Below are positions 1-64,000 of a DNA stretch of 64,000 nt, piece by piece. Position numbers and translations under genes: made by a program. Every line of letters begins with the position of its first letter. Position 1 is the stretch's first letter. The notes beneath the pieces were generated by a model. The model worked only from the letters and a program-made list of their open reading frames with translations. It was not told the origin of the DNA and did not search any database. This DNA is from Thermovibrio guaymasensis (GTDB taxonomy: Bacteria > Aquificota > Aquificia > Desulfurobacteriales > Desulfurobacteriaceae): NCBI RefSeq assembly GCF_003633715.1, contig NZ_RBIE01000001.1, forward strand, positions 451,833 through 515,832, written 5' to 3'.

Positions 1-323
1 TCTCCGACTTCAACATTTTCTCCATCTTTGATCCTTATCCACTTCCAACCTTCAACTACTGCTACTTTATAGTTGTCGCTGTACTCTCTTACCCACATTA
101 CTTTCGGTGGAGCTTTTGTGGGTAGGGCCAGTGATTGGAGAGTAAGAACGGCTAAAAGAGGAACAGTTGTTGGAAGGAGCTCCGTCCAGTTGAACTTTAG
201 CAGATAGTATCCTCCCAGTATGGCTGTGGAGGTTAGCAGGAATGGGAAGTAATCACTTCCTGCAAACTTCCACGTTAGGGCTAGAGAGCATAGGAAAAAG
301 ATGTGAGCTTTGTGTTTTTCCAT
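1..323 (-). CDS. Partial membrane protein of unknown function (N-terminal part only)
   Basis: The minus strand is open from an ATG at 323 to the window edge (107 codons, no stop). It starts MEKHKAHIFFLCSLALTWKF. Two or three hydrophobic segments fill roughly residues 8-70. A soluble, beta-rich-looking part with many charged and aromatic residues (WVREYSDNYKVAVVEGWKW) follows up to the edge. Helices followed by a small OB-like module would fit the N-terminus of a ComEC/Rec2-type DNA uptake protein, but no diagnostic motif is in view, so this is only a suggestion. It is divergent from speD and the ribosome-binding site is weak. Confidence 0.55.
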   Translation of the reverse strand, partial: MEKHKAHIFFLCSLALTWKFAGSDYFPFLLTSTAILGGYYLLKFNWTELLPTTVPLLAVLTLQSLALPTKAPPKVMWVREYSDNYKVAVVEGWKWIRIKDGENVEVG

Positions 324-370
324 CTTTTATTTTGTTTCCCACTTTCCCGTTAAGTTAAATCTTAATAAAA

Positions 371-399
371 TTGTTTTTAGGGGGGCTCAGGTATATACT
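371..399 (+). promoter_or_regulatory. Sigma-70-type promoter for speD
   Basis: TTGTTT at 371-376 and TATACT at 394-399 are separated by exactly 17 nt, about 35 nt upstream of the speD start. The -10 matches the consensus in five of six positions. Confidence 0.55.
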
Positions 400-434
400 A
401 TCACTTGCTAAATTCAGATTGGGAGGATGGAAAA

Positions 435-824
435 ATGGCAAAAACCCTCGGCGTCCACATCGTTGCCGACCTTTACGGGTGTGACCCGGAACTTCTCAAG
501 TCTGCTGAGAAGATGGCAGAGGTTTTTGAGGGAGCTGTAAAATACGCGAACCTCAATAAGCTCTCAGCCTACTACCACCAGTTTGAGCCCTACGGGGCGA
601 CGGGGGTTGTTGTAATTTCTGAATCTCACCTGTCTTTCCATACCTGGCCTGAGCACGGCTACGTTGCAATAGACGTTTACACTTGTGGAGCTCACGAGAA
701 TGCCTTTAAGGCTTTTGACTATATCGTTGATAAGTTAAAACCTGAGAGGGTTGAGAAGGACGTTCACTTCAGGGGAGTTGTTAACGAAGAGGAAGAGGTA
801 ACCTTCTGTGCCAGCGTAGGCTGA
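435..824 (+). CDS. speD: S-adenosylmethionine decarboxylase proenzyme
   Basis: Makes decarboxylated S-adenosylmethionine, the aminopropyl donor for spermidine and longer polyamines, which many thermophiles need to stabilise nucleic acids. The 129-aa length and the motif ISESHLSFHTWPEHG fit the short prokaryotic class. Self-cleavage is expected between Glu63 and Ser64, so that Ser64 becomes the pyruvoyl cofactor; His69 and Cys84 match the family's processing and catalytic residues. I start it at the ATG at 435 because GGGAGG lies at 421-426; an in-frame ATG at 405 has no such site. It has its own promoter and terminator, so it is probably monocistronic. Confidence 0.95.
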   Translation: MAKTLGVHIVADLYGCDPELLKSAEKMAEVFEGAVKYANLNKLSAYYHQFEPYGATGVVVISESHLSFHTWPEHGYVAIDVYTCGAHENAFKAFDYIVDKLKPERVEKDVHFRGVVNEEEEVTFCASVG

Positions 825-850
825 GCCGGTGGTAGGCTGAGAGTAAAGAG

Positions 851-874
851 GCCCCCTTTAAGGGGGCTTTTGTT
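851..874 (+). terminator. Rho-independent terminator after speD
   Basis: The hairpin GCCCCC-TTTAA-GGGGGC at 851-867 is followed by TTTTGTT. It lies between speD and the convergent dksA-like gene; the T-run is on the speD side. Confidence 0.85.
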
Positions 875-1261
875 TTATTGCTCCTCTCCAAATTTCCTCT
901 CTAACTTCTCTTGCTCAAGCTTACACTTTATGCAGAGCTCTGCAACCGGCCTCAACTTCAACCTTTCATACTTGATGCAGGCTCCACACTTTTCGCATAT
1001 TCCGTAAGTTCCCTCTTCTATTTTCCTGAGGGCTTTCTCTATCTTTTTAAGGTACTTGGCTTCCCTGTCCCTTATTCTCATTTCAAAGGTTCTTAGTATC
1101 TCATCAGTTGACATATCTACTATATCACCAACTTCCCTTTCTGCATGGGCTGTCTCTTCAAGTCCCCTCTTTATGTCTTCAAGAACTTCCCTTCTTCTCT
1201 CCTCTAAAATCTTCTTAAGTTCCTGAATCTGTTCGGCCGTGAGGCATTTATTCCCCTTCAT
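875..1261 (-). CDS. dksA: DksA/TraR-type zinc-finger transcription regulator
   Basis: A 128-aa DksA-like protein. Such proteins enter the secondary channel of RNA polymerase and tune transcription during stress, often together with ppGpp. It has a long helical hairpin (residues ~8-85) with GDIVDMS at the tip, in place of the DxxDxA of E. coli DksA, and a C-terminal four-cysteine zinc finger (CEKC near residue 89, CIKC near 110). A good ribosome-binding site (AAGGAGG) precedes the ATG. The conserved tip aspartates support a DksA-like role, but a plain TraR/YbiI-type zinc-finger protein is possible. Confidence 0.85.
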   Translation of the reverse strand: MKGNKCLTAEQIQELKKILEERRREVLEDIKRGLEETAHAEREVGDIVDMSTDEILRTFEMRIRDREAKYLKKIEKALRKIEEGTYGICEKCGACIKYERLKLRPVAELCIKCKLEQEKLERKFGEEQ

Positions 1262-1341
1262 TCTAAACCTCCTTCTTTATTGGTGGGAAAGGTATACGTA
1301 AGGGTGTAAAATGTCAACGACATATTTTAATGGAGGAAGTT

Positions 1342-2529
1342 ATGGAGCTCTCAAGGCGCGTAAGAAGGATTTCACCTTCACCTACAATGGCAATCACGAG
1401 CAAAGCTAAAGAGCTTAAAGCTAAAGGAGTGGACGTTATAGGCTTTGGAGCCGGAGAGCCTGACTTTGACACTCCTGACCATATTAAGGAAGCTGCAAAA
1501 GAAGCGATTGATATGGGCTTTACAAAGTACACTCCTCCTGCAGGAATCCCTGAGCTAAGGAGGGCGGTTGCAGACAAGTTAAGGAGCGAAAACGGTATTG
1601 ACTATGAGCCTGAACAGGTTGTAATAACTGATGGAGCTAAACAGGCCCTTTTCAACTTAATGCTCAGCGTTATAGACGATGGAGATGAAGTTGTCATTCC
1701 TTCCCCGTACTGGGTTACCTACCCTGAACAGGTCAAGTTTGCAGGAGGAACTCCAGTTTTCGTTGAAACTAAGGAGATTAAAGGGTTTGCTCTGACCCTT
1801 GAGGAGCTCAAGCCTGCAATAACTCCCAGGACAAAAATGGTCATTCTCTGTACTCCTCACAACCCAACCGGTAGTGTGATTCCGAAGGAGGAGCTTGAGA
1901 GGATTGGCCACTTCTGTGCAGAAAGGGGAATTTTGATAGCTTCAGATGAGTGCTACGAGTACTTAACCTACGACGGTTTCAAACATACTAGTATTGCCTC
2001 TATCTCTCCGGATATTAAAGAGGTTACAGTTACTATAAATGCCCTATCTAAGAGTTTCTCTATGACGGGATGGAGAGTAGGTTTTGCTGCAGGTCCAAAA
2101 GAGATAATAGACGCAATGATAAAGATTAACTCCCAGTCTATTTCAAACGTTAATTCAATAGCTCAGAAAGCTGCAGTTGCCGCCCTTACAAAACCTAAGG
2201 GCTTCTTAAAGGAGTGGCTAAGTGCCTTTGACGAAAGGCGCCGTTACATGGTTGAAACACTAAATCAGATTCCCGGCGTTTCCTGTATTATGCCTAAGGG
2301 AGCTTTCTATGCGTTTCCGAACGTTAAGGAGCTCCTTAAGCTTGGAAACTTTAAGGACGACTGGGAGCTTGCCGAGTTCCTACTTGAGAGGGCAAAGATT
2401 GCAGTAGTTCCGGGCTCAGCCTTTGGTTATCCCGGCTACTTGAGGCTATCTTACGCAACTTCAATGGAGAACATTGAAGAGGGGCTTAAGAGGTTTAAAG
2501 AGGCAGTTGAGGAGAGGTTAAATGGCTGA
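1342..2529 (+). CDS. aspC: PLP-dependent aspartate aminotransferase (class I)
   Basis: Interconverts aspartate/2-oxoglutarate and oxaloacetate/glutamate; thermophile homologues often also transaminate prephenate. It is a full-length fold-type I enzyme of about 395 aa. The N-terminus contains FGAGEPDFDTP, the PLP-phosphate region DGAKQAL, the substrate motif NPTG, SDECYEY with the PLP-binding Asp, and the Schiff-base lysine in SKSFSMTGWR (Lys237 from this start). I use the ATG at 1342 because GGAGG at 1332-1336 is correctly spaced; the ATG at 1330 overlaps that site. The last 8 nt overlap the next gene, so the two are probably co-translated. Confidence 0.93.
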   Translation: MELSRRVRRISPSPTMAITSKAKELKAKGVDVIGFGAGEPDFDTPDHIKEAAKEAIDMGFTKYTPPAGIPELRRAVADKLRSENGIDYEPEQVVITDGAKQALFNLMLSVIDDGDEVVIPSPYWVTYPEQVKFAGGTPVFVETKEIKGFALTLEELKPAITPRTKMVILCTPHNPTGSVIPKEELERIGHFCAERGILIASDECYEYLTYDGFKHTSIASISPDIKEVTVTINALSKSFSMTGWRVGFAAGPKEIIDAMIKINSQSISNVNSIAQKAAVAALTKPKGFLKEWLSAFDERRRYMVETLNQIPGVSCIMPKGAFYAFPNVKELLKLGNFKDDWELAEFLLERAKIAVVPGSAFGYPGYLRLSYATSMENIEEGLKRFKEAVEERLNG

Positions 2530-3037
2530 GAGAGTTTACAGGACTGATAAACTAACGTTCCTGAGTTACGGACTTTTAACTGTTGCTTATGGGCTCTTCC
2601 TTGGTTTGATTTTTAAGAAGGCGGGAGGGTTTACTTCCTCCCTTCTAATCCTTCTTCTCTTTGTCCTTCCCGTATTTGCCTACTTTCTCTTCCTCATGAA
2701 AAAGAGCGTAAAGATTGACGATGAGGGAATAGAGGTCTTTGGTTTAACTGGTAGGAAGAGGATAAACTGGGAGGAAGTTAGATCGGTTTCACTGACTCCA
2801 GGGAGGAAGTACTTTCTCTTTATAGAAGGAAAGAATGGAAAGCTTGCAGTTATTGACGATTCAACTGAGAACTTCGTTGAAGTTGCTAGGGAGATAAGGA
2901 AGAGGGTTCCAGATAGGGTTTCAGAAAACTTTGAATCCCTCCTTTCTTCCTATAAACGCTCCTACACTTCTGTAGGAATACTTCTGCTTGCGGCATTTAT
3001 ACTTATCTTCGTGGCACTTAAGAACCTATTTTTTTGA
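2522..3037 (+). CDS. Membrane protein with a PH-like soluble domain, unknown function
   Basis: A 171-aa protein with two hydrophobic segments near the N-terminus (residues ~12-60), a cytosolic beta-rich domain (~60-120: VKIDDEGIEVFGLTGRKRINW) and a C-terminal membrane helix (~150-170). The middle part resembles the bacterial PH-like domains of YdbS/YcdB-type membrane proteins, in which a strand pair carries an ...I.W..I/V.S motif. It overlaps aspC by 8 nt. No enzymatic motif is seen and its function is unknown. Its 3' end overlaps the convergent coiled-coil lipoprotein gene by 12 nt. Confidence 0.75.
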   Translation: MAERVYRTDKLTFLSYGLLTVAYGLFLGLIFKKAGGFTSSLLILLLFVLPVFAYFLFLMKKSVKIDDEGIEVFGLTGRKRINWEEVRSVSLTPGRKYFLFIEGKNGKLAVIDDSTENFVEVAREIRKRVPDRVSENFESLLSSYKRSYTSVGILLLAAFILIFVALKNLFF

Positions 3038-3574
3038 GGGCTTTACTTTTTCAATTCTTACTGACGGTATCCTTAAAGAGTTTAACCTCTCCTCAACTTT
3101 GCTGATTCTCTCCTTTATCTTCCCAATTTCCTCCCTTATTTCTGAATTGTCCCTTTCTAACTCAGAGTAGCTCTCTTTCAGCTGGCTTATCTCTTTCCTA
3201 AGGTTTCCTACTTGACTCTTAATCTCTTTCACTTTCTCACTCAGCTCTGTATCTAACTCTTCAATTTTCCTTTCCGTTTGGGTTTTTTGGTTTTTTAACT
3301 CTCCTTTCAGGTTTACGGTTTGGGATTTAAGTTCGCCAACTTCTTTATTTAAGTTATCTATTAATACCCTAAGTTTGGCAACCTCTTGTCTTAGCTCTGA
3401 GTTCTCGTTTTTCAGTTTGTCAACCTCCTTTTGGAGCTCCCTGTCTTTAATTTCAAGGACCTGAACTTTTCCTTCTAGCTGGTTCAACTGTAGGTTTTCC
3501 CCTGTAGTTACGCAGGAAGGGAAAAGTAGCAGCGGAGTTATGAGAAGAGCTCTCCTCACCTTAAGTACTCCCAA
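3026..3574 (-). CDS. Coiled-coil lipoprotein, unknown function
   Basis: A 182-aa protein with a lipoprotein signal (hydrophobic ALLITPLLLFPSC, lipobox Cys near residue 21). The rest is almost wholly an uninterrupted heptad coiled coil (residues ~28-168, rich in Glu, Lys, Leu) with a short basic tail. It should be tethered to the inner or outer membrane and project into the periplasm as a rod. Lpp-like spacers and YbgF/CpoB-type trimerisation domains are loose analogies; I recognise no specific family. It is divergent from the TetR gene and shares its promoter region. Confidence 0.75.
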   Translation of the reverse strand: MGVLKVRRALLITPLLLFPSCVTTGENLQLNQLEGKVQVLEIKDRELQKEVDKLKNENSELRQEVAKLRVLIDNLNKEVGELKSQTVNLKGELKNQKTQTERKIEELDTELSEKVKEIKSQVGNLRKEISQLKESYSELERDNSEIREEIGKIKERISKVEERLNSLRIPSVRIEKVKPSKK

Positions 3575-3593
3575 TCGGAGTTTCTAAATAGGA

Positions 3594-3612
3594 TACCACA
3601 AATTCTGTGGTA
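3594..3612. promoter_or_regulatory. Perfect inverted repeat, candidate operator 1
   Basis: TACCACA-AATTC-TGTGGTA, 7-bp arms around a 5-nt spacer, lies in the divergent region between the coiled-coil lipoprotein and the TetR gene. Confidence 0.5.
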
Positions 3613-3618
3613 AATTAT

Positions 3619-3636
3619 GAACTGACACGTCAGTTC
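3619..3636. promoter_or_regulatory. Perfect inverted repeat, candidate TetR autoregulatory operator
   Basis: GAACTGAC-AC-GTCAGTTC, 8-bp arms with a 2-nt spacer, ends 10 nt before the TetR start codon. Length, symmetry and position are typical of a TetR-family self-regulatory operator. It sits next to the ribosome-binding site, so bound repressor would also block the divergent region. Confidence 0.6.
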
Positions 3637-3646
3637 AGGAGGGAGT

Positions 3647-4228
3647 GTGAAGAAGAGAGAGGAGGAGATTTTAGTTAGGGCAAAGAGCCTCTTTTCAAAG
3701 AGGGGTTTTCACTCCCTTACAGTCTCAGAGATTGTTGACTCCCTAGGGATAGCAAGGGGGACTTTCTACCTCTACTTTAAGAACAAGGACGACGTCTACA
3801 GGAGAGTTCTTGAAAGGACTGTTCAGGAAATAGAGAAGAACCTTAAAGTTTTACCGCTTGAAAGGCCCCTTGAACAGCTACGTAGAAACCTCCTTTCGGT
3901 TTTGAAGTTGATAGAGGAGGATAGAGAAACGGCCAGCTTAATTTTCTATCACCCTTACAAACTCAACTTAGAGTTTGACGAAATCCTTGAAGAGTTCTAC
4001 GGAAAGGTCCTTTCCCTTATAGAGAGAGCCCTCTTAAAGGGAATGGAAATGGGAATTGTTAGGGAGTGTAACGTTAAAGTTATCTCAAGGGCTATTTTCG
4101 GGGCTTTTGTTGAAGTTGGAAAGGGCCTTTTAAAGGGGGAGCTCCAAAGTGCCGAAGAGGCTGTTGATGAGCTCCTCTCATTCGGTTTGAGGGGCCTTCT
4201 GGAGGGGAGGAATGATTGGAGGAATTGA
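3647..4228 (+). CDS. TetR/AcrR-family transcriptional regulator
   Basis: A 193-aa one-component regulator. The N-terminal helix-turn-helix (residues ~5-50) has the family signature LFSKRGFHSLTVSEIVDSLG...GTFYLYFKNKDDVY. The C-terminal ligand-binding part is helical and has no recognisable ligand signature. The start is a GTG preceded by GGAGGGA. It overlaps the downstream activase-like gene by 17 nt, so the regulator and its probable target are co-transcribed. Two perfect palindromes directly upstream make autoregulation likely. The inducing ligand is unknown; an acyl-CoA or aromatic compound would suit the neighbour but is inference. Confidence 0.9.
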   Translation: MKKREEEILVRAKSLFSKRGFHSLTVSEIVDSLGIARGTFYLYFKNKDDVYRRVLERTVQEIEKNLKVLPLERPLEQLRRNLLSVLKLIEEDRETASLIFYHPYKLNLEFDEILEEFYGKVLSLIERALLKGMEMGIVRECNVKVISRAIFGAFVEVGKGLLKGELQSAEEAVDELLSFGLRGLLEGRNDWRN

Positions 4229-7200
4229 CGTTGGGTCAACTACAGTAAAGGGGGTTCTCTTAAACGAGAAAGGAGAAGTCCTATTTAAGGAGTACAGACG
4301 CCACGAGGCCAAACAGGCAGAGAGGGTCTTGGAGCTCTTGGCTAAGTTTGAGGAAGTTGCAGGTAAGGACTTTCAGCTCTTTTTAACCGGTAGTGGAGGA
4401 GGGGATATAGCAAAGGCCCTTGGGGTAAAGTTTATTCAGGAAGTTAACGCAGTAAGTAGAGCTGTAGAGACTCTCCACCCTGAGGTTTCCTCAGTCGTTG
4501 AACTGGGCGGTCAAGATGCGAAGATGATTTTCTTCTTAGATGTAAACGGATTTAAGAGGAAAGTAACTACAATGAACGATAAGTGTGCAGGGGGAACGGG
4601 GGCTACAATAGACAGGATTGTTTCAAAGTTAAAAATCCCTGTTGAAGTAGCATCTTCCCTTGAATTTGACCCTAAAAGAGTTCACCCTGTTGCAGCAAAG
4701 TGCGGAGTTTTTGCCGAGACGGACATAAACTCCCTCCAGAAGGCGGGAGTTCCAGAGGAGGAGCTCCTAATTTCCCTCTTTAACGCGATAGTAATTCAGA
4801 ACCTTTCCGTTTTAACCAGGGGCTATACCTTAAGGCCTGTTGTCCTCCTCCTCGGAGGTCCAAATACTTTCTTCCCTGCTCTAAGGGGGGCTTGGAAGTA
4901 TCACCTTGAGAAGGTCTGGAAGGAGAAAGGAATTCCTTTTGATAGCTCTTCCATTCTCCTTCCTGAGAATTCCCAGTTCTACGCTGCTATCGGTTCAGCC
5001 CTGTTTGGCTTTGAGGAGGAGAGCCCCTACAGGGGAAAGGAAGGCCTTTTAGAGTTTAGAAGGAGCTCCCTTGTCTACTTAAAGAAGAAGACCGGAGAGT
5101 TGGGCCTTCTGAAGCCGGGGGAGGATTTAGAGGAGTTTAAGAAGAGGTATCAGGTTAAGCCTTTTAAGCCGAAGAAGTTTAAGGAAGGAGAAAGGGTTAA
5201 GGCCTTCCTTGGAATTGATGGAGGTTCAACCTCTACCAAGGCTGTTTTGATAGATGAGAGGGGGGAGCTCCTTGCAACGGCCTATACCCTCTCTAAGGGG
5301 AACCCTCTTGAGGATTTAAAGGTAATAGTCAAAGAGCTAAAGGATAAAGTTGAAGGTGATGGGGCTTTACTTGAGATCCTCTCTGTTGGAGCAACCGGTT
5401 ATGCAAAGGAGATGTTAAAGGAGACTGTTGGAGCAGACGTTTGTATTGTTGAGACCGTTGCCCATACCGTTTCAGCCCTTCACTTCTTTAAGGATATTGA
5501 CGTTATAGTTGACGTTGGCGGGCAGGATATAAAGGTAATGATTCTGAGGAACGGAGAAGTTAAGGACTTTAAGCTGAACACCCAGTGTTCAGCGGGAAAC
5601 GGCTACTTCCTCCAGTCAACTGCAGAGAAGTTCGGGTACAGAGTTGAGGAGTTTGCCGACGTTGCATTTAAGGCTAAGTATGCTCCAAAGTTTAACTTTG
5701 GCTGTGCTGTCTTCCTTGAGCAGGATATAGTCAACTTCCAGAGGTTAGGTTGGAAGCCCCACGAGATAATGGCAGGCCTTGCAAAAGTCTTACCTAAGAA
5801 CATATGGCTCTACGTCGTTAAAGAGCCCAACTTGAGGAAGTTGGGAAGGCGTTTCCTCCTTCAGGGAGGTACCCAGAGGAACCTTGCAGCCGTTAAGGCC
5901 CAGTATGACTTCATAAAGGAGAGGGTACCAGATGCCGAAATCTTCGTTCACCCTATTACAGGTGAAGCCGGTGCCTTTGGGGCGGCCCTCCTTGCAGCTA
6001 AGAACTACTCTGGAAGGAGCTCTTTCGTAGGGATAGAGGCCCTCCTTGACCTCTTCTTTAGTGTAAAGAGCGATGAGACTACTAGGTGCAGTTTCTGTAC
6101 GAACAGGTGTCAGAGGACCTTTATAGAGGTTTTCCCTAAGGGTAAAGAAAAGAGGCTTTACATTATTGCCCCCTGTGAAAAGGGAATGGTCCTTGAGGCT
6201 TCTCAGGTTAAAGAGGTCGTTAAGAGAATGAGGGAGGTGGAGAGGGAAAACCCTAACCTTCAGGAGATCTCTTCAAGGAAAGTTTTTGAGAGCTATCCCG
6301 TTAATAGAGTTTACTCAGATAGGATTTTTGGAATTATTCCAAGAAGGGGTGTGATTGAGAGGAGGAAGAAGCTAAAGGCTGGAATACCGAGGGTTCTAAA
6401 CTTCTACTCACTTGCCCCTTTCTTTAGGGGGTACTTAGAGTCTTTAGGAGTTGAGAACTTTATCTTTTCTGATTATACGAGTGATGAGTTAATCAGGGAG
6501 GAGATGAAGGGAGGGGCTGTTGACCCTTGTTTTCCCAGTAAGATTGCCCTTGCCCACGTTAGGAACTTACTTAAGAAAGGGCCGGACTTTATTCTCTTTC
6601 CAAAAGTAGCAACTTTAAAGGGAATGTTCCTTGACTCTGAAGGTTCCCACGCCTGCCCAACGGTAACAGCCACTCCGATAACCGTTAAGTCAATTTTGAC
6701 CAGGGAGGAGGATGTATTTAAAAAGTTCGGCGTAGAGTTTGTTGATCCTCTCCTCCACTTTGACGATGAGGAACTCCTTGAAGTAGAACTCTTTGAAGCT
6801 TTTAAGGATATTTTGGATCTGACAAAGGATGAAAACAGGAAAGCTGTTAGAGAGGGTTTTAGAGCCCTTGAAGCTTACCAGAACTACATGAGAGAACTTG
6901 GAGAGAAGGTTTTAAGGAAACTGGAGGCTGAAGGGCGGATAGGGATTTTAGTTCTGGGAAGGCCTTACCACAACGACCCAGGAATAAACCACGGTATTAC
7001 GAAAGAGCTCCAGAAGAGGGGATATCCGATTTTAACTATAGATTCACTCCCGATTAAGGAGGAGTTCCTGAAGAAGGTTTTTAGGGGAAGGAACCCCTTT
7101 AAGATAAGGGACGTTTGGAAAAAGGCCTACAGTGAGAACAGCAGCAGGAAAGTTTGGGGAGCTCTCTACGGAGCCGGCCATCCAAACCTTGCTCTCCTTG

Positions 7201-7406
7201 ACCTTTCCTCCTTTAGGTGTGGCCACGATGCGCCTATCTACTCTCTTATTGAGGAGATAGTTGAGAGGGCGGGAGCTCCATACTTTACCTTTCACGAAAT
7301 AGACGAGAACCGCCCTGCCGGTTCAATAAAGATAAGGGTTGAAACCGTAGACTACTTCCTGAAGGAGAGGATTGAGAGGTTAAAGGATAGGGAAGAGGCA
7401 GTTTAG
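4212..7406 (+). CDS. Fused 2-hydroxyacyl-CoA dehydratase activase-like ATPase with HgdB/DUF2229-like C-terminus
   Basis: A 1064-aa fusion of the BcrA/BadF/HgdC ATPase superfamily. Domain 1 (residues ~1-270) starts GGIDVGSTTVKG and carries the 4Fe-4S-ligand-type motif NDKCAGGTGATID. Domain 2 (~330-600) repeats the fold: GIDGGSTSTKAV, VDVGGQDIK, TQCSAGNGYF. The C-terminal part (~620-1050) has CSFCTNRC, VDPCFPSK and SHACPT, resembling the DUF2229 and HgdB/benzoyl-CoA-reductase-like modules. Family members use ATP to drive low-potential electron transfer to a partner or to double-cubane clusters. The physiological substrate is unknown. It is shorter than the ~1400-aa versions I recall. Its start overlaps the TetR gene. 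Confidence 0.85.
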   Translation: MIGGIDVGSTTVKGVLLNEKGEVLFKEYRRHEAKQAERVLELLAKFEEVAGKDFQLFLTGSGGGDIAKALGVKFIQEVNAVSRAVETLHPEVSSVVELGGQDAKMIFFLDVNGFKRKVTTMNDKCAGGTGATIDRIVSKLKIPVEVASSLEFDPKRVHPVAAKCGVFAETDINSLQKAGVPEEELLISLFNAIVIQNLSVLTRGYTLRPVVLLLGGPNTFFPALRGAWKYHLEKVWKEKGIPFDSSSILLPENSQFYAAIGSALFGFEEESPYRGKEGLLEFRRSSLVYLKKKTGELGLLKPGEDLEEFKKRYQVKPFKPKKFKEGERVKAFLGIDGGSTSTKAVLIDERGELLATAYTLSKGNPLEDLKVIVKELKDKVEGDGALLEILSVGATGYAKEMLKETVGADVCIVETVAHTVSALHFFKDIDVIVDVGGQDIKVMILRNGEVKDFKLNTQCSAGNGYFLQSTAEKFGYRVEEFADVAFKAKYAPKFNFGCAVFLEQDIVNFQRLGWKPHEIMAGLAKVLPKNIWLYVVKEPNLRKLGRRFLLQGGTQRNLAAVKAQYDFIKERVPDAEIFVHPITGEAGAFGAALLAAKNYSGRSSFVGIEALLDLFFSVKSDETTRCSFCTNRCQRTFIEVFPKGKEKRLYIIAPCEKGMVLEASQVKEVVKRMREVERENPNLQEISSRKVFESYPVNRVYSDRIFGIIPRRGVIERRKKLKAGIPRVLNFYSLAPFFRGYLESLGVENFIFSDYTSDELIREEMKGGAVDPCFPSKIALAHVRNLLKKGPDFILFPKVATLKGMFLDSEGSHACPTVTATPITVKSILTREEDVFKKFGVEFVDPLLHFDDEELLEVELFEAFKDILDLTKDENRKAVREGFRALEAYQNYMRELGEKVLRKLEAEGRIGILVLGRPYHNDPGINHGITKELQKRGYPILTIDSLPIKEEFLKKVFRGRNPFKIRDVWKKAYSENSSRKVWGALYGAGHPNLALLDLSSFRCGHDAPIYSLIEEIVERAGAPYFTFHEIDENRPAGSIKIRVETVDYFLKERIERLKDREEAV

Positions 7407-7439
7407 GGGAGTTATAATAGTGCCTACAGGAGGTTAGCC

Positions 7440-9095
7440 ATGGTAGTTTTCCTCTTTTTGTTCTCAATTCTCGTCTTTTTCCTTGCTTATAAGTTCTACG
7501 GAGGTTTTTTAAAGGAAAAGGTTTTTGAGCTATCTGAGAGGAATAAAACTCCTGCCCACACTATGAGGGACGGTGTTGACTACGTTCCAGCTCCAGCTCC
7601 CGTTCTCCTCGGTCACCACTTCTCATCAATTGCAGGTGCAGGGCCCATAGTTGGTCCAATAACTGCTGCGTCCTCTTGGGGATGGCTTCCTGCTTACCTT
7701 TGGGTCTTAATAGGTAACGTCTTCATTGGCGGTGTTCACGACATGAGCGCCCTCGTTGCCTCAATAAGGAATAAGGCCCGTTCAATTGCGGAGATAGGGG
7801 GAAAGTACCTTTCAAAGAGGGCTGGGTTCCTCTTTAAACTCTTTATCTGGCTTGCTCTCCTTTACGTAGTTGCAGTTTTTATAAACGTTGCTCAGATAAC
7901 CTTTAACGCCGTTGTTCCAGTAGTTGAGAACGGTCAGGTAATTAAACTCCCAATAGGCGGTGGAGTAGCTACCAGCGCAATTATCTACATAGTTCTTGCC
8001 CTAATCTTTGGAATTCTCGTCTACAACTTTAGACTGCCCCTTAAGTGGGTAACTGCTGTCTTTGTTGTTTTAGTTTACGGAGCCGTCTATATAGGGCAGC
8101 TCTTTCCAATTAACCTCTCTCCTTCAACTTGGAACGTTATCCTCCTTGTGTACGTTGCGGTGGCCTCAGTTACCCCTGTTTGGCTTTTACTCCAGCCGAG
8201 GGACTACCTCTCAAGCTTTCTCCTTTACGGAGCTCTCCTTGGAGCAGGCCTTGGAATCCTCCTATCCTTTGGAAAGGTAAGTTCTAACCTCCCTCCTTAC
8301 TTTGGCTTTAACAGCGATATAGGTCCCCTTGTTCCCCTCCTCTTTGTTGTTATTGCCTGTGGTTCCATTTCAGGCTTTCACTCCCTGGTTGGCTCTGGAA
8401 CAACCTCAAAACAGCTTGACAAGGAGCCTGATGCCCTTACCGTAGGCTATGGAGCGATGCTCCTTGAGGGAGTAGTTGCTGTTATGTCTATTATCTTCGT
8501 TATGACTTTAACTACGAGTGAGTTTGAAGTCCTGAAGAAGAACGTTGCGGCAATTTACGGAGCAGGTATAGGGAACTTTATGTCTTTCATTGGAGTTCCC
8601 CATCATATAGGAGTAGCCTTTGGTATGCTTGCCCTATCTTCATTTGTCTTAACCAGTACAGATACGGGAACTCGCCTTGCCCGTTACGTTTTCACAGAGC
8701 TTACGGGAGTTAAGAACAGGTTTCTAGCTACTGGCGTTTCTCTGATAATTCCTGCGGTTTTGGTTTTTCTCAAGTATAAAGACCCTTCAACTGGAAAGTT
8801 ACTTCCCGTTTGGAAGGCTCTCTGGCCGGTCTTTGGAGCGACAAACCAGCTAATTGCATCACTTGCCCTCTTTGTGGTTATGATCTGGCTTGTTAAGACC
8901 GGTAAGGGAAAGTACTGGTTCGTTCCGGGAATACCTGCTCTCTTTATGGGAATTATTACTCTTTGGGCCCTTGTCATGCTCTTTCTGAAGTGGAAGTTTA
9001 CTGTTATTGGAGTTGCAGCTCTTATTCAGGTATTCCTTGCCCTTTGGATATTCTACGAAGGTTACTTAGCTTTAAAGAAGTTGAGAGAGGAATGA
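7440..9095 (+). CDS. cstA: CstA-family carbon starvation protein / pyruvate-type transporter
   Basis: A 551-aa integral membrane protein with about 14-16 hydrophobic segments. The N-terminus has the family hallmarks GVDYVPAPAPVLLGHHFSSIAGAGPIVGP (quoted in pieces: DGVDYVPA, LLGHHFSSIAGAGP) and GGVHDMSALVASIR. E. coli CstA and its relatives import peptides and/or pyruvate; the substrate here cannot be read from sequence. It is shorter than the ~700-aa E. coli form and matches the compact versions. AGGAGG lies upstream of the ATG. It heads a run of closely spaced plus-strand genes. Confidence 0.9.
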   Translation: MVVFLFLFSILVFFLAYKFYGGFLKEKVFELSERNKTPAHTMRDGVDYVPAPAPVLLGHHFSSIAGAGPIVGPITAASSWGWLPAYLWVLIGNVFIGGVHDMSALVASIRNKARSIAEIGGKYLSKRAGFLFKLFIWLALLYVVAVFINVAQITFNAVVPVVENGQVIKLPIGGGVATSAIIYIVLALIFGILVYNFRLPLKWVTAVFVVLVYGAVYIGQLFPINLSPSTWNVILLVYVAVASVTPVWLLLQPRDYLSSFLLYGALLGAGLGILLSFGKVSSNLPPYFGFNSDIGPLVPLLFVVIACGSISGFHSLVGSGTTSKQLDKEPDALTVGYGAMLLEGVVAVMSIIFVMTLTTSEFEVLKKNVAAIYGAGIGNFMSFIGVPHHIGVAFGMLALSSFVLTSTDTGTRLARYVFTELTGVKNRFLATGVSLIIPAVLVFLKYKDPSTGKLLPVWKALWPVFGATNQLIASLALFVVMIWLVKTGKGKYWFVPGIPALFMGIITLWALVMLFLKWKFTVIGVAALIQVFLALWIFYEGYLALKKLREE

Positions 9096-9096
9096 T

Positions 9097-9450
9097 ATGG
9101 CAGAAGCTAAAGGTTTAGGAGAGAAGATTTTCTTTATAGCTACAGGTGTTAGGCTCCATGCTAAGGAGTACTTTCTGAGGTTTACCGGTTTATTTAAAAG
9201 GTACAGGTACTGTATCTCCTTTCCATCAATTCCTGAAGGTTTAAAGGCAGAGAAGGAGCTTAAAGGGGTTGGCGGTGTCTCAATTCCCATTCCAGATGAG
9301 ATTTTTGAGGGATGTGGAGTAGGGATTTTGGTTAAGGACGAGGAAGAGCTTAAAAGGGTTTTGGACCACTTGAAGAATAAAGGTATTTTGGTTTCAGGGG
9401 TTTTTAAGAGGGAAGGTAACAGGTTCCTAGAAGTCGGAGGGGAAGGTTGA
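9097..9450 (+). CDS. DUF3343 (putative Se/S carrier-like) protein
   Basis: A 117-aa protein whose second half follows the DUF3343 pattern: FPSIPEGLKAEKELKGVG, then a PIPDEIFEGCGVGI segment with the conserved Cys-Gly, then KRVLDHLKNKG. Pfam names this family a putative Se/S-carrier-like protein because it is often found near selenium and sulfur metabolism genes; the biochemical role is unproven. The first ~45 residues are an extra basic segment outside the usual ~80-aa domain. It follows cstA by 1 nt and overlaps gpsA. A selenoprotein-type gene elsewhere in the window (46.7 kb) makes the selenium link worth noting. Confidence 0.7.
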   Translation: MAEAKGLGEKIFFIATGVRLHAKEYFLRFTGLFKRYRYCISFPSIPEGLKAEKELKGVGGVSIPIPDEIFEGCGVGILVKDEEELKRVLDHLKNKGILVSGVFKREGNRFLEVGGEG

Positions 9451-10427
9451 AGCTTGCCGTTCTTGGTTCTGGGAGTTGGGGATCTGCCCTCTCTGTTCAC
9501 TTTGGAAGGTTGGGCTTTGAGGTCTTTCAGTGGTGTAGAGAAGGAGAAGTAATAGAGGAGATTAACAAAAGGAGGGAAAACACGCTTTTCCTTCCCGGCG
9601 TTATCTACCCTGAGACGGTTAGGGCTACAAGTAGAGTTTCTGAGGCAGTTGAGGGAGCAGATTACGTCCTCTCCGTTATTCCTACACAGCATACCTCTAG
9701 TTTCTGGAAGGATAACAGAGCTCTCCTTGAGGATAAACCTCTAATCTGTGCAAGCAAAGGGATAGAGGTTGAGAGTTTAAGGACGCTCTCTCAAATTTAC
9801 AGGGAAGTTTTCGGTTCGTCTGATAACTACTTCGTTCTATCGGGGCCGACCTTTGCCCTTGAAGTTGCAAAGGGCTTACCGGCAGCTGCAGTTATTTCTA
9901 ACCTATCGTCCAGTAGGGCCTTTAAGGTTGTTGAGGAGCTCAATTCAAAGAGCTTTAGGTTTTATGCGAGTGACGACGTTTTAGGCGTTGAGCTTGGAGG
10001 GGCTCTTAAAAACGTAATAGCCATAGCTACGGGAATTTCAGACGGAATGGGGCTCGGGAACAATGCCCGTGCGGCTTTAATTACGAGGGGCCTTCACGAG
10101 ATAAAGAGGCTGGGGAAAGCGATTGGGGCAAGAGAGGAAACTTTTTACGGCCTTTCGGGCCTTGGAGACTTGGTTTTAACCTGTACTGGAGACCTTTCAA
10201 GGAACAGGCAGTTTGGCCTCTCTATTGGTAGGGGAGAGGGAGGTGTTAACGGTAAGTTTGTAGTAGAGGGAGTTTATACTGTAAAGGCGGCCGTTAAACT
10301 CTCTAAAAAGTTCTCAATAGAGATGCCGATAACTGAGGCAGTCTATAGAATAGTTTATGAAGGGAGTTCTCCAAAGGAGGTTATGGAGGAGCTCCTTTCA
10401 AGGCCTGTTAAAGAGGAGAGTCTATGA
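9447..10427 (+). CDS. gpsA: NAD(P)-dependent glycerol-3-phosphate dehydrogenase
   Basis: Reduces dihydroxyacetone phosphate to sn-glycerol-3-phosphate, the backbone for phospholipids. The 326-aa protein has the N-terminal Rossmann motif LGSGSWGSALS, the family motifs SVIPTQ and SGPTFALEVAKG, the catalytic lysine region ELGGALKNVIAIATG, and GLSGLGDLVLTCTG in the C-terminal helical domain. The start is TTG at 9447, overlapping the preceding stop as TTGA, with GGAGGGGAAGG just upstream; no ATG fits better. Confidence 0.95.
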   Translation: MKLAVLGSGSWGSALSVHFGRLGFEVFQWCREGEVIEEINKRRENTLFLPGVIYPETVRATSRVSEAVEGADYVLSVIPTQHTSSFWKDNRALLEDKPLICASKGIEVESLRTLSQIYREVFGSSDNYFVLSGPTFALEVAKGLPAAAVISNLSSSRAFKVVEELNSKSFRFYASDDVLGVELGGALKNVIAIATGISDGMGLGNNARAALITRGLHEIKRLGKAIGAREETFYGLSGLGDLVLTCTGDLSRNRQFGLSIGRGEGGVNGKFVVEGVYTVKAAVKLSKKFSIEMPITEAVYRIVYEGSSPKEVMEELLSRPVKEESL

Positions 10428-10876
10428 GCTGTTTGAACTTTGGTAAAGAGGATGAGGAATTTCCCTTTGAAGAGGAGGCTTTAAGGTTCTTTAAGGGAAA
10501 GTTGCCCAGTTGGGATACTTTAGACTTTAGGGTTCCGATCTGGAGGGAGAGGTTTAGGGATAGACTTTTATCCTTTAAGAACGCCCTTTTGGGAAGTGAA
10601 GAGGAGACCTTAATAGACTACCTGATGGGCCTTTTGGAGAGGGAGGAAGTAAGCAGTAACAGGCTGAGAGTTTGGGTTTACCTGTTTGAGAATCACCTTT
10701 TCCCCCTCCTTGAAAGGCTGGTCTTCTACAGGGCTAATGAGCCTTTAGGTTTAGACGAGCTTTCATTTAAACTTAAAGAGATTGGGGAACTCCCCGGCTA
10801 CGGGAGGGTTGAGACGGTTTCCGATGCTATAAATAGAATAATAGCCCTTTTAAACTGTGGAGGAGAGGATGATTGA
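10424..10876 (+). CDS. Hypothetical helical protein
   Basis: A 150-aa acidic, soluble, mostly helical protein starting MSCLNFGKEDEEFPFEEE. I recognise no family, catalytic motif or signal peptide. It overlaps gpsA by 4 nt (ATGA) and precedes phoU, so it is probably translated in the same operon. Its conserved features cannot be judged from a single sequence. Confidence 0.6.
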   Translation: MSCLNFGKEDEEFPFEEEALRFFKGKLPSWDTLDFRVPIWRERFRDRLLSFKNALLGSEEETLIDYLMGLLEREEVSSNRLRVWVYLFENHLFPLLERLVFYRANEPLGLDELSFKLKEIGELPGYGRVETVSDAINRIIALLNCGGEDD

Positions 10877-11561
10877 GCGTTACCTTGAAGACTTGGACTT
10901 ACTTAAGAAGAGCTTCATAGAGATGGCAGATATGGCTAGGAAGATAATAAACGATGCCATGGAAGCTTTAATGGAGAGGGATAAGGAAAAGGCGAAGGCA
11001 ACCTATGAGTACGATAGGCTTATAGACCTTAAGGAGATAGAGATTGAGGAGAGATGTATAAGGATTTTAGCGCTCTACTCCCCTGAGGCTACAGACTTAA
11101 GGTTTGTTGTCTCGGTTTTAAAGAGTATCGTTGACCTTGAGAGGGTTGGGGACCTTGCCCGTGATATCTGTGAAACTGCCATTTACCTTTCGGAGCTCCC
11201 ACCTTTAAAACCTTACGTTGACCTTCCCAGAATGTTAAAGGTTGTCTCTGACATGTTGAAAGACTCTATAATGGCCCTTTTAAGGGGGGACGTAGAGCTT
11301 GCAAAGGAGGTAATAGACAAAGACGACATCGTTGACAGCTTCTATGAGAGGCTCTTTAACGAACTGATAGAGATGTCAAGGCAAAACCCTGAGGCTGCAG
11401 ATGTTGCAGTAAGGTTAATCTTGGTAGTTAAGTCCCTTGAGAGGGTTGGAGACCACGCTACAAACGTTGCAGAGTATGCCATCTACTACAAAACTGGCGA
11501 TGTTGTTAAGCATAAAAAGGCCCAGGAGTACCTAAAGAGACTCCAAAGTAAGGAAGGGTAG
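10869..11561 (+). CDS. phoU: PhoU-like phosphate regulatory protein
   Basis: A helical protein of about 230 aa with the two PhoU repeats: residues ~10-110 contain the metal-binding-type motif DLERVGDLARDICE, and ~115-215 contain LERVGDHATNVAEY. PhoU proteins link phosphate transport to PhoR/PhoB signalling and keep phosphate uptake in check. No pst or pho genes are visible nearby. I start it at the ATG at 10869, which follows GGAGGAGAGG; a GTG at 10857 would overlap that site. It ends immediately before the next gene's ATG. Confidence 0.92.
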   Translation: MIERYLEDLDLLKKSFIEMADMARKIINDAMEALMERDKEKAKATYEYDRLIDLKEIEIEERCIRILALYSPEATDLRFVVSVLKSIVDLERVGDLARDICETAIYLSELPPLKPYVDLPRMLKVVSDMLKDSIMALLRGDVELAKEVIDKDDIVDSFYERLFNELIEMSRQNPEAADVAVRLILVVKSLERVGDHATNVAEYAIYYKTGDVVKHKKAQEYLKRLQSKEG

Positions 11562-12365
11562 ATGTTTCACAACCCCTTCCTCTACCTTTCTTACGGCTTT
11601 GGAGTTAAAGCCCTAATCTCTGCCGTTTTAACCGGATTAACCTGTTCAGCTGTTGGTTCCTACGTTATTTTGAGGAAAATGAGCTTTGCAGGGGCAGGAC
11701 TTGCCCATATTGCCCTTGCAGGCGTTGCATTTGGAATATTCCTAGGGGTTAATCCGACTCTTACTGCCTTAGTTTTTTCTCTGCTCTCATCTATTATTAT
11801 CTGGTTCTTTCAGCTTAAGAGGGGGCTTCACTTTGATGCAACGATGGGAGCTCTCTTTGCAACGAGCGTTGCCCTTGCAGTAATCTTTTTAAGCCTTTCG
11901 GGGGCTTACGGCTCCTCAGCCCTTTCTTACCTTTTCGGCAGTCCTTTGAGCGTTACAGATGTAGACCTCCTTCTCCTCACTGTTACTACACTTATAGTTT
12001 TCTCCTTCTTCTTTATCTTCTGGAGGGAGATTTACTTAATTTCCTTTAGTCAAGAAATTGCAAAGGCTTCAGGTTACAAGGTTGAGTTGATCACTTTCCT
12101 TATGAGCCTTTTGATTGCTCTGGTTGTTACGTTTTCTCTTAAAGCTGTAGGTGCCCTTTTGGTCTTTTCTCTCCTCGTTATGCCTGCTGCATCTGCCTTT
12201 AGGCTTGCAGGAAGTTACTCCAAATTCTTTACCTTAACAGTCCTTTTTGGTTTCCTTTCAAGCCTTCTTGGAATTCTCGTCTCCTTCTCCCTTGATGCTC
12301 CATCTGGAGCAACTATTACACTCGTTTCTTTCTTAATCTTTCTCCTTTCATCTTTTCTTGACTGA
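11562..12365 (+). CDS. ZnuB/MntB-type metal ABC transporter permease
   Basis: A 267-aa ABC-3 family permease with about eight hydrophobic helices. It has the family's early motif YVILRKMSFAGAGLAHIALAG (read as RKMSFAGAGLAH) and the conserved SFSLKAVGALLVFSLLVMPAA segment near residue 190. These proteins form the membrane channel of Zn, Mn or Fe importers; which metal is not evident. No ATPase or binding protein is adjacent, so the partners must be encoded elsewhere. The ATG directly abuts the phoU stop. Confidence 0.88.
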   Translation: MFHNPFLYLSYGFGVKALISAVLTGLTCSAVGSYVILRKMSFAGAGLAHIALAGVAFGIFLGVNPTLTALVFSLLSSIIIWFFQLKRGLHFDATMGALFATSVALAVIFLSLSGAYGSSALSYLFGSPLSVTDVDLLLLTVTTLIVFSFFFIFWREIYLISFSQEIAKASGYKVELITFLMSLLIALVVTFSLKAVGALLVFSLLVMPAASAFRLAGSYSKFFTLTVLFGFLSSLLGILVSFSLDAPSGATITLVSFLIFLLSSFLD

Positions 12366-12379
12366 TACCCTTGAGCAGG

Positions 12380-13079
12380 TCAAGAGAGAAGTTTTAAGAG
12401 CTCCACTGCATCTTCAAAGGCCTTTCCCATAGTATTGTTAAAGAAGATTAATTTGTTTTTTGAAGGGCTCTTTTTTATCCAGTCTGCTATTTTTGGGAGC
12501 TCCTCTTTGTAGCTTCCCCTGTAGAGTTCCTCTTTGCCGTGGAGCCTCAGGTAAGTAATCTCTTCCGTTTTTACGCACTTCTTCAGCCAACTTAGTTTTT
12601 CGGGAAAGCTGATGCAGGCTACGGGAATTTTCCTCTCCTTTAGCTCTTTCAGTCCTCTTTCCCACTCCGGGTTTCTCAATTCAACAGTTACTGCTATTCC
12701 CTTTTCTTTAAAAACCTCAATCAGTTTAAATAGGAATTCAGCCTCCTTCGGTTTGAAAGAGGGGGGGAAATTGAGCGAGTAAAGTAATTAGTTTTCCTTC
12801 CAATACTTCCTTTGCCCTAAAGAAGGGAGTTAGGAGCTCTTCTCTTAAACTCCTTTTGTGGGTTATCTCCCTGCAGAGCTTTAGGCTGTAATAAAGAGGG
12901 TATTTTAAAAGCTTTTTTACTGAATTTTCGCTTGGAGGTCTGTAAAAGGTTGAGTTAACCTCAAGTCCGTTTAGGTGTTGGCTATAGAACTCAAGCCAGC
13001 GGGAGGTAGGAAGGCCTTCAGGGTAGAACCTTCCTACCCACTCGCGGTAGTAGTATCCACTGGTTCCAACTATTACCAC
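12380..13079 (-). pseudogene. DUF72 (YecE-like) protein gene, interrupted by a frameshift
   Basis: Two minus-strand pieces encode consecutive parts of one DUF72 protein. The first (from 13079) gives MVIVGTSGYYYREWVGRFYP and continues to LLAQFPP. After that the original frame runs into a stop, while the neighbouring frame continues SFKPKEAEFLFKLIEVFKEK..VTVELRNPEWERG to the stop at 12380. The switch is at a run of seven G on the plus strand (12761-12767); six would restore a single frame of about 232 aa. DUF72 proteins are TIM-barrel-like and of uncertain function. A sequencing error in the homopolymer, a true inactivation, or transcriptional slippage could each explain it. Confidence 0.85.
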
Positions 13080-13657
13080 TACTTCCTCAGCATAGTTAAA
13101 ACTTCTCTAACTCTTTTTCCTACGCTCCTTGCAGTTTTCAAGCCCCACTCGTCAATTTCAAAGGAGTCCTCAACCTGCTTTGCCGTAGCCGCTCCTCCAA
13201 AGTGGGCGGTTGGGTCTGAGTCTGCAACTAAAATCATTCCGTGTATTAAAGCCCAAGCGTGTATCGCCTGAAGTGTGTGTTCCTGTCCTCCGTGTTTGGT
13301 TGCTCCTACAGCAATTGCGGCACATACTTTATCTTTCAACTCCCAGTTAACCCTTAAGGTCCTTGAACGGTCAAAGAGAGTTTTAAGCATTCCGGTTATT
13401 GAGCCAAAGTAGACTGGAGAACCTACTATTATTGCGTCTGCCTCTTTCATCTTTTCTTCTATTTCCTGGTAACCGTCCTTTACGATACAGACCCCTCCGT
13501 TTCTCTTACAGGCGTTACAGACTTTACAGTACTCAAGCGTATAGTCGCAGAGGGAAATAATTTCTGTATCAAAGCCTTCAAGCTCTTTAAAGGCTTCTTC
13601 AAGTAGGATTAGCGTTGAGCCTTTCCTGTGGGAGCCATTTATCCCAAGTACTTTCAC
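13079..13657 (-). CDS. Iron-sulfur flavoprotein / NADPH-dependent FMN reductase family
   Basis: A 192-aa flavodoxin-fold protein with the FMN-phosphate loop NGSHRKGST at the N-terminus and SPVYFGSITG at the second FMN-binding loop. The compact cysteine cluster CKVCNACKRNGGVC (residues ~44-57) matches the 4Fe-4S motif of archaeal/anaerobe Isf proteins, which are implicated in reducing O2, peroxide or quinones. The C-terminal GGQEHTL and HFGG segments also fit this family. Its stop overlaps the DUF72 start by 1 nt. Confidence 0.85.
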   Translation of the reverse strand: MKVLGINGSHRKGSTLILLEEAFKELEGFDTEIISLCDYTLEYCKVCNACKRNGGVCIVKDGYQEIEEKMKEADAIIVGSPVYFGSITGMLKTLFDRSRTLRVNWELKDKVCAAIAVGATKHGGQEHTLQAIHAWALIHGMILVADSDPTAHFGGAATAKQVEDSFEIDEWGLKTARSVGKRVREVLTMLRK

Positions 13658-13666
13658 TTTTCCCTC

Positions 13667-15106
13667 CTAACTCCTTTTCTTAAAGACAATTCTAATGGGA
13701 ATCTTGTTAAATCCAAAGGCCTCCCTCAGTCTATTTTCTAAGAACCTCCTAAAGGACTTTGGGATCCCCTCAGGGTAGTTGGAGAAGAGGAGGAAGGTAG
13801 GAGGTTTTGTTTTAACCTGAGTTCCGTAGTAGATCTTAACTACCTTATTCTTGTAGACTGGAGGTTGGTGAATTTCCATAAGTTCTCTTAGTACTCTGTT
13901 GAACTTTCCTGTTGTTACCTTCTTTGTGTATTGGGAGTAGAGGTCTTTTATCTGTTTAATGAGCTCATCAAGGCCCTTTCTCTCCTTAGCCGAGATGAAA
14001 ACTCTCGGAGCAAAGGGGATAAAGTCAAAGGTTAAGTCAAGTTCCCTATGAATTCTCTCCCAGTCTTTCTGATCCTTTAGCTTGTCTATCTTATTCACGG
14101 CAATTACTATAGGTTTGAACTTCTCAAGGGCAATTCCGGCAATCTTTGCGTCCCTATCGGTTGGCCCCTCTTCTGCATCAATCAGGAGAATAACTACATC
14201 GGCCCTATCTATTGCGTCAAGGGCCCTTAAGTATGAGTAGTACTCTATGTCTTTAATTTTCCCCCTTCTCCTTATTCCAGCAGTATCTATGAAGATAAAC
14301 TCGTCATCTCCGATTTTTACGTATGTGTCTATTGCATCCCTTGTAGTTCCAGGAACGTCGCTAACTATCGCCCTCTCTTGGCCTACTAAAGCGTTAAGGA
14401 GCGTAGACTTACCCATGTTAGGCCTACCGACTATTGCTACTTTTATCGGCTCTTTCTCCTCTTCTTCTATTTCGTACTCCTCTCCCCTCTCTAGAGTCTC
14501 CTGGAGGGAGGTAAGTTCCTCTTCTTCCTCTCCCGAAATTAACCTCTCGGCCTTTTCTCTCTTCTCTACTTTTTCCTGTTCCCTCTTTGCGTTTTCTCTA
14601 AGCTCTGGAGGGAGCTTTTCAAGGATTTTCTCCTTCAGAGTTTGAATCCCTATCTTGTGAATCGTTGATATTGGAATTACTTCGTCAAATCCAAGCTGGT
14701 AGAACTCGTATACTCTGTCCTCCATAAAGGGTTCATCAATCTTATTGACGGCTAAGATTACTGGCTTTTTCCACTTCCTCAAGATTTTTGCAACCTCTAG
14801 GTCAAGGGGGTTCACCCCTTCTTTTCCGTCAACTACAAAAACTATTACATCGGCCTCTTCCATTGCCCTCTTTGCCTGCTCTGTTGTCTCCTTTGCGAAC
14901 TGGTGGGCGTCTTTCTCAACTACTCCTCCAGTATCAACCAGAATTACTCTGTGGCCGTCTATTTCGGCTTCTTGGACTATCCTATCCCTCGTTACTCCCG
15001 GGGTGTCGTCAATTATTGCTACTTTCTTTCCAAGGAGCCTATTAAAGAGGGAGGACTTACCGACGTTTGGCCTTCCTACTATTGCTACTACAGGTAGTCT
15101 TCTCAT
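13667..15106 (-). CDS. der: Double-GTPase ribosome assembly factor Der (EngA)
   Basis: Essential GTPase that helps mature the 50S ribosomal subunit. The 479-aa protein has two tandem Era-like G domains (Walker A GRPNVGKSS near residue 10 and GRPNMGKST near 227; G3 DTGG and DTAG; G4 NKID twice). An acidic linker (residues ~170-220) separates them and a C-terminal KH-like domain ends the protein. The start ATG overlaps the stop of the upstream zinc-ribbon gene by 4 nt. Confidence 0.97.
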   Translation of the reverse strand: MRRLPVVAIVGRPNVGKSSLFNRLLGKKVAIIDDTPGVTRDRIVQEAEIDGHRVILVDTGGVVEKDAHQFAKETTEQAKRAMEEADVIVFVVDGKEGVNPLDLEVAKILRKWKKPVILAVNKIDEPFMEDRVYEFYQLGFDEVIPISTIHKIGIQTLKEKILEKLPPELRENAKREQEKVEKREKAERLISGEEEEELTSLQETLERGEEYEIEEEEKEPIKVAIVGRPNMGKSTLLNALVGQERAIVSDVPGTTRDAIDTYVKIGDDEFIFIDTAGIRRRGKIKDIEYYSYLRALDAIDRADVVILLIDAEEGPTDRDAKIAGIALEKFKPIVIAVNKIDKLKDQKDWERIHRELDLTFDFIPFAPRVFISAKERKGLDELIKQIKDLYSQYTKKVTTGKFNRVLRELMEIHQPPVYKNKVVKIYYGTQVKTKPPTFLLFSNYPEGIPKSFRRFLENRLREAFGFNKIPIRIVFKKRS

Positions 15107-15726
15107 ACTTCCTCCGCCATTACCATCTCGTAGAGCTTCTTAAATACGCAGGTGAACTCAATGTTCTCGTCGTAGGCAAAGGGAAGGGTTTCTATCTCCC
15201 AAATTTCCTCACCTTCGTAGAGAATCCTCACTCCGACGAATGCTACGTCTGGAAGCTCCCTGTAGTAGTACTCTTTGTCCCCGTTTTTTAGGGCTTTCTC
15301 GTAAAACTCCCTCAGCTCATCTATACTGTCAAAGTTTGTTGTGGTCGGAATTACAAACTTTAAAGCTGCGTAGGTGTTCCCGCACTTCTCACACTCTCCG
15401 CTCCTCTGAATTACCTCTATAGCAGTTCTAAATTTCCTCTCCCTAACAAGTTCCTCAATCATCTCTATTAGGTCTGTAAAGGGTTCGTCGTCCTCCCCAA
15501 AGTAGAGTTCGTTTTGTGTCTCTTCTACTCTATCTGGGTAGATAACTGCTAATGGAGCTCCGCAGTATGGGCATTCAACTTTAACCCCATCCTCTCCAAC
15601 AGGTTCAACTAGACCCACCAACCTTTCAAAGAACTCAGCCATGTCGTAGTCGTCTGCTACAAGCTCTATAGGTTCGTTGCACATAGAGAAGTCGTACTTG
15701 TAGTTCCTGCTGATGAAGTCCTCCAT
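15103..15726 (-). CDS. Acidic zinc-ribbon protein, unknown function
   Basis: A 207-aa, strongly acidic protein with a CPYCGAPL half-site near residue 52 and a second CEKCGN half-site near residue 112, which together could bind one zinc in a ribbon. No signal peptide or membrane segment is seen. I do not recognise the family. It is translationally coupled to der (4-nt overlap), so a role linked to ribosome assembly or translation is possible, but that is inference from position only. Confidence 0.65.
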   Translation of the reverse strand: MEDFISRNYKYDFSMCNEPIELVADDYDMAEFFERLVGLVEPVGEDGVKVECPYCGAPLAVIYPDRVEETQNELYFGEDDEPFTDLIEMIEELVRERKFRTAIEVIQRSGECEKCGNTYAALKFVIPTTTNFDSIDELREFYEKALKNGDKEYYYRELPDVAFVGVRILYEGEEIWEIETLPFAYDENIEFTCVFKKLYEMVMAEEV

Positions 15727-15824
15727 CTCTCTCCTCCGTTTTTAAGCTTTCTTGAGATTTAATTTATAGCGAAAAAGCAACTCTTCCATCAGAAATTATA
15801 GGATGTAGCTTTAAGGATAAAAAA

Positions 15825-15855
15825 AAGGGCCCTAATATAGGGCCCTTAAAGGTAG
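15825..15855 (-). terminator. Rho-independent terminator of the prefoldin operon
   Basis: A perfect 8-bp stem, AAGGGCCC/GGGCCCTT, with a 7-nt loop spans 15825-15847. Read on the minus strand it is followed by a run of T (plus-strand A-run 15819-15826). It lies 19 nt past the end of the last gene of the minus-strand operon. Confidence 0.9.
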
Positions 15856-15865
15856 AAAGGAGTCT

Positions 15866-16438
15866 CTATTTTTCTTCTTTTTTCTCTCCTTCAGTTTTCT
15901 CTATCTCTCTAACTGCTTTTTCGAGGGCTTTTGATAAGTAATAGCCGGATAGGAGCTCCAGTCCCCATACCAAAACTGTAGGAATAGAGGCACCGAGTGT
16001 TAGGGCTTCTACAACCGGTCCGATAACGAGAGATGAAATTATGTTGAGCTCAAACATGAGGGCAAAGAGGAAAAAGAGGAAGAAACCTAAGTAGTAAGCA
16101 TACTTAAAGGGTTCAAGGGAGCTCCTCCAAATTGCAAGTAGAGCCGCTACGCTCAATTCCTCAAGTCCTCTGAGCTTAGCCTCTTGGGGGCTCTGGGCAA
16201 CCTTTTTAGCTACTTCTTCCTTCTCAACCTCCTCTCCCTCAACGAAGGAGCTTGCTAAGTTTGCAATCTGGCCGAATCCAAAAATCAGCCTATTTGCAAA
16301 GAGCCAAAAACCTAAAAGGCCAAGGACGAAGGCTGCAGCCTCAGGATTTGAAGCTACTGTAACTGCTAGTACAAATAGCCCCAGAGCTATTGAAAGGATA
16401 AATAGCGTTAGGGCTATCCACCAAACTACTCTCTCCAT
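15866..16438 (-). CDS. Multi-pass membrane protein of the prefoldin/RAMP operon
   Basis: A 190-aa protein. Two hydrophobic helices lie near the N-terminus (residues ~5-30 and 35-55), then a charged, probably cytosolic loop (~65-100, EGEEVEKEEVAKKVAQ), then two or three more helices (~112-165) and a charged Lys/Glu-rich tail. No known family is recognised. It is the last gene of the six-gene minus-strand operon; its ATG overlaps the previous stop by 1 nt and a strong terminator follows. The position suggests it works at the membrane together with the preceding single-pass protein. Confidence 0.7.
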   Translation of the reverse strand: MERVVWWIALTLFILSIALGLFVLAVTVASNPEAAAFVLGLLGFWLFANRLIFGFGQIANLASSFVEGEEVEKEEVAKKVAQSPQEAKLRGLEELSVAALLAIWRSSLEPFKYAYYLGFFLFFLFALMFELNIISSLVIGPVVEALTLGASIPTVLVWGLELLSGYYLSKALEKAVREIEKTEGEKKEEK

Positions 16439-16935
16439 TACTTACCTCCCTCCTTCCCGTTCTTGACCTCCTTTTTGTTCTCACCCTTTACACCCATAGT
16501 AAAGGGGTGGATTACGCTGTATAGGTCCTTTGAGAGTGGATGGACGTAGGTAAACGTGGCAAGTACCGCATCTCCAACGTGAAGTTTTTCAGTTCCCGCC
16601 TTAAGCTTTAGCTCAACCGTTGTTACTACCCCTGGAGGTAAGACTACGTGGACTGGAATGTGGGAAACGACGTAACCTTTTTCCTTACTCTCACTTCCCG
16701 GAGTAAAGACAAAAGACTCTTCAACGACCGTAAGGGGCGTTCCTCCAGGGTTCAGAATAGAGTAAAAGATTGAGTGCTTTTCCTTATCGTACTTAGCGTT
16801 TAAAACGATAGGTGAGGCTGGAATTGTTGCTATTGCTTTAGCAACTGTTCTCTCCGTAAAGAAAGTTCCTACTGCCCACCCTAAAAGAAGCATTACAAAT
16901 CCAACGAGCGTTAGTATCGCTGCAGGTTTTCTCAT
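16438..16935 (-). CDS. Membrane-anchored protein with an extracytoplasmic beta domain, same operon
   Basis: A 165-aa protein with one N-terminal membrane helix (residues ~7-28) and no cleavage site I would trust. A beta-rich, Ig-like outer domain (~45-145) follows, with NPGGTPLTVVEESFVF and LPPGVVTTVELKLK patterns that resemble transglutaminase/Ig-like strand repeats. The tail is lysine-rich. Function unknown. The ribosome-binding site is GGAGGGAG. The gap to the 51-aa gene upstream holds a hairpin. Confidence 0.7.
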   Translation of the reverse strand: MRKPAAILTLVGFVMLLLGWAVGTFFTERTVAKAIATIPASPIVLNAKYDKEKHSIFYSILNPGGTPLTVVEESFVFTPGSESKEKGYVVSHIPVHVVLPPGVVTTVELKLKAGTEKLHVGDAVLATFTYVHPLSKDLYSVIHPFTMGVKGENKKEVKNGKEGGK

Positions 16936-16961
16936 TTCTCCCTCCTGGTTTTAAAGTTTAA

Positions 16962-16983
16962 GGGGGAGGTTTACTCCTCCCCC
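16962..16983. other. Intercistronic hairpin inside the prefoldin operon
   Basis: An 8-bp perfect stem (GGGGGAGG/CCTCCCCC) with a 6-nt loop overlaps the stop codon of the 51-aa gene. No T-run follows on the minus strand, so it is not a classical terminator. It could stabilise the upstream transcript or lower expression of the two membrane genes. Confidence 0.5.
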
Positions 16984-17126
16984 TCTTCTTCTCTCTCTAG
17001 TAGTTTTAAGGCTTCTTCTTTACTCACTTCAACCATTAGGTTGCCGAATCTGTAGTAGATTTTCCGCCCTTCAGGTAGGTTTTTGAGGAACTCTGCCACT
17101 TCCTCCTTACTTTTCCTCTCCTTCAT
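16971..17126 (-). CDS. 51-aa prefoldin-beta-like miniprotein
   Basis: A short open frame, ATG at 17126 to TAA at 16971, with a strong ribosome-binding site (GGGGAGGAGAAGA). The protein, MKERKSKEEVAEFLKNLPEG then RKIYYRFGNLMVEVSKEEA, matches the central part of archaeal prefoldin beta (helix end, LPDD-type turn, YK..GN.LV.V.KEE hairpin). It lacks most of the two long coiled-coil arms. It overlaps the prefoldin-alpha gene by 20 nt, as expected for a co-translated partner. I infer that it completes the prefoldin beta-barrel platform; this has not been shown. Confidence 0.65.
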   Translation of the reverse strand: MKERKSKEEVAEFLKNLPEGRKIYYRFGNLMVEVSKEEALKLLEREEEGEE

Positions 17127-17565
17127 TCTTCTCCTCCCCTCCGGCCTCCGCGTGGCCGTGTTCCCTTATTTTCTGGCTGAGCTCCTCAACCCTTGCGTAG
17201 AGCTCAACCATGGCCTTTTCAAGGGCTTCCCTTAGGGCAAGGACTGCAACAATTTCCTTCTCTATCTGCTGGATTGCTTCGTCAAAGGGGAGTTCCACAC
17301 TGATTCCGCTTCCAATGTTGATTACAATCTTGTCAACCTCTTCAAGCTTTGCTCCGACCTGTGCTATCCTTCCAACAGGGAGGAGAACTTCCTTACCTGC
17401 CCCAAGGTCCTTTAAGTTCTTAAGGGTTGTGATTGTTGACCTGTACTCGGAGATGAGTACGTCAAGCTGGGCAATTTCAACCCTTAGGGCCTCAATTTGG
17501 GCAATGATGCTCCTGAGTTGCCTCGTTAAGTTTGCCATCTTCTTCTCATCCCTCTTTACTGCCAT
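17107..17565 (-). CDS. Prefoldin alpha subunit (archaeal-type)
   Basis: A 152-aa protein with the full prefoldin alpha layout: N-terminal coiled-coil helix (residues ~8-50), two beta hairpins (~58-100: KEVLLPVGRIAQVGAKLEE, DKIVINIGSGISVELPF) and a C-terminal coiled-coil helix (~100-140). Prefoldins are jellyfish-shaped holdases that pass unfolded proteins to chaperonins, classically in archaea and eukaryotes, so a bacterial copy suggests transfer. GGAGGTGT precedes the ATG. It sits between an orphan RAMP-like gene and a truncated beta-like gene, and the conventional ~120-aa beta subunit is absent from the window. Confidence 0.85.
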   Translation of the reverse strand: MAVKRDEKKMANLTRQLRSIIAQIEALRVEIAQLDVLISEYRSTITTLKNLKDLGAGKEVLLPVGRIAQVGAKLEEVDKIVINIGSGISVELPFDEAIQQIEKEIVAVLALREALEKAMVELYARVEELSQKIREHGHAEAGGEEKNEGEEK

Positions 17566-17587
17566 GGTACACCTCCTTTATACGGTT

Positions 17588-18307
17588 TTATAGTTTTGCT
17601 TCACACCAGCCCGTTGTACACCTCTCCCTTGGAAGGTAGATTACTTTCGTAGGTCTTATATCTACCTTCAGCTCCTCCATTAGAGCGTTCCTTACTTCCT
17701 TAATCCTCCAGAAGAAGAGGAGATGCCCCTTGAACTTAACTTCGGTCCACATACCTATTCTCAGGGGAATCTCCCACTTTTTCATGTCGTTAAGTAGAGG
17801 TTTGTAGAAGGTTTCAACTAAAGGGTGGTCTTTGAGCATTCCCATCTCCATTCTTACTAGAGCTTCGCAGAAGGAGTGGCCTGCCGCCTTTAACTTCTCA
17901 AGGTATGGTGAGGAGATGGGAAGTTCTACAACTCCCTTAAAGACTTCAACTTTAAAGCTTTCTTCATCTTCCCACTTCTTTAAGTTAAAAACCTCTGCTC
18001 TAGTTTCGTAAACTTCTCCATTTGAAAGGTCAAGCCTTTCTGGGATTTCAAGGCCGTTTAAGACCGGGTACTTATCAAGGATTATCTCCTTTATCCTATC
18101 AATTACCTCACTTGGTTTTAATCCCTTCTTAAGGAGGTAGGCCTTTACCCTATTTTCAATATCCTTATCCTTCTTTATGTAGTAGTAGATTACAGCACTG
18201 GTTATCGCTTCCCTTATAGAGTTTCCGGGGAGGAAGGGTCTGCCCGCCTCGTCCCGGGGAAAACCTTTTCTGCTGAAAATTACCGGAGTCCAGGTTAAGA
18301 GCTCCAT
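17588..18307 (-). CDS. RAMP-superfamily (Csm5-like) protein, orphan
   Basis: A 239-aa protein. Residues ~13-33 read FPRDEAGRPFLPGNSIREA, close to the (D.G.PYIPGSSIKGALR) signature of CRISPR RAMP proteins such as Csm5 and Cmr4/6. The C-terminus has TTGWCEAKL, a reduced form of the glycine-rich RAMP loop. No cas10, other cas genes or repeat array occur anywhere in the window. It follows the 231-aa gene by 10 nt and precedes prefoldin alpha by 22 nt. RNA binding would be the family expectation; the actual role in this operon is unknown. Confidence 0.55.
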   Translation of the reverse strand: MELLTWTPVIFSRKGFPRDEAGRPFLPGNSIREAITSAVIYYYIKKDKDIENRVKAYLLKKGLKPSEVIDRIKEIILDKYPVLNGLEIPERLDLSNGEVYETRAEVFNLKKWEDEESFKVEVFKGVVELPISSPYLEKLKAAGHSFCEALVRMEMGMLKDHPLVETFYKPLLNDMKKWEIPLRIGMWTEVKFKGHLLFFWRIKEVRNALMEELKVDIRPTKVIYLPRERCTTGWCEAKL

Positions 18308-18317
18308 CTCTCTCCTC

Positions 18318-19013
18318 CTACTTAAAGGCTGCCAATATCTTGTCTGCTTTTTCTGCTATGTCTATTTCAAAGAGGGCGATGGTAGGTAGCAACCAGGAAA
18401 CTCTGAACCTAGCGTCTCCGTCCTTGTTTTCCCCGAAGTAGGCAAGGGCTACCCTTCCAAAGCCTGCATCTTTTTCAACTTTCTTTGCTTCTCTCAAAAA
18501 GCGCCTTGCAACGTTGGGGAGTTTCTCAAAGGGATAGGGTTTACCTTCCTGTCCCCTCTGTTTTACGAGTTCTGTTGCAGTTCCAACGTTCCTTAAGGCC
18601 TCAATTAAGTGGTGGAGTCTGTGCTTCTTAAAGTAGGCAAGGAGTAAAGAAGCAGCTGGAAGCCTTAAAATCTCTATGTTGTTCTCACCTTCTCTCAGCT
18701 CTCCCACAAGGTAAGCCCTTCCGTTTTCCATCTCAATATGGGCAAAGAGCTTTTTATTCTTTGGGAGTTCCTCAAGTATTTCGCTTACTTCGTACTGAAC
18801 TCCCTCCTCCTCGTATACGTCTCCCTTCTTCCTCTTTCCGTACTCTGCTACGAAAAACGTTTCCTCACCGCCTTTTTTACCAAGAATCAGGTCAAGCCCC
18901 CACCTCTTGAGGGACTTGAACTTAAACTCCCTCTCCTTTTCAGGCTGTCCTAGGGTCTCAAACACCAGTGTATTTAAAGCCTGTATTTCTCTCAGCTCCA
19001 TTAAGTTCATCAT
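18318..19013 (-). CDS. Unknown protein, first gene of the prefoldin/RAMP operon
   Basis: A 231-aa soluble protein, mixed alpha/beta by eye, with no motif I recognise. It begins [20 protein letters not shown]; a stretch near residues 155-185 is rich in Arg/Lys, and the C-terminal part is hydrophobic. AGGAGG precedes the ATG pair at 19013/19010. It is driven by a near-consensus promoter and leads the six-gene operon. A distant link to Cas proteins of the Csm/Cmr type is conceivable because of the RAMP gene behind it, but I see no sequence evidence. Confidence 0.65.
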
Positions 19014-19046
19014 TTCCTCCTTTTAAATTTCTTGCTTCTAATACTA

Positions 19047-19075
19047 AATATAGGTTATCTAAAACTAATTGTCAA
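19047..19075 (-). promoter_or_regulatory. Strong sigma-70 promoter of the prefoldin/RAMP operon
   Basis: On the minus strand, a perfect -35 TTGACA (19075-19070) and -10 TATATT (19052-19047) are separated by exactly 17 nt. The -10 ends about 33 nt before the first start codon. It is among the best promoter matches in the window, so high constitutive expression is likely. Confidence 0.8.
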
Positions 19076-19193
19076 TTAATCTAAAATAATTCTTTATGTT
19101 TTTGCAAGAACAAAGTGAAGTTCTGCTTTGGTTGTACGCTTTGATCAGAGAGGGTGTAAAATTTCAATTGTTTAAGTTTTTCTTGGAGGGTTT

Positions 19194-20606
19194 ATGTCTA
19201 CCTGTTTTAACTACCACGTAAAAACCGCCCATACTCTTGAGAGTTTGAGGAAACCCCACTTCCTTGACTGGAGCAACTACCCGAGTCCCTTTAAGGTTTA
19301 CCCTGAAGTTAGGAAGTTTAAGCTCTTACCTTTTAAAGGGTTTACAGGGGAGACCGTAGATACGCTCTACAGGCTTTGCAATGAGGCTGCAGCTGAAGAA
19401 ATTGACTTTCAGGAGCTTTCCAATCTTTGCTTTTCAATGAACGGAATTACGAAGGTTGAAAACTTTCACGGAGAGCCTTTCGGCTTTAGGGCTACTCCTT
19501 CTGCCGGAGCTCTATACCCCTTTGAGCTCTACCTGTTTGTTGAGAGGCTTTCTGAAGTTCCAGACGGGATTTACCACTATCAGCCTTTAGACCACTCTTT
19601 GGAGCTCCTTTTAGAGGGGAACTACAGGGAGGCCTTTGAGAATGCCCTCTGTTGTCAAATACCCGGAAACTTCGTCGCTTTAGTATCAACCATTTATGGA
19701 AGGAGCGTCTGGAAGTACAGGGCAAGGGCTTACCGCTACTGCCTCCTTGATTCTGGCCATATGGTCTCTAACGGTGTTGCCTACCTTCGCTCTATAGGTG
19801 TTGAAGGAACCGCACTCTCCCTCTTCAGGGACGACTCTGTTAACTCCCTTTTAGGCCTTGACGGAGAGAACGAGTTTGTCCTCTGTGCCCTTTTACCCGG
19901 TAAACCACCCCTGTACTTGGGAGATGAAGTCATTCTAACTTCTTCCTTTCCTAAGTCAATTCCAGTTTTAAGAAAGCCTGTCTATGAACCTGAAATAGTT
20001 AACGCCCACCTTGACGGAAAGATCGATTCCTGCGAGTTCTTTAGACCTTTCCCTGAACCGGTTCAAGGCATTCCGGAAGCCCACTCCTTACCTCTTTCTC
20101 AGACGATTTTAAAGAGGCGTTCAAGGAGGGATTTTACCGGTAGTGAAATGCCCTTTGAGGACTTTAAGCTGATTTTAGAGTCGTCCCTCCTGTGTTTCCC
20201 TTCCGACTGGGGATTCCCAAGGTTAAACTTCTTCGTCCAGGTTAAGAACGTTGAGGGTCTAGAGGACGGCATCTACACGGTAGTGGATGGGGAACTTGCC
20301 CTTTACAGGAGGGGAGATTTCTCAAGGGAAATTTCAGCCCTCTGTCTCTCTCAGCGCTTTATTTCACTTGCAAACTTTAACGTTATCTTTACTCTTGATT
20401 TTGAAGGAGCTTTAAACTGCCGGCAGTATAGGGGAGCTCTCCTTGAAGCAGGAGCTCTCGGAGAGAACCTTTACCTCTCTTCAGAGAGCCTAAATCACGG
20501 TGCCTGCGGCATAGGTGCCTTTTACGACTTTGACCTTCAAAAGTTCTTGAGTCTTAAGAGAAGCGAACTTCCCGTTTACGTCGTATCTGTAGGCGTTTTG
20601 ACTTGA
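19194..20606 (+). CDS. SagB-type dehydrogenase with two nitroreductase-like domains
   Basis: A 470-aa protein made of two nitroreductase-fold halves. The first (residues ~60-250) has RATPSAGALYPFELYLF, the hallmark of SagB/McbC-type FMN dehydrogenases, plus YRYCLLDSGHMVSNG. The second (~290-470) has ILKRRSRRDFTG and LLEAGALGENLYLSSESL, again typical. SagB enzymes oxidise azolines to azoles in peptide natural products, but stand-alone bacterial and archaeal tandem forms exist without a known substrate. No cyclodehydratase, precursor peptide or exporter is nearby. The start ATG has TTGGAGGG upstream. Confidence 0.88.
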   Translation: MSTCFNYHVKTAHTLESLRKPHFLDWSNYPSPFKVYPEVRKFKLLPFKGFTGETVDTLYRLCNEAAAEEIDFQELSNLCFSMNGITKVENFHGEPFGFRATPSAGALYPFELYLFVERLSEVPDGIYHYQPLDHSLELLLEGNYREAFENALCCQIPGNFVALVSTIYGRSVWKYRARAYRYCLLDSGHMVSNGVAYLRSIGVEGTALSLFRDDSVNSLLGLDGENEFVLCALLPGKPPLYLGDEVILTSSFPKSIPVLRKPVYEPEIVNAHLDGKIDSCEFFRPFPEPVQGIPEAHSLPLSQTILKRRSRRDFTGSEMPFEDFKLILESSLLCFPSDWGFPRLNFFVQVKNVEGLEDGIYTVVDGELALYRRGDFSREISALCLSQRFISLANFNVIFTLDFEGALNCRQYRGALLEAGALGENLYLSSESLNHGACGIGAFYDFDLQKFLSLKRSELPVYVVSVGVLT

Positions 20607-20725
20607 AAAAAACTTGCGTTTAGCGTTTTTGCAAATATATTTCTAACTAAGTTATTAACACTACTTATATTGTTCGCCACCGCCTAACTTAGGCAAGTTC
20701 AAACCTTAATTAAAGGAGTGCTCCA

Positions 20726-21841
20726 GTGCAGATTCCCGGATTTAGCTCAATAGAAGAGGTGGAGAAGGCTTTTAACTTTAAAATTCCCAAGGATGAGAAG
20801 AAAAGGCTTGAAAAAGTTGTTGAAAGACACCCCATGTTTATTCCAGATTATTACGCAGGCCTTATAGACTGGAGTGACCCAAACGATCCAATAAAGAACA
20901 TAATATTCCCCAGCGTTGATGAGCTTGACGTTTCCGGTTCCTACGATACCAGTGGAGAGAAGGAGAATACAGTTTTAACCGGCCTCCAGCACAAGTACAG
21001 GGAGACGGCCCTCCTCCTCGTAACAAACAGGTGTGCCGGTTACTGTCGCCACTGCTTTAGGAAGAGGCTGGTAGGAATTCCGACGAACGAGACCCTAAAG
21101 CTCTTTGATAGGGCCGTTGAGTACATTAAAGAGCACCCTGAGATAACGAACGTCCTTATCTCAGGAGGAGACCCCCTCGTCCTTCCAACCGACGTTATTG
21201 AGTACTTCCTATCAGAACTTTCAAAAATTCCTCACTTAAAGTTTATTAGGTTTGGTAGCAGGGTTCCGGTTTTCTACCCTATGAGGATTTATGAAGATAG
21301 TAAGCTCCTTGAGGTACTCTCTAAGTACTCAACTCCCGAGAGGAGAGTTTACCTAGTAACCCACTTTAACCATCCCAATGAGGTAACAAAGGAGGCAAGG
21401 AAGGCCGTTGATTCTTTAATTAGGAGCGGTGTTCCCGTAAGTAACCAGACGGTCCTTCTAAAGGGAGTTAACGACGACCCTGATGTCCTTTCAACTTTGA
21501 TGAAGGAGATAACTTCAGCTGGGGTTATACCCTACTACGTTTTCCAGTGTAGGCCCGTTAAGAGGGTTAAGACCCACTTTCAAGTTCCCCTTAAGAAGGG
21601 TTATGAGATCGTTGAGAAGGCAAAGCAGAAGCTTGACGGTCATGCGAAGCGCTTTAGGTACATAATGTCCCACAAAACTGGAAAGATTGAGATTGTTGGA
21701 ATTATTGGAAATGAGATTTACTTAAAGTACCACCAGTGTAAAGATCCTAAGAAGGTTGGAAAGCTCTTTAAGAGACTCTTAACTCCCCATGCAGGCTGGC
21801 TTGATGATTTAAAACCTGTTAAAGAGGAGGTTCTCGTTTAG
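20726..21841 (+). CDS. KamA-family radical SAM aminomutase
   Basis: A 371-aa radical SAM protein with the CAGYCRHCFRKR cluster motif (Cys-x3-Cys-x2-Cys, residues ~109-116), SGGDPL and a C-terminal PLP-type region. It resembles lysine 2,3-aminomutase and EpmB, which move the alpha-amino group of lysine to the beta position using SAM, a 4Fe-4S cluster and PLP. The C-terminal PYYVFQCRPVKR matches the family. It may make beta-lysine (an osmolyte) or act on EF-P; the sequence does not decide. GTG start with AAGGAG. Its 3' end overlaps folK by 23 nt. Confidence 0.88.
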   Translation: MQIPGFSSIEEVEKAFNFKIPKDEKKRLEKVVERHPMFIPDYYAGLIDWSDPNDPIKNIIFPSVDELDVSGSYDTSGEKENTVLTGLQHKYRETALLLVTNRCAGYCRHCFRKRLVGIPTNETLKLFDRAVEYIKEHPEITNVLISGGDPLVLPTDVIEYFLSELSKIPHLKFIRFGSRVPVFYPMRIYEDSKLLEVLSKYSTPERRVYLVTHFNHPNEVTKEARKAVDSLIRSGVPVSNQTVLLKGVNDDPDVLSTLMKEITSAGVIPYYVFQCRPVKRVKTHFQVPLKKGYEIVEKAKQKLDGHAKRFRYIMSHKTGKIEIVGIIGNEIYLKYHQCKDPKKVGKLFKRLLTPHAGWLDDLKPVKEEVLV

Positions 21842-22229
21842 TTAATTCTTTATAAATTCTCCTAAAAAACTCCCTCTCCCTTAGGCCTGGGTGGGGGAGT
21901 TTTAGTTTTTCTGTATCCACTGTTAAATTTCCCCACGTAGCTATATCTACATCTATAACTCTCGGTCCCCACCTGTAGGTAGGATATCTACCAGCCCTTT
22001 TCTCTATCCACTTTAAAAGATTTAGGAGCTCAAAGGGCGGATGATAAGTTTCAACCAAGACTCCCTTATTTAAAAAGGGGGGTTGCTCTTTAATGCCAAA
22101 AGGGGGAGTTTGAATGAGGGAGCTCTCCTTTAAGACGTTTCCTACAAACTTCTTTATTAAGTCAATTGCCCTTTCTATGTTCTCTTTCCTGTTTCCTAAG
22201 TTACTTCCCAGTATTAAAACCGCCTTCAA
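21819..22229 (-). CDS. folK: 2-amino-4-hydroxy-6-hydroxymethyldihydropteridine pyrophosphokinase
   Basis: Transfers pyrophosphate from ATP to hydroxymethyl-dihydropterin in folate synthesis. The 136-aa protein has LGSNLGNRKENI at the N-terminus, the pterin-binding FLNKGVLVET segment and the HPPK signature RWGPRVIDVDI with the Mg-binding aspartates near residue 95, plus LPHPGLREREF. It is slightly shorter than the ~160-aa E. coli enzyme. Transcribed after pncC on the minus strand. Confidence 0.93.
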   Translation of the reverse strand: MKAVLILGSNLGNRKENIERAIDLIKKFVGNVLKESSLIQTPPFGIKEQPPFLNKGVLVETYHPPFELLNLLKWIEKRAGRYPTYRWGPRVIDVDIATWGNLTVDTEKLKLPHPGLREREFFRRIYKELTKREPPL

Positions 22230-22239
22230 AGGTTCCCCC

Positions 22240-22737
22240 TTAGAGCTCCTCCTTCAACATTTTCGTTAGAAGTTGAATTGCCTTTTTGGCTGCCTTTCTC
22301 CTTATTGCGTTCCTCCTCTTTACCGGGTCTGGGTGCTTATCCTCAAAGATAAACTTGAATACCTCTACCCTGTCCTTAACCGAAACTCCTATGAAGGTTA
22401 GACCTACCGGCTTCTCAGGGCTCCCTCCAGAGGGACCGGCAATACCTGTGGTTGAAACTGCACAATCGGTTCCGGTGAGCTCCTTTACTCCTAAAACCAT
22501 CTCCCTTGCAGTTTCCTGACTTACAGCTCCGAACTTTAACAGGGTTTCTGCTCTAACCCCGAGAACCTTCATCTTTACTCTGTTGTCGTAGGCTACTACT
22601 CCTCCCATGAAGTAGCTGGAGCTACCGGGAACATTTACAATCCTTGCAGCGACGAGTCCTCCTGTGCAGCTTTCTGCAGTTGATACAGTTAGTCCTAGTT
22701 TTTCCATTAGCTCTTTTAGTTCAAACTCTACTTTCAT
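22240..22737 (-). CDS. pncC: Nicotinamide-nucleotide amidohydrolase (CinA C-terminal domain)
   Basis: A 165-aa stand-alone CinA C-terminal domain, which converts NMN to NaMN in pyridine-nucleotide recycling. It has the catalytic STAESCTGGLVAARI (Ser/Thr and Lys neighbourhood), GGVVAYDNRVKMKVLGV, GAVSQETAREM and STTGIAGPSGGSPEKPVG motifs. The N-terminal COG1058 domain of longer CinA proteins is absent. Ten nt upstream of folK in the same direction. Confidence 0.93.
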   Translation of the reverse strand: MKVEFELKELMEKLGLTVSTAESCTGGLVAARIVNVPGSSSYFMGGVVAYDNRVKMKVLGVRAETLLKFGAVSQETAREMVLGVKELTGTDCAVSTTGIAGPSGGSPEKPVGLTFIGVSVKDRVEVFKFIFEDKHPDPVKRRNAIRRKAAKKAIQLLTKMLKEEL

Positions 22738-22815
22738 ATTCCCTCCAGAACCCTATTATTATAAGTCTACAATAGTTTTTGTAAGATATTCACTACTCAA
22801 AAATTGGAGGTTCCG

Positions 22816-23928
22816 ATGTTCTCCCTTCCAGACCACATAAAGAAGGTTAAGGTTTACGAGCCGGGAAAGCCTGAAGAGGAGTTAAAGAGGGAGTTAGGGC
22901 TTAAGGAGATAGTTAAGCTTGCCTCTAACGAAAACCCGTTAGGGCCTTGTCCTTCAGCCGTAAGGGCAATAATTGAAGACCTTAAGAACCTGAACCGCTA
23001 TCCGGACGGTAACTCCTACTATCTCAAGAAGAAACTATCTGAGAAGCTGAACGTTAAGCCGGAGAATATATTTTTAGGGCTCGGTTCAAACGAAGCCCTT
23101 GATATAGTTTCAAGGGCCTATTTAAGGCCCGGTCTTAACGCAGTTTACAGTGAAAAGTCCTTTGCAGTTTACCCTATTGTTGTTCAGCTTTCAGGAGCCG
23201 ACCATAAGGTTGTGAAGGCAAAGGATAACTACTACATGGACCTTAAAGCCCACCTTGATGCAATAGACGAAAATACCGCCGTTGTGTTCTTGGCAAATCC
23301 TAATAACCCCACCGGAACGGCCTTTAGCAGGAAGGAGTTTGAGGAGTTCTTGAAGGAGTTTCCAGACGACGTTCTCCTAGTCCTTGATGAGGCCTACTAC
23401 GAGTACGCTGTAGGCTCCGGTTTTGACGTTCCCAACGGAGTGGACTACATCTACGAGAAGAACGTTCTCGTGACGAGGACATTTTCAAAGATTTACGGTC
23501 TTGCAGGTTTAAGGCTCGGCTATGCAGTGGGAAGGAAGGAGATAATTGCCGATATGAACCGTATCCGCCAACCCTTCAACGTTACCCGTCCGGCCCAGAT
23601 CGGCGGAGCAGCTGCTCTTGATGATAACATGTTCATCAAACACTCTCAGGTTGTAAACGAGGAGGGAAAGAAGTACCTGTATAAAGAGTTTGAAAGGTTG
23701 GGTTTAAAGTACGTTCCAACCTGTGCCAACTTTATTTTGGTTGACGTAGGCTTTCCAAGTAGGGAAGTATTCAACAGGCTTTTAAAGAAAGGCGTAATTG
23801 TAAGGGCTATGGATGGTTACGGTTTCCCTACCCATATAAGGGTGACTATCGGTACTATGAGGGAGAATATCTTCTTTATAAATAAACTGATAGAGGTTCT
23901 TGAAGAACTGAAGGATGAGGCGCTATGA
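22816..23928 (+). CDS. hisC: Histidinol-phosphate aminotransferase
   Basis: PLP enzyme that makes histidinol phosphate from imidazole acetol-phosphate; it may also act on aromatic amino acids. About 370 aa with LASNENPLGPCPSA, RYPDGN, GSNEALD, NPNNPTG, DEAYYEY and the Schiff-base lysine in TRTFSKIYGLAGLRLGY. I start at the ATG at 22816 because GGAGG (22806-22810) is ideally placed; a TTG at 22804 overlaps that site. The end overlaps the following lipoprotein start by 4 nt. Confidence 0.93.
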   Translation: MFSLPDHIKKVKVYEPGKPEEELKRELGLKEIVKLASNENPLGPCPSAVRAIIEDLKNLNRYPDGNSYYLKKKLSEKLNVKPENIFLGLGSNEALDIVSRAYLRPGLNAVYSEKSFAVYPIVVQLSGADHKVVKAKDNYYMDLKAHLDAIDENTAVVFLANPNNPTGTAFSRKEFEEFLKEFPDDVLLVLDEAYYEYAVGSGFDVPNGVDYIYEKNVLVTRTFSKIYGLAGLRLGYAVGRKEIIADMNRIRQPFNVTRPAQIGGAAALDDNMFIKHSQVVNEEGKKYLYKEFERLGLKYVPTCANFILVDVGFPSREVFNRLLKKGVIVRAMDGYGFPTHIRVTIGTMRENIFFINKLIEVLEELKDEAL

Positions 23929-24213
23929 AGAAGTTGATTCTGTTGACCCTCTTTCCCCTGATTTTCTCAGGGTGTTCTTGTAAGCTGCAGACCAAAGTGG
24001 AAAAGCAGATGTTAAAGGTTACCGGAGGGAAGTTTACAGTTAAGGTTTACAGCTGCGGTAAGCTGGTTGGAGAGTACAGGGGGAAGGGTTACGTCTGGTT
24101 TGAGGAAAGTTAAAGATAAGAAACATACGGGAGTTGTTACTTTTAAGGATGAGAGGGGCCATATAATAAGGGTAGGTGCCTTTGGAGGAGTTGTAATAGT
24201 AGATTACGAGTAG
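23925..24213 (+). pseudogene. Small lipoprotein, apparently frameshifted near its middle
   Basis: The first frame encodes a 62-aa lipoprotein start: MKKLILLTLFPLIFSGCSC (lipobox with Cys17), then a beta-rich stretch ending YVWFEES and TAA at 24111. The neighbouring frame continues without a break from 24109 as VKDKKHTGVVTFKDERG..GGVVIVDYE to TAG at 24213. Removing one A from the AAA at 24106-24108 joins them as FEE-VKDKKHTG into a ~96-aa protein that looks like one fold. It overlaps hisC by 4 nt. I recognise no family. A sequencing error, a mutation or recoding are all possible; a natural 62-aa product is the alternative. Confidence 0.6.
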
Positions 24214-24222
24214 GGAAGGAAG

Positions 24223-25383
24223 ATGAAGATAGCCCACGTTTCAGACACCCACTTAGGGTATGTTCAGTACCACTTAAGGGAAAGGAAGGAGGACTTTTTT
24301 AGGGCCTTTAAACTGGTCGTAGATAGGGTTATTGAGGAAGGAGTTGACGTCCTCGTCCACTCTGGAGACCTCTTTGAGAGCTACCACCCAGACGTTGAGA
24401 GCTTATCCTTTGCCATTGACCAGTTTAAGAGGTTGAAAGAGGTCGGAATTGAGGTAGTTGCCATAACTGGCAACCACGATAGGGCTTTGAGGAAAGGAAC
24501 GGCTCCCCCCCATAAGATTCTGTCTCAGCTTGGTCTTTTAAAACTCCTTGATCCTTTTGGTGAACTTGAAGTTAAGGGAATTTACTTTGCAGGCTTCCGC
24601 TACTTACCAAAGAGGTTCCTTGAAGCCTTTAGGGAGGAAAACTTCCATAAGTTTGAAGAGAGGGCAAAGGAAAGAGGGACTTCAGTTTTAGTTCTTCATC
24701 AGGCAGTTGACCCTTTTATATCCTATTCAGGACACCATCCTGATGCTTATGAGGTTTTAGCCGCTAAACTTCCGAAAGGGTTCAGTTACTACGCAGCCGG
24801 CCACATTCACCTCTTTAGGAAAGAGAGACTCCATCAGGGCATCTTCTCCTACGCCGGTTCTACTGAGTTTAGAAACTCTTCAGAAGCAGAGAGGGGAAGT
24901 AGGGGTTTCAACATATTTAACGTTGACTCTAAAGCTCTAGAGAGAATTGAAATTGAGGGTTTGAGGCCTTTTCTAGTCCTTAATACCGACTCTGAGAGGG
25001 CACATCAGGAAGTTTCGGAACTCCTTGAAAGGGTTAAATCTGAATCTATTCCTCCCGTTGTCTCAGTAACTTTCAGAGAGACCGGAGAGCCTGCTGAGAA
25101 GTTTTCTGAACTTTTCAGAAGGATTGAAGAGAAAGCACTTTACCTTAGAGTTATTAAGAGAACGGTCGCTGAGGAGAGTGGAGATAGTGATTCAAGGGAA
25201 GAGCTAAGCTACTCTAAGGCTATTGAGGAGTTCTGTAAGCAGAATAACTTCCCTGAAAAGGTTCGCACTTTAGCCGTTGAGCTTTTAAACCATTCAAGTG
25301 AGGACGTTGAAGAGATTATAAGAAGGTACGTAAAGGAAGAGTTGGGAGAACTCTCCCCTCTAATAGAGAAGTACGGAGTTTAA
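24223..25383 (+). CDS. SbcD/Mre11-family DNA repair exonuclease
   Basis: A 386-aa metallophosphoesterase with all Mre11/SbcD motifs in order: SDTHLG (residue 7), HSGDLFE (~45), TGNHD (~85), VLHQA (~151) and AAGHIHL (~190), which bind two Mn ions. The C-terminal third is a helical capping/dimer part. These nucleases trim DNA ends and hairpins with a Rad50/SbcC ATPase partner, but no such gene is adjacent here. The start follows GGAAGGAAG, 9 nt after the end of the lipoprotein reading. Confidence 0.88.
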   Translation: MKIAHVSDTHLGYVQYHLRERKEDFFRAFKLVVDRVIEEGVDVLVHSGDLFESYHPDVESLSFAIDQFKRLKEVGIEVVAITGNHDRALRKGTAPPHKILSQLGLLKLLDPFGELEVKGIYFAGFRYLPKRFLEAFREENFHKFEERAKERGTSVLVLHQAVDPFISYSGHHPDAYEVLAAKLPKGFSYYAAGHIHLFRKERLHQGIFSYAGSTEFRNSSEAERGSRGFNIFNVDSKALERIEIEGLRPFLVLNTDSERAHQEVSELLERVKSESIPPVVSVTFRETGEPAEKFSELFRRIEEKALYLRVIKRTVAEESGDSDSREELSYSKAIEEFCKQNNFPEKVRTLAVELLNHSSEDVEEIIRRYVKEELGELSPLIEKYGV

Positions 25384-25388
25384 GTTTA

Positions 25389-26150
25389 ATGGGGAAACTT
25401 TACGGAGCTCTCCTTGACCTCCTCTTTCCTTCCTTCTGTTCAGTCTGTGGTTCTTTCCTCTTCCTTAACCACAGGGCCGTTGCCTGTAAAGAGTGTTGGG
25501 AGAGGGGATTTAAAAAGTATAGTGGTAGAAAATGCAAAAACTGTGGTCACCCTTTAGAACTTCTTCCGGGAAACGGGGAGCTCTGTTTAAGGTGTTTAAA
25601 GGAAAACAGAAGTTTCTCCTTTGAAGGCCTCTTCTACTATACCCTTTATGAAGGCCTTCCTGAGGTTGCTATAAGAGAATTGAAGTTTAACAGTTTTAGA
25701 CCGGTTGCCTATGAGATTGGAAGGGAGGTTTCCGAACACCTTAAAAGGGTAATTAAAGAGATAGGCGCCAATCTAGTTGTTCCTGTTCCGGTTCACAAGT
25801 CTACCCTTAAGGAAAGGGGATTTAACCAGACTGAGGAGATTTTAAAGGGAGCGGGCGTTGAATATAGACCTCTCCTTGAAAAGCCCTTTGAGGGAGAGAA
25901 GCAATCGGGCTTGGACTTTAAGAGTAGGAGGGAAAATGTTAAGGGACTCTTTGGGGTTAAAAACCTATCTGAACTCTTTGGAAAGAGAGTTCTCCTTTTT
26001 GACGACGTCTTTACAACGGGAGCAACTGCAGATGAAATCTCAGAGCTCCTAAAGAAGGGCGGTGCAGAAAAGGTCTTTGTCTATACGGTTGCTTATACGC
26101 CTTTAAGAGTAAAGAACGCAGGCAACTCTATGGCTCTCAGAGAGTTCTAA
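25389..26150 (+). CDS. comF: ComF-family phosphoribosyltransferase-like protein
   Basis: A 253-aa ComF protein, linked in other bacteria to DNA uptake and transformation. Zinc-type cysteine pairs lie in the N-terminal third (CSVCG, CKEC, CKNCG, CLRC, residues ~16-75). The C-terminal half is a type I phosphoribosyltransferase fold with KERGFNQTEEI and the PRPP loop LLFDDVFTTGAT. It starts 5 nt after the mre11-like gene, so the two are co-transcribed. The last 48 nt overlap the convergent ABC ATPase gene. Confidence 0.88.
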   Translation: MGKLYGALLDLLFPSFCSVCGSFLFLNHRAVACKECWERGFKKYSGRKCKNCGHPLELLPGNGELCLRCLKENRSFSFEGLFYYTLYEGLPEVAIRELKFNSFRPVAYEIGREVSEHLKRVIKEIGANLVVPVPVHKSTLKERGFNQTEEILKGAGVEYRPLLEKPFEGEKQSGLDFKSRRENVKGLFGVKNLSELFGKRVLLFDDVFTTGATADEISELLKKGGAEKVFVYTVAYTPLRVKNAGNSMALREF

Positions 26151-27044
26151 AAGCTTCACGTTAAACTTAAGGCATTCCTTTTTTCTGTATGGACACCTTG
26201 GGTAAAAAGGGCATCCCGTTTCTACTTCACTTTCCTCACCGGTCTCTTTGAACTTTACCCTACTTCCAGGTAAGGATGAAATCAGGAGTTTAGTGTAGGG
26301 GTGAGCACTTTGGGTAAAAACATCCCTTGAACTTCCCTCTTCAACTATAAATCCTTTGTACATGACAATAACTCTATCACTAACTGCCTCTACAACCGGT
26401 AGGGAGTGGGATATGAAGAAGTAGGAGAGGTTTAAATTTTCCTGGAGCTCTAGGAAAAGGTTTACAATCTGTGATTGAACCGAGACATCAAGGGCGCTTG
26501 TAGGTTCATCAGCAACTATTAGTTCAGGTTTAAGGGCTACTGCCCTTGCAATTGCGACTCTCTGTTTCTGTCCTCCAGAGAGCTGATGTGGGTACTTAAA
26601 GAGGGAGCTCTCAGATAGGTTAACCATTTTAATTAGCTCCCTTGCCCTTTCAAGGAGCTCCTCTTTCTCCAAATCGTCGTTAATCTTTAAGCCTTCCGTA
26701 ACAATTTCCCAGATTCTCATTCTAGGGTTTAGAGAGTTTGAGGGGTTTTGAAAAACTGCCTGAATGTTTCTCCTGTAAACCCTGTACTCTTCTCCTTTCA
26801 GTTTCCCTATCTCCTTTCCCTTAAATAGGACCTTTCCCGAAGTTAGCCTTTCAAGGTCTAGGATAATTTTTCCAAGGGTAGACTTTCCGCAGCCGCTCTC
26901 CCCTATTACACCTAGAGTTTCTCCCGGGTAGACTTTTAATGAAACCCCTCCCAATGCCCTTAAGAACTTCTCTACCCTACCGAAGAAGTTCCTCTTTATC
27001 GGGTATAGCTTTACTACTTCTTTAACTTCAACTATCGGTTCCAT
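26103..27044 (-). CDS. Oligopeptide/dipeptide-type ABC transporter ATP-binding protein
   Basis: A 313-aa ATPase of the DppF/OppF group: Walker A GESGCGKSTLGK (~residue 43), Q-loop AVFQNPSNSLNPRMR, signature LSGGQKQRVAIARA, Walker B LIVADEPTSALD, and the C-terminal oligopeptide-transporter extension with GCPFYPRCPYRKKEC, whose cysteines bind an Fe-S cluster in some relatives. No permease or binding protein is near, so its partner genes are elsewhere. Its ATG overlaps the panB stop (TAATG). Confidence 0.88.
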   Translation of the reverse strand: MEPIVEVKEVVKLYPIKRNFFGRVEKFLRALGGVSLKVYPGETLGVIGESGCGKSTLGKIILDLERLTSGKVLFKGKEIGKLKGEEYRVYRRNIQAVFQNPSNSLNPRMRIWEIVTEGLKINDDLEKEELLERARELIKMVNLSESSLFKYPHQLSGGQKQRVAIARAVALKPELIVADEPTSALDVSVQSQIVNLFLELQENLNLSYFFISHSLPVVEAVSDRVIVMYKGFIVEEGSSRDVFTQSAHPYTKLLISSLPGSRVKFKETGEESEVETGCPFYPRCPYRKKECLKFNVKLLELSESHRVACVLYS

Positions 27045-27835
27045 TAGTAGCTGTGCTCCGGACCGGGGAATTTGCCACTTTTAACTTCCTCAATGAACTC
27101 TTTAACTGCCCTCTCAGCCTTTTCTCCGAGCTCTGCGTACCTCTTAACGAACTTGGGTTTAAACTCCTTAAAGAGTCCTACCATATCGTGAAAGACCAGG
27201 ACTTGACCGTCACAGTAAGGGCCGGCTCCGATTCCTATCGTCGGTATTTTTAAAGTTTCTGTTATCTCCTTTGCAAGGTCCGAAGGAACCTTTTCAAGGA
27301 CTACAGCGAAAGCTCCTGCCTCTTCAACTGCTTTTGCATCCTCTAAAATCCTCCTTCTCTCCTCCTCCTCTTTACCCCTTAATCTGTATCCTCCGTAGAG
27401 GTTTACGCTTTGGGGCTGGAGTCCTACGTGGCCCATTACCGGAATCCCTGCTTCAACTATTGCCCTGATGGTTTCAGCCTGTTCAACCCCTCCTTCCACT
27501 TTAACAGCGTTAGCTCCTGCTTCCTTTAGTGCCCTACCTGCGTTTAAAACTGCATCCCTCTTTCCCGTTTGGTAGGAGAGGAAGGGCATGTCAAAGATAA
27601 CTAGAGCGTTTTGAGTTCCCCTAACTACTGCTTTTGTGTGGTGAATCATCTCATCCATTGTTACCTGAAGAGTTGAAGGGTATCCCAGAACTACCATTGC
27701 CAGGGAGTCACCGACGAGGATTCCGTCAACTCCGGCCGAGTCAACTATCTTTGCTGTAAGGTAATCGTAGGCGGTGAGGATTACTATTTTCTCACCCTTT
27801 TCCTTTTTCCTTAAAAAGTCCGTAACTGTTACCAT
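27044..27835 (-). CDS. panB: 3-methyl-2-oxobutanoate hydroxymethyltransferase
   Basis: First committed step of pantothenate synthesis: adds a hydroxymethyl group from methylene-tetrahydrofolate to alpha-ketoisovalerate. The 263-aa TIM barrel has [25 protein letters not shown] (in pieces LTAYDYLTA and LVGDSLAMV), GHVGLQPQ, and [19 protein letters not shown] near the C-terminus. It overlaps both neighbours by 1 nt (TAATG junctions), forming the rsgA-panB-ABC ATPase operon. Confidence 0.96.
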
Positions 27836-28731
27836 TATTCCTCCTTACAGGCTGGGACTTCCGCCAGCCAAGGGACGAACTCTTTAATCATCTTTAGGTA
27901 GCTTTTGTACCTTACGCAGGGTATCTCTCCTCTTATTACCGCTTCTCTAACCTGACATCCCTCCTCTTCAAGGTGGAGGCAGTCTGTGAACTTACAGCTG
28001 TACTTTAAGAACTCTGGAAAGTGTAGTCTTACTTCCTCTTTATCCATAAAGTTGAGGGCTTCAACCCTTGAAAAGCCCGGAGCGTCTCCGATAAAGCCCC
28101 TTTCAAAGGGGATAAGCCTGACCTCTCTTGTTGTGTGCTTTCCCCTTTCGCTTTTTTTGCTAATTTCTCCGGTCTTTAAATCAACCCCTGTTATCTCAGA
28201 GATTAGGGAGCTCTTTCCAACTCCGCTGGATCCTGCAAATATTGTAGTTCCCTCTGTTAGAGTTTCCTTTAGCTCTCTTATCCCTTCCTTAGTTTGGGTG
28301 CTTGTTTCTATTACCCTGTATCCTGCATTACTGTAGATATCCTTCCACCTTTTAAGCTCTTCCTTTTCTTCACCCTCAAGGAGGTCAACTTTATTAAAGA
28401 CGATTACCTGTTCAAGGCCAATGTGGTCGTAAACTACAAGCAGGTTATCCAGGAGGAAGTTATTGAAAGGTGGGTTCTTTAAGGTTGAGACTATAACGAC
28501 CCTATCAACGTTTGCTATCGGTGGGCGAATAAGGAGGTTCTTCCTCTCTAAAACCCTTTCAATTGCAAAGGTTGAATTGTCAACAACTCTGCCTTCAACC
28601 CTATCTCCAGCAAAGATTTTCTCCTTCTTCCTCACTTTCCCTAGAGGTATTCCCCTGTAGGTTTTACCTTCTTCTGGAACTAGAACGGTTAGTTTTTGTC
28701 CCGCTCTTTCTACTACAATTCCTTCAGCCAT
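27835..28731 (-). CDS. rsgA: Ribosome small-subunit GTPase RsgA
   Basis: A 298-aa circularly permuted GTPase that tests maturation of the 30S subunit. The order of motifs is permuted as expected: OB-fold at the N-terminus (to ~residue 70), FNKVD (G4, ~112), then [11 protein letters not shown] (G1, ~168), G3 DAPGF, and a C-terminal zinc-binding region [14 protein letters not shown]. First gene of the operon with panB. Confidence 0.96.
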
Positions 28732-28785
28732 ACTCTCTCCAGTTTCCTTAGTTTTACCTAAATATTATAGTTTTAGGAGGTAAGT

Positions 28786-29076
28786 GTGGTTGAGAGAACA
28801 GGAGTTTCGGATAAAGGAGAAGTTTTTAAGAGGTTACAGGAGGAAGGTTATACAAACCTTTACGTTTGGAGTGATTTTCCGGGAACTTACTACGATTGGC
28901 ATACCCATCCCTTTAATGAAGTAAGGTGGGTTCTTGAGGGGGAGATTACCATTGGAACAGAAAGGGAAGTAGTAACTTTAAGGGCCGGTGATAGGCTTGA
29001 CGTTCCTGCGGGAACCCGCCACTGGGCAAAAGTTGGGAAGGACGGAGTTATTTACGTTTGCGGTAGTAAAGTTTGA
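28786..29076 (+). CDS. Small cupin-domain protein
   Basis: A 96-aa single cupin. Motif 1 is YYDWHTHPFNEVRWVLEGEITI, with His residues and a Glu that would bind a metal; motif 2 is DRLDVPAGTRHWAKVG. The substrate is unknown. GTG start preceded by TAGGAGGTAA. It stands alone between the divergent rsgA operon and the convergent aldolase gene. A 21-nt hairpin directly follows. Confidence 0.8.
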   Translation: MVERTGVSDKGEVFKRLQEEGYTNLYVWSDFPGTYYDWHTHPFNEVRWVLEGEITIGTEREVVTLRAGDRLDVPAGTRHWAKVGKDGVIYVCGSKV

Positions 29077-29097
29077 GGAGAGGGTTCCTCCCTCTCC
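29077..29097. terminator. Hairpin between convergent cupin and aldolase genes
   Basis: GGAGAGGG-TTCCT-CCCTCTCC, an 8-bp perfect stem directly after the cupin stop. No clear T-run follows on either strand, so it may be a weak terminator shared by both genes. Confidence 0.5.
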
Positions 29098-29100
29098 CCT

Positions 29101-30480
29101 TTAGAAGTTCCTCTTCTTGTAAACCTCAACTGGAGTTATGCTCTTTTCAACTATCTCTTTTGTTCCGAAGACTCCAAGCTGTTCAAAGAGGAAACGGAAC
29201 TTCTCGTATAGGGCTTTCATCATCGGTTCTTTTACCTCTTTAGGTAAGTCCCAGAACTTCTTCTTGAACTTTCCAAAGGCTTTCTTCCTGGTTTTGTAGA
29301 TAAACTGCTGTTCTGTCCAGCCTTCCTTCCACTCATTTTTCAGTTCTGTCTTGAGCCAACTGTAGATTTCCTCTTTAAAGTCCTCTGGTAGGTGGTCGTA
29401 AATTATGTTCTGGAACCCTGTTGCAAGGTGGATTTCTGCAGTTTTAACTTCTGGAAATTTGTGAAAGAGTTCATCCGGAAGTGTTGAAGCTCCGTGCTGA
29501 ACGGCTCCCGCCATCTGATACTTCTTCCTTGCAACTTCTCCAATCTTCTCAAGGACCGAGAAGTCAAGTTTTACTTCTGCAATTCTTCCGTCGGGAAGGG
29601 GGATTCCTCCGTGTTCCGTTCCCGTTTGAACTGATATCTTACTTATATGTGGAATGTTTTCACCGTACTTCCTAAGCTCTTCTAAATACCCTTCCATGAA
29701 GGCTTCAAATTCCTCAGGAGTTGAGTTCTTTCCTCCTATGTGGCCGATCTCTCCACCAACGGATACGGTAATCCCTTCAGGCTCAATCTCTCTAATGAAT
29801 GCAGTCATTTTTGCAGTATTAAGGTAGTTATGGTACTGCTGCTCTTTGAGGGTCGGCTTTGAGTAGTCAACCAACGTTGATGGGTCAATGTCTATGTTGT
29901 AAAAGTCTGCTTCTATTGCCTCTTTTGTAAGGGCTCTTATGCTTTCAAGTTCTTTTTCTGGGTCTTTGGCGTAATTTTTTGCGTTAAACTGGAAGTGGTC
30001 TCCCTGAATGAAGACGGGACCTCTGAACCCTTCCTTAATTGCCGCTGCCAGCGCACATGCTGTGTACTCTGCAGGCCTTTGGTCGGTGTAGCCTATTTCA
30101 GACTTTGCAATTTCAAGGATGAAAGCTCCTACCTCTTCTTCCTTTGCCAGTTTAAAGACTTGTCTCATAACGTCGTAAGTTATTCCTCTTATGTTCATGG
30201 CGGGAACTGTGAACCACTTTGGGAGCTCCTCTCTAGCCATCGGTCCCGTATAGAGGTCGTGGATTGAGGAGGGAACTATCCTAAGGTCAAGAGCTGCTGC
30301 CCTTATTACCCACCTTGAGACATCTTTGGCTTCCTCGTCTCCGAATACTGCTGTGTAGATAAGGTCATCTATCAGTTCCTCTTTAAGTTTCCTTTCGTCT
30401 AGCACCTTTACTCTATCCTCTTCGAGCTCTAATACGCCGTCAAGTTCTCTGAGGATTTCCTCCTTTGTTAGGACTCTCAT
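29101..30480 (-). CDS. Class II fructose-bisphosphate aldolase-like protein (long form)
   Basis: A 459-aa protein with a class II (metal) aldolase core. The N-terminal ~90 residues are an extra domain. The core has FTVPAMNIRG, the metal-ligand segment FIQGDHFQFN, GGEIGHIGG and AVQHGASTLPDELF, followed by a C-terminal extension of ~100 residues rich in Lys/Trp. It probably splits or makes fructose-1,6-bisphosphate in gluconeogenesis, which an autotroph needs. Tagatose-bisphosphate or a related ketose is the alternative. GGAGGGAAG precedes the ATG. Confidence 0.8.
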   Translation of the reverse strand: MRVLTKEEILRELDGVLELEEDRVKVLDERKLKEELIDDLIYTAVFGDEEAKDVSRWVIRAAALDLRIVPSSIHDLYTGPMAREELPKWFTVPAMNIRGITYDVMRQVFKLAKEEEVGAFILEIAKSEIGYTDQRPAEYTACALAAAIKEGFRGPVFIQGDHFQFNAKNYAKDPEKELESIRALTKEAIEADFYNIDIDPSTLVDYSKPTLKEQQYHNYLNTAKMTAFIREIEPEGITVSVGGEIGHIGGKNSTPEEFEAFMEGYLEELRKYGENIPHISKISVQTGTEHGGIPLPDGRIAEVKLDFSVLEKIGEVARKKYQMAGAVQHGASTLPDELFHKFPEVKTAEIHLATGFQNIIYDHLPEDFKEEIYSWLKTELKNEWKEGWTEQQFIYKTRKKAFGKFKKKFWDLPKEVKEPMMKALYEKFRFLFEQLGVFGTKEIVEKSITPVEVYKKRNF

Positions 30481-30507
30481 TCTTCCCTCCGTCGGTTTTT
30501 ATCAACT

Positions 30508-30524
30508 GAATTTTATTAAAATTC
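30508..30524. promoter_or_regulatory. Perfect 17-nt palindrome between aldolase and rlpA
   Basis: GAATTTTA-T-TAAAATTC (8-bp arms, 1-nt centre) in the 51-nt divergent gap. It may be an operator or contain overlapping -10 elements for both genes. Confidence 0.5.
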
Positions 30525-30531
30525 CTAATCT

Positions 30532-31251
30532 ATGAAGAGGTTAATTGGAGCTCTTTTACTGATTCTCCTCTGTGCTGGTTGTGGAGCTCAGAAGAGGGTA
30601 ATTTTTATTCCGAAGAGTTCCCGTAAGCCCGTCTCTTCGGCGTGTAAGTATACCTACACTGTTAGCGGTAAAAAGTACTGTGTTAGGAGGAGTTATAGGG
30701 GGTTTGTTCAGGTCGGGATTGCCTCCTGGTACGGCCCTGGTTTCCATGGAAGTAGGACTGCAAGCGGTGAAATCTACGACATGTATAAGCTCACTGCTGC
30801 CCATAAAACCCTTCCCCTTGGAACTTACGTTAAGGTAATAAACCTTGAAAATGGGAAGAGCGTTATCGTAAAAGTTAACGATAGAGGTCCTTTCGTTAAG
30901 GGAAGGATAATTGACCTCTCTTACGCTGCTGCAAAGAAAATTGGAATGCTCAGGAAAGGAACGGCTAAGGTAAAGATAATTGCCCTCGGTAAGAGGGTTG
31001 ATCACAGGTATAAGCCGGTTCCTTACAGTAAGGGAAGGTTCTTTGTTCAAGTAGGGGCATTTAGGAATAAGCTGAACGCCTATAAGTTTAAGTGGCTCGT
31101 TTCTAAGAAGGGCTACAGGGCTAAAGTTGTTAAGCTTAGAGGATATTACAGGGTTTTTGTCGGTCCTGTTTCAACTTATTCTAAAGCAGAGAGGCTTAAA
31201 AGGGAACTGCTAAAAAGGGGATTTGACGGTTCCTTTATAGTTTCCCTTTAG
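30532..31251 (+). CDS. rlpA: RlpA-like septal lytic transglycosylase with SPOR domain (lipoprotein)
   Basis: A 239-aa outer-membrane-type lipoprotein: signal with lipobox LLCAGC (Cys17). The double-psi beta-barrel RlpA domain (residues ~65-145) has [19 protein letters not shown] and the catalytic-type [15 protein letters not shown] motif. A C-terminal SPOR domain (~170-239, [16 protein letters not shown]) binds denuded glycan at division sites. No good ribosome-binding site is visible before the ATG, and the start is only 8 nt past a palindrome, so a very short or leaderless transcript is possible. Confidence 0.92.
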
Positions 31252-31261
31252 GAGGTAATCT

Positions 31262-32821
31262 TTGAAGAGTTTAACCGACTTTGACGTTCTTGATTTACCG
31301 AGTAAAACTTACGACGTTGTGGTAGCTGGTAGTGGAGCAGCAGGCCTCTTCTGTGCAATAGTATTGAGGGAGCTCGGTTTAAATCCCTGTGTTTTGACTA
31401 AGACTACTGCTAGTGAGAGTTCAACGAATCTTGCGCAGGGCGGTATAGCTGTAGCCCTTCCGCAGGAAGATTCTCCCGATTTGCACTTCAACGATACTCT
31501 AAGGGCAGGGGCGGGGCTTGTCGTTCCGAAGATGGCCAGGATATTGACTGAGGAGGGAGTTAAGAGGGTTGTTGACCTTTTAAGGTGGGGAGCTAGGTTT
31601 GAGAAAGAGCCAAACGGCGTTTTAAAGTTTACGAAGGAGGCGGCTCACTCGGTTCCAAGAATTGTTTATTACGAGGATAGGACAGGGGAAGAAGTTCAGA
31701 GGACCCTTCTTAATAGGTACTCTGGTGAGCTTGTTGAAGGGGCTAAGTTAAGGGAGCTCCTTGTTAAGGATAACAGGTGCTACGGAGTTTTAGCAGAAGT
31801 TGACGGTCATTTAACCGCCTTCTACGCTCCAGTTACGGTGATAGCGACTGGAGGGGCTGCAGGGATTTACTTGAAGAACACAAACCCACCAACTTCAACT
31901 GGAGATGGAATTTCGGCTGCTTTAAGGTGGGGAGCTCTCCTTCAAGACCTTGAGTTTGTCCAGTTCCACCCTACCGCCTTCTGTGACGGTGAAGAGTGTT
32001 TCCTGATCTCAGAGGCTGTTAGGGGAGAGGGTGCTATTTTGGTGGACAGGCACGGAAGGCGCTTTATGGGAGACTACCACCACTTGTGGGAGCTTGCACC
32101 GAGGGACGTTGTAACTAGGGCTATAGAGAGTCAAAAAGAGCTAACTAACGGAGAAGTCTACCTTGACTTTAGACCTATTGAAAGGAGAGGGATAGATATT
32201 TACAAGCGCTTCCCTACTATTACCAAAAAGCTTCTAGAGAGAGGAATAGACCCTAAGAAGGACTTGGTTCCGATAACTCCAGTTGCCCACTACTATATAG
32301 GTGGGATTAAAGTTGATACTTTTGGAAGGTCCTCTATAGAGGGGCTCTTTGCAGTTGGGGAGGCTTCCTGCACCGGAGTTCACGGAGCAAATAGACTTGC
32401 AAGTAACTCCCTTTTAGAGTGTTTTGTTTTTGGAAACAGGGCATCTTACGGTGTCTATAGGGACTTTATCTACTTAAGTAGGGATTTTGCCGAAGTCAGA
32501 GTTAGGGCTAGCTCTTACCCTAAAAGGGGTCACTCAAGTTATACCCTTAAAAGGGTAAAGGAGATTATGTGGGAAAAGGTTGGAATCATTAGAAGTGCTG
32601 AGAGACTGACTTCTGCAATAGATGAGCTTTCAAAGATAGCCCTTTCAGATTCTCCCTGGGAGGTTAGGAGTTCTGCGATCCTTGGCCTTGCAATAGCCGT
32701 TAGCGCCATGAGGAGGGAGGAAAGTAGGGGAGGTCACTTTAGGAAAGATTTTCCCTATGAGAGGGAGGAGTTCAGAAAGCACTCTCAGTTTAGCCTTAGC
32801 GATCTGGAGAACTTACTTTAG
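31262..32821 (+). CDS. nadB: L-aspartate oxidase
   Basis: FAD enzyme of NAD synthesis that oxidises aspartate to iminoaspartate, using fumarate or O2. The 519-aa protein has VVVAGSGAAGLFCAIVL (FAD Rossmann), STNLAQGGIAVAL, TGGAAGIYLKNTNP, QFHPTAF and HGANRLASNSLLECFVFG near the FAD site, and a C-terminal helical domain. TTG start (31262) with TTTAGGAGG spaced 8 nt upstream; no ATG fits. It lies 10 nt after rlpA. Confidence 0.95.
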   Translation: MKSLTDFDVLDLPSKTYDVVVAGSGAAGLFCAIVLRELGLNPCVLTKTTASESSTNLAQGGIAVALPQEDSPDLHFNDTLRAGAGLVVPKMARILTEEGVKRVVDLLRWGARFEKEPNGVLKFTKEAAHSVPRIVYYEDRTGEEVQRTLLNRYSGELVEGAKLRELLVKDNRCYGVLAEVDGHLTAFYAPVTVIATGGAAGIYLKNTNPPTSTGDGISAALRWGALLQDLEFVQFHPTAFCDGEECFLISEAVRGEGAILVDRHGRRFMGDYHHLWELAPRDVVTRAIESQKELTNGEVYLDFRPIERRGIDIYKRFPTITKKLLERGIDPKKDLVPITPVAHYYIGGIKVDTFGRSSIEGLFAVGEASCTGVHGANRLASNSLLECFVFGNRASYGVYRDFIYLSRDFAEVRVRASSYPKRGHSSYTLKRVKEIMWEKVGIIRSAERLTSAIDELSKIALSDSPWEVRSSAILGLAIAVSAMRREESRGGHFRKDFPYEREEFRKHSQFSLSDLENLL

Positions 32822-33882
32822 GGGGAGTTAAGCAGGAAACCTTTTAGCATTCTGTAGTTCTCTTTAACCTTACTGAGCTCTACCCACTCGTTCTTCTGGT
32901 GGGCTTGGTGGGGTTGGCCGGGTCCAAAGTTTACTGCGTCAATTCCGTGGCTTGACAGTTGAGCAACGTCGGTCCAGGCCTGTTTTGGCTCAACTTTTAT
33001 TTTGTACTCTTTTAGGAAATTTTCCAAAATTGGGTTGTCAAGGCATGCCCTTGCTGACGGAGAGACGTCTGTGAAGATTACCTGGTCTGCTTCAGTTTTC
33101 CTTCCAAACTCTTTAAGTTCCTCTATGGCCTCTTCTTGAGTTTTCGTTGGAGAAAAGCGATAGTTTAGGTTAACTTTAAACTCCTCTGGAATTATGTTCC
33201 TTCCGCCTTTATACTCAACCATAGTTGCGTTTAAAACTTCGTAGTAAGTGAGGTTTCCTACGGTATAAGGTTTAGGTTTAAGTCCTCTTAAGAAGTTTAG
33301 GAGTTTATCCGCCTTATGAATTGCATTTTCTCCTTCCCAAGGTCTTGCTGAGTGGGCTCTTTTTCCTTTAAAGACAAACCATGCATGGATTACGCCTAAG
33401 CACCCTACTTGAACGGTGTTATCGGTAGGTTCAAGAACGAAGGCAAAGTCAATTTTCTTTAAGAGCTCTTCGTGTTTTCTAAATAGGGTTCTTAACCCGT
33501 TATCTTCGTAAGGTCCTTCCTCTTTTTCGTATAGGATAAAAAATAGGTTGTACTTGCTCTCAGAACCCTTCAGGTCTTCCGCTATTTTAAGTAGGACTGC
33601 ATCTCCGGCCTTCATATCACTGGCACCAAGGCCGTAAAGTCTGCCCTCTTTAATCTGGCCGCTGAACTCATTTTCTCCAGGAACCGTATCAAGGTGACCT
33701 ACGAGTGCAACTGTTTTTTTACTTTCTTCAATTTCTGTGTGGGCGATAATTGAGTTTTTCTCCCTTAAAAGGGAGAGCTTCGGGTTTTTTTTGAGGAATC
33801 CTTGGCAGAAGTCTGCTATCTCTTTTTCATTTCCGTATACAGATGGGATTGAGATTAGTTTTTTGAGGAGCTCTACAGGCAA
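32818..33882 (-). CDS. dapE: M20-family desuccinylase/deacetylase (DapE-like)
   Basis: A 354-aa two-metal M20 peptidase-type hydrolase: GHLDTVPG (first metal His, Asp), GLGASDMKAG (bridging Asp), YEKEEGPYEDNG (Glu pair), LEPTDN and the C-terminal PGQPHQAHQKNEW. The most likely role is removal of succinate from succinyl-diaminopimelate in lysine/peptidoglycan synthesis; other M20 members such as ArgE or LysK are hard to exclude by eye. TTG start, weak ribosome-binding site. The last nucleotides overlap nadB. It lies 37 nt downstream of the tRNA cluster and may be read through from it. Confidence 0.85.
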   Translation of the reverse strand: MPVELLKKLISIPSVYGNEKEIADFCQGFLKKNPKLSLLREKNSIIAHTEIEESKKTVALVGHLDTVPGENEFSGQIKEGRLYGLGASDMKAGDAVLLKIAEDLKGSESKYNLFFILYEKEEGPYEDNGLRTLFRKHEELLKKIDFAFVLEPTDNTVQVGCLGVIHAWFVFKGKRAHSARPWEGENAIHKADKLLNFLRGLKPKPYTVGNLTYYEVLNATMVEYKGGRNIIPEEFKVNLNYRFSPTKTQEEAIEELKEFGRKTEADQVIFTDVSPSARACLDNPILENFLKEYKIKVEPKQAWTDVAQLSSHGIDAVNFGPGQPHQAHQKNEWVELSKVKENYRMLKGFLLNSP

Positions 33883-33919
33883 GGAATCCCCCGGAGAGAT
33901 TTGGAAAGATTTGTTAAAG

Positions 33920-33996
33920 TGGTGGGCCCGGGAGGACTCGAACCTCCGACCGTCCGGTTATGAGCCGGATGCTCTAACCAACTGAGCTACAGGCCC
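33920..33996 (-). tRNA. tRNA with CAU anticodon (Ile2 or elongator Met)
   Basis: The 77-nt gene with encoded CCA reads GGGCCTGTAGCTCAGTTGG at its 5' end, has anticodon loop CTCATAA, T arm GGTTCGAGTCC and acceptor end CGGGCCCACCA. The CAU anticodon is either isoleucine-2 (C34 modified to lysidine) or elongator Met; the strong G-C acceptor resembles Ile2. Fourth gene of the tRNA cluster. Confidence 0.9.
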
Positions 33997-34006
33997 ACTG
34001 TTTTAT

Positions 34007-34082
34007 TGGTGGAGCCGGCGGGATTCGAACCCGCGACCTTCAGACTGCCAGCCTGACGCTCTCCCAGCTGAGCTACGGCCCC
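34007..34082 (-). tRNA. tRNA-Ala(GGC)
   Basis: 76 nt with encoded CCA; 5' GGGGCCGTAGCTCAGCTGGG, anticodon loop CTGGCAG (GGC, alanine), T arm GGTTCGAATCC, acceptor CGGCTCCACCA pairing with one G-U. Confidence 0.93.
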
Positions 34083-34096
34083 AGTTAAATATTAGA

Positions 34097-34174
<78 letters not shown>

Positions 34175-34182
34175 GCTTTAAG

Positions 34183-34258
<76 letters not shown>

Positions 34259-34274
34259 ACCTTTGCTGGAGGGT

Positions 34275-34302
34275 AATATAGGCCTCTTTCTTAACCTGTC
34301 AA
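34275..34302 (-). promoter_or_regulatory. Promoter of the tRNA cluster
   Basis: Minus strand: perfect -35 TTGACA (34302-34297), 16-nt spacer, -10 TATATT (34280-34275), about 17 nt before the tRNA-Lys 5' end. It shares its hexamers with the prefoldin operon promoter. Confidence 0.8.
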
Positions 34303-34392
34303 TACTTTGGTGTGTAATATTCATAAGTTAAGGATTGATATTTGGTAATAACTTTGTTAAAAATCTTCATACAAACTATGGGAGGTATGCTT

Positions 34393-36342
34393 ATGGGGAG
34401 GATTTTCCTTGTGCTTGCTACTCTCCTTCTAACTTCTCAAGCGGTGGCTGAAGACGTTATTGTTGAAGCTACTTCTTCTCTGGAGCCAGTTTCCTCTGCA
34501 ACTTTGGTTGAGAGGAAAGGTGTAAAGGAAATTTTGGACTCTTTTTCTGGTGTAAACCTTATTTCCCTTTCCTCTGCTCCTACGCCTAGAGATGTTGTTT
34601 TCCTAAGGGGCTTTACTCCTGAAAGGTTTTACGTTTACTATGGAGAGGTTCCCCTAAATGGTTCAGGGATAAGGGGGAATTTCTACTTTGACCTGTCATC
34701 CCTTCCCCATTTTATCAGGAAGGTTAGGGTTATATATGGTCCATCGGTAGTTTACGGTTCAAATCCGGGAGGGAACGTAATTCTTGAGCCTGAAGGTTTT
34801 CCAATCAATAAGGAGTTTTCCTTTTCTGCTTCTGCCGGTTCTTACAATACCTATAAGAGCTCCCTTAAGCTCTCTCTCCCTGCAGGCTTGACCGGCGTTA
34901 GGCTATCATTTCAGGGTCTTTCCTCAAAGGGCTACCTTAGAAATGACTCTTCAAAGACGGAGAGCCTTGAGCTAGGGCTTTTTAGGTTTATTGGGGATAG
35001 TTCTGTTTTAAAGTTTACTACTTTCCTTTCCAGGGTTAGGGACGGTTTCCCCGTCCTTAACACTCCAAAAGTGGAAGCTTCAAATTACGATGATAACTAT
35101 CCAAAAGTAGAAGTAACTTACTTTAGTCTTGCCTGTGCTCCCTACTGTAAGATGAAGTTGATCGATAGGGATGGCGATAACTACTTAATTAGACAGGTTG
35201 AAAGGTATTCACTAGACCTTTTAACTCAGACGGATAAAGGTGAACTTGACTTTACCCTTTACTTTAACAGGGCAAAGAAGTGGGAGGACTACTACGGCTT
35301 TTTTAAGACTCCTAAAGGGGTAAAACTTATCTCTATGAAACTTGAAGGTACCGATGACTTTACTTACGGTTTTAGGACCCTTTACTCTCAAAAGCCTTTT
35401 AAGTTAGGTGCAGAGTTTAACAGTTCTGGTTACGGGAGCATTGAAAAAAACGGTAAGGAGCTGACTAATTCAAACCTTCACGCCCTCAGGAGAGGTGCCC
35501 TCTTCGCTGAAGTGGAAAGGGAGCTCCTTGGTTTAAAGCTAAGGGGAGGCTTCCGGGTTGAGAGGTGGCTTGGCAGGGGGACTTCTGGAGATACTGAGCT
35601 CCTGCCGGCCATTTCTCTCTTTAAGGAAGTCGGAGAGAATACCTTTTACTTTGGAGTTGGAAGGGTTTATAGACCTCCTAAGGCTGAAGAACTAAAGTGG
35701 TATTCAGCGGGGAGGACCCTTCTTAAGAGGTTTGGGTATAACTATAAACTAAAGGATGAAGAAGGTTGGGATTTAGAGGCTGGGGTCAGGAATAAGAACC
35801 TCTCCGTTAGGTTCTTTGACTACCGCATTAAAAACTACATAGTCAGTAACTTTTTAGCAGCTCAGAAAGTCCTTCACCGTTCGTTTCCGTATAGGGTTAT
35901 TGAAAACCTCAGCTGGGTTAAGAATAGAGGAGTAGAAGTTTCCTATCAAAAGAGTTTAGGTTCTTACTCTTACTTAGTTTCTTACACTTACCAAAACTTT
36001 TCTCACTCTTCATCTAGCTTTACACCTTCAGAAACTCCATCGCCTAAGGTTCTCGTTCCAAAGAGTAAACTTGTCCTTTCATTAAGGAGAGGGAACTTCC
36101 TTTTGAACAAGGACTGGGCAGAAGTTGAGATGAAGGCTTACTCTAAAAGGAGTGGTGTAAGTGAAAAAGTTCCAGGATTTACAGTTTTCTCCTTTTCTTA
36201 CGGATTGAAACCCTTTAAAAGACTTGACCTTTCAATTAAAATAGACAACGTCTTTGATAGGAAGTACTACTTTGTTGAAGGTTATAGAATGCCCGGAAGG
36301 AACTTTTCAGTTAATCTAACTTATGCTTTTGGGGAAAGATGA
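34393..36342 (+). CDS. TonB-dependent outer-membrane receptor
   Basis: A receptor of about 649 aa. Signal peptide MGRIFLVLATLLLTSQAVA, then a TonB-box-like DVIVEAT, a plug domain (residues ~30-130, with DVVFLRGFTPERFYVYYGEVPLN and VYGSNPGGNVIL) and a beta-barrel ending in aromatic VNLTYAFGER, as outer-membrane barrels do. The substrate is not evident: siderophore, cobalamin or metal complexes are the family's usual ligands. I start at the ATG at 34393 because GGAGG (34381-34385) is well spaced; upstream ATGs are too close or lack a site. The tonB gene overlaps its end. Confidence 0.9.
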   Translation: MGRIFLVLATLLLTSQAVAEDVIVEATSSLEPVSSATLVERKGVKEILDSFSGVNLISLSSAPTPRDVVFLRGFTPERFYVYYGEVPLNGSGIRGNFYFDLSSLPHFIRKVRVIYGPSVVYGSNPGGNVILEPEGFPINKEFSFSASAGSYNTYKSSLKLSLPAGLTGVRLSFQGLSSKGYLRNDSSKTESLELGLFRFIGDSSVLKFTTFLSRVRDGFPVLNTPKVEASNYDDNYPKVEVTYFSLACAPYCKMKLIDRDGDNYLIRQVERYSLDLLTQTDKGELDFTLYFNRAKKWEDYYGFFKTPKGVKLISMKLEGTDDFTYGFRTLYSQKPFKLGAEFNSSGYGSIEKNGKELTNSNLHALRRGALFAEVERELLGLKLRGGFRVERWLGRGTSGDTELLPAISLFKEVGENTFYFGVGRVYRPPKAEELKWYSAGRTLLKRFGYNYKLKDEEGWDLEAGVRNKNLSVRFFDYRIKNYIVSNFLAAQKVLHRSFPYRVIENLSWVKNRGVEVSYQKSLGSYSYLVSYTYQNFSHSSSSFTPSETPSPKVLVPKSKLVLSLRRGNFLLNKDWAEVEMKAYSKRSGVSEKVPGFTVFSFSYGLKPFKRLDLSIKIDNVFDRKYYFVEGYRMPGRNFSVNLTYAFGER

Positions 36343-37196
36343 GAGGAGAAACCCTCCTCTCATACATTTTCTCCCTCCTTATTCACTTTTTCATCATCTC
36401 TCTTTTAATCTCTTGGACCTCCAGCCTTTGTCTAAAAAAGGAGAAGAGGGAGTTCTCAATTCCTGTGGAGCTCAGCTGGGAAGTTCCCTCCCAACCGAAG
36501 TTAGAGAAATTGAATCAGAAAGGGAGCTCCCTAAAGGAGAGAAAGGTTCAACCTAAGAGAAAAAAAGAAGTACAAAGAACGCAAAACTTTAAAGTGAAAC
36601 CTAAAAGGAAGTTAAAGAAGGTAAGTAAAGTGAAGAGGAAATTAACTAGAAAGTTAACTAAAAGGGAAGTTAATAAGTTAAGCTCTAAAAAGAGTGCTTT
36701 CTCAAAGATTAAGGAGAAAAATCCTATAAAAAGAAAAGTAGAGAGTTTTAGGGGGAAAGCACCTGAACCTAAGAGAGACCTCCTTTGCTCTAGACCAGCT
36801 AATGAGCCTGAAGGAAATGCTTTGGGTAGTTCTAAAAAAAAGAAAGAAGTTCAAAACCTTGAGGCTAAAAGTTTCTCAAAGGAGGGGAATTTAGGTAAAA
36901 GAAGTTCTTTTAACCCTCAGGACTATAGAAAGCTTGTAATCTCCACTCTAAATAAGAACAAGTTTTACCCTCCCCTTGCAAGGAGACTGGGGATTGAAGG
37001 CAGGGTTGAGCTCAGGATTACCTTTAACAGGAAGGGAGAGCCTGTAAAGGTTGAAGTTCTCAACTCTCCCCACTTTGTTTTGAAAAAGGCAGCAGTTAAG
37101 CTGGTTAAGAAGAGCTCCTTCCCTCCCCTTCCAGAGGATTACCCAGAGGATACCTTAACCCTTAAGGTGGGTATAGTTTATAAACTTGTTGATTAG
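36339..37196 (+). CDS. tonB: TonB-like energy-transducing protein with a basic linker
   Basis: A 285-aa protein with an N-terminal membrane anchor (residues ~8-30, LLSYIFSLLIHFFIISLLIS) and a C-terminal TonB domain (~200-285): YPPLARRLGIEGRVELRITF and PHFVLKKAAVKLVKKSSFPPLP. It should carry proton-motive energy from ExbB/ExbD (not in the window) to the receptor just upstream (ATGA overlap). The middle region (~55-190) is extremely rich in Lys and Arg rather than the usual Pro-Glu/Pro-Lys repeats. Confidence 0.85.
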   Translation: MRGETLLSYIFSLLIHFFIISLLISWTSSLCLKKEKREFSIPVELSWEVPSQPKLEKLNQKGSSLKERKVQPKRKKEVQRTQNFKVKPKRKLKKVSKVKRKLTRKLTKREVNKLSSKKSAFSKIKEKNPIKRKVESFRGKAPEPKRDLLCSRPANEPEGNALGSSKKKKEVQNLEAKSFSKEGNLGKRSSFNPQDYRKLVISTLNKNKFYPPLARRLGIEGRVELRITFNRKGEPVKVEVLNSPHFVLKKAAVKLVKKSSFPPLPEDYPEDTLTLKVGIVYKLVD

Positions 37197-38014
37197 AGAA
37201 TCTTTACTTCAAGGTTAAGCTCTATTCCAAAGAGCTCTCTTACTCTTTCTTTCCCGATCTCTACTATTTCCTGAAAGTCCTTTAAGGTTCCTTTACCTTC
37301 GTTAATTAGGAAGTTTGCGTGTTTTTCAGAGAACTTTAAATCTCCAAGGGAAAAACCTCTTAGACCGCACTTATCAAGGAGTCTTCCGGCACTCTCCTCA
37401 GGTGGGTTTTTAAAGGTTGAGCCGGCCGTTCTCAAGAAGAAGGGAGGCTGCTTTGAAAGCCTCCTTAAAACGAATTCCCTAATTTTCTCTTTAACTTTTT
37501 CCTTTTCCTCTTTCTCTATTTTGAACTTGGCTTCAACTACAACTCCACTCTTAGGAAAGGGAGATTCCCTGTAGGAAAAACCTTTAAACTCCGTTAACTT
37601 CTTGACTTCTCCACTGTAAGTTACAAAAGTTACTTCTTTTAAGAGTTCTTTTACTTCCCTGTTGAACGCTCCTGCGTTTTGAGCTATTAGTCCTCCAACT
37701 GTTGCTCTTGGTATCCCGGCTAGAAACTCAAATAGTAAAAAACCCCTTTTCATCTGAAGTTTAAGGACTTTCCTTAAAGGAACTCCTGCACCTAAGGTTA
37801 TTTCCTTTTCCTTTAGTTCTACTCTTTGGAATCCTTTAAGGGAAATGAGGGAAGTTTCTCCGCTTACTACACTGTTTGAGCCGCCGCCTATCGGCTTAAA
37901 GCCCTCCCTCACTAAGAGGGAGAGCTCCGATAAATTTTCAGGAAAGTAAACTCTTGTAGGCCTTCCTATTCCAAGTGTTGTAAGCTCTTTTGCTGTTAGT
38001 ACTTTAACCTTCAA
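37193..38014 (-). CDS. murB: UDP-N-acetylenolpyruvoylglucosamine reductase
   Basis: FAD/NADPH enzyme that forms UDP-MurNAc for peptidoglycan. The 273-aa protein has [12 protein letters not shown] (FAD pyrophosphate loop), [26 protein letters not shown] and [18 protein letters not shown], then [13 protein letters not shown]. The compact length fits a short-form MurB. Overlaps pyrG by 11 nt and the convergent tonB stop by 4 nt. Confidence 0.95.
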
Positions 38015-39623
38015 ACCTATCTCTCAGTTCCTTTGCCGCTTTTACAAAGTTTACAAAGAGTGGGTGAGGTTTCCTGGGCCTTGATTTAAACTCAGGGTGG
38101 TACTGAACCGCAACGAACCAGGGGTGGTTTTTAATCTCTACAACTTCTACAAGTTTACCGTCTGGAGAAGTTCCAGCTATAACGAGTCCTGCTTTCTCTA
38201 GAGTTTCCCTGAAGGCATTGTTAAACTCGTAACGGTGTCTGTGCCTTTCGGAAATTTCCTTTACGCCGTAAGCTTTATAGCTGAAGGTGTCTTCCTTAAG
38301 AACGCAGGGGTAAGCCCCCAACCTCATAGTTCCCCCTTTCTCTTTAACTCCCTTTTGTTCTTCCATCAGGTCAATTACAGGGTAGGGGGTTGTTTTGCTG
38401 AACTCTGAGCTGTGGGCTCCTTCAAGACCTGCCACGTTCCTTGCAAACTCTATAACGGCACACTGCATTCCGAGACATATTCCGAAGAATGGAATTCTGT
38501 TTTCCCTAGCAAACTTTACTGCCCTAATTTTCCCCTCAACTCCCCTCTCTCCAAAACCTCCTGGAACTAAAATTCCATAAACGTCAGAAAGGAACTCTTC
38601 AGGTTCTACCTGGTCAAGCTCTTCAGCGTTAACCCACTTTATATCCACTTTTACGTTGTTTGCTGCCCCTGCGTGGACGAAGGACTCAACTATACTCTTG
38701 TAAGCGTCCGGGAGTTCAACGTACTTTCCTACAATAGCTATCTTTACACTTCCTTCCTGAGGTTTCTTTATCTTATCAACTACCTTTTTCCACTCCGAAA
38801 GGTCGGCCTCCTGACTTACGGGAAGCTGAAGCTTCTCTATTATGAGCTGGTCAATTTTCTCCTTTTGGAGGACTAGGGGAACTTCGTAAATAGTTGAAAG
38901 GTCCTTTGCGGTAACCACTTCATGCTCTTTAAGGTTTGCAAAGAGAGCTATTTTCCTCTTAACCTGCTGAGGGATGCTCCTTTCAGAGCGGCAGACGATA
39001 ATATCCGGTTGAATACCGATTGCTCTAAGCTCTTTTACCGAGTGCTGTGTAGGTTTTGTCTTAAGCTCTCCTGCACTCTTAACGTAAGGGACGTAAGTAA
39101 CGTGTATGTAGATTGCGTTGCTCTTTCCTACTTCTGCTCCAAGTTGCCTTATAGCTTCAAGGAACGGAAGCCCTTCAATGTCTCCAACGGTTCCACCTAC
39201 TTCAACTATTACAACGTCAACGTCAGTTGACATGAGCTGTTTTATCTTTTCTTTAATTAAGTTTGTAACGTGGGGAATTACTTGAACGGTTCCTCCGAGG
39301 AACTCTCCTTTCCTCTCTTTTTGAATTATCTCCTGATAAATCTGGCCACTGGTTACGTTGTTAATCCTTTTCATAACTGCGCTTGTAAAGCGCTCGTAGT
39401 GACCAAGGTCAAGGTCGGTTTCGGCTCCATCTTCGGTAACGTAAACTTCACCGTGTTGGTAGGGGTTCATCGTTCCAGCGTCAACGTTAAGGTAAGGGTC
39501 TAGCTTCTGAATAGTTACTTTTAATCCCCTACTCTCCAAAAGGGTTCCGATTGAGGATGCCGTTATTCCCTTTCCTATTGAGGATAGAACTCCACCGGTA
39601 ACGAAGATAAGTTTTGAGGCCAT
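38004..39623 (-). CDS. pyrG: CTP synthase
   Basis: Makes CTP from UTP, ATP and glutamine. The 539-aa protein has the synthetase domain (residues ~1-265: [55 protein letters not shown]) and a glutamine amidotransferase domain (~290-530: [11 protein letters not shown], nucleophile [12 protein letters not shown], and the [11 protein letters not shown]is-Glu pair). Part of the purS-purQ-kdsB-pyrG-murB run. Confidence 0.98.
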
Positions 39624-39626
39624 TAT

Positions 39627-40349
39627 TTAACCTCTCTTTAAGATTTTTTCTGCCCTTTCAAGGTCCTCTGGCGTATCTATTCCTAAAGGTTCCCTTTCAA
39701 CAACTGAGACCCGAATTTTATAACCATTTTCAAGGATCCTTAACTGCTCAAGCTTCTCAAGACTCTCAAGTCTTCCAACTGGCCAATTAACGAACATTTC
39801 AAGGGCTTCTTTCCTAAAGCCGTAAATTCCGATGTGTTTTAAGTAGTGTTCGGGCTTACTATCCCCTTCCCTGATGAAGGGAATCGGGCTCCTTGAGAAG
39901 TAGATGGCGTTAAACTCCTTATCTAGAACCACTTTTACCCTGTTAGGGTTCTCCACCTCTTTTAAATCCCTAAAGGGAGTTGCAACTGTTGAAAATAGAC
40001 AGCCCTCTTTTAAGGCCCTGTAGAGGGGAAGGACGTGTCCTTCCTCTACGAAAGGTTCGTCCCCTTGAACGTTTACTATGAATGGGTAAGGGAGGCCTTT
40101 AACAGCTTCATATACCCTGTCAGTTCCGCTTGGGAGGTCTGAAGGGGTTATTACTGCCTCAACTCCCTCCCTATTAACTAGTTCCTTAACCTTGTGGCTG
40201 TCTGTTGCTACTATGACGTTAGAGGCAAAGGCCTTTACTGCCCTAACAGTCCTTACTATTAGCGGAACGCCTGCAACCGGGATTAAGGGTTTGTTGGGAA
40301 GCCTCGTAGAGCCCAGCCTTGCAGGTATAACAACTACTGCGTCTTCCAT
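39627..40349 (-). CDS. kdsB: CMP-KDO synthetase
   Basis: Activates KDO with CTP for the lipopolysaccharide core, which marks a Gram-negative envelope. The 240-aa nucleotidyltransferase has PARLGSTRLPNKPL, VQGDEPF, YFSRSPIPF and KHIGIYGFRKEALE and ends with PLGIDTPEDLERAE. It sits next to pyrG, which supplies its CTP. Confidence 0.95.
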   Translation of the reverse strand: MEDAVVVIPARLGSTRLPNKPLIPVAGVPLIVRTVRAVKAFASNVIVATDSHKVKELVNREGVEAVITPSDLPSGTDRVYEAVKGLPYPFIVNVQGDEPFVEEGHVLPLYRALKEGCLFSTVATPFRDLKEVENPNRVKVVLDKEFNAIYFSRSPIPFIREGDSKPEHYLKHIGIYGFRKEALEMFVNWPVGRLESLEKLEQLRILENGYKIRVSVVEREPLGIDTPEDLERAEKILKRG

Positions 40350-40350
40350 C

Positions 40351-41046
40351 TTACGCTTTTAAAACTCCTTCAACTATTGATTGGAACATCCTTAGGCCGT
40401 CTGTTGAACCCAGGATTGCCTCTGAGGCCCTTTCCGGGTGGGGCATGAGTCCAAAGACGTTGCCCCTTTTGTTACATATTCCTGCTATGTTATTTAGAGA
40501 GCCGTTGGGGTTAAATTCAGGACTTACAACTCCCTCAGGGGAGGAGTACCTTACCACTACCTGACCGTTTTCCTCTATTTCCTTTAGGGTTTCAGGTGGG
40601 CAAGTGTAGTTTCCTTCAGCGTGGGCTATGGGAATCCTTACAACTTCTCCCTTTTTGTAAAGGTTAGTAAATGGGGTATCAACGTTCTCAACCTTGAGGT
40701 GTACGAACTTACATATAAATGATAAGGTTTTGTTCGGTAGCATTGCTCCAGGTAGGAGGCCAGACTCAAGGAGAATTTGGAACCCGTTGCAGATTCCCAT
40801 TACAAGCCCTCCCCTCTCTGCAAACTCACATATCTCTTCAGTGATTGGGGAGAGCTTTGCCATTGCTCCGGCCCTAAGGTAGTCTCCGTAGGAAAAACCT
40901 CCGGGAACTATTACGCAGTCAATCCCTTTTAGGTCTCTATCCTTATGCCAAAGGTAAACTACTTCATGGCCGAGAACTTTCTCTATTACCCAGCCTACGT
41001 CCCTATCACAGTTACTACCTGGATAAACAGGTATTCCAAACTTCAT
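40351..41046 (-). CDS. purQ: FGAM synthase, glutaminase subunit PurQ
   Basis: Supplies ammonia for the fourth step of purine synthesis. The 231-aa glutamine amidotransferase has [14 protein letters not shown], the nucleophile in [22 protein letters not shown] and [10 protein letters not shown] with the catalytic His-Glu. Its start overlaps the purS stop by 1 nt. The large subunit PurL is not in the window. Confidence 0.97.
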
Positions 41047-41306
41047 TACTCCTCCAGCTCTTCAATTTCGTACGTGTACTCTTCAATTACAGGGTTGACT
41101 AGGAACTTCTTAGCCATTTCCTTTATTTCCCTTTCAACCTCTTCCCTACTTTCAGCTTCAATTTCCATGGTTACGTACTTTCCCACCCTTACGTTTTTAA
41201 CGCTTGTAAAGCCTAGCTGGTGAGCGGCTTTCTCAACGGCGACCCCTTGAGGGTCAAGGATCCCTTTCCTATAAGTGATGAGTACCTTCACTAAAAAGCT
41301 GGCCAT
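41046..41306 (-). CDS. purS: FGAM synthase subunit PurS
   Basis: An 86-aa PurS with [15 protein letters not shown] and [19 protein letters not shown], the ferredoxin-like subunit that couples PurQ to PurL. First gene of the minus-strand run; a TATAAT lies upstream. Confidence 0.95.
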
Positions 41307-41342
41307 TTTCCTCTCCTAAGGCTAGTTTTTTCCAGTAGCAAA

Positions 41343-41348
41343 ATTATA
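41343..41348 (-). promoter_or_regulatory. Candidate -10 element for the purS operon
   Basis: TATAAT on the minus strand, 36 nt before purS. No convincing -35 is visible at 16-18 nt, so this is tentative. Confidence 0.35.
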
Positions 41349-41363
41349 CATCTGGAGAAGGAC

Positions 41364-41948
41364 TTGGCCTTTAAAAAGTGTAGTAATTGTTCTTTTGTTA
41401 AGAGTTACTTTCTCGTTATTCTAGTTGCGGCTTTTACTTTAAGGTTCCTTCCTCAGTACTCCATATTCGTTAACACACTCCTTCTCATTGGAATTCCGGT
41501 CCTCATTTACAGGAAGGATGCTTACGAGTTGGGGTTTAGGAACTTCCTTTCTGGGTTAAAGTGGGGACTTTTAGTTTCAGTTATTGTTCTTGGAGTCTAC
41601 TTTATCCTATGTTCAAGCTTTAGTAAAGTTAACTTCGGATTTTCAGTAAACGCTCTTTTGTTCTACCTTTCTGTGGCTATCGGGGAAGAGGTCTTCTTTA
41701 GGGGGTTCTTCTACTCCTTGTTTGATAATGAAGAGATACTTAAGGGATTTTTAACTAAGAATAACTTAGTTTCAAGTACTCTTTTTGGGGTCGCTCACTC
41801 TCTGATTTACTACGATCCTTCAATGTTTAAGGTCTTCTTTCCATCCCTAGTTATGGGCTGGCTCTACGAAAGGAGCGGTTCTATAGTTGCTCCGGTAATC
41901 TTTCACTGGCTTTCAGACTTAATTTACCAGTTTGTGAGGTGCGTGTGA
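41364..41948 (+). CDS. CPBP-family (CAAX protease-like) membrane protein
   Basis: A 194-aa membrane protein with about five or six helices. It carries the CPBP/Abi motifs: GEEVFFRGFFY (Glu-Glu...Arg, residues ~107-117), FGVAHSLIY and IFHWLSDLIYQ. Such proteins are intramembrane metalloproteases or protein-interaction factors of uncertain role. TTG start preceded by GGAGAAGGA. Its end overlaps lspA, so the two are co-translated. Confidence 0.82.
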   Translation: MAFKKCSNCSFVKSYFLVILVAAFTLRFLPQYSIFVNTLLLIGIPVLIYRKDAYELGFRNFLSGLKWGLLVSVIVLGVYFILCSSFSKVNFGFSVNALLFYLSVAIGEEVFFRGFFYSLFDNEEILKGFLTKNNLVSSTLFGVAHSLIYYDPSMFKVFFPSLVMGWLYERSGSIVAPVIFHWLSDLIYQFVRCV

Positions 41949-42403
41949 GGAAAACGTTTTTAATAACTGCTTTAATCTCATTTTTGATTGATAGGTTGAC
42001 TAAAGTTTGGGCTGTAAAGGAGCTCTCCCTCTCCTCTAAGCCGATTATTCCAGGTTTCTTTCAGCTCAGGTACGCAGAGAACAAGGGAGCCGCATTTAGT
42101 ATTTTCTCATCTTCCCCAGAGCCACTTAGGATGTTCTTCCTCTTGGTACTGCCAACCTTAATTGCCCTCTTTGTCCTCTACTACGGGCTGTTTAAGGTGA
42201 AGGATAGGCTAACTTCTGTAGCCCTTGGCCTTATTTTGGGGGGAGCTCTTGGGAACATCTACGATAGGCTCTTTTACGGTAAAGTCGTTGATTTCCTGGA
42301 TTTCTTCTTTAGAAACTATCACTATCCTACTTTTAACTTTGCCGATGTTTTCGTCTTCTTTGGAGTTTCTTTACTGCTTCTTAAGGGTTTTAGGGAAAGT
42401 TGA
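41939..42403 (+). CDS. lspA: Signal peptidase II
   Basis: Removes signal peptides of lipoproteins at the lipid-modified Cys; several lipoproteins in this window are expected substrates. The 154-aa protein has four membrane helices and the catalytic aspartate motifs GGALGNIYDRL..VVDFLDF and FNFADV. GTG start overlapping the CPBP gene by 10 nt. Confidence 0.93.
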   Translation: MRVRKTFLITALISFLIDRLTKVWAVKELSLSSKPIIPGFFQLRYAENKGAAFSIFSSSPEPLRMFFLLVLPTLIALFVLYYGLFKVKDRLTSVALGLILGGALGNIYDRLFYGKVVDFLDFFFRNYHYPTFNFADVFVFFGVSLLLLKGFRES

Positions 42404-42427
42404 CTTTGTTTTTGTGGCGGATAATTT
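42400..42427 (+). promoter_or_regulatory. Promoter for dnaG-rpoD
   Basis: -35 TTGACT (42400-42405), 16-nt spacer, -10 TAATTT (42422-42427), 37 nt before the dnaG start. The same hexamers and spacing recur before the second peroxiredoxin. Confidence 0.5.
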
Positions 42428-42464
42428 TAAGATGGTCATTTATAATGGAAAAGAGGTGATATAA

Positions 42465-44102
42465 TTGGGGAGCTCCAGGGTCTCCCACTCCTTCGTTGAA
42501 GAGTTACTCTCTCAGGTTGATATAGTAGATGTTATCTCCCACTACGTCCCTTTAAAGCAGGTTGGGAGGAACTTTACGACCCTGTGTCCTTTCCACCACG
42601 AAAGAACTCCCTCATTTGTTGTCAGTCCTGAAAAGCAGATTTTCAAGTGCTTTGGCTGTGGAGTTGGGGGAAATGCAATAACTTTTGTGGAGAAGTACGA
42701 AGGAGTTTCTTTCTACGAGGCTGTAAAGAGAGTTGCTGAAATCTGTGGAGTAGAGCTCTCCCAAGAAGACTTTAAGGATAGGGAAGAAGGTTTAGAAGTT
42801 GAGGAGTTCGGGTATAGGGTTGCAAAGCTTTTTAACTCTTACTTAGAAAAAGTTTCAGACTATTTGGAGAGTAGAGGTATTGATAGGGAAACAGCCGATA
42901 GGTTCCTTTTAGGCTACGCACCGAGGGGCTACTTAAGGGAACTTAGGGATATACCGAAAGAGGTTCTGGGAGCTCTCGGCCTTGTTAGTCAAAGTGGTAA
43001 AGAGTTTTTTTTCGATAGACTTATAATTCCAATCTTCAATCACTCTGGGAAAGTTGTAGCCTTTGCCGGCAGGACTTTAAGGGAGAGCGGTTCTCCTAAG
43101 TACATAAACAGTCCTGAGAGTAATCTCTTTAAAAAGGGTTCTCTCCTTTACGGTTTCTACCAGTCAAGGGAAGAGGTCCTGAAGAGCCGCCAAGTTATAG
43201 TTGTTGAAGGTTATTTTGACGTTATCTCCCTCCATAAGGTAGGGGTTAAGAGGGCCGTTGCTCCTATGGGAACTTCCCTCACAGAGAACCACGTTAAGTT
43301 TATTAAGCGCTACTGCAACAGGCCTCTCCTTCTTTTTGACGGAGACGGTGCCGGGAGGAAAGCAACGGTTCGCTCAGCTGGGCTCTTTCTGAAGTTCGGC
43401 TGTGAACCTTTAGTTGTTCAGCTTCCTGAAGGGGAGGATCCCGATAGCCTCTCAAGGAGAGATCCTCAGCTTTTGGAGAAGCTCATCGCAGCTCCTCAAC
43501 CCTTTATAGGGTGGGCTATTAAGAGCGCAAAGGTGGTTTCGGCTGAAGAGAGGGGGGATTTCCTGAGGTTAATTGCCCAGAGTATAGCTCCTCTTCAGTC
43601 GGTTAACCCTATCCTGTTTAAGGAGTACTTATCCCTTCTCTCTGCAGAGTTTGGAATTGACGAAAGGTGGGTAAAACTGTACTCCCCTAGGTTCTTTAAG
43701 GAGAAGAATCAATCTGAAGAAGAGCCAATACCCTTCCACGAGAAAGTTTTCCTTAAAGCCCTCCTTGAGGGAAGCTTGAAACTTCCTGTGGAGCTCTCCC
43801 CAACAGTCTTTGTTTCTTCAAAGGTAGCTAAGCTCTATACGGTCTTGATAAAGACGGAAGTGAGGGAACCTACCATTTTGCAGAGTCAGTACCCTGAGGA
43901 AGCCGGTTTGATATCGGAGCTCCTTCTAATGGAAGTATCTGAAGATGACGTTCTCAAGTCTATGTGCAGGCTCTTGACAAAGGAGCTTGAGAGGAGATTG
44001 AAAAAGACAAAGGAACTTAAGGAGAAGATGAGGATAAAGAGGATAATCTTTAGCTTAAAGAAGGGAGATTTAGGAGTTGTCAGTCAAGTAAAAACCAATT
44101 AA
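42465..44102 (+). CDS. dnaG: DNA primase
   Basis: Makes RNA primers for replication. The 545-aa protein has the N-terminal zinc finger [20 protein letters not shown] (CHC2 type, residues ~41-66) and the TOPRIM core with [15 protein letters not shown] and [12 protein letters not shown]. It is shorter than E. coli DnaG, with a reduced C-terminal helicase-binding part. TTG start preceded by AGAGGTGAT. It is followed by rpoD, the classic macromolecular-synthesis pairing (without rpsU). Confidence 0.96.
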
Positions 44103-44112
44103 GGAGGTGGTC

Positions 44113-45804
44113 TTGGAACGGGTAAACTTTGACGAGATTATAGCCTTAGGTAGGGACAAGGGCTACATTACCTTTGATGAGCTGATGGAGCACCTGGACG
44201 AGGAGGTGCTCACACCAGAGCTCATAGAAGAGCTTATAACCCAACTGGACGAGTACGATATTCACATTATACCAAAAGAGGGGGAGGAGCAGGTTGACTT
44301 ATCTAAACTTCAGATAACGATTGCTCCTGATACTCTTCCCCGTTCAGATGACCCAATTCGCCTCTACTTAAGGGAGATGAGCGGGATCTCTCTCTTAAAG
44401 AGGCACGAAGAGATCTCCCTTGCTAAGAGGGTTGAGCTTGGGAGGAAGGCGTTAGTAAGGTATCTCCTGAAGACAAACGCAGTTCTTAACTACGTTCTTG
44501 AGGTAGAGGAAAAGATAAAGGAAGGAGAGATTAAAGTAAGGGATATAATGCGTTCTCCCGATGAATTTGCAGAGGGAGGAGAGAGCCAGAGGAAGAAAAA
44601 GTTCTTTGCCATTACTGAAGAAATAAAGAACCTCCTTCCTCAGTTTCAAAAGCTTCAGAAGCAGTACAGGAGAAATAAGAAAAACCCAGAGGTTAAGAGA
44701 GAGTTCCTTAAAGTTTGGGCGAGAATCAACAACCTTTTAAGGCAACTTCCACTTTCCTACTCAATTTATGAAAGAATGGCCGACGATATATACAAAAAAT
44801 ATAAGCTCCTTAAGAAGAGTGAAAGGAGTATTCAGAAGTTAAGCGGGAAACTTTCATTTATAGGGATTCCTATAGAGGAGATATGTTACAAGCTTGATGA
44901 TGATGAGGTGAGGGAGAAGATAGACGCTTCTCCTTACACGACGAGAGAAATTAAGAAAATGGTTAAGAAGTACCTTGATACGAAGGAGACCTATAAACAG
45001 ATCATAGATTCCCTTGATATGCCGAGGAACGCCTTCTATAAACTTGCAGAGAAGATCTACTTCTATAAGAAGGATTCCCAGGAGGCCAAGCAGATCTTGG
45101 TTCGCTCAAACTTGAGGTTAGTTGTGAGTATTGCTAAGAAATACATAAACAGGGGGCTTCACTTCCTTGACCTGATTCAAGAAGGGAATATAGGCCTTAT
45201 GAAAGCCGTTGATAAGTTTGAGTACAGGCGGGGTTATAAATTTTCAACCTACGCTACTTGGTGGATTAGACAGGCCATAACCAGGGCAATTGCCGATCAG
45301 GCTAGGACCATAAGGATTCCGGTTCATATGATAGAAACTATTAATAAGGTGATAAAGATTTCCCGCCAAATGTTCCTTGAGATGGGAAGGGAGCCAAGGC
45401 CTGAAGAGATTGCAGAAAGGTTAAGGATGCCTGCAAGCAAAGTTCGTTCAATTCTTCAGCTTGCTCAGGAACCAGTTTCCCTTGAAACTCCGATTGGTGA
45501 CGATGAGGATAGTACCCTCGGGAACTTTATTGAGGATACGAAGAGCCCTATCCCTGAGCATGAGGTTATAAAGAAGGACTTACAGGAAAAGGTAAATCAG
45601 CTCCTTTCACAGCTGAGTGAAAGGGAAGCTTTAGTTCTAAAGCTCAGGTTCGGACTTGACGGTTATCCGGAACACACTTTAGAGCAGGTTGGTAAAGAGC
45701 TTAAAGTTACGAGGGAGAGGATAAGGCAGATAGAGTCTAAGGCTTTGAGGAAGTTGAGGAACGCAGGTCTTAATATAGATCTCTCTATTTTCCTTGAGAG
45801 GTAG
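44113..45804 (+). CDS. rpoD: Principal sigma factor (sigma-70 family)
   Basis: A protein of about 563 aa. Region 1.1 is short and N-terminal, region 1.2 begins near [12 protein letters not shown], then a lysine-rich non-conserved region. Region 2 has [15 protein letters not shown] and the -10-binding [20 protein letters not shown]; region 3 has RIPVHMIET; region 4 has the -35-binding helix [19 protein letters not shown]. Start chosen as TTG at 44113 because AAGGAGGT (44101-44108) lies just upstream; a GTG at 44107 overlaps that site. Confidence 0.95.
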
Positions 45805-45807
45805 GGG

Positions 45808-46629
45808 TTATTCCCCTTTCCTCTCCCTTAACCAATTTAGGAATTCCTTAAAGTCCTCTGGGACTTCAGACTTAACTTCTATTTTCTTCTCGGTTTCAGG
45901 GTGTTTAAATGAAATTTTCCTGCTGTGGAGGAGAATCCTCGGTGCAAACAGGAGCTCCTCCTTCCAACTTCCCCTGTAGTACTTAAACTCACCTACAACA
46001 GGGTGGCCGATTTGAGCTAGGTGTCTTCTTATCTGGTGTTTCCTTCCGGTTTCTATCCTTACTTTTAGTAAGGTTGTCCCTTTAAAGATTTCAACAGGTT
46101 CCACTTCAGTCACTGCTGGCTTTCCCTCAATAGGAGTCTTTATTACCCTTTTCCTTCTTAATTCTCCTTTAACTAAAGCAAAGTACTCTTTCTCTAACTC
46201 TCTCCTCCTAAAGAGCTCTTTAAACCTATCAAATATATCTTTCCCCTCTACTGCAATTATTACTCCTGATGTTTGCTTGTCCAGCCTGTGGACTACCCTT
46301 AAATCCGGATTGAATTCCTTCCTAATGATGTCTTCCAAACTTCCCTTTCCTTCGTTTGTTGTTATGAAAGGAGGTTTGTTAAAGATCCAAATCTCCCCTT
46401 CCCTTTTAAGGAGTTTAACTTCAGGCTTCTTAAATAAGTCTTCTGGATAGGGAAAGATTATTCTTTCTCCTCCCTTTAAGGTCTTTCTTCCTATTAGCTC
46501 TTTCCTGTAGTTAACGGATACCAAACCCTCATCTATTAACTTTTTTGCCCTCTTCTTTGAGCCTACTGCCTTACCGACCTCTTCCACCAGTTTTTTCCTT
46601 TTTTCTCCTAGAAATTTAAACTTTTCCAT
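45808..46629 (-). CDS. RluA/RluD-family 23S rRNA pseudouridine synthase
   Basis: A protein of about 273 aa. An N-terminal S4-like RNA-binding stretch (KRAKKLIDEGLVSVNYR) precedes the synthase domain with the catalytic HRLDKQTSGV (Asp) near residue 137 and the GRKHQIRRHLAQIGHPVVGE motif. Which uridine it modifies is not deducible. I use the ATG at 46629, preceded by GGAGAAGAG; the TTG/ATG further upstream lacks a site. Confidence 0.9.
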   Translation of the reverse strand: MEKFKFLGEKRKKLVEEVGKAVGSKKRAKKLIDEGLVSVNYRKELIGRKTLKGGERIIFPYPEDLFKKPEVKLLKREGEIWIFNKPPFITTNEGKGSLEDIIRKEFNPDLRVVHRLDKQTSGVIIAVEGKDIFDRFKELFRRRELEKEYFALVKGELRRKRVIKTPIEGKPAVTEVEPVEIFKGTTLLKVRIETGRKHQIRRHLAQIGHPVVGEFKYYRGSWKEELLFAPRILLHSRKISFKHPETEKKIEVKSEVPEDFKEFLNWLRERKGE

Positions 46630-46665
46630 CTCTTCTCCTATAGAAAAAATCAATGCTAAAGATAG

Positions 46666-46693
46666 TTGTATTAAGGAGTTGTCTTTTTAATTT
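46666..46693 (+). promoter_or_regulatory. Candidate promoter for the Sec-peroxiredoxin gene
   Basis: TTGTAT (46666-46671), 16-nt spacer, TAATTT (46688-46693). The layout, including the GATAG directly before the -35, mirrors the TATAG-TTGACT-16-TAATTT promoter of the second peroxiredoxin. Confidence 0.45.
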
Positions 46694-46736
46694 TAAAAAT
46701 GAAAGTAAATTGAAAACAAATTTCAGGAGGGAAAAA

Positions 46737-47351
46737 ATGGCATTAGTAGGTCAAAAAGCACCTGAGTTTAAAGTTCAGGCCTATGATCCGGTAAACAAGA
46801 AGTACGTAGAAGTATCCCTGAGCGATTACGTTCCAAATAACGAAGGGAAGTTCTTAATCCTCTGCTTCTACCCAGCAGACTTTACCTTTGTCTGACCAAC
46901 AGAGTTGGCTGCGGTCGCAGCTAAGTACGACGAGATTAAGTCACGTGGAGCAGAGGTTCTAGCGATCTCAACCGATACAGTTTTCAGCCACCAGATTTTC
47001 TGTGAGGTAGAACCCCTAATGAAGGACGTTAAGTACCTCCTTGGTTCAGATCCAACGGGAGAAGTTTCAAGGACTTACGGCGTATACATTGAGGAGGCTG
47101 GAATAGCAAGGAGGGGAAGGTTTATTATCAATCCAGACGGAGTTATAGTGGCTGAAGAAGTGCTTAATCCTCCGGTTGGAAGGAACGTAAATGAGCTATT
47201 AAGGCAGCTTGATGCCTGGAAGTACGTTTACGAGCATCCAGAGGAGGCTTGTCCTGCAAACTGGAGACCCGGTAAGAAGACCCTCAAGCCCGGTCCAGAC
47301 ATTGCCGGTAAGGTTGGAAGTGTTATCACTATTGACGAAATCCTATCTTAA
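46737..47351 (+). CDS. 2-Cys peroxiredoxin with in-frame TGA (probable selenocysteine) at the peroxidatic position
   Basis: Reduces H2O2 and organic hydroperoxides. The frame from the ATG at 46737 (CAGGAGG upstream) runs 204 codons to 47351, with a single TGA at codon 53 (46893-46895): PADFTFV-TGA-PTELAAV. The paralogue just downstream reads PADFTFV-Cys-PTEIAAV there, so the TGA replaces the peroxidatic cysteine. A SECIS-like hairpin follows. The resolving Cys in EEACPANW is intact. The frame is otherwise clean and conserved on both sides, which argues against decay. Sec-containing peroxiredoxins are known in some anaerobes. The alternative is a point nonsense mutation or sequencing error. 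selA/B/C/D are not in the window. Confidence 0.88.
46893..46924 (+). promoter_or_regulatory. Bacterial SECIS element for UGA recoding
   Basis: After UGA (46893-46895), 9 nt lead to an uninterrupted 8-bp stem, UUGGCUGC (905-912) with GCAGCUAA (917-924), capped by the loop GGUC (913-916). The upper part starts 11 nt after UGA, as in E. coli fdhF, whose SelB-binding loop also contains GGUC. The bulged U of the E. coli element is not present. An alternative small hairpin, CCAAC-AGA-GUUGG, directly follows the UGA. Confidence 0.8.
47075..47351 (+). repeat. Near-identical repeat, copy 1 (3' part of Sec-peroxiredoxin)
   Basis: 277 nt repeated at 47841-48117 (offset 766). I count about 11 differences, all but one codon synonymous. 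The 5' parts of the two genes are much more diverged. Confidence 0.9.
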
Positions 47352-47372
47352 AGGGACTTCACTTAAGGACCT

Positions 47373-47400
47373 AAGGGGGCTTTTGCTCCCTTTTTCTTTT
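47373..47400 (+). terminator. Terminator after the Sec-peroxiredoxin gene
   Basis: AAGGGGGC-TTTT-GCTCCCTT, an 8-bp stem with one G-U pair, followed by TTTCTTTT. It separates the two peroxiredoxin genes into two transcripts. Confidence 0.85.
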
Positions 47401-47407
47401 GCTATTT

Positions 47408-47445
47408 CTATAGAAATTAGCTATAGCAGTTATAGTTATTTATAG
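47408..47445. promoter_or_regulatory. Iterated TATAG elements upstream of the second peroxiredoxin
   Basis: Four (C/T)TATAG hexamers start at 47408, 47421, 47430 and 47440. CTATAGC-A-GTTATAG (47421-47435) forms a 7-1-7 inverted repeat with one mismatch, the layout of PerR/Fur boxes. The array ends directly at the -35 element, so it is a plausible peroxide-response operator. Confidence 0.4.
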
Positions 47446-47473
47446 TTGACTAACTGCCATTCCTTCCTAATTT
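47446..47473 (+). promoter_or_regulatory. Promoter for the second peroxiredoxin
   Basis: -35 TTGACT (47446-47451), 16-nt spacer, -10 TAATTT (47468-47473), identical in hexamers and spacing to the dnaG promoter. Confidence 0.5.
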
Positions 47474-47514
47474 TAATGTAGAAACAAATGAAAAAAATTT
47501 TCAGGAGGAAGGAG

Positions 47515-48117
47515 ATGGCATTAGTAGGCCAGAAAGCACCAGACTTTACCCTCAACGCTTACGACCCGGTTAAGAAGGAGTACACTACAGTAAAGCTCTC
47601 AGACTATCAAGGAAAGTTTTTAGTCCTCTGCTTCTATCCGGCAGACTTCACTTTCGTCTGTCCAACGGAGATTGCAGCAGTTAACGCAAAACTGGAAGAG
47701 ATTAGGAATTTAGGAGCAGACGTCCTTGCAGTTTCAACTGATACTCAATTTAGCCATCAGCTCTTCTGTGAAGTAGAACCTCTACTGAAGGACTTAAAGT
47801 TTCCACTTGCTGCAGACCCAACAGGAAAGACTGCAAGGGATTACGGCGTATACATTGAAGAGGCTGGAATAGCGAGGAGGGGAAGGTTTATTATCAATCC
47901 AGACGGAGTTATAGTGGCTGAAGAAGTACTTAATCCTCCGGTTGGAAGGAACGTAAATGAGCTATTAAGACAGCTTGATGCCTGGAAGTACGTTTACGAG
48001 CATCCAGAGGAGGCTTGCCCTGCAAACTGGAGACCCGGTAAGAAGACCCTCAAGCCCGGCCCAGACATTGCCGGTAAGGTTGGAACAGTTATTACTATTG
48101 ATGAAATCCTATCCTAA
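47515..48117 (+). CDS. 2-Cys peroxiredoxin (cysteine form)
   Basis: A 200-aa AhpC/Prx1-type peroxiredoxin with peroxidatic Cys49 in PADFTFVCPTE and a resolving Cys in EEACPANW near residue 170. It detoxifies peroxides with electrons from thioredoxin or a similar donor; no AhpF is nearby. The ATG at 47515 has CAGGAGGAAGG upstream. From residue ~109 (YGVYIEEAG) the protein is identical to the Sec paralogue except one Ser/Thr change, while the N-terminal half differs clearly. It has its own promoter and terminator. Confidence 0.95.
   Translation: MALVGQKAPDFTLNAYDPVKKEYTTVKLSDYQGKFLVLCFYPADFTFVCPTEIAAVNAKLEEIRNLGADVLAVSTDTQFSHQLFCEVEPLLKDLKFPLAADPTGKTARDYGVYIEEAGIARRGRFIINPDGVIVAEEVLNPPVGRNVNELLRQLDAWKYVYEHPEEACPANWRPGKKTLKPGPDIAGKVGTVITIDEILS
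47841..48117 (+). repeat. Near-identical repeat, copy 2 (3' part of Cys-peroxiredoxin)
   Basis: Partner of 47075-47351, about 96% identical by my count. The abrupt rise in identity at the start of this tract suggests gene conversion. Confidence 0.9.
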
Positions 48118-48120
48118 CTT

Positions 48121-49182
48121 TTAAGGGGCTTTTGCCCCTTTTCCAATGATTAAGTAGAAAAACTCTGCTCTCTTTCCCATTTCCCTATTTATACACCTTA
48201 TTCCTGCTCTACTTCTTAACTTCTTTAACTTCAACTTGAAAGGGCTCCTTATCCAACTTTTTTCCCTGATTCCCCTTACCCAGCCATTTCCTGTTAAGTA
48301 AATCCAACAGGATTTATACTCTTCAGGTTTTTCAACCTTAAATGCTATTTCCACTAAATCGGTTTTGATTAGACCGATGTCTGGTTTGTGTTCCTCAACT
48401 ACTAAAGGTTCTATTTGCAAATTCCTTACGAAGTTTTTGAATCCTGATTGATTTCCAACTACTGCAAACCTTGGAACTAGGATACCTTTCCCGCTGTAAC
48501 TTCCCCTGTCTTGAGTTAGGAGGAGTTTGTATCCTCTCTCTTTAAAGAAACTTACTGAAATTTTGTCGTACTCCCCGTATGGGAAAGCTAAAAATTTCGG
48601 TTTTCTACCGAAGATTTCCTTAAATCTCTTTTCAGAGAGTTCAGCTTCCCTTTTTAAAACTTTCAAGTAACTCTCTCTTGGAAGTTCTGCCCTCAGTTTT
48701 GCAAGGCTTGGATGGCTGTAAAGGTGGTTTTCAAAGTCTACAAGCCCGCTCTCTTCCATTTCCCTGATTTGTTTTAGAGTCAGAAAGTCAGGGTATCTAT
48801 CTATGGTTTCCATATAGAGGAAAACTGTGAATGGAAATTTGAACTCTTTTAAGATTTTAAAAGCCTTATAAGTTGTTCTATACCCGTCATCAATTGTTAT
48901 CACTACGCTCTTTTTTGGGATCTCCTTACCCGAAGAGATAGTTTTGTACAACTGCTCAAGGCTTATAACCTGGTACCCATTCTCTTTCAGGTAGGAGAGC
49001 TCTCTCCTAAAGTCATCAAGTGAAACTGACGTTGAGGGGTAGCGTTTGTCTCCAAACCTGTGGAAAACAAAGATGGTTGCGTAGTTATCTAATGCTGAGG
49101 CTGTTTGAAGCAAACAGAGGCTGGTCAGTAGAGTCAAAACCGTTCTTCTTAACCACCTTTTTAAGGAGCTCTGTGTACTCAT
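48121..49182 (-). CDS. Exported polysaccharide deacetylase
   Basis: A 353-aa protein with an N-terminal signal peptide (RRTVLTLLTSLCLLQTASA) and a NodB-type deacetylase domain (residues ~35-230): TIFVFHRF, the metal Asp pair in VVITIDDGYRTT, FENHLYSHPSLAKL with the metal His residues, and FLAFPYGEYD. A beta-rich C-terminal part (~250-353) of unknown role follows. It probably removes acetyl groups from cell-wall or surface glycans. The ATG with GAGAGGAAAG lies 98 nt inside the upstream gene, an unusually long same-strand overlap. Confidence 0.85.
   Translation of the reverse strand: MSTQSSLKRWLRRTVLTLLTSLCLLQTASALDNYATIFVFHRFGDKRYPSTSVSLDDFRRELSYLKENGYQVISLEQLYKTISSGKEIPKKSVVITIDDGYRTTYKAFKILKEFKFPFTVFLYMETIDRYPDFLTLKQIREMEESGLVDFENHLYSHPSLAKLRAELPRESYLKVLKREAELSEKRFKEIFGRKPKFLAFPYGEYDKISVSFFKERGYKLLLTQDRGSYSGKGILVPRFAVVGNQSGFKNFVRNLQIEPLVVEEHKPDIGLIKTDLVEIAFKVEKPEEYKSCWIYLTGNGWVRGIREKSWIRSPFKLKLKKLRSRAGIRCINREMGKRAEFFYLIIGKGAKAP
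48123..48142. terminator. Terminator between peroxiredoxin and deacetylase genes
   Basis: AAGGGGC-TTTT-GCCCCTT, a perfect 7-bp stem, with T-rich flank on the plus strand (TTTTCC) and TTAAAAG on the minus. It can serve both convergent genes; the deacetylase stop codon lies at its edge. Confidence 0.75.
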
Positions 49183-49885
49183 CTTTCCTCTCAGAGTAAC
49201 TGTGTAAACTATCTATAAGGGTGTAGATATCAGCTCCCTTACTTCTTAGCTCTCTAAACCTTTCGTAAGCCCAACCTACGTTTAGGTTGTAGATGTAGTC
49301 TTTTACAGATTCGTACAGGGAGTTGTAAACTTTCAGGCATGCAGAAGACCCTTTTGCTTTTAAACACTTACCTCCTCTGAATGCGTAGATTCCAAAGGCG
49401 TTGTTTGCCTCTGTGAAGAACCTTGAAGTCCCCCAACCACTCTCTACTGCTGCCTGGGCAAGGACAAGACCTTCAGGCACTGTATTTACCCTTTTAAGGA
49501 GTTCTCCTATATCCTGTGTTCTGTATTTCTCCATAAGTTTTTTAAGTCTTTTCTCTTCCTCAAAAGTTAACTCCTCTTTATCCTTAACTTTAAGCAAAAA
49601 CTCTCTCTCCCTTAAAACTTCCTCGTTTGCCCTTCTAATTAGCGGTAACATTACCCTTACAAACTCTCTTTTCCTCTCCTCTATAGGAAGTTCCTTTAAA
49701 GAAATGTGGGACGGTAAGGGCCTCTTTACTTCTACCTCTTCCTTAACTTCTACTTTTGGCTCAATAGGAGGCACTAATTGGGCTTCTGTCTGACTACCTT
49801 CCTTCTTATCACTACTGTTAATTCCTACAAAAACTCCGGTTAAAACAACCACAGGTGCTAAAAGCGCTGCAGACTTAAACCTCAA
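49085..49885 (-). CDS. Bax-like N-acetylglucosaminidase, membrane-anchored
   Basis: A 266-aa protein with an N-terminal hydrophobic anchor or signal (residues ~5-23) and an acidic linker (EVKEEVEVKRP). The glucosaminidase (Bax/FlgJ-type) domain covers residues ~110-255: VPEGLVLAQAAVESGWGTSRF with the catalytic Glu, NNAFGIYAF, SVKDYIYNLN and LHSYSERKDEYTELLKK. It would cut peptidoglycan glycan strands. Its 3' 98 nt overlap the deacetylase gene in another frame, so both cell-wall enzymes are expressed together. Confidence 0.85.
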   Translation of the reverse strand: MRFKSAALLAPVVVLTGVFVGINSSDKKEGSQTEAQLVPPIEPKVEVKEEVEVKRPLPSHISLKELPIEERKREFVRVMLPLIRRANEEVLREREFLLKVKDKEELTFEEEKRLKKLMEKYRTQDIGELLKRVNTVPEGLVLAQAAVESGWGTSRFFTEANNAFGIYAFRGGKCLKAKGSSACLKVYNSLYESVKDYIYNLNVGWAYERFRELRSKGADIYTLIDSLHSYSERKDEYTELLKKVVKKNGFDSTDQPLFASNSLSIR

Positions 49886-49967
49886 GCCTAAACCTCTTAT
49901 TTGGTTTTTCAGCGGTAAATTTATTTCCTTTTGTTATACTTGAGCGAAAAAGGAAAGGAGGTTTTGC

Positions 49968-50552
49968 ATGTCTGCAATAAGGATTAAAGCTCCTATTACT
50001 GACGATTCTGTAGTTGAAAATTTAAAGGCGGGCGATTTAGTTTTAATCTCTGGAGTTATCTATACTGCAAGGGACGCAGCCCATAAGAGGATTGTAGAGG
50101 CACTTGATAGAGGGGAGAAGCCTCCAATAGAGTTGAAGGGGCAGATTATCTACTACGCCGGTCCTGCTCCTGCTAAGCCTGGAAGGCCTATAGGTTCAGT
50201 AGGACCGACTACTAGTTACAGGATGGATCCTTATGCTCCAAGACTCCTTTCTGAAGGTTTAAAGGGGATGATAGGCAAGGGAACGAGGAGTCAGGAAGTT
50301 ATTGAAGCTATTAAGAAGTACAAAGGCGTTTACTTTGGGGCCGTTGGTGGAGCCGCAGCCTACCTTGCCCGCTGTGTGAAGAGTGCGGAGGTTGTTGCTT
50401 ACGAGGACTTAGGACCTGAAGCAATTAGAAGGCTTGTTGTTGAGGACTTTCCAGCCTTTGTCGTTAACGATATCTACGGTAACGACCTTTACAGGATGGG
50501 AAGGTGTCAGTTTGAGGAGATTGAGGATTTGGAGCTCTCCAAGTGCAGGTAA
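49968..50552 (+). CDS. Class I fumarate hydratase, beta subunit
   Basis: A 194-aa Fe-S hydro-lyase C-terminal subunit, with LKAGDLVLISGVIYTARDAAHKR, YYAGPAPAKPGRPIGSVGPTTSYRMD (read as GPTTSYRMDPY) and GAVGGAAAYLA. With its alpha subunit, which is not in the window, it interconverts malate and fumarate; in a reductive-TCA autotroph it would run toward fumarate. L(+)-tartrate dehydratase beta is the alternative. AAAGGAGG precedes the ATG. It lies 67 nt upstream of nuoA. Confidence 0.85.
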   Translation: MSAIRIKAPITDDSVVENLKAGDLVLISGVIYTARDAAHKRIVEALDRGEKPPIELKGQIIYYAGPAPAKPGRPIGSVGPTTSYRMDPYAPRLLSEGLKGMIGKGTRSQEVIEAIKKYKGVYFGAVGGAAAYLARCVKSAEVVAYEDLGPEAIRRLVVEDFPAFVVNDIYGNDLYRMGRCQFEEIEDLELSKCR

Positions 50553-50619
50553 GTTGTTAAAAATTTGTTAAAATTTGTATCGCTTTTCTTTTATATTAAA
50601 AGATCGTGGAGATGGTAAA

Positions 50620-50985
50620 GTGGAGAGTTACTTAATCCTCTTCGCCTTTTTCCTTATAGCTCTTACGGTAGCCATTGTCGTTCCAAACGTTAACTTTATT
50701 ACTAACAGGTTTTTAAAGATAAACAGGGAAGAAAGGGACAAGTACGAACCTTACGAGTGTGGGATACCGAAAGTCTTTCCCTTTGACAGGCATTACTTTG
50801 CCTTCTTTTACGTAATTGCTCTTGTCTTCCTCCTTTTTGACCTTGAGACTGTTTTTCTCTTTCCCTGGGCAGTAGCTTTCAGGGAGCTAGGGGTATTTGG
50901 GGTTATTGAAGCGTTTCTCTTTGTTGGGATTCTTTTAGTCGGATTTCTCTACGCTTTAGTAAAGGGAGCTCTAAAGTGGGAATAG
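50620..50985 (+). CDS. nuoA: NADH-quinone oxidoreductase subunit A
   Basis: A 121-aa, three-helix complex I membrane subunit with KYEPYECGIP and FFYVIALVFLLFDLETVFLFPW. I start it at GTG 50620, preceded by GGAGATGG at 50608-50615. An upstream in-frame TTG/ATG reading adds 15 residues without a membrane-protein character. The AT-rich leader holds a possible -10 (TATATT, 50592-50597) but no good -35. It opens the nuo operon. Confidence 0.92.
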   Translation: MESYLILFAFFLIALTVAIVVPNVNFITNRFLKINREERDKYEPYECGIPKVFPFDRHYFAFFYVIALVFLLFDLETVFLFPWAVAFRELGVFGVIEAFLFVGILLVGFLYALVKGALKWE

Positions 50986-51461
50986 GAGAGGGAATTTTCT
51001 TAACTAAGCTTGAAGAACTTATCAACTGGGGAAGGAAAGGTTCTCTATGGCCCCTTGCCTTCGCGACTGCCTGTTGCGGAATTGAGATGATGGCAGCTGC
51101 TGCTTCCCGTTACGACTTTGACCGTTTCGGCGTTATCTTCAGGAACACACCGAGGCAGTGTGACCTCCTAATAATGTGTGGAACGATAAGCAGGAAGATG
51201 GCTCCGATCATAAAGAGGCTCTGGGATCAGATGCCGGACCCTAAGTGGGCTATTGCGGTAGGTAGTTGTGCTATAAGCGGTAACATCTTCCAGACCTACT
51301 CTACACTAAGGGGGCTTGACTGTATAGTTCCGGTAGACGTCTACGTTCCAGGGTGTGCTCCAAAACCTGAAGCTTTCTACGAGGCTTTAATTCTCTTAAA
51401 GAAGAAGATTAAGAGGGATAAGCCAATAATAGTTGGCGGTGGAGAAGGATGCTCTACTTAA
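50976..51461 (+). CDS. nuoB: NADH-quinone oxidoreductase subunit B
   Basis: A 161-aa subunit that carries Fe-S cluster N2, next to the quinone site: ATACCGIEMM, then CGTIS, VGSCAISG and VPGCAPKPEAFYEAL supply the cluster cysteines. GTG start overlapping nuoA by 10 nt; its end overlaps nuoC by 13 nt. Confidence 0.95.
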   Translation: MGIGEGIFLTKLEELINWGRKGSLWPLAFATACCGIEMMAAAASRYDFDRFGVIFRNTPRQCDLLIMCGTISRKMAPIIKRLWDQMPDPKWAIAVGSCAISGNIFQTYSTLRGLDCIVPVDVYVPGCAPKPEAFYEALILLKKKIKRDKPIIVGGGEGCST

Positions 51462-51934
51462 GTGATAGTCTGGTTGAAGTTCTAAAGGAAGAATTTAAAG
51501 GAAAGGTAAGGGAACTTCCGAACTTAAGGGGTGAGACCTCCCTTGAGGTTGAAAAGGAAGTTCTCTTAACCTTTATGGGCTTTTTAAAGCACGATGACAG
51601 GTTTAAGATGGATATGCTTGTTGACCTGACTGTAGTTGATTACCCCGATAGAAATCCCCGTTTTGAGGTTGTTTACCACCTCCGTTCCCTTTCCCTTAGG
51701 CACAACTTAAGGGTTAAGTGCTGGGCAGAGGGTGAAGAAGTTCCTTCCGTTGTAGAGCTCTGGAAGGCTGCTGATTGGCTTGAGAGGGAAGCTTACGAGA
51801 TGTTTGGAGTAAAGTTTACAGGAAGGGAGCTGAGAAAACTCCTCTTACCTCAAAAGTACCCTTACTTTCCCCTTCGTAAAGACTTTCCACTTGAGGGCAA
51901 GGAAGCCCCCTGTGACGTTTGGGATTGGGAGTAG
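51449..51934 (+). CDS. nuoC: NADH-quinone oxidoreductase subunit C
   Basis: A 161-aa 30-kDa-type subunit with FEVVYHLRSLSLRHNLRVK, WKAADWLEREAYEMFGVKF (the C30 signature) and LRKDFPLEGKE near the end. It is separate from nuoD here, unlike the fused NuoCD of E. coli. Confidence 0.93.
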   Translation: MLYLSDSLVEVLKEEFKGKVRELPNLRGETSLEVEKEVLLTFMGFLKHDDRFKMDMLVDLTVVDYPDRNPRFEVVYHLRSLSLRHNLRVKCWAEGEEVPSVVELWKAADWLEREAYEMFGVKFTGRELRKLLLPQKYPYFPLRKDFPLEGKEAPCDVWDWE

Positions 51935-51937
51935 ATA

Positions 51938-53119
51938 ATGGAGAGAGAGAAGGCCGATTTAATACTAAATATGGGGCCTCAACACCCTTCAACCCACGGA
52001 GTTTTGAGGCTCATTCTTGAACTAAAAGGAGAGAAGATAGTTAACGCCGACACGGTAATCGGTTACGTCCACAGGGGTGTTGAGAAGTTAGCAGAACACA
52101 GGAAGTACATGCAGATCCTTCCCGTCTTTGATAGGGTTGACTACGTCTCTGCCAATTCCAACGAACTCGGTTTCGTTCTAGCCGTTGAGAAGTTGCTGGG
52201 GATAGAGGACAAAATTCCTCGTAGGGCCCAGTTTTTAAGGGTAATAATGGCTGAACTTACCCGTATCTCCTCCCACCTAATATGGCTTGGGACCCATGCC
52301 CTTGAGCTTGGAGCTATGAGCGTTTTCCTCTACGCCTTCAGGGAGAGGGAGAAGATACTTGACCTCTTTGAGGAGATTGCCGGTGGAAGGCTCCATACGG
52401 GCTATATGAGGATTGGCGGAGTTGCTGCAGATACGACGGATAGGTTTTTAGATGAGCTCAACCATTTCCTTGAGTTTTTCCCTGAGAAGTTAGACGAGTA
52501 TGAAACTCTCTTAACTGAAAACAGGATTTGGCTGTCAAGGACTAAGGGAGTAGGGATAATTGATAAGGAGACTGCCATAAACTGGGGGATAACTGGGCCA
52601 ACTTTAAGGGCTGCAGGTTGCGATTACGACGTTAGGAAGTACTACCCCTACTGCGTTTACGATGAGCTTGACTTTAAGGTTCCTGTCTATACCGGCGGTG
52701 ACGTTTACGACCGTTACAGGGTTAGGATGGACGAGATGAGAGAATCTCTAAAGATTATAAAGCAGTGCCTTGAGAGGATGCCGGAAGGTCCGGTTCAGAT
52801 AGAGGATACGACTGTCATCCTTCCTCCTAAAGAGGAAGTTTATAACACTATGGTTGGCCTAATACAGCAGTTTGAACTTGTAATTCACGGTATAACTCCA
52901 CCTCCAGGTGAGGTCTATGCAGCTGTTGAAGGACCGAGGGGAGAGCTGGGCTACTACATAGTGAGTGATGGTTCAAATAAACCTTACAGGCTGAGGATTA
53001 GACCTCCTTCCTTAATAAACATCTCAATACTACCACAGCTCTTAAAGGGTCACTACCTTGCAGACGTTATTTCAATAATTGGAAGTCTTGATCCACTGAT
53101 GGGAGAGGTTGATAGATGA
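51938..53119 (+). CDS. nuoD: NADH-quinone oxidoreductase subunit D
   Basis: A 393-aa 49-kDa-type subunit forming the quinone pocket with NuoB: NMGPQHPSTHGVLRL at the start, GYVHRGVEKLAEHR, ELTRISSHLIWLGTHALELGA and PYRLRIRPPSLINI near the C-terminus. Overlaps nuoE by 4 nt. Confidence 0.96.
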   Translation: MEREKADLILNMGPQHPSTHGVLRLILELKGEKIVNADTVIGYVHRGVEKLAEHRKYMQILPVFDRVDYVSANSNELGFVLAVEKLLGIEDKIPRRAQFLRVIMAELTRISSHLIWLGTHALELGAMSVFLYAFREREKILDLFEEIAGGRLHTGYMRIGGVAADTTDRFLDELNHFLEFFPEKLDEYETLLTENRIWLSRTKGVGIIDKETAINWGITGPTLRAAGCDYDVRKYYPYCVYDELDFKVPVYTGGDVYDRYRVRMDEMRESLKIIKQCLERMPEGPVQIEDTTVILPPKEEVYNTMVGLIQQFELVIHGITPPPGEVYAAVEGPRGELGYYIVSDGSNKPYRLRIRPPSLINISILPQLLKGHYLADVISIIGSLDPLMGEVDR

Positions 53120-53598
53120 CCTATGAAGAGTTTAGGGAGGAGATTAAGAAGTTAAAGGCTTCAAATAAATACCCGAGCCTAAAATCTTACACTCTACCTT
53201 CGCTCTGGATTGCTGAGAAGAACTTTTCAAGGATTGATCCGGAGATCATCAGGATAATCGCTCAGGAACTTGAACTTCCTTTAGTTGAGGTTGAAGAAGC
53301 TGCCCGCTTCTATGCAATGTTTCATACTAAGGAGAAGGGAAAGTACGTTATAAGAGTCTGTACGAACCTCTCCTGTATGCTAAACGGTGCTGAGGACATC
53401 GTGAGCGAGCTTAAAAGGTTGCTTGGGATAGAGGTTGGCCAAACTACTCCTGACGGTCTCTTTACCCTTGAGGAGTACGAGTGTATGGGCCTCTGTGACG
53501 GAGCTCCAGCCTTAACGATTAACGAGGAGAGGTTTTTAAGGGTTAAGAAAGAGGAGCTTCCGCAGATTTTGAAGAAGTTTGGCTGGAAAGGGGAGTAG
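53116..53598 (+). CDS. nuoE: NADH-quinone oxidoreductase subunit E
   Basis: A 160-aa 24-kDa-type subunit with a 2Fe-2S cluster. The ligands lie in VCTNLSCMLNGAEDI and YECMGLCDGAPAL. Works with NuoF in the NADH-oxidising arm. Confidence 0.94.
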   Translation: MTYEEFREEIKKLKASNKYPSLKSYTLPSLWIAEKNFSRIDPEIIRIIAQELELPLVEVEEAARFYAMFHTKEKGKYVIRVCTNLSCMLNGAEDIVSELKRLLGIEVGQTTPDGLFTLEEYECMGLCDGAPALTINEERFLRVKKEELPQILKKFGWKGE

Positions 53599-53601
53599 TT
53601 G

Positions 53602-54867
53602 ATGGAAAAGCTTTTGCTCAGGAACGTTGATAAGGAAAACTCCCATACCATAGATGTCTACCTATCGGGCGGCGGGTATCGGGCCTTTAAGAAGGCCCTT
53701 AAAGAGATGACCCCAGATGACGTGGTAGAGGAAGTTAAGATAAGCGGACTAAGGGGTCGTGGAGGAGCAGGTTTTCCCACAGGTATGAAGTGGGAGTTTG
53801 CGGCTGCAGACGTTAAGGAGCCCAAGTTCTTTGTCTGTAACGCCGATGAAGGGGAACCCTGTACCTTTAAGGATAGGGTAATAATTGAAAAGGATCCCCA
53901 CGCCCTGATTGAGGGAATGTTAATCGGTGCCTATGCAACAGGGTGCCGCTACGGGTACATCTACATAAGGGGTGAATACCCTATAGGGAGGAAGATTTTA
54001 GAGAGGGCAATAGCTGAGGCTTACGAAAGGGGTTTTTTAGGAGAGAACATATTAGGAACTGACTTCTCCTTTGACCTTTACGTTCACAGCGGTGCAGGAG
54101 CCTACATCTGCGGTGAAGAAACTGCACTTATTGAGTCGTTGGAGGGGAAGAGGGGAGAGCCAAGGATAAAGCCTCCCTTTCCCGTTAATGCAGGTTACCT
54201 GTGGAAACCTACAGTAGTTAACAACGTGGAGACCCTTGCCAACGTTCCTCTAATAATTGAAAGAGGAGGAAAGTGGTACTCCCAGATAGGTTCTCCAGAC
54301 TGCCCTGGTCCGAAGCTCTTTCCGGTTAGCGGGAAAGTTAAGAGGCCTGGGGTTTATGAGCTTCCTATGGGAACTCCTTTAGAGGAGATAATTTTTGAAC
54401 ATGCCGGAGGGATAGTTAAAGATAGGAAGCTAAAGGCGGTTTTCCCGGGAGGAGCCTCAAGCTCCGTTTTAACCAGTGAGGAGATAAACGTCCCTATGGA
54501 CTTTCCTTCCCTTGCTAAGGCAGGAACAATGCTCGGTTCAGGGGCAATTATGGTTCTTGATGAGACGGACTGTATAGTTAAGGCTACCCTCAGGCTAACT
54601 GAGTTCTTCAGACACGAATCCTGCGGTAAGTGTACTCCCTGCCGTGAGGGAACAGACTGGCTGGTTAGGATTTTAAGGAGGATAGAAGAAGGTAAGGGAA
54701 GTGAGGATGACCTTGATGTTATCCTCTCTATCTCTGAGACTATGGAAAACTCTTTCTGCGGTCTTGGAATGGCAGCTCACAACCCAGCTGCCTCAACGGT
54801 CCGGAAGTTTAAAGATGAGTACCTTCTGCACGTTAAACTTGGAAGATGCCCCTTTAGGAGTGTCTAA
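53602..54867 (+). CDS. nuoF: NADH-quinone oxidoreductase subunit F
   Basis: The NADH/FMN-binding subunit, about 421 aa: GLRGRGGAGFPTGMKW (NADH), YICGEETALIESLEGKRGEP (FMN) and ESCGKCTPCREGTDWL for cluster N3. ATG at 53602 with GGGGAG upstream; the TTG at 53599 is less likely. A complete NuoEFG arm means the complex can use NAD(H), not only ferredoxin or F420-type donors. Confidence 0.95.
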   Translation: MEKLLLRNVDKENSHTIDVYLSGGGYRAFKKALKEMTPDDVVEEVKISGLRGRGGAGFPTGMKWEFAAADVKEPKFFVCNADEGEPCTFKDRVIIEKDPHALIEGMLIGAYATGCRYGYIYIRGEYPIGRKILERAIAEAYERGFLGENILGTDFSFDLYVHSGAGAYICGEETALIESLEGKRGEPRIKPPFPVNAGYLWKPTVVNNVETLANVPLIIERGGKWYSQIGSPDCPGPKLFPVSGKVKRPGVYELPMGTPLEEIIFEHAGGIVKDRKLKAVFPGGASSSVLTSEEINVPMDFPSLAKAGTMLGSGAIMVLDETDCIVKATLRLTEFFRHESCGKCTPCREGTDWLVRILRRIEEGKGSEDDLDVILSISETMENSFCGLGMAAHNPAASTVRKFKDEYLLHVKLGRCPFRSV

Positions 54868-57053
54868 TGGAGAGCTTTAAGATAGTTATTGACGGTAAGG
54901 AGTGTGAAGCTTTTCCCGGAGAAACCGTTTTAGAGGTTGCTCAGAGGAACGGAATAATAATTCCCGTATTCTGTCACCACAAGGAGCTCCGTCCAGAGGG
55001 GGCCTGCAGGGTCTGTCTGGTTGAAGTTGAAGGAGCTCCCCGCCTAGTTACCGCCTGCACTTTAAAGGCTATGCCGAACATGGTCGTTAGGACCAATACT
55101 GAGAGGGTCCGCCTTGCAAGGGCTAGAGTTATTGAGATGATTCTGAATAACCATCCCCTTGAGTGTCCCATCTGTGATAAGTCTGGTGAGTGTGAACTTC
55201 AGATGACGGGCTTTAGGAACGGTCCTAAGAAGAGTCGCTATAGAGAGCCCCGCCGTGAGAAGGATATAGTGATTCAAGGGCCTTTAATTGAGATAGACAA
55301 CGATAGGTGCATCCTCTGCCGCCGCTGTATAAGGATGTGTGGCGAGAATATGGGTAACAGGGTCTTGGGAATTTTAAATAGGGGATACAGGGCATACATA
55401 TCTCCCTTTAATGGAGATTTCCTTGAGAGTGGCTGTGAACACTGTGGAAGTTGTGTAGACGTCTGCCCTGTAGGTTCTCTCCTAGATAGGGCTTTTAAGT
55501 ACAAGGATAGGCCCTGGAGAATGACTAAGACCTGGACTACCTGTTCCCTCTGCGGTAGCGGGTGTAGGGTTGAAATAGACACTTATCACAAGAAAGTTAA
55601 AAGGGCTGTTGGAAGAATAGGAATCAACGAAGGCCACAACAAAGGTTATCTGTGCGTTAGAGGGAAGTGGGGTTGGGATATTATCTACTCTGATAAAAGG
55701 TTGAAGGAGCCCCTTTTAAAGGAAGGTGGAGAGCTTAAGAAGATTTCCTTTGACCAAGCTCTAGAGGTTCTAAAGGAAAGAGTTATCGGAAAGAGAGTGA
55801 ACCTCTTCTTAGAGAGTTCCTTAACTAACGAGGAGCTAGATAGGCTTAAAGCTGTTTTTGGAAATCAGGCTGTTAGTGACTCTTTAGGTTACTTTAACCT
55901 CCTAAGGGGAATTGCATCTGTAACGGGAGTTCTTAAAACAGATTCCCTATCTTCAATCTATGACTCAGACGTAATCTTCCTAGTTGGAGATTTTGTGGAG
56001 GAAATAACCCCTGTTGTCTCAACCCTTTTAAGGCTTGCCGTTATTCAGAAGGGGAAAAGGTTAATCCGCCTTGGTTCTTTCCCTTCAAAGCTTGATTCGG
56101 TCTCTTTCTCCACCCTATCTGTTCCTCAAACGGAGATAGTGGATACTTTGAAACACTTAATATTGGGAACTTTTGATACTTCCTACACGAGCGGTAGTAA
56201 GGATATAGACTCCGTTGCCAAAGTTTTAAGGGGTAAAAGGGTAGCTTTCATCCTTGCCGGTTTAACACCTTACTCTGTTGAAGCTGAAGAGATAGGTAAA
56301 ACTGTTGCTTACCTTGCAGATAGGGCCGGTAACTGTAGTTTAGTTGCCGTTCCGCCAAAAGCCAACTCCTTAGGAGTTATTAATAGCTTTAACCTAAAAA
56401 GGCCTAAAGAGCTTGAAGGTGAGGTGAACGTTATAGTTAATGCTGAGTTTGATAGGGACTTCTTCGGCCTTGAACTTCCGGAGGCTGGGTTTACAGTTCT
56501 CTTTACTCCTTTCTATACCCACGAAGTTCCTCTTGCAGACCTCGTTATTCCTATTGAACTGGGACTTGAGAAGGGGGGAACTTTTACAGGAATTGAAGGA
56601 GAACTTTCCCTTAACACCGACTTGGAAGTTGAAAGTTCCCTAATAGACTTCCTCTCTCAACTTCCCGTTTGTGAGATTGAGAGTGAAGAGAAGGTTGAGA
56701 TTAAAGTCACTAAAGAGCCGGGAGTAAGGAAGTTGGACAGGAAAGAAGGAGATTTCCTCCTCACAGTCCTACCAAACAGAACCGGTTGGAATTCTGTAAG
56801 CTATTACTCTAAAAACGTTGCAAAGGTAGCCGGTGAGAGGACTTTATACCTTAACCCGGATGACTTTAAGGGAGAGTTGGTAGTTTTAAAAACAGAAGGC
56901 GGTGAAATTACCGTTAAGTCGGTTAAGGATGAGAGAGTTCCTAAAGGTCATGCTCTCCTTAGGGTAGAGAGGTTTACTAGGGACGTTTCAAACCTCTTAG
57001 GGGGGGCTTTCCCATTCTTAACGGGAGTTAAATGTGAAATTTCGGAGGAATAG
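54867..57053 (+). CDS. nuoG: NADH-quinone oxidoreductase subunit G
   Basis: A 728-aa Fe-S subunit. Residues ~1-90 bind a 2Fe-2S cluster (CHHKELRPEGACRVC..C). His/Cys ligands follow in NNHPLECPICDKSGECELQ; CILCRRCIRMCG and CEHCGSCVDVCP supply further 4Fe-4S clusters. TTCSLCGSGC begins a molybdopterin-oxidoreductase-like domain (~215-600) that is shorter and degenerate compared with true molybdoenzymes, as in other complex I NuoG proteins. Confidence 0.93.
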   Translation: MESFKIVIDGKECEAFPGETVLEVAQRNGIIIPVFCHHKELRPEGACRVCLVEVEGAPRLVTACTLKAMPNMVVRTNTERVRLARARVIEMILNNHPLECPICDKSGECELQMTGFRNGPKKSRYREPRREKDIVIQGPLIEIDNDRCILCRRCIRMCGENMGNRVLGILNRGYRAYISPFNGDFLESGCEHCGSCVDVCPVGSLLDRAFKYKDRPWRMTKTWTTCSLCGSGCRVEIDTYHKKVKRAVGRIGINEGHNKGYLCVRGKWGWDIIYSDKRLKEPLLKEGGELKKISFDQALEVLKERVIGKRVNLFLESSLTNEELDRLKAVFGNQAVSDSLGYFNLLRGIASVTGVLKTDSLSSIYDSDVIFLVGDFVEEITPVVSTLLRLAVIQKGKRLIRLGSFPSKLDSVSFSTLSVPQTEIVDTLKHLILGTFDTSYTSGSKDIDSVAKVLRGKRVAFILAGLTPYSVEAEEIGKTVAYLADRAGNCSLVAVPPKANSLGVINSFNLKRPKELEGEVNVIVNAEFDRDFFGLELPEAGFTVLFTPFYTHEVPLADLVIPIELGLEKGGTFTGIEGELSLNTDLEVESSLIDFLSQLPVCEIESEEKVEIKVTKEPGVRKLDRKEGDFLLTVLPNRTGWNSVSYYSKNVAKVAGERTLYLNPDDFKGELVVLKTEGGEITVKSVKDERVPKGHALLRVERFTRDVSNLLGGAFPFLTGVKCEISEE

Positions 57054-57527
57054 ATGGTTAAAGTAGAGCTTGCGAAGGAGTTCCCACTTTTTGAGAATTT
57101 TACGGAGAAGGAACTTCAGGAGATAGCCAACTACCTTGATTATAAGGTCTACCCAAAGGATGAGGTTCTATTTGAGGAAGGAGACCCTGGGGATAAGATA
57201 TTCTTCATAGTTAAAGGAAGGGTGGGCCTTTACAGGCCTGATCCCTTTGGAAATATGGTGAGGGTTGCCGTTAGTGAGGAGGGGACTCCTCTTGGGGAGC
57301 TCTCATTTTTCAGCAACAAACTCCACTCTTCAAAGGGAGTTGCCCTTAAAGAGACTCATGCCCTCATTCTAACTAGAGAAGGGTATGAAAAGTTGAAGGA
57401 GGAGGATCCCCAACTTGCCATTAAACTCCTTGAGGAGATAGCAAGGATAATTGCCGAAAGGCTTAAAGAGATGAATAAGAAGTTCGTTGATACTACCTGT
57501 TTTATCTGGGGAGGTCCCAAGAAGTGA
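57054..57527 (+). CDS. Stand-alone cyclic-nucleotide-binding-domain protein inside the nuo operon
   Basis: A 157-aa protein with one Crp-type cNMP-binding fold: LFENFTEKELQEIANYL, DEVLFEEGDPGDKIFFIVKG, and the phosphate-binding-cassette region PLGELSFFSNKLHSSKGVALKE (residues ~85-105). A C-terminal helix (~120-145) follows. There is no DNA-binding domain, membrane segment or enzyme domain. The cassette lacks the canonical Arg-Ser/Thr-Ala pattern for cAMP, so the ligand is uncertain. It abuts nuoG and overlaps nuoH, so it is made with complex I; a regulatory or assembly role is inference. Confidence 0.82.
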   Translation: MVKVELAKEFPLFENFTEKELQEIANYLDYKVYPKDEVLFEEGDPGDKIFFIVKGRVGLYRPDPFGNMVRVAVSEEGTPLGELSFFSNKLHSSKGVALKETHALILTREGYEKLKEEDPQLAIKLLEEIARIIAERLKEMNKKFVDTTCFIWGGPKK

Positions 57528-58483
57528 TTGATAACTTCTTAAGCCTTCTTTTCATCGTTCTCTTAATGTTGGTTGCCGTTCCTCCTATAACTTACCTTGA
57601 GAGGAAAGTATTAGGTCATATGCAGCAAAGACCCGGCCCTATGGTTGTAGGCCCCCACGGAATACTTCAGCCGATTGCCGATGCAATAAAGCTGATTTTC
57701 AAGGAGGACGTTATCCCGAAGGGCTCTGATAAGTTCCTCTTTATAGTTGCTCCCTCCTTTAGCGTTTTTTCAGCTCTCCTTGCTGCAAGCGTTGTTCCTA
57801 TAGGGTTTATAAATGCCGTTCCGATGAAGTCAGGTTTGCTCTTTGTTATGGCGATGAGTGCGATATCAATCTACGCCCTTTTCCTTGCAGGTTACTCCTC
57901 AAACGACAAGTACTCCTTTTTAGCTGGGATGAGAGCTGCTGCTCAGGTTCTAGGGTATGAACTTCCTATGGGATTTGCCCTTATGGCAGCTGTAATCCTA
58001 TTTGGCTCTTTTGACTTTAACGAGATCGTAAAGTGGCAGCAGTCCCACGGTTGGGGAATTCTCTATCAGCCTATAGCCTTTTTAATCTTTTTAGTTATGA
58101 TGATTGCCGAGATAGGTAGACCTCCCTTTGACCTTCCTGAAGGTGAAAGTGAGCTGGTTGGTGGTTTCCACACAGAGTACTCTGGAATGAGGTTTGCTGC
58201 TTTCTTCTTCGGCGAGTACATAAACATTATCGTTCTATCCTTAGTTGTTTCCCTGCTTTTCTTTGGAGGCTGGAGCGGTCCTTTTGCGAAGGAGTATCCA
58301 ATTCTAGGGGTTCTCTACCACTTACTTAAGGCTAGTTTCTTCGTATTCTTATCCTTTTGGTTGAGGGCAACTTTTCCTCGTTACAGGTTTGACCAGATGT
58401 TAGGCATTATGTGGAAAGTTTTCCTTCCCCTTTCTATACTGAACATCTTTATTGCTGCTGCAGAGGCCTTACTCGTTGGTTAG
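57524..58483 (+). CDS. nuoH: NADH-quinone oxidoreductase subunit H
   Basis: A 319-aa membrane subunit with about eight helices, which forms the quinone entry channel: PPITYLERKVLGHMQQRPGP, DAIKLIFKEDVIP, MIAEIGRPPFDLPEGESELVGGFHTEYSG (in pieces RPPFDLPEGE and GFHTEYSG) and FWLRATFPRYRFDQ. GTG start overlapping the cNMP gene by 4 nt. Confidence 0.96.
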   Translation: MIDNFLSLLFIVLLMLVAVPPITYLERKVLGHMQQRPGPMVVGPHGILQPIADAIKLIFKEDVIPKGSDKFLFIVAPSFSVFSALLAASVVPIGFINAVPMKSGLLFVMAMSAISIYALFLAGYSSNDKYSFLAGMRAAAQVLGYELPMGFALMAAVILFGSFDFNEIVKWQQSHGWGILYQPIAFLIFLVMMIAEIGRPPFDLPEGESELVGGFHTEYSGMRFAAFFFGEYINIIVLSLVVSLLFFGGWSGPFAKEYPILGVLYHLLKASFFVFLSFWLRATFPRYRFDQMLGIMWKVFLPLSILNIFIAAAEALLVG

Positions 58484-58496
58484 AAGAGGAGAGAAA

Positions 58497-58952
58497 ATGG
58501 GAGTTTTGAAGAAAGTTACCTTTTCAGACCTGTTAAAGGGGATGAAGGTTACGCTTAAGACGATGTTTAAGCCTACTGTGACTGTTCACTACCCTTACGA
58601 GAAAGTCCCTCCGAGGGATAGGTTTAGGGGGATACACGCTCTAAAGCTTAACCCTGATGGCTCTTATAGGTGTGAAGCCTGTTTCTTGTGTGCCGAAATG
58701 TGTCCGAGCAACGTTATAGACATGGAAATGACCGAGGGGAAGGACGGTAAAAAAGAGCTTGTTGACTTTACTGTAGACTTAACCAGGTGTCTCTTCTGTG
58801 GCCTTTGCGTTGAGGCCTGCCCGAGGGACGCTATAGTTATGACCGATATCTACGAATTTTCCCAGTATAGGTTAGAGAAGCTCATTCTTCATAAAGAGGA
58901 CCTTTTAGAGCTGGGGAAGTACTATCAGGAGTGGGAGAGGAAGAGGAAATGA
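58497..58952 (+). CDS. nuoI: NADH-quinone oxidoreductase subunit I
   Basis: A 151-aa ferredoxin-like subunit with two 4Fe-4S motifs, CEACFLCAEMCP and CLFCGLCVEACP (clusters N6a/b). The ATG at 58497 has AGAGGAGAG upstream; reading from further upstream gives an unrelated N-terminus. Confidence 0.95.
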   Translation: MGVLKKVTFSDLLKGMKVTLKTMFKPTVTVHYPYEKVPPRDRFRGIHALKLNPDGSYRCEACFLCAEMCPSNVIDMEMTEGKDGKKELVDFTVDLTRCLFCGLCVEACPRDAIVMTDIYEFSQYRLEKLILHKEDLLELGKYYQEWERKRK

Positions 58953-59428
58953 ATGACGTTTTCTTCTACTTATTTGGTTTCCTTTCTGTGGTCTTGGCCC
59001 TGTTGGCAGTTACCCAGAGGAACGTTATAAGAGGAGGAGTTTTCCTGCTTGGCTCTTTCGTTTCCCTTGGAGCGGTTTACTTTGCCTCAGGAGCCGAGTT
59101 TATAGGAATTGTTCAAGTAATTGTTTACGGTGGGGCTATTATAGTTCTCTACCTCTTTGCCCTTATGACTATGGATTTGAAGAAGATTAGGGAGCAACCT
59201 TTAAGTTTAGGATTTGTTTCTCTGGGAGGTTTCCTCTCAGGTATCCTCTTCCTCCTGATTGTTTATGGTCTAGCTAACTTAGGTAGAGTTCCGAAGGTAG
59301 AGATTTCAGGGGCAAGGGAGCTTGCATCTCCACTCTTTTACAAGTTCCTACTGCCCTTTGAGGTTATCTCTGTTCTCCTTCTCGTAGCTACCATTGGTGC
59401 CGTTGCCGTTGGAAGGAGGGAGAAATGA
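58949..59428 (+). CDS. nuoJ: NADH-quinone oxidoreductase subunit J
   Basis: A 159-aa subunit with five membrane helices and the signature VQVIVYGGAIIVLYLFALM. The ATG at 58949 overlaps the nuoI stop (ATGA), with GAGAGGAAGAGG upstream. It ends overlapping nuoK (ATGA). Confidence 0.93.
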   Translation: MNDVFFYLFGFLSVVLALLAVTQRNVIRGGVFLLGSFVSLGAVYFASGAEFIGIVQVIVYGGAIIVLYLFALMTMDLKKIREQPLSLGFVSLGGFLSGILFLLIVYGLANLGRVPKVEISGARELASPLFYKFLLPFEVISVLLLVATIGAVAVGRREK

Positions 59429-59718
59429 TCGGTTATGTAATACTCAGCGCTCTTTTCTTCTGTATAGGCCTTTTTGGGATTGTTGTAAGGAGGAACGTAA
59501 TCTCCCTCTTTTTCTCTCTGGAGCTCCTTTTAAACAGTGCAAACGTTCTCTTTGTAGGTTTTTCAAAGGTTCATGGGAATCTTTACGGGGAAATCTTTGT
59601 CTTTTTCGTCCTTGCTGTTGCTGCAGCTGAAGCAGCCGTTGGCCTTGCTATAGTAGTTGCCCTCTACAGGTTGAGAGGGAGTGTTAATACTGAAGATTAC
59701 AGCTCTCTGAGGTGGTAG
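59425..59718 (+). CDS. nuoK: NADH-quinone oxidoreductase subunit K
   Basis: A 97-aa, three-helix subunit with LFFSLELLLNSANVLFVGF (the conserved membrane Glu) and AAAEAAVGLAIVVALYR (second Glu), part of the proton path. Confidence 0.95.
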   Translation: MIGYVILSALFFCIGLFGIVVRRNVISLFFSLELLLNSANVLFVGFSKVHGNLYGEIFVFFVLAVAAAEAAVGLAIVVALYRLRGSVNTEDYSSLRW

Positions 59719-59720
59719 GG

Positions 59721-61586
59721 ATGGGAATAACGTTCTGGATAGCGGCTTTACCCCTTATCTCTTTCCTAATATCTGGCCTTGGGGTCTTCTTTAAAGTTGG
59801 TTCCTTAAAGAGAAAGGGCCACTACTTTGGCCTTGTTACAGTTGGTATCTCCCTCCTTCTATCCACTTACCTCCTCTTTGAAGTTATGGGGGGAAGAGTT
59901 ATAAGTGAGAACTGGTTTACCTGGCTGGTTTCCGGAGGTCTTTCTGCCTCATTTGGAGGGTACGTTGATTCCTTAACTGCTGTTATGCTTTTTGTCGTTA
60001 ACTTCGTCTCCTTCTTTGTTCACCTCTACTCTATAGGTTATATGGAAGAAGACCCTGGGTACGATAGGTTTTTTGCCTACTTAGGCCTCTTTACATTTTC
60101 AATGCTCGTTTTGGTTCTATCACCGAATTTCCTTCAGCTCTTCTTCGGTTGGGAGGCAGTCGGCCTTTCCTCTTACCTGCTTATCGGTTTCTGGTTTAAA
60201 AGGAAGAGGGCCGCCGATGCTGCAATTAAAGCCTTCCTGATGAACAGGGTTGGTGACTTCCTGTTTATTCTTGGATTGGTTTCTATTTTCTGGGTTTTCG
60301 GTTCTCTAGAGTTTGATCAGGTCTTCTCTCAGGTTTCAAAGGTTTCTGCAGGGGTTCTCAGTTTGATAGCCCTTCTCCTCCTTGGAGGAGCAGTTGGTAA
60401 GTCTGCCCAGTTCCCTCTCCACACCTGGCTTCCTGACGCAATGGAGGGACCTACTCCGATTTCGGCCCTCATCCACGCAGCAACCATGGTCGCTGCTGGA
60501 GTCTTTATGGTGGCTAGGTGTTGGCCTATTTACGATGGCAGTAGCGTTCTTGGTGTTGTTGGGATAATTGGGGTAATTACAGCCTTTGGAGCGGCCACCG
60601 TAGGTTTGACCCAGTTTGATATAAAGAGGGTTCTTGCGTACTCAACCCTTTCTCAGCTTGGGTACATGTTTGCAGCCTTAGGTGTAGGGGCTTACGTTTT
60701 TGCCATGTTTCACCTCTTTACCCATGCCTTCTTTAAAGCCCTTCTCTTCCTTGGTTCTGGAAGCGTAATTCACGCTATGGACGGTGAGCAGGACATAAGG
60801 AAGATGGGAGGGCTCTTCAAGTACATGAAAGTTACCGGAACCACTTTCATAATTGGAAGTTTGGCTCTGGTTGGAATTCCTCCCTTTGCCGGCTTTTTCA
60901 GTAAGGACAAGATAATCCTTTCAACTTACGCAAACGGTTACCTGTTGTGGTGGCTCTTTTTGACCCTCGGAGCTCTCCTGACTGCCCTCTACATGGGTAG
61001 GTTAATCTTCCTCGTCTTCTTCGGGGAAGAGAGGTTCGGCCAAAGGGAGAGAAAGCACCTCCATGAATCTCCCGCTGTTATGACGGTTCCGTTAATTGTC
61101 CTCTCCGTCCCTTCCATTTTTGCCGGTTTCCTTGAGGGATGGTTTACTGAGTTTTTGGGAAGGAGCGTTCCCAACCACTTGAGGGAGGTTTCCCACTCTA
61201 CTGAACTTTCCTTAGTATTCATAACGGTATCCCTTGCCCTTTTGGGCCTCATAGTTGCCGCCCTCTTCTACTACTGGAGGAAGCTATCTCCAGAAGTTAT
61301 TACGGAAAATCCCCTCGTAAAACCCCTCTACACTGTCGTTTACAACAAGTACTACTTTGATGAAATATACTACTACCTGTTTGTTAGAGGGGTTGGCTTT
61401 AGAGTTGGTAGGATTTCTGCCTTCGTTGATAAGTACGTTATAGACGGAATTGTGAACTGCGTTGCCCTCTTCAGCAAGTATTTTGGAGAGGTTTTAAGGC
61501 TGAGCCAAACGGGGGTTGTTAACGCCTACGCCCTTTACTTTGCTCTCGGTTTAGTCCTTGTTATAACAATTATCTGGCTGGTTTAG
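59721..61586 (+). CDS. nuoL: NADH-quinone oxidoreductase subunit L
   Basis: The distal proton-pumping antiporter-like subunit, about 621 aa and 16 helices: GWEAVGLSSYLLIGFW, HTWLPDAMEGPTPISALIHAATMVAAGVFM (HTWLPDAMEGPT) and LTHAFFKALLFLGSGSVIH, followed by the long C-terminal lateral helix and final membrane segment. I start at ATG 59721; GTG at 59712 overlaps the ribosome-binding region. Confidence 0.95.
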   Translation: MGITFWIAALPLISFLISGLGVFFKVGSLKRKGHYFGLVTVGISLLLSTYLLFEVMGGRVISENWFTWLVSGGLSASFGGYVDSLTAVMLFVVNFVSFFVHLYSIGYMEEDPGYDRFFAYLGLFTFSMLVLVLSPNFLQLFFGWEAVGLSSYLLIGFWFKRKRAADAAIKAFLMNRVGDFLFILGLVSIFWVFGSLEFDQVFSQVSKVSAGVLSLIALLLLGGAVGKSAQFPLHTWLPDAMEGPTPISALIHAATMVAAGVFMVARCWPIYDGSSVLGVVGIIGVITAFGAATVGLTQFDIKRVLAYSTLSQLGYMFAALGVGAYVFAMFHLFTHAFFKALLFLGSGSVIHAMDGEQDIRKMGGLFKYMKVTGTTFIIGSLALVGIPPFAGFFSKDKIILSTYANGYLLWWLFLTLGALLTALYMGRLIFLVFFGEERFGQRERKHLHESPAVMTVPLIVLSVPSIFAGFLEGWFTEFLGRSVPNHLREVSHSTELSLVFITVSLALLGLIVAALFYYWRKLSPEVITENPLVKPLYTVVYNKYYFDEIYYYLFVRGVGFRVGRISAFVDKYVIDGIVNCVALFSKYFGEVLRLSQTGVVNAYALYFALGLVLVITIIWLV

Positions 61587-61596
61587 GGGTGGATTG

Positions 61597-63048
61597 ATGG
61601 TTAGCTTAATGTTGATTTTGCCTCTTTTTGGAGCTCTCTTAGTTGCCCTCTGTAGGAGTGAGGAGAGGGCTAAGTGGATAGCTTTGGTTACCACAGGTCT
61701 CGTCTTAGTCCTTGCCGTTTTACTACTCTTCCAGTTTGACCCTTCTAAGTCCTCCTCCTTCCAGTTTATTGACTACGGCCACTGGTTGCCGAGCCTCTCA
61801 ATTAAGTACAAGGTTGGAGTTGACGGTCTTAGTTTGGTGATGGTCCTCATGACCGCCCTCTTAACTTTCATAGCCGTTCCCTCTGCCTGGAACTACATTG
61901 GTAAGAGGAAGAAGCTCTTCTACGCCCTCCTTCTCCTCTTAGAGACTGCCATGTTAGGGGTTTTCGTTTCCCTTGATCTCCTACTCTTTTACATCTTTTG
62001 GGAAGCGATGTTAGTTCCGATGTCCTTGATAATTGGAATTTGGGGAGGGGAGAGGAGAATTTACTCTGCCTTAAAGTTCTTCATATACACCTTTGCAGGA
62101 AGTATCTTCCTCCTCGTCGGAATGGTTGTTTTGGTCGTCTTTTACACCTCTTTAACTGGAAACTTCACCTTTGACCTTCAGCACCTCCTAAGCGTAAAAC
62201 TCCCTCTGGAGCTCCAGAAGTGGCTCTTCTGGGCCTTCTTTATAGCCTTTGCAGTTAAGGTTCCCGTTTTCCCTTTTCATACTTGGCTTCCAGATGCCCA
62301 CGTTGAGGCTCCAACTCCCGGTAGTGTAATACTTGCCGGAGTTTTACTGAAGATGGGAACCTACGGATTTTTGAGGTTTTCCCTTCCCCTCTTTCCAGAG
62401 GCTTACAGGATGTACGCTCCCATAATTTTCGTTTTGGGGGTTATTGCTGTTATCTACACTGCACTTGTAGCCCTTGTTCAGAAGGACCTTAAGAAGGTTA
62501 TTGCCTACAGTTCTGTTTCCCATATGGGGTTCGTTATGATAGGTCTTTTCTCTCTGACTGTTCAAGGGATAGAGGGAGCCATCTTTCAGATGTTAAGTCA
62601 CGGTCTAGTTAGTGGGGCCCTCTTCTTCTTGGTAGGAGTTATCTACGAAAGGCTCCATACCAGGGAGATATCAAAGATGGGAGGGTTAGCTGCCCTTGCT
62701 CCAAAACTTGCTACCCTTGGTATGCTCTTTACTATGGCAAACGTTGGCCTTCCTGGAACGAGCTCCTTTGTAGGGGAGTTCCTTACAATACTTGGAGGTT
62801 ATAAGGCTTCGCACCTTACTGCTTACCTTATGGCCCTTGGCGTTATATTTGGAGCTGCTTACATGCTCTATACCTACAGGAACGTCTTCTTCCTTGAGCT
62901 GAAGGTTCTCTCCTTTAAAGACCTTGATAGGAGGGAGCTCCTTTCGTTAGGCCTTTTAGCGATTTTAGTGGTTTGGTGGGGCTTTAACCCCGAATTTATA
63001 ATGAAGTTTCTTCACGTATACACCCATGAGCTTTTAGGGGGCGTTTAA
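61597..63048 (+). CDS. nuoM: NADH-quinone oxidoreductase subunit M
   Basis: A 483-aa antiporter-like subunit with 14 helices: YKVGVDGLSLVMVLMTALLT, FYIFWEAMLVPM, PFHTWLPDAHVEAPTPGSVILAGVLLKMG (HTWLPDAHVEAPT) and LPGTSSFVGEFL. ATG at 61597 with GGGGTGGA upstream. Confidence 0.95.
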   Translation: MVSLMLILPLFGALLVALCRSEERAKWIALVTTGLVLVLAVLLLFQFDPSKSSSFQFIDYGHWLPSLSIKYKVGVDGLSLVMVLMTALLTFIAVPSAWNYIGKRKKLFYALLLLLETAMLGVFVSLDLLLFYIFWEAMLVPMSLIIGIWGGERRIYSALKFFIYTFAGSIFLLVGMVVLVVFYTSLTGNFTFDLQHLLSVKLPLELQKWLFWAFFIAFAVKVPVFPFHTWLPDAHVEAPTPGSVILAGVLLKMGTYGFLRFSLPLFPEAYRMYAPIIFVLGVIAVIYTALVALVQKDLKKVIAYSSVSHMGFVMIGLFSLTVQGIEGAIFQMLSHGLVSGALFFLVGVIYERLHTREISKMGGLAALAPKLATLGMLFTMANVGLPGTSSFVGEFLTILGGYKASHLTAYLMALGVIFGAAYMLYTYRNVFFLELKVLSFKDLDRRELLSLGLLAILVVWWGFNPEFIMKFLHVYTHELLGGV

Positions 63049-63049
63049 G

Positions 63050-64000
63050 ATGAACTTAAACATTTCTCTCTTTGTTCCTGAGCTTTTTCTAGTTAGCTCT
63101 GCTATTCTCTTAATTCTTCTAGACCTATTCTTACCTTCAAGGGGGAAAAACGGCCTCTTTTCCACTATAACTTTTGCCGTTACCTGTGTTGCTGTTGTTC
63201 TCGTTGCCCTTTACTCTCCCTTCTCCCCTCAAGAGGCCTTTAACGGCTTTATAAAGAAGGACCTCCTCTCTGCTCTAGCGCAGCTTTTAATACTCTTTAC
63301 TCTCCTTTTAACCGTTCTGGTCTCTTACGACTACATTGAGAAGTTTCCAACGGGCTACGTCGGGGAGTTTTACTATACGCTTATATTTGCTGCCCTTGGT
63401 GGGATGTTGATGGTGGAGGCCAACGAACTTGCCACCCTCTTCGTCTCCCTAGAGGTAATGTCAATTTCAATCTACATCCTTATGGCCTTGTTTAGGGGAG
63501 ACTACAGGGGTAAGGAGGCGGCTTTAAAGTACTTTATTCTAGGTTCAATCGGAGCAGCGGTTATAGCTTACGGTTTTGCCGTCCTGTACGGAATTACAGG
63601 TAGCACTCTCTATCCAGAGGTCTCTTCTAGCTTAAACTCCAACTTCTCTGTGGCTGCCTTAATTGGAATAGCTCTCGTTCTATCTGGTTTCCTCTTTAAA
63701 GTCGGTGCTGTTCCCTTTCACGGATGGATGCCGGATGCCTATCACGGAGCTCCAACTCCGGTTACCCTCTTTATGGGAGCTTCAGTTAAAGTTGCCGTCT
63801 TTGTTGCCCTTTTAAAGCTCTTTTTCCCGGTATTCCTTCCGGCCTTTGAAAGGTGGGATGAGGCCGTTCTTATCTTCGGTCTAGTTTCAGCCCTGTTTGG
63901 GGCCTTTGCAGCTTTGGAACAGGAGAACTTTAAGAGGATGCTTGCCTACTCCTCAATATCCCACGCTGGAGTTATCCTTACTGCCGTTGCAACCCTTCCA
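63050..64000 (+). CDS. nuoN: NADH-quinone oxidoreductase subunit N (cut by window end)
   Basis: The ATG at 63050 overlaps no stop but follows the nuoM TAA by 1 nt. The open frame continues to the window edge (317 codons seen). It begins MNLNISLFVPELFLVSSAIL and has the antiporter-like signature FHGWMPDAYHGAPTPVTLFM near residue 225 and FKRMLAYSSISHAG near the edge. Third antiporter-like pump subunit of complex I. Confidence 0.93.
   Translation, partial: MNLNISLFVPELFLVSSAILLILLDLFLPSRGKNGLFSTITFAVTCVAVVLVALYSPFSPQEAFNGFIKKDLLSALAQLLILFTLLLTVLVSYDYIEKFPTGYVGEFYYTLIFAALGGMLMVEANELATLFVSLEVMSISIYILMALFRGDYRGKEAALKYFILGSIGAAVIAYGFAVLYGITGSTLYPEVSSSLNSNFSVAALIGIALVLSGFLFKVGAVPFHGWMPDAYHGAPTPVTLFMGASVKVAVFVALLKLFFPVFLPAFERWDEAVLIFGLVSALFGAFAALEQENFKRMLAYSSISHAGVILTAVATLP

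Follow-up and report, generated by a model that had tools for sequence, protein, structure and literature searches.

The locus analysed here raises two questions, namely whether a peroxiredoxin gene interrupted by a single in-frame TGA codes for a selenoprotein, and how this gene is tied, in regulation and in history, to the cysteine-encoding peroxiredoxin gene directly behind it. Both genes lie in a stretch of 64,000 nucleotides (the window) of Thermovibrio guaymasensis, which is closely related to the vent bacterium T. ammonificans and whose genome (G000) comprises 1.62 Mb in 9 contigs and is 99.98% complete. Homologues were searched in 136 genomes of the phylum, and the closer comparisons used a family set of 22 genomes, including G000, and an order set of 24 genomes, which adds G113 and G114. 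G000, G133, G134 and G135 belong to the genus of the window (g1, Thermovibrio), and G124–G127 belong to g4. The sets contained 19 Sec copies in the family and 16 Cys copies in the order, or 14 in the family when the two of f2 are excluded; distant peroxiredoxins with 35% identity in G124 and G127 were left out of these counts, and some of the family assemblies are incomplete (G129 is 83% complete). The two genes and their key codons are as follows.

46737..47351, + strand: predicted Sec-peroxiredoxin gene of the AhpC/Prx1 type (204 codons plus TAA)
46893..46895, + strand: in-frame UGA (codon 53) in place of the peroxidatic Cys codon (PADFTFV-U-PTE); TGA in 19 of 22 family genomes
47250..47252, + strand: codon for Cys172, the likely resolving residue (EACPANW motif), aligned to CPA-W-PG of PDB 5zte
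47515..48117, + strand: Cys-peroxiredoxin twin (200 codons plus TAA)
47659..47661, + strand: TGT codon for Cys49, the peroxidatic residue of the twin, from sequence and alignment

The first-pass annotation had described one 204-codon frame with a single TGA opposite the peroxidatic Cys of the twin, which was confirmed by translation and alignment: the frame 46737–47351 yields 204 residues with the TGA at codon 53 as its only internal stop, and this codon aligns with Cys49 of the twin, which is four residues shorter near position 32. Re-reading position 46893 gave TGA, not TGT or TGC. The start of the twin is likely at 47515 rather than at the first in-frame ATG at 47488, because the resulting MALVGQKAP start and its SD match those of the Sec gene. 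Both proteins contain an AhpC-TSA domain and a 1-cysPrx_C tail domain, and the Sec protein shows the features of AhpC/Prx1 2-Cys enzymes, with the AhpC-TSA domain, the PxxxTxx[C/U] motif and a C-terminal resolving Cys. The top PDB matches were plant BAS1 and bacterial AhpC, which have the resolving-Cys stretch CPA-W-PG in common with it. Compared to typical 2-Cys peroxiredoxins of this type (PDB 5zte, 1we0), with which it shares the fold family, the PxxxTxx[U/C] motif and the CPANW resolving motif, the G000 enzyme carries Sec in place of the peroxidatic Cys and a C-terminal VGSVITIDEILS tail that lies mostly past the end of the 5zte match (residue 195 of 204). The top NCBIfam family for both proteins was PrxU (NF040737), with 233.5 bits for the Sec and 243.8 bits for the Cys protein, both below the cut-off of 270.

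The TGA is conserved at exactly this codon in 19 of the 22 family genomes, 11 of which also contain a close Cys copy, while eight contain the Sec gene only; six of these eight are listed as 99% complete (G123, G124, G125, G126, G128 and G135). The other three genomes (G119, G133 and G134) contain Cys copies only. Behind the UGA, the 19 Sec copies vary at 7%, 4% and 49% of codon positions 1, 2 and 3, respectively, which argues that the downstream frame is translated and under selection. Across the window, 15 frames with a single read-through TGA passed our filter, and the TGA of the Sec gene was, as judged by ORF length, the only one to split two ORFs of at least 80 aa. A TGA-containing peroxiredoxin from another assembly of the phylum (L155 in G012) was excluded from the Sec copies because its stop lies off the peroxidatic codon.

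All four genes of the selenocysteine machinery were found in G000, namely selC (C2:221556–221646, 80.8 bits, anticodon TCA) and, each above its cut-off, selB (C2:6549–8411), selA (C1:516340–517689) and selD (C1:38087–39013; L158). The selA gene lies about 16 kb downstream of the peroxiredoxin pair, some 0.5 kb beyond the end of the window at position 64000. Among the 19 genomes with a Sec gene, matches above cut-off were obtained for selC in 17 (none in G120 and G135), for selB in 17 (none in G118 and G120), for selA in 18 (none in G131) and for selD in 18 (none in G118). The order-mates G113 and G114 showed no selA, selD or selB above cut-off; a tRNA-Sec match in G114 (47.3 bits at a cut-off of 47, 76 nt) was taken as an ordinary tRNA. 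A tRNA-Sec has already been reported in T. ammonificans and D. thermolithotrophum (PMC4227106). The selD gene of G000 has a TGA of its own (UGA in GUGAK) and is itself predicted to code for a selenoprotein, and one TGA is present in all 21 above-cut-off SelD matches of the order.

Bacterial SECIS elements are hairpins just behind the UGA with a small loop and an early G. The SECIS-like hairpin that had been noted behind the TGA could be placed precisely.

46905..46924, + strand: SECIS-type hairpin UUGGCUGC-GGUC-GCAGCUAA, whose outermost pair is not conserved in relatives

Its GGUC loop lies 17 nt past the UGA. A stem-loop directly 3' of the UGA is present in all 19 Sec copies (with an AGUU loop in G127), and the minimum free energies over 39 nt ranged from −10.4 to −15.1 kcal/mol in these copies versus −0.6 to −5.6 kcal/mol in the 16 Cys copies of the order. 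By itself, the folding energy of the G000 hairpin is only modestly unusual, as 5 of 200 shuffles were equally stable for a stretch of 36 nt (z −2.1) and 49 of 200 for a stretch of 46 nt (z −0.69). The case for SECIS and Sec rests on conservation, that is, on the TGA in 19 of 22 genomes and the hairpin in 19 of 19 Sec copies. Compensatory changes are visible at a U-A pair, which is replaced by C-G in G135 and by G-C in three distant Sec copies. The covariation scores were 0.114 for 19 and 0.175 for 22 sequences, neither of which was reached in 500 shuffles, which ignore the relatedness of the sequences, and slid registers gave at most 0.077 and 0.084, respectively. Two pairs changed on both sides, a count matched by 38 of 500 shuffles with 22 sequences and by 6 of 500 with 19. 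The percentage of paired cells, reached by 47 of 500 shuffles, was less telling for the 19 sequences, 14 of which have the outermost pair (columns 13–32) broken. The third positions of codons 58–61 are nearly frozen in the Sec copies, with an entropy of 0.30 bit each, versus 1.58, 1.38, 1.09 and 0 bit in the 14 family Cys copies. Measured against its own synonymous recodings, the hairpin has only a modest advantage: the mean z was −1.64 for the Sec and +0.56 for the Cys copies, and 8 of 19 Sec copies but 0 of 16 Cys copies fell within the best 5% of recodings (2 of 19 Sec copies within the best 1%). All Rfam matches to positions 46600–47500 fell short of their gathering scores, and none was to a SECIS family.

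Reading the UGA as a true stop would turn the locus into a split gene, a pseudogene or a sequencing error. Mechanical ORF calling indeed cuts the gene into pieces of 80 and 148 aa, and the 148-aa piece is the form present in public entries, yet with the same codon kept in nearly all family genomes, no further internal stops, strong selection on the downstream frame, and the hairpin and a full Sec machinery in place, we regard this reading as highly improbable. The gene product is almost certainly a selenoprotein, judging from these sequence features, and the proposed Sec peroxiredoxin is thereby supported. UGA 53 would be decoded by SelB and Sec-tRNA, Sec53 would attack the peroxide, the resulting selenenic acid would be resolved via Cys172 of the partner subunit, and the enzyme would be recycled by thioredoxin or a similar donor. 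The expectation that ordinary annotation misplaces the start of this gene was borne out. The Sec protein is stored in public databases as fragments of 148–149 aa with the first residue four codons 3' of the UGA: among 120 of 6901 matches listed, seven relatives are 142–149 aa long, six of which (P0010–P0014 and P0023, one of them from Balnearium lithotrophicum) have this start, while the seventh (P0015, 142 aa) has a later start.

Turning to the control of the two genes, we found a common motif upstream of each, together with a possible border between the transcripts.

46640..46665, + strand: candidate operator for LysR_Se upstream of the Sec gene, matching 11 of the 12 fixed bases
47373..47392, + strand: terminator-like hairpin followed by a T run, after the Sec gene (hairpin scan)
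47410..47435, + strand: candidate operator for LysR_Se upstream of the Cys gene, an exact match and the sole one in the genome

The motif, ATAG-N7-CTAT-N7-ATAG, begins 84–99 nt 5' of the Sec start codons and is present in 15 of the 19 Sec genes, in 12 exactly, in two with one mismatch (G000 and G132) and in one with two mismatches (G131, shuffle P 0.027); it was not found upstream of the four Sec genes of g4 (G124–G127). Allowing one mismatch, G000 contains six sites versus three for the reversed control, two of them at the peroxiredoxin promoters, three within ORFs and one between ORFs. The window has two operator matches versus 0.21 expected, and 2 of 100 shuffles had as many. Over all 24 genomes, 28 exact matches were obtained versus 10 for the reversed pattern. 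Sixteen of the 28 lie at most 150 nt upstream of peroxiredoxin genes (12 Sec and four Cys, two on the other strand), one lies about 262 nt from a Cys gene, four precede a fused FeS-molybdopterin oxidoreductase gene, and seven are within ORFs called by our script. Control regions of 35 genes contained no match inside the gene and one within 150 nt downstream, which is the Cys operator of G000. The exact 26-mer, in either orientation, occurs in only four of the 16 Cys genes, and the inner dyad ATAG-N7-CTAT is present at most 200 nt upstream in eight of 16. At 10 Sec-peroxiredoxin loci of other phyla, one of them with 7 nt of usable upstream sequence, the dyad was not found.

Inspection by eye revealed a TTG, as of a −35 hexamer, directly after the third half-site in 13 of the 15 operator-bearing Sec promoters, and TTGACT 10 nt behind the third half-site in the Cys promoter of G000. 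An operator adjoining the −35 region is the activator-type position of LysR regulators. The suggestion of separate promoters found indirect support: the terminator-like hairpin and an operator for each gene speak in its favour, but a sigma-70 scan gave no excess of promoter-like sites (one versus 2.2 expected). The operator before the oxidoreductase gene was found in four genomes (L228 10358; L231 2854; L229 1888; L230 1281). Two copies of the protein are complete (1172 and 1175 aa), the copy of L231 being TtrA-like with a TtrB/NrfC-like front part according to NCBIfam, and this enzyme may possibly be a second target of LysR_Se.

A search with PF03466 detected one LysR-type protein in G000, two in G123 and in G128, and none in G124–G127 and G129. 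The sole one found in G000 belongs to the LysR_Se family (LysR_Sec_metab, NF040786), scoring 291 bits at a cut-off of 250, and 17 of the 24 genomes of the order have a match above this cut-off. According to Lin et al. 2015 (PMC5322559), the LysR_Se subfamily occurs only in organisms with SelD, and its ortholog in archaea is HrsM. All four operator-less Sec genes (G124–G127) are in genomes without a detected LysR-type protein, where the absence of the operator may represent a single evolutionary event. In G129, the operator is present and no LysR-type protein was found in the 83%-complete assembly; G133 and G134 keep LysR_Se while their Cys genes have no operator. The LysR_Se gene of G000 is not adjacent to selA, selB or selD. 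Linking site and regulator from these patterns, we consider that LysR_Se probably binds the operator. The locus thus appears to hold an AhpC-type Sec enzyme beside its Cys version, with a good likelihood that both are under the selenium-associated LysR regulator of G000.

That both genes instead answer to peroxide, by way of an OxyR-like sensor bound at the operator, is unlikely. The ahpC gene is a classical OxyR target, and the ATAG-N7-CTAT-N7-ATAG array resembles the OxyR half-site array. Against this reading, the only LysR-type protein found in G000 reached 73.7 bits with the OxyR family at a cut-off of 329, compared to its 291 bits with LysR_Sec_metab, and no Cys pair was seen by eye in the segment where the redox Cys pair of OxyR would be expected. 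OxyR was therefore dropped as the regulator of the operator in favour of LysR_Se. In the proposed scheme, LysR_Se would sense the selenium status, perhaps via selenophosphate, and bind ATAG-N7-CTAT-N7-ATAG next to each promoter, such that ample selenium would favour the Sec gene and a shortage of it the Cys gene; the direction of this regulation is a guess modelled on HrsM. That selenium actually switches the cell from one twin to the other is plausible, with the chances slightly below even. The earlier suggestion that the pair switches with selenium supply or oxidative load has thus gained on the selenium side, through LysR_Se and the candidate operator, and remains conjectural, while its independent wiring of the genes seems not to hold, since both twins look tied to the same regulator. 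Eight genomes contain a Sec gene without a close Cys twin, so such a switch is not general.

A second box precedes the SD of each gene.

46711..46725, + strand: palindrome TGAAAACAAATTTCA immediately upstream of the Sec gene's SD; possible Fur/PerR-type box
47489..47503, + strand: palindrome TGAAAAAAATTTTCA immediately upstream of the Cys gene's SD

Palindromes resembling TGAAAATnATTTTCA occur at −25 to −31 in 14 of the 15 Sec genes outside g4, with 11–14 of 14 matching bases (the weakest match is not significant alone), and in all three Thermovibrio Cys genes that occupy the locus of the Sec gene (12–13 of 14 bases), while none of the 13 other Cys genes has one at that position. Eight of these 13 have TGATAATnATTATCA (13–14 of 14) further upstream, which is presumably a box of the Fur/PerR type. 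The G000 genome codes for two Fur-family proteins, and an input by Fur or PerR is therefore possible. Perfect TGATAATnATTATCA boxes precede Cys peroxiredoxin genes outside the slot, for example those in L169 and L011.

The borders of the locus, in the following called the slot, and the tracts shared by the two genes bear on the history of the pair.

45808..46653, − strand: putative RluD-type pseudouridine synthase, left slot border (our label)
48121..49182, − strand: putative polysaccharide-deacetylase-like gene, right slot border (our label)
47075..47319, + strand: near-identical tract on the side of the Sec gene (comparison of the two genes)
47841..48085, + strand: near-identical tract on the side of the Cys gene (6 differences in 245)

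The Sec gene is flanked by both the rluD-like and the deacetylase-like border in nine of 19 genomes and by one of them in six (explained by a contig end in two cases); in two of the nine (G116 and G118), more than 1 kb separates it from the deacetylase-side border, and neither border was found in the stretches around the Sec genes of the four g4 genomes. Only G000 among the 24 genomes has the Sec/Cys tandem. Within its genus, the slot holds Sec and Cys in G000, Sec in G135, and Cys in G133 and G134, and the Cys copies of the remaining 11 family genomes that have one lie outside the slot. In a tree of the 5' parts, all Sec copies form one clade (support 100) with the Cys gene of G000 outside, whereas in the 3' tree it joins the Sec gene of G000 (support 95), next to that of G135 (77), which indicates a Sec-to-Cys conversion of the 3' half. 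The two G000 genes differ at 57 of 109 third positions in the 5' part and at 6 of 81 in the 3' part, versus 10 to 42 of 81 in the 3' parts of the ten other two-copy genomes. A breakpoint test on the G000 pair gave a chi-square of 72, which was not reached in 2000 permutations; the values of the other ten pairs, calculated without permutation, were 4 to 35, so most pairs are more similar in their 3' part and G000 is the extreme case. This points to a Cys twin which occupies the usual locus of the Sec gene and whose 3' half was overwritten by the latter. In Thermovibrio, a Cys gene would have entered the locus of the Sec gene, with both genes still present in G000 and a single one in each of its sister species. 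The 3' halves of the unlinked Sec and Cys genes of G118 (L149 and L008) are also unusually similar (10 of 81), possibly by ectopic conversion.

This history would also suit a pair that is merely a stage in the loss of selenocysteine, with a true selenoprotein being replaced by the Cys gene and no functional switch between them. The slot contents of the genus (Sec only, Cys only or both), the visible gene conversion, and the palindrome at −26 in the three slot Cys genes, at a spacing like the −25 to −31 of 14 of 15 Sec genes outside g4, fit such a replacement. We nevertheless give it a rather low probability: G000 has intact frames and upstream regions for both genes, its Cys gene has an exact operator, and 11 of 22 genomes retain both genes, ten of these at separate loci. 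The most far-reaching reading, a bacterial Sec/Cys peroxidase switch acting through LysR_Se and a 26-bp operator, in which the 3' halves were blended by conversion and the half with the recoded codon and SECIS was spared, is put forward as tentative, at somewhat less than even chances.

Sec-peroxiredoxins are a known family, with 12 in Table 1 of PMC1794560 and others in PMC9312934. Like PrxU of Eubacterium (Peptoclostridium) acidaminophilum and other TxxU Sec-peroxiredoxins, the G000 enzyme is a thioredoxin-fold peroxidase with Sec as its peroxidatic residue; it differs from PrxU by its score below the family cut-off (233.5 vs. 270 bits), the Desulfurobacteriaceae host, the mostly single locus, the adjacent Cys twin in G000 and the candidate LysR_Se operator. 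A regulator of the LysR_Se family and an isogene pair in one genome are likewise found in Methanococcus, in the form of HrsM and Sec/Cys isogenes (PMC11097638, PMC5322559), where HrsM represses the Cys isogenes at adequate selenium by a mode of sensing stated as unknown (PMC11097638). Compared to that system, the host here is bacterial, the targets are peroxiredoxin rather than hydrogenase genes, and the common operator is deduced from sequence. The bacterial LysR_Se proteins have been tied to sel genes via neighbourhood and phylogeny in PMC5322559, a paper that does not use the term "binding site"; what we propose in addition is a candidate operator, with peroxiredoxin genes as targets. Among the open-licence papers listed for these subjects, we found none on a Desulfurobacteriaceae Sec-peroxiredoxin or a LysR_Se operator.

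New in this analysis are the candidate operator ATAG-N7-CTAT-N7-ATAG on the Sec genes and the Cys twin of G000, and the gene-converted tandem unique to G000, which illustrates how a selenoprotein may be replaced at its own locus. If correct, the operator would give the bacterial branch of the HrsM family a candidate target site on DNA, and with its clear two-gene target it makes the function of bacterial LysR_Se directly testable. The analysis also predicts a conserved Sec-peroxidase for relatives of T. ammonificans and D. thermolithotrophum, whose protein is stored in truncated form in public databases. In the genome study of T. ammonificans, a strictly anaerobic species, the word peroxiredoxin is absent from the main text (PMC5441870); in D. 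thermolithotrophum HR11, a peroxiredoxin, not necessarily the Sec enzyme, was 14.2-fold up at low H2 (PMC12724263). Beyond the phylum, Sec-peroxiredoxins with TGA at the same codon occur in records of Campylobacterota, Deltaproteobacteria and Poribacteria (L124, L129, L132–L134, L136, L138–L140 and L142), and the seven of the Campylobacterota type have a hairpin with a longer loop.
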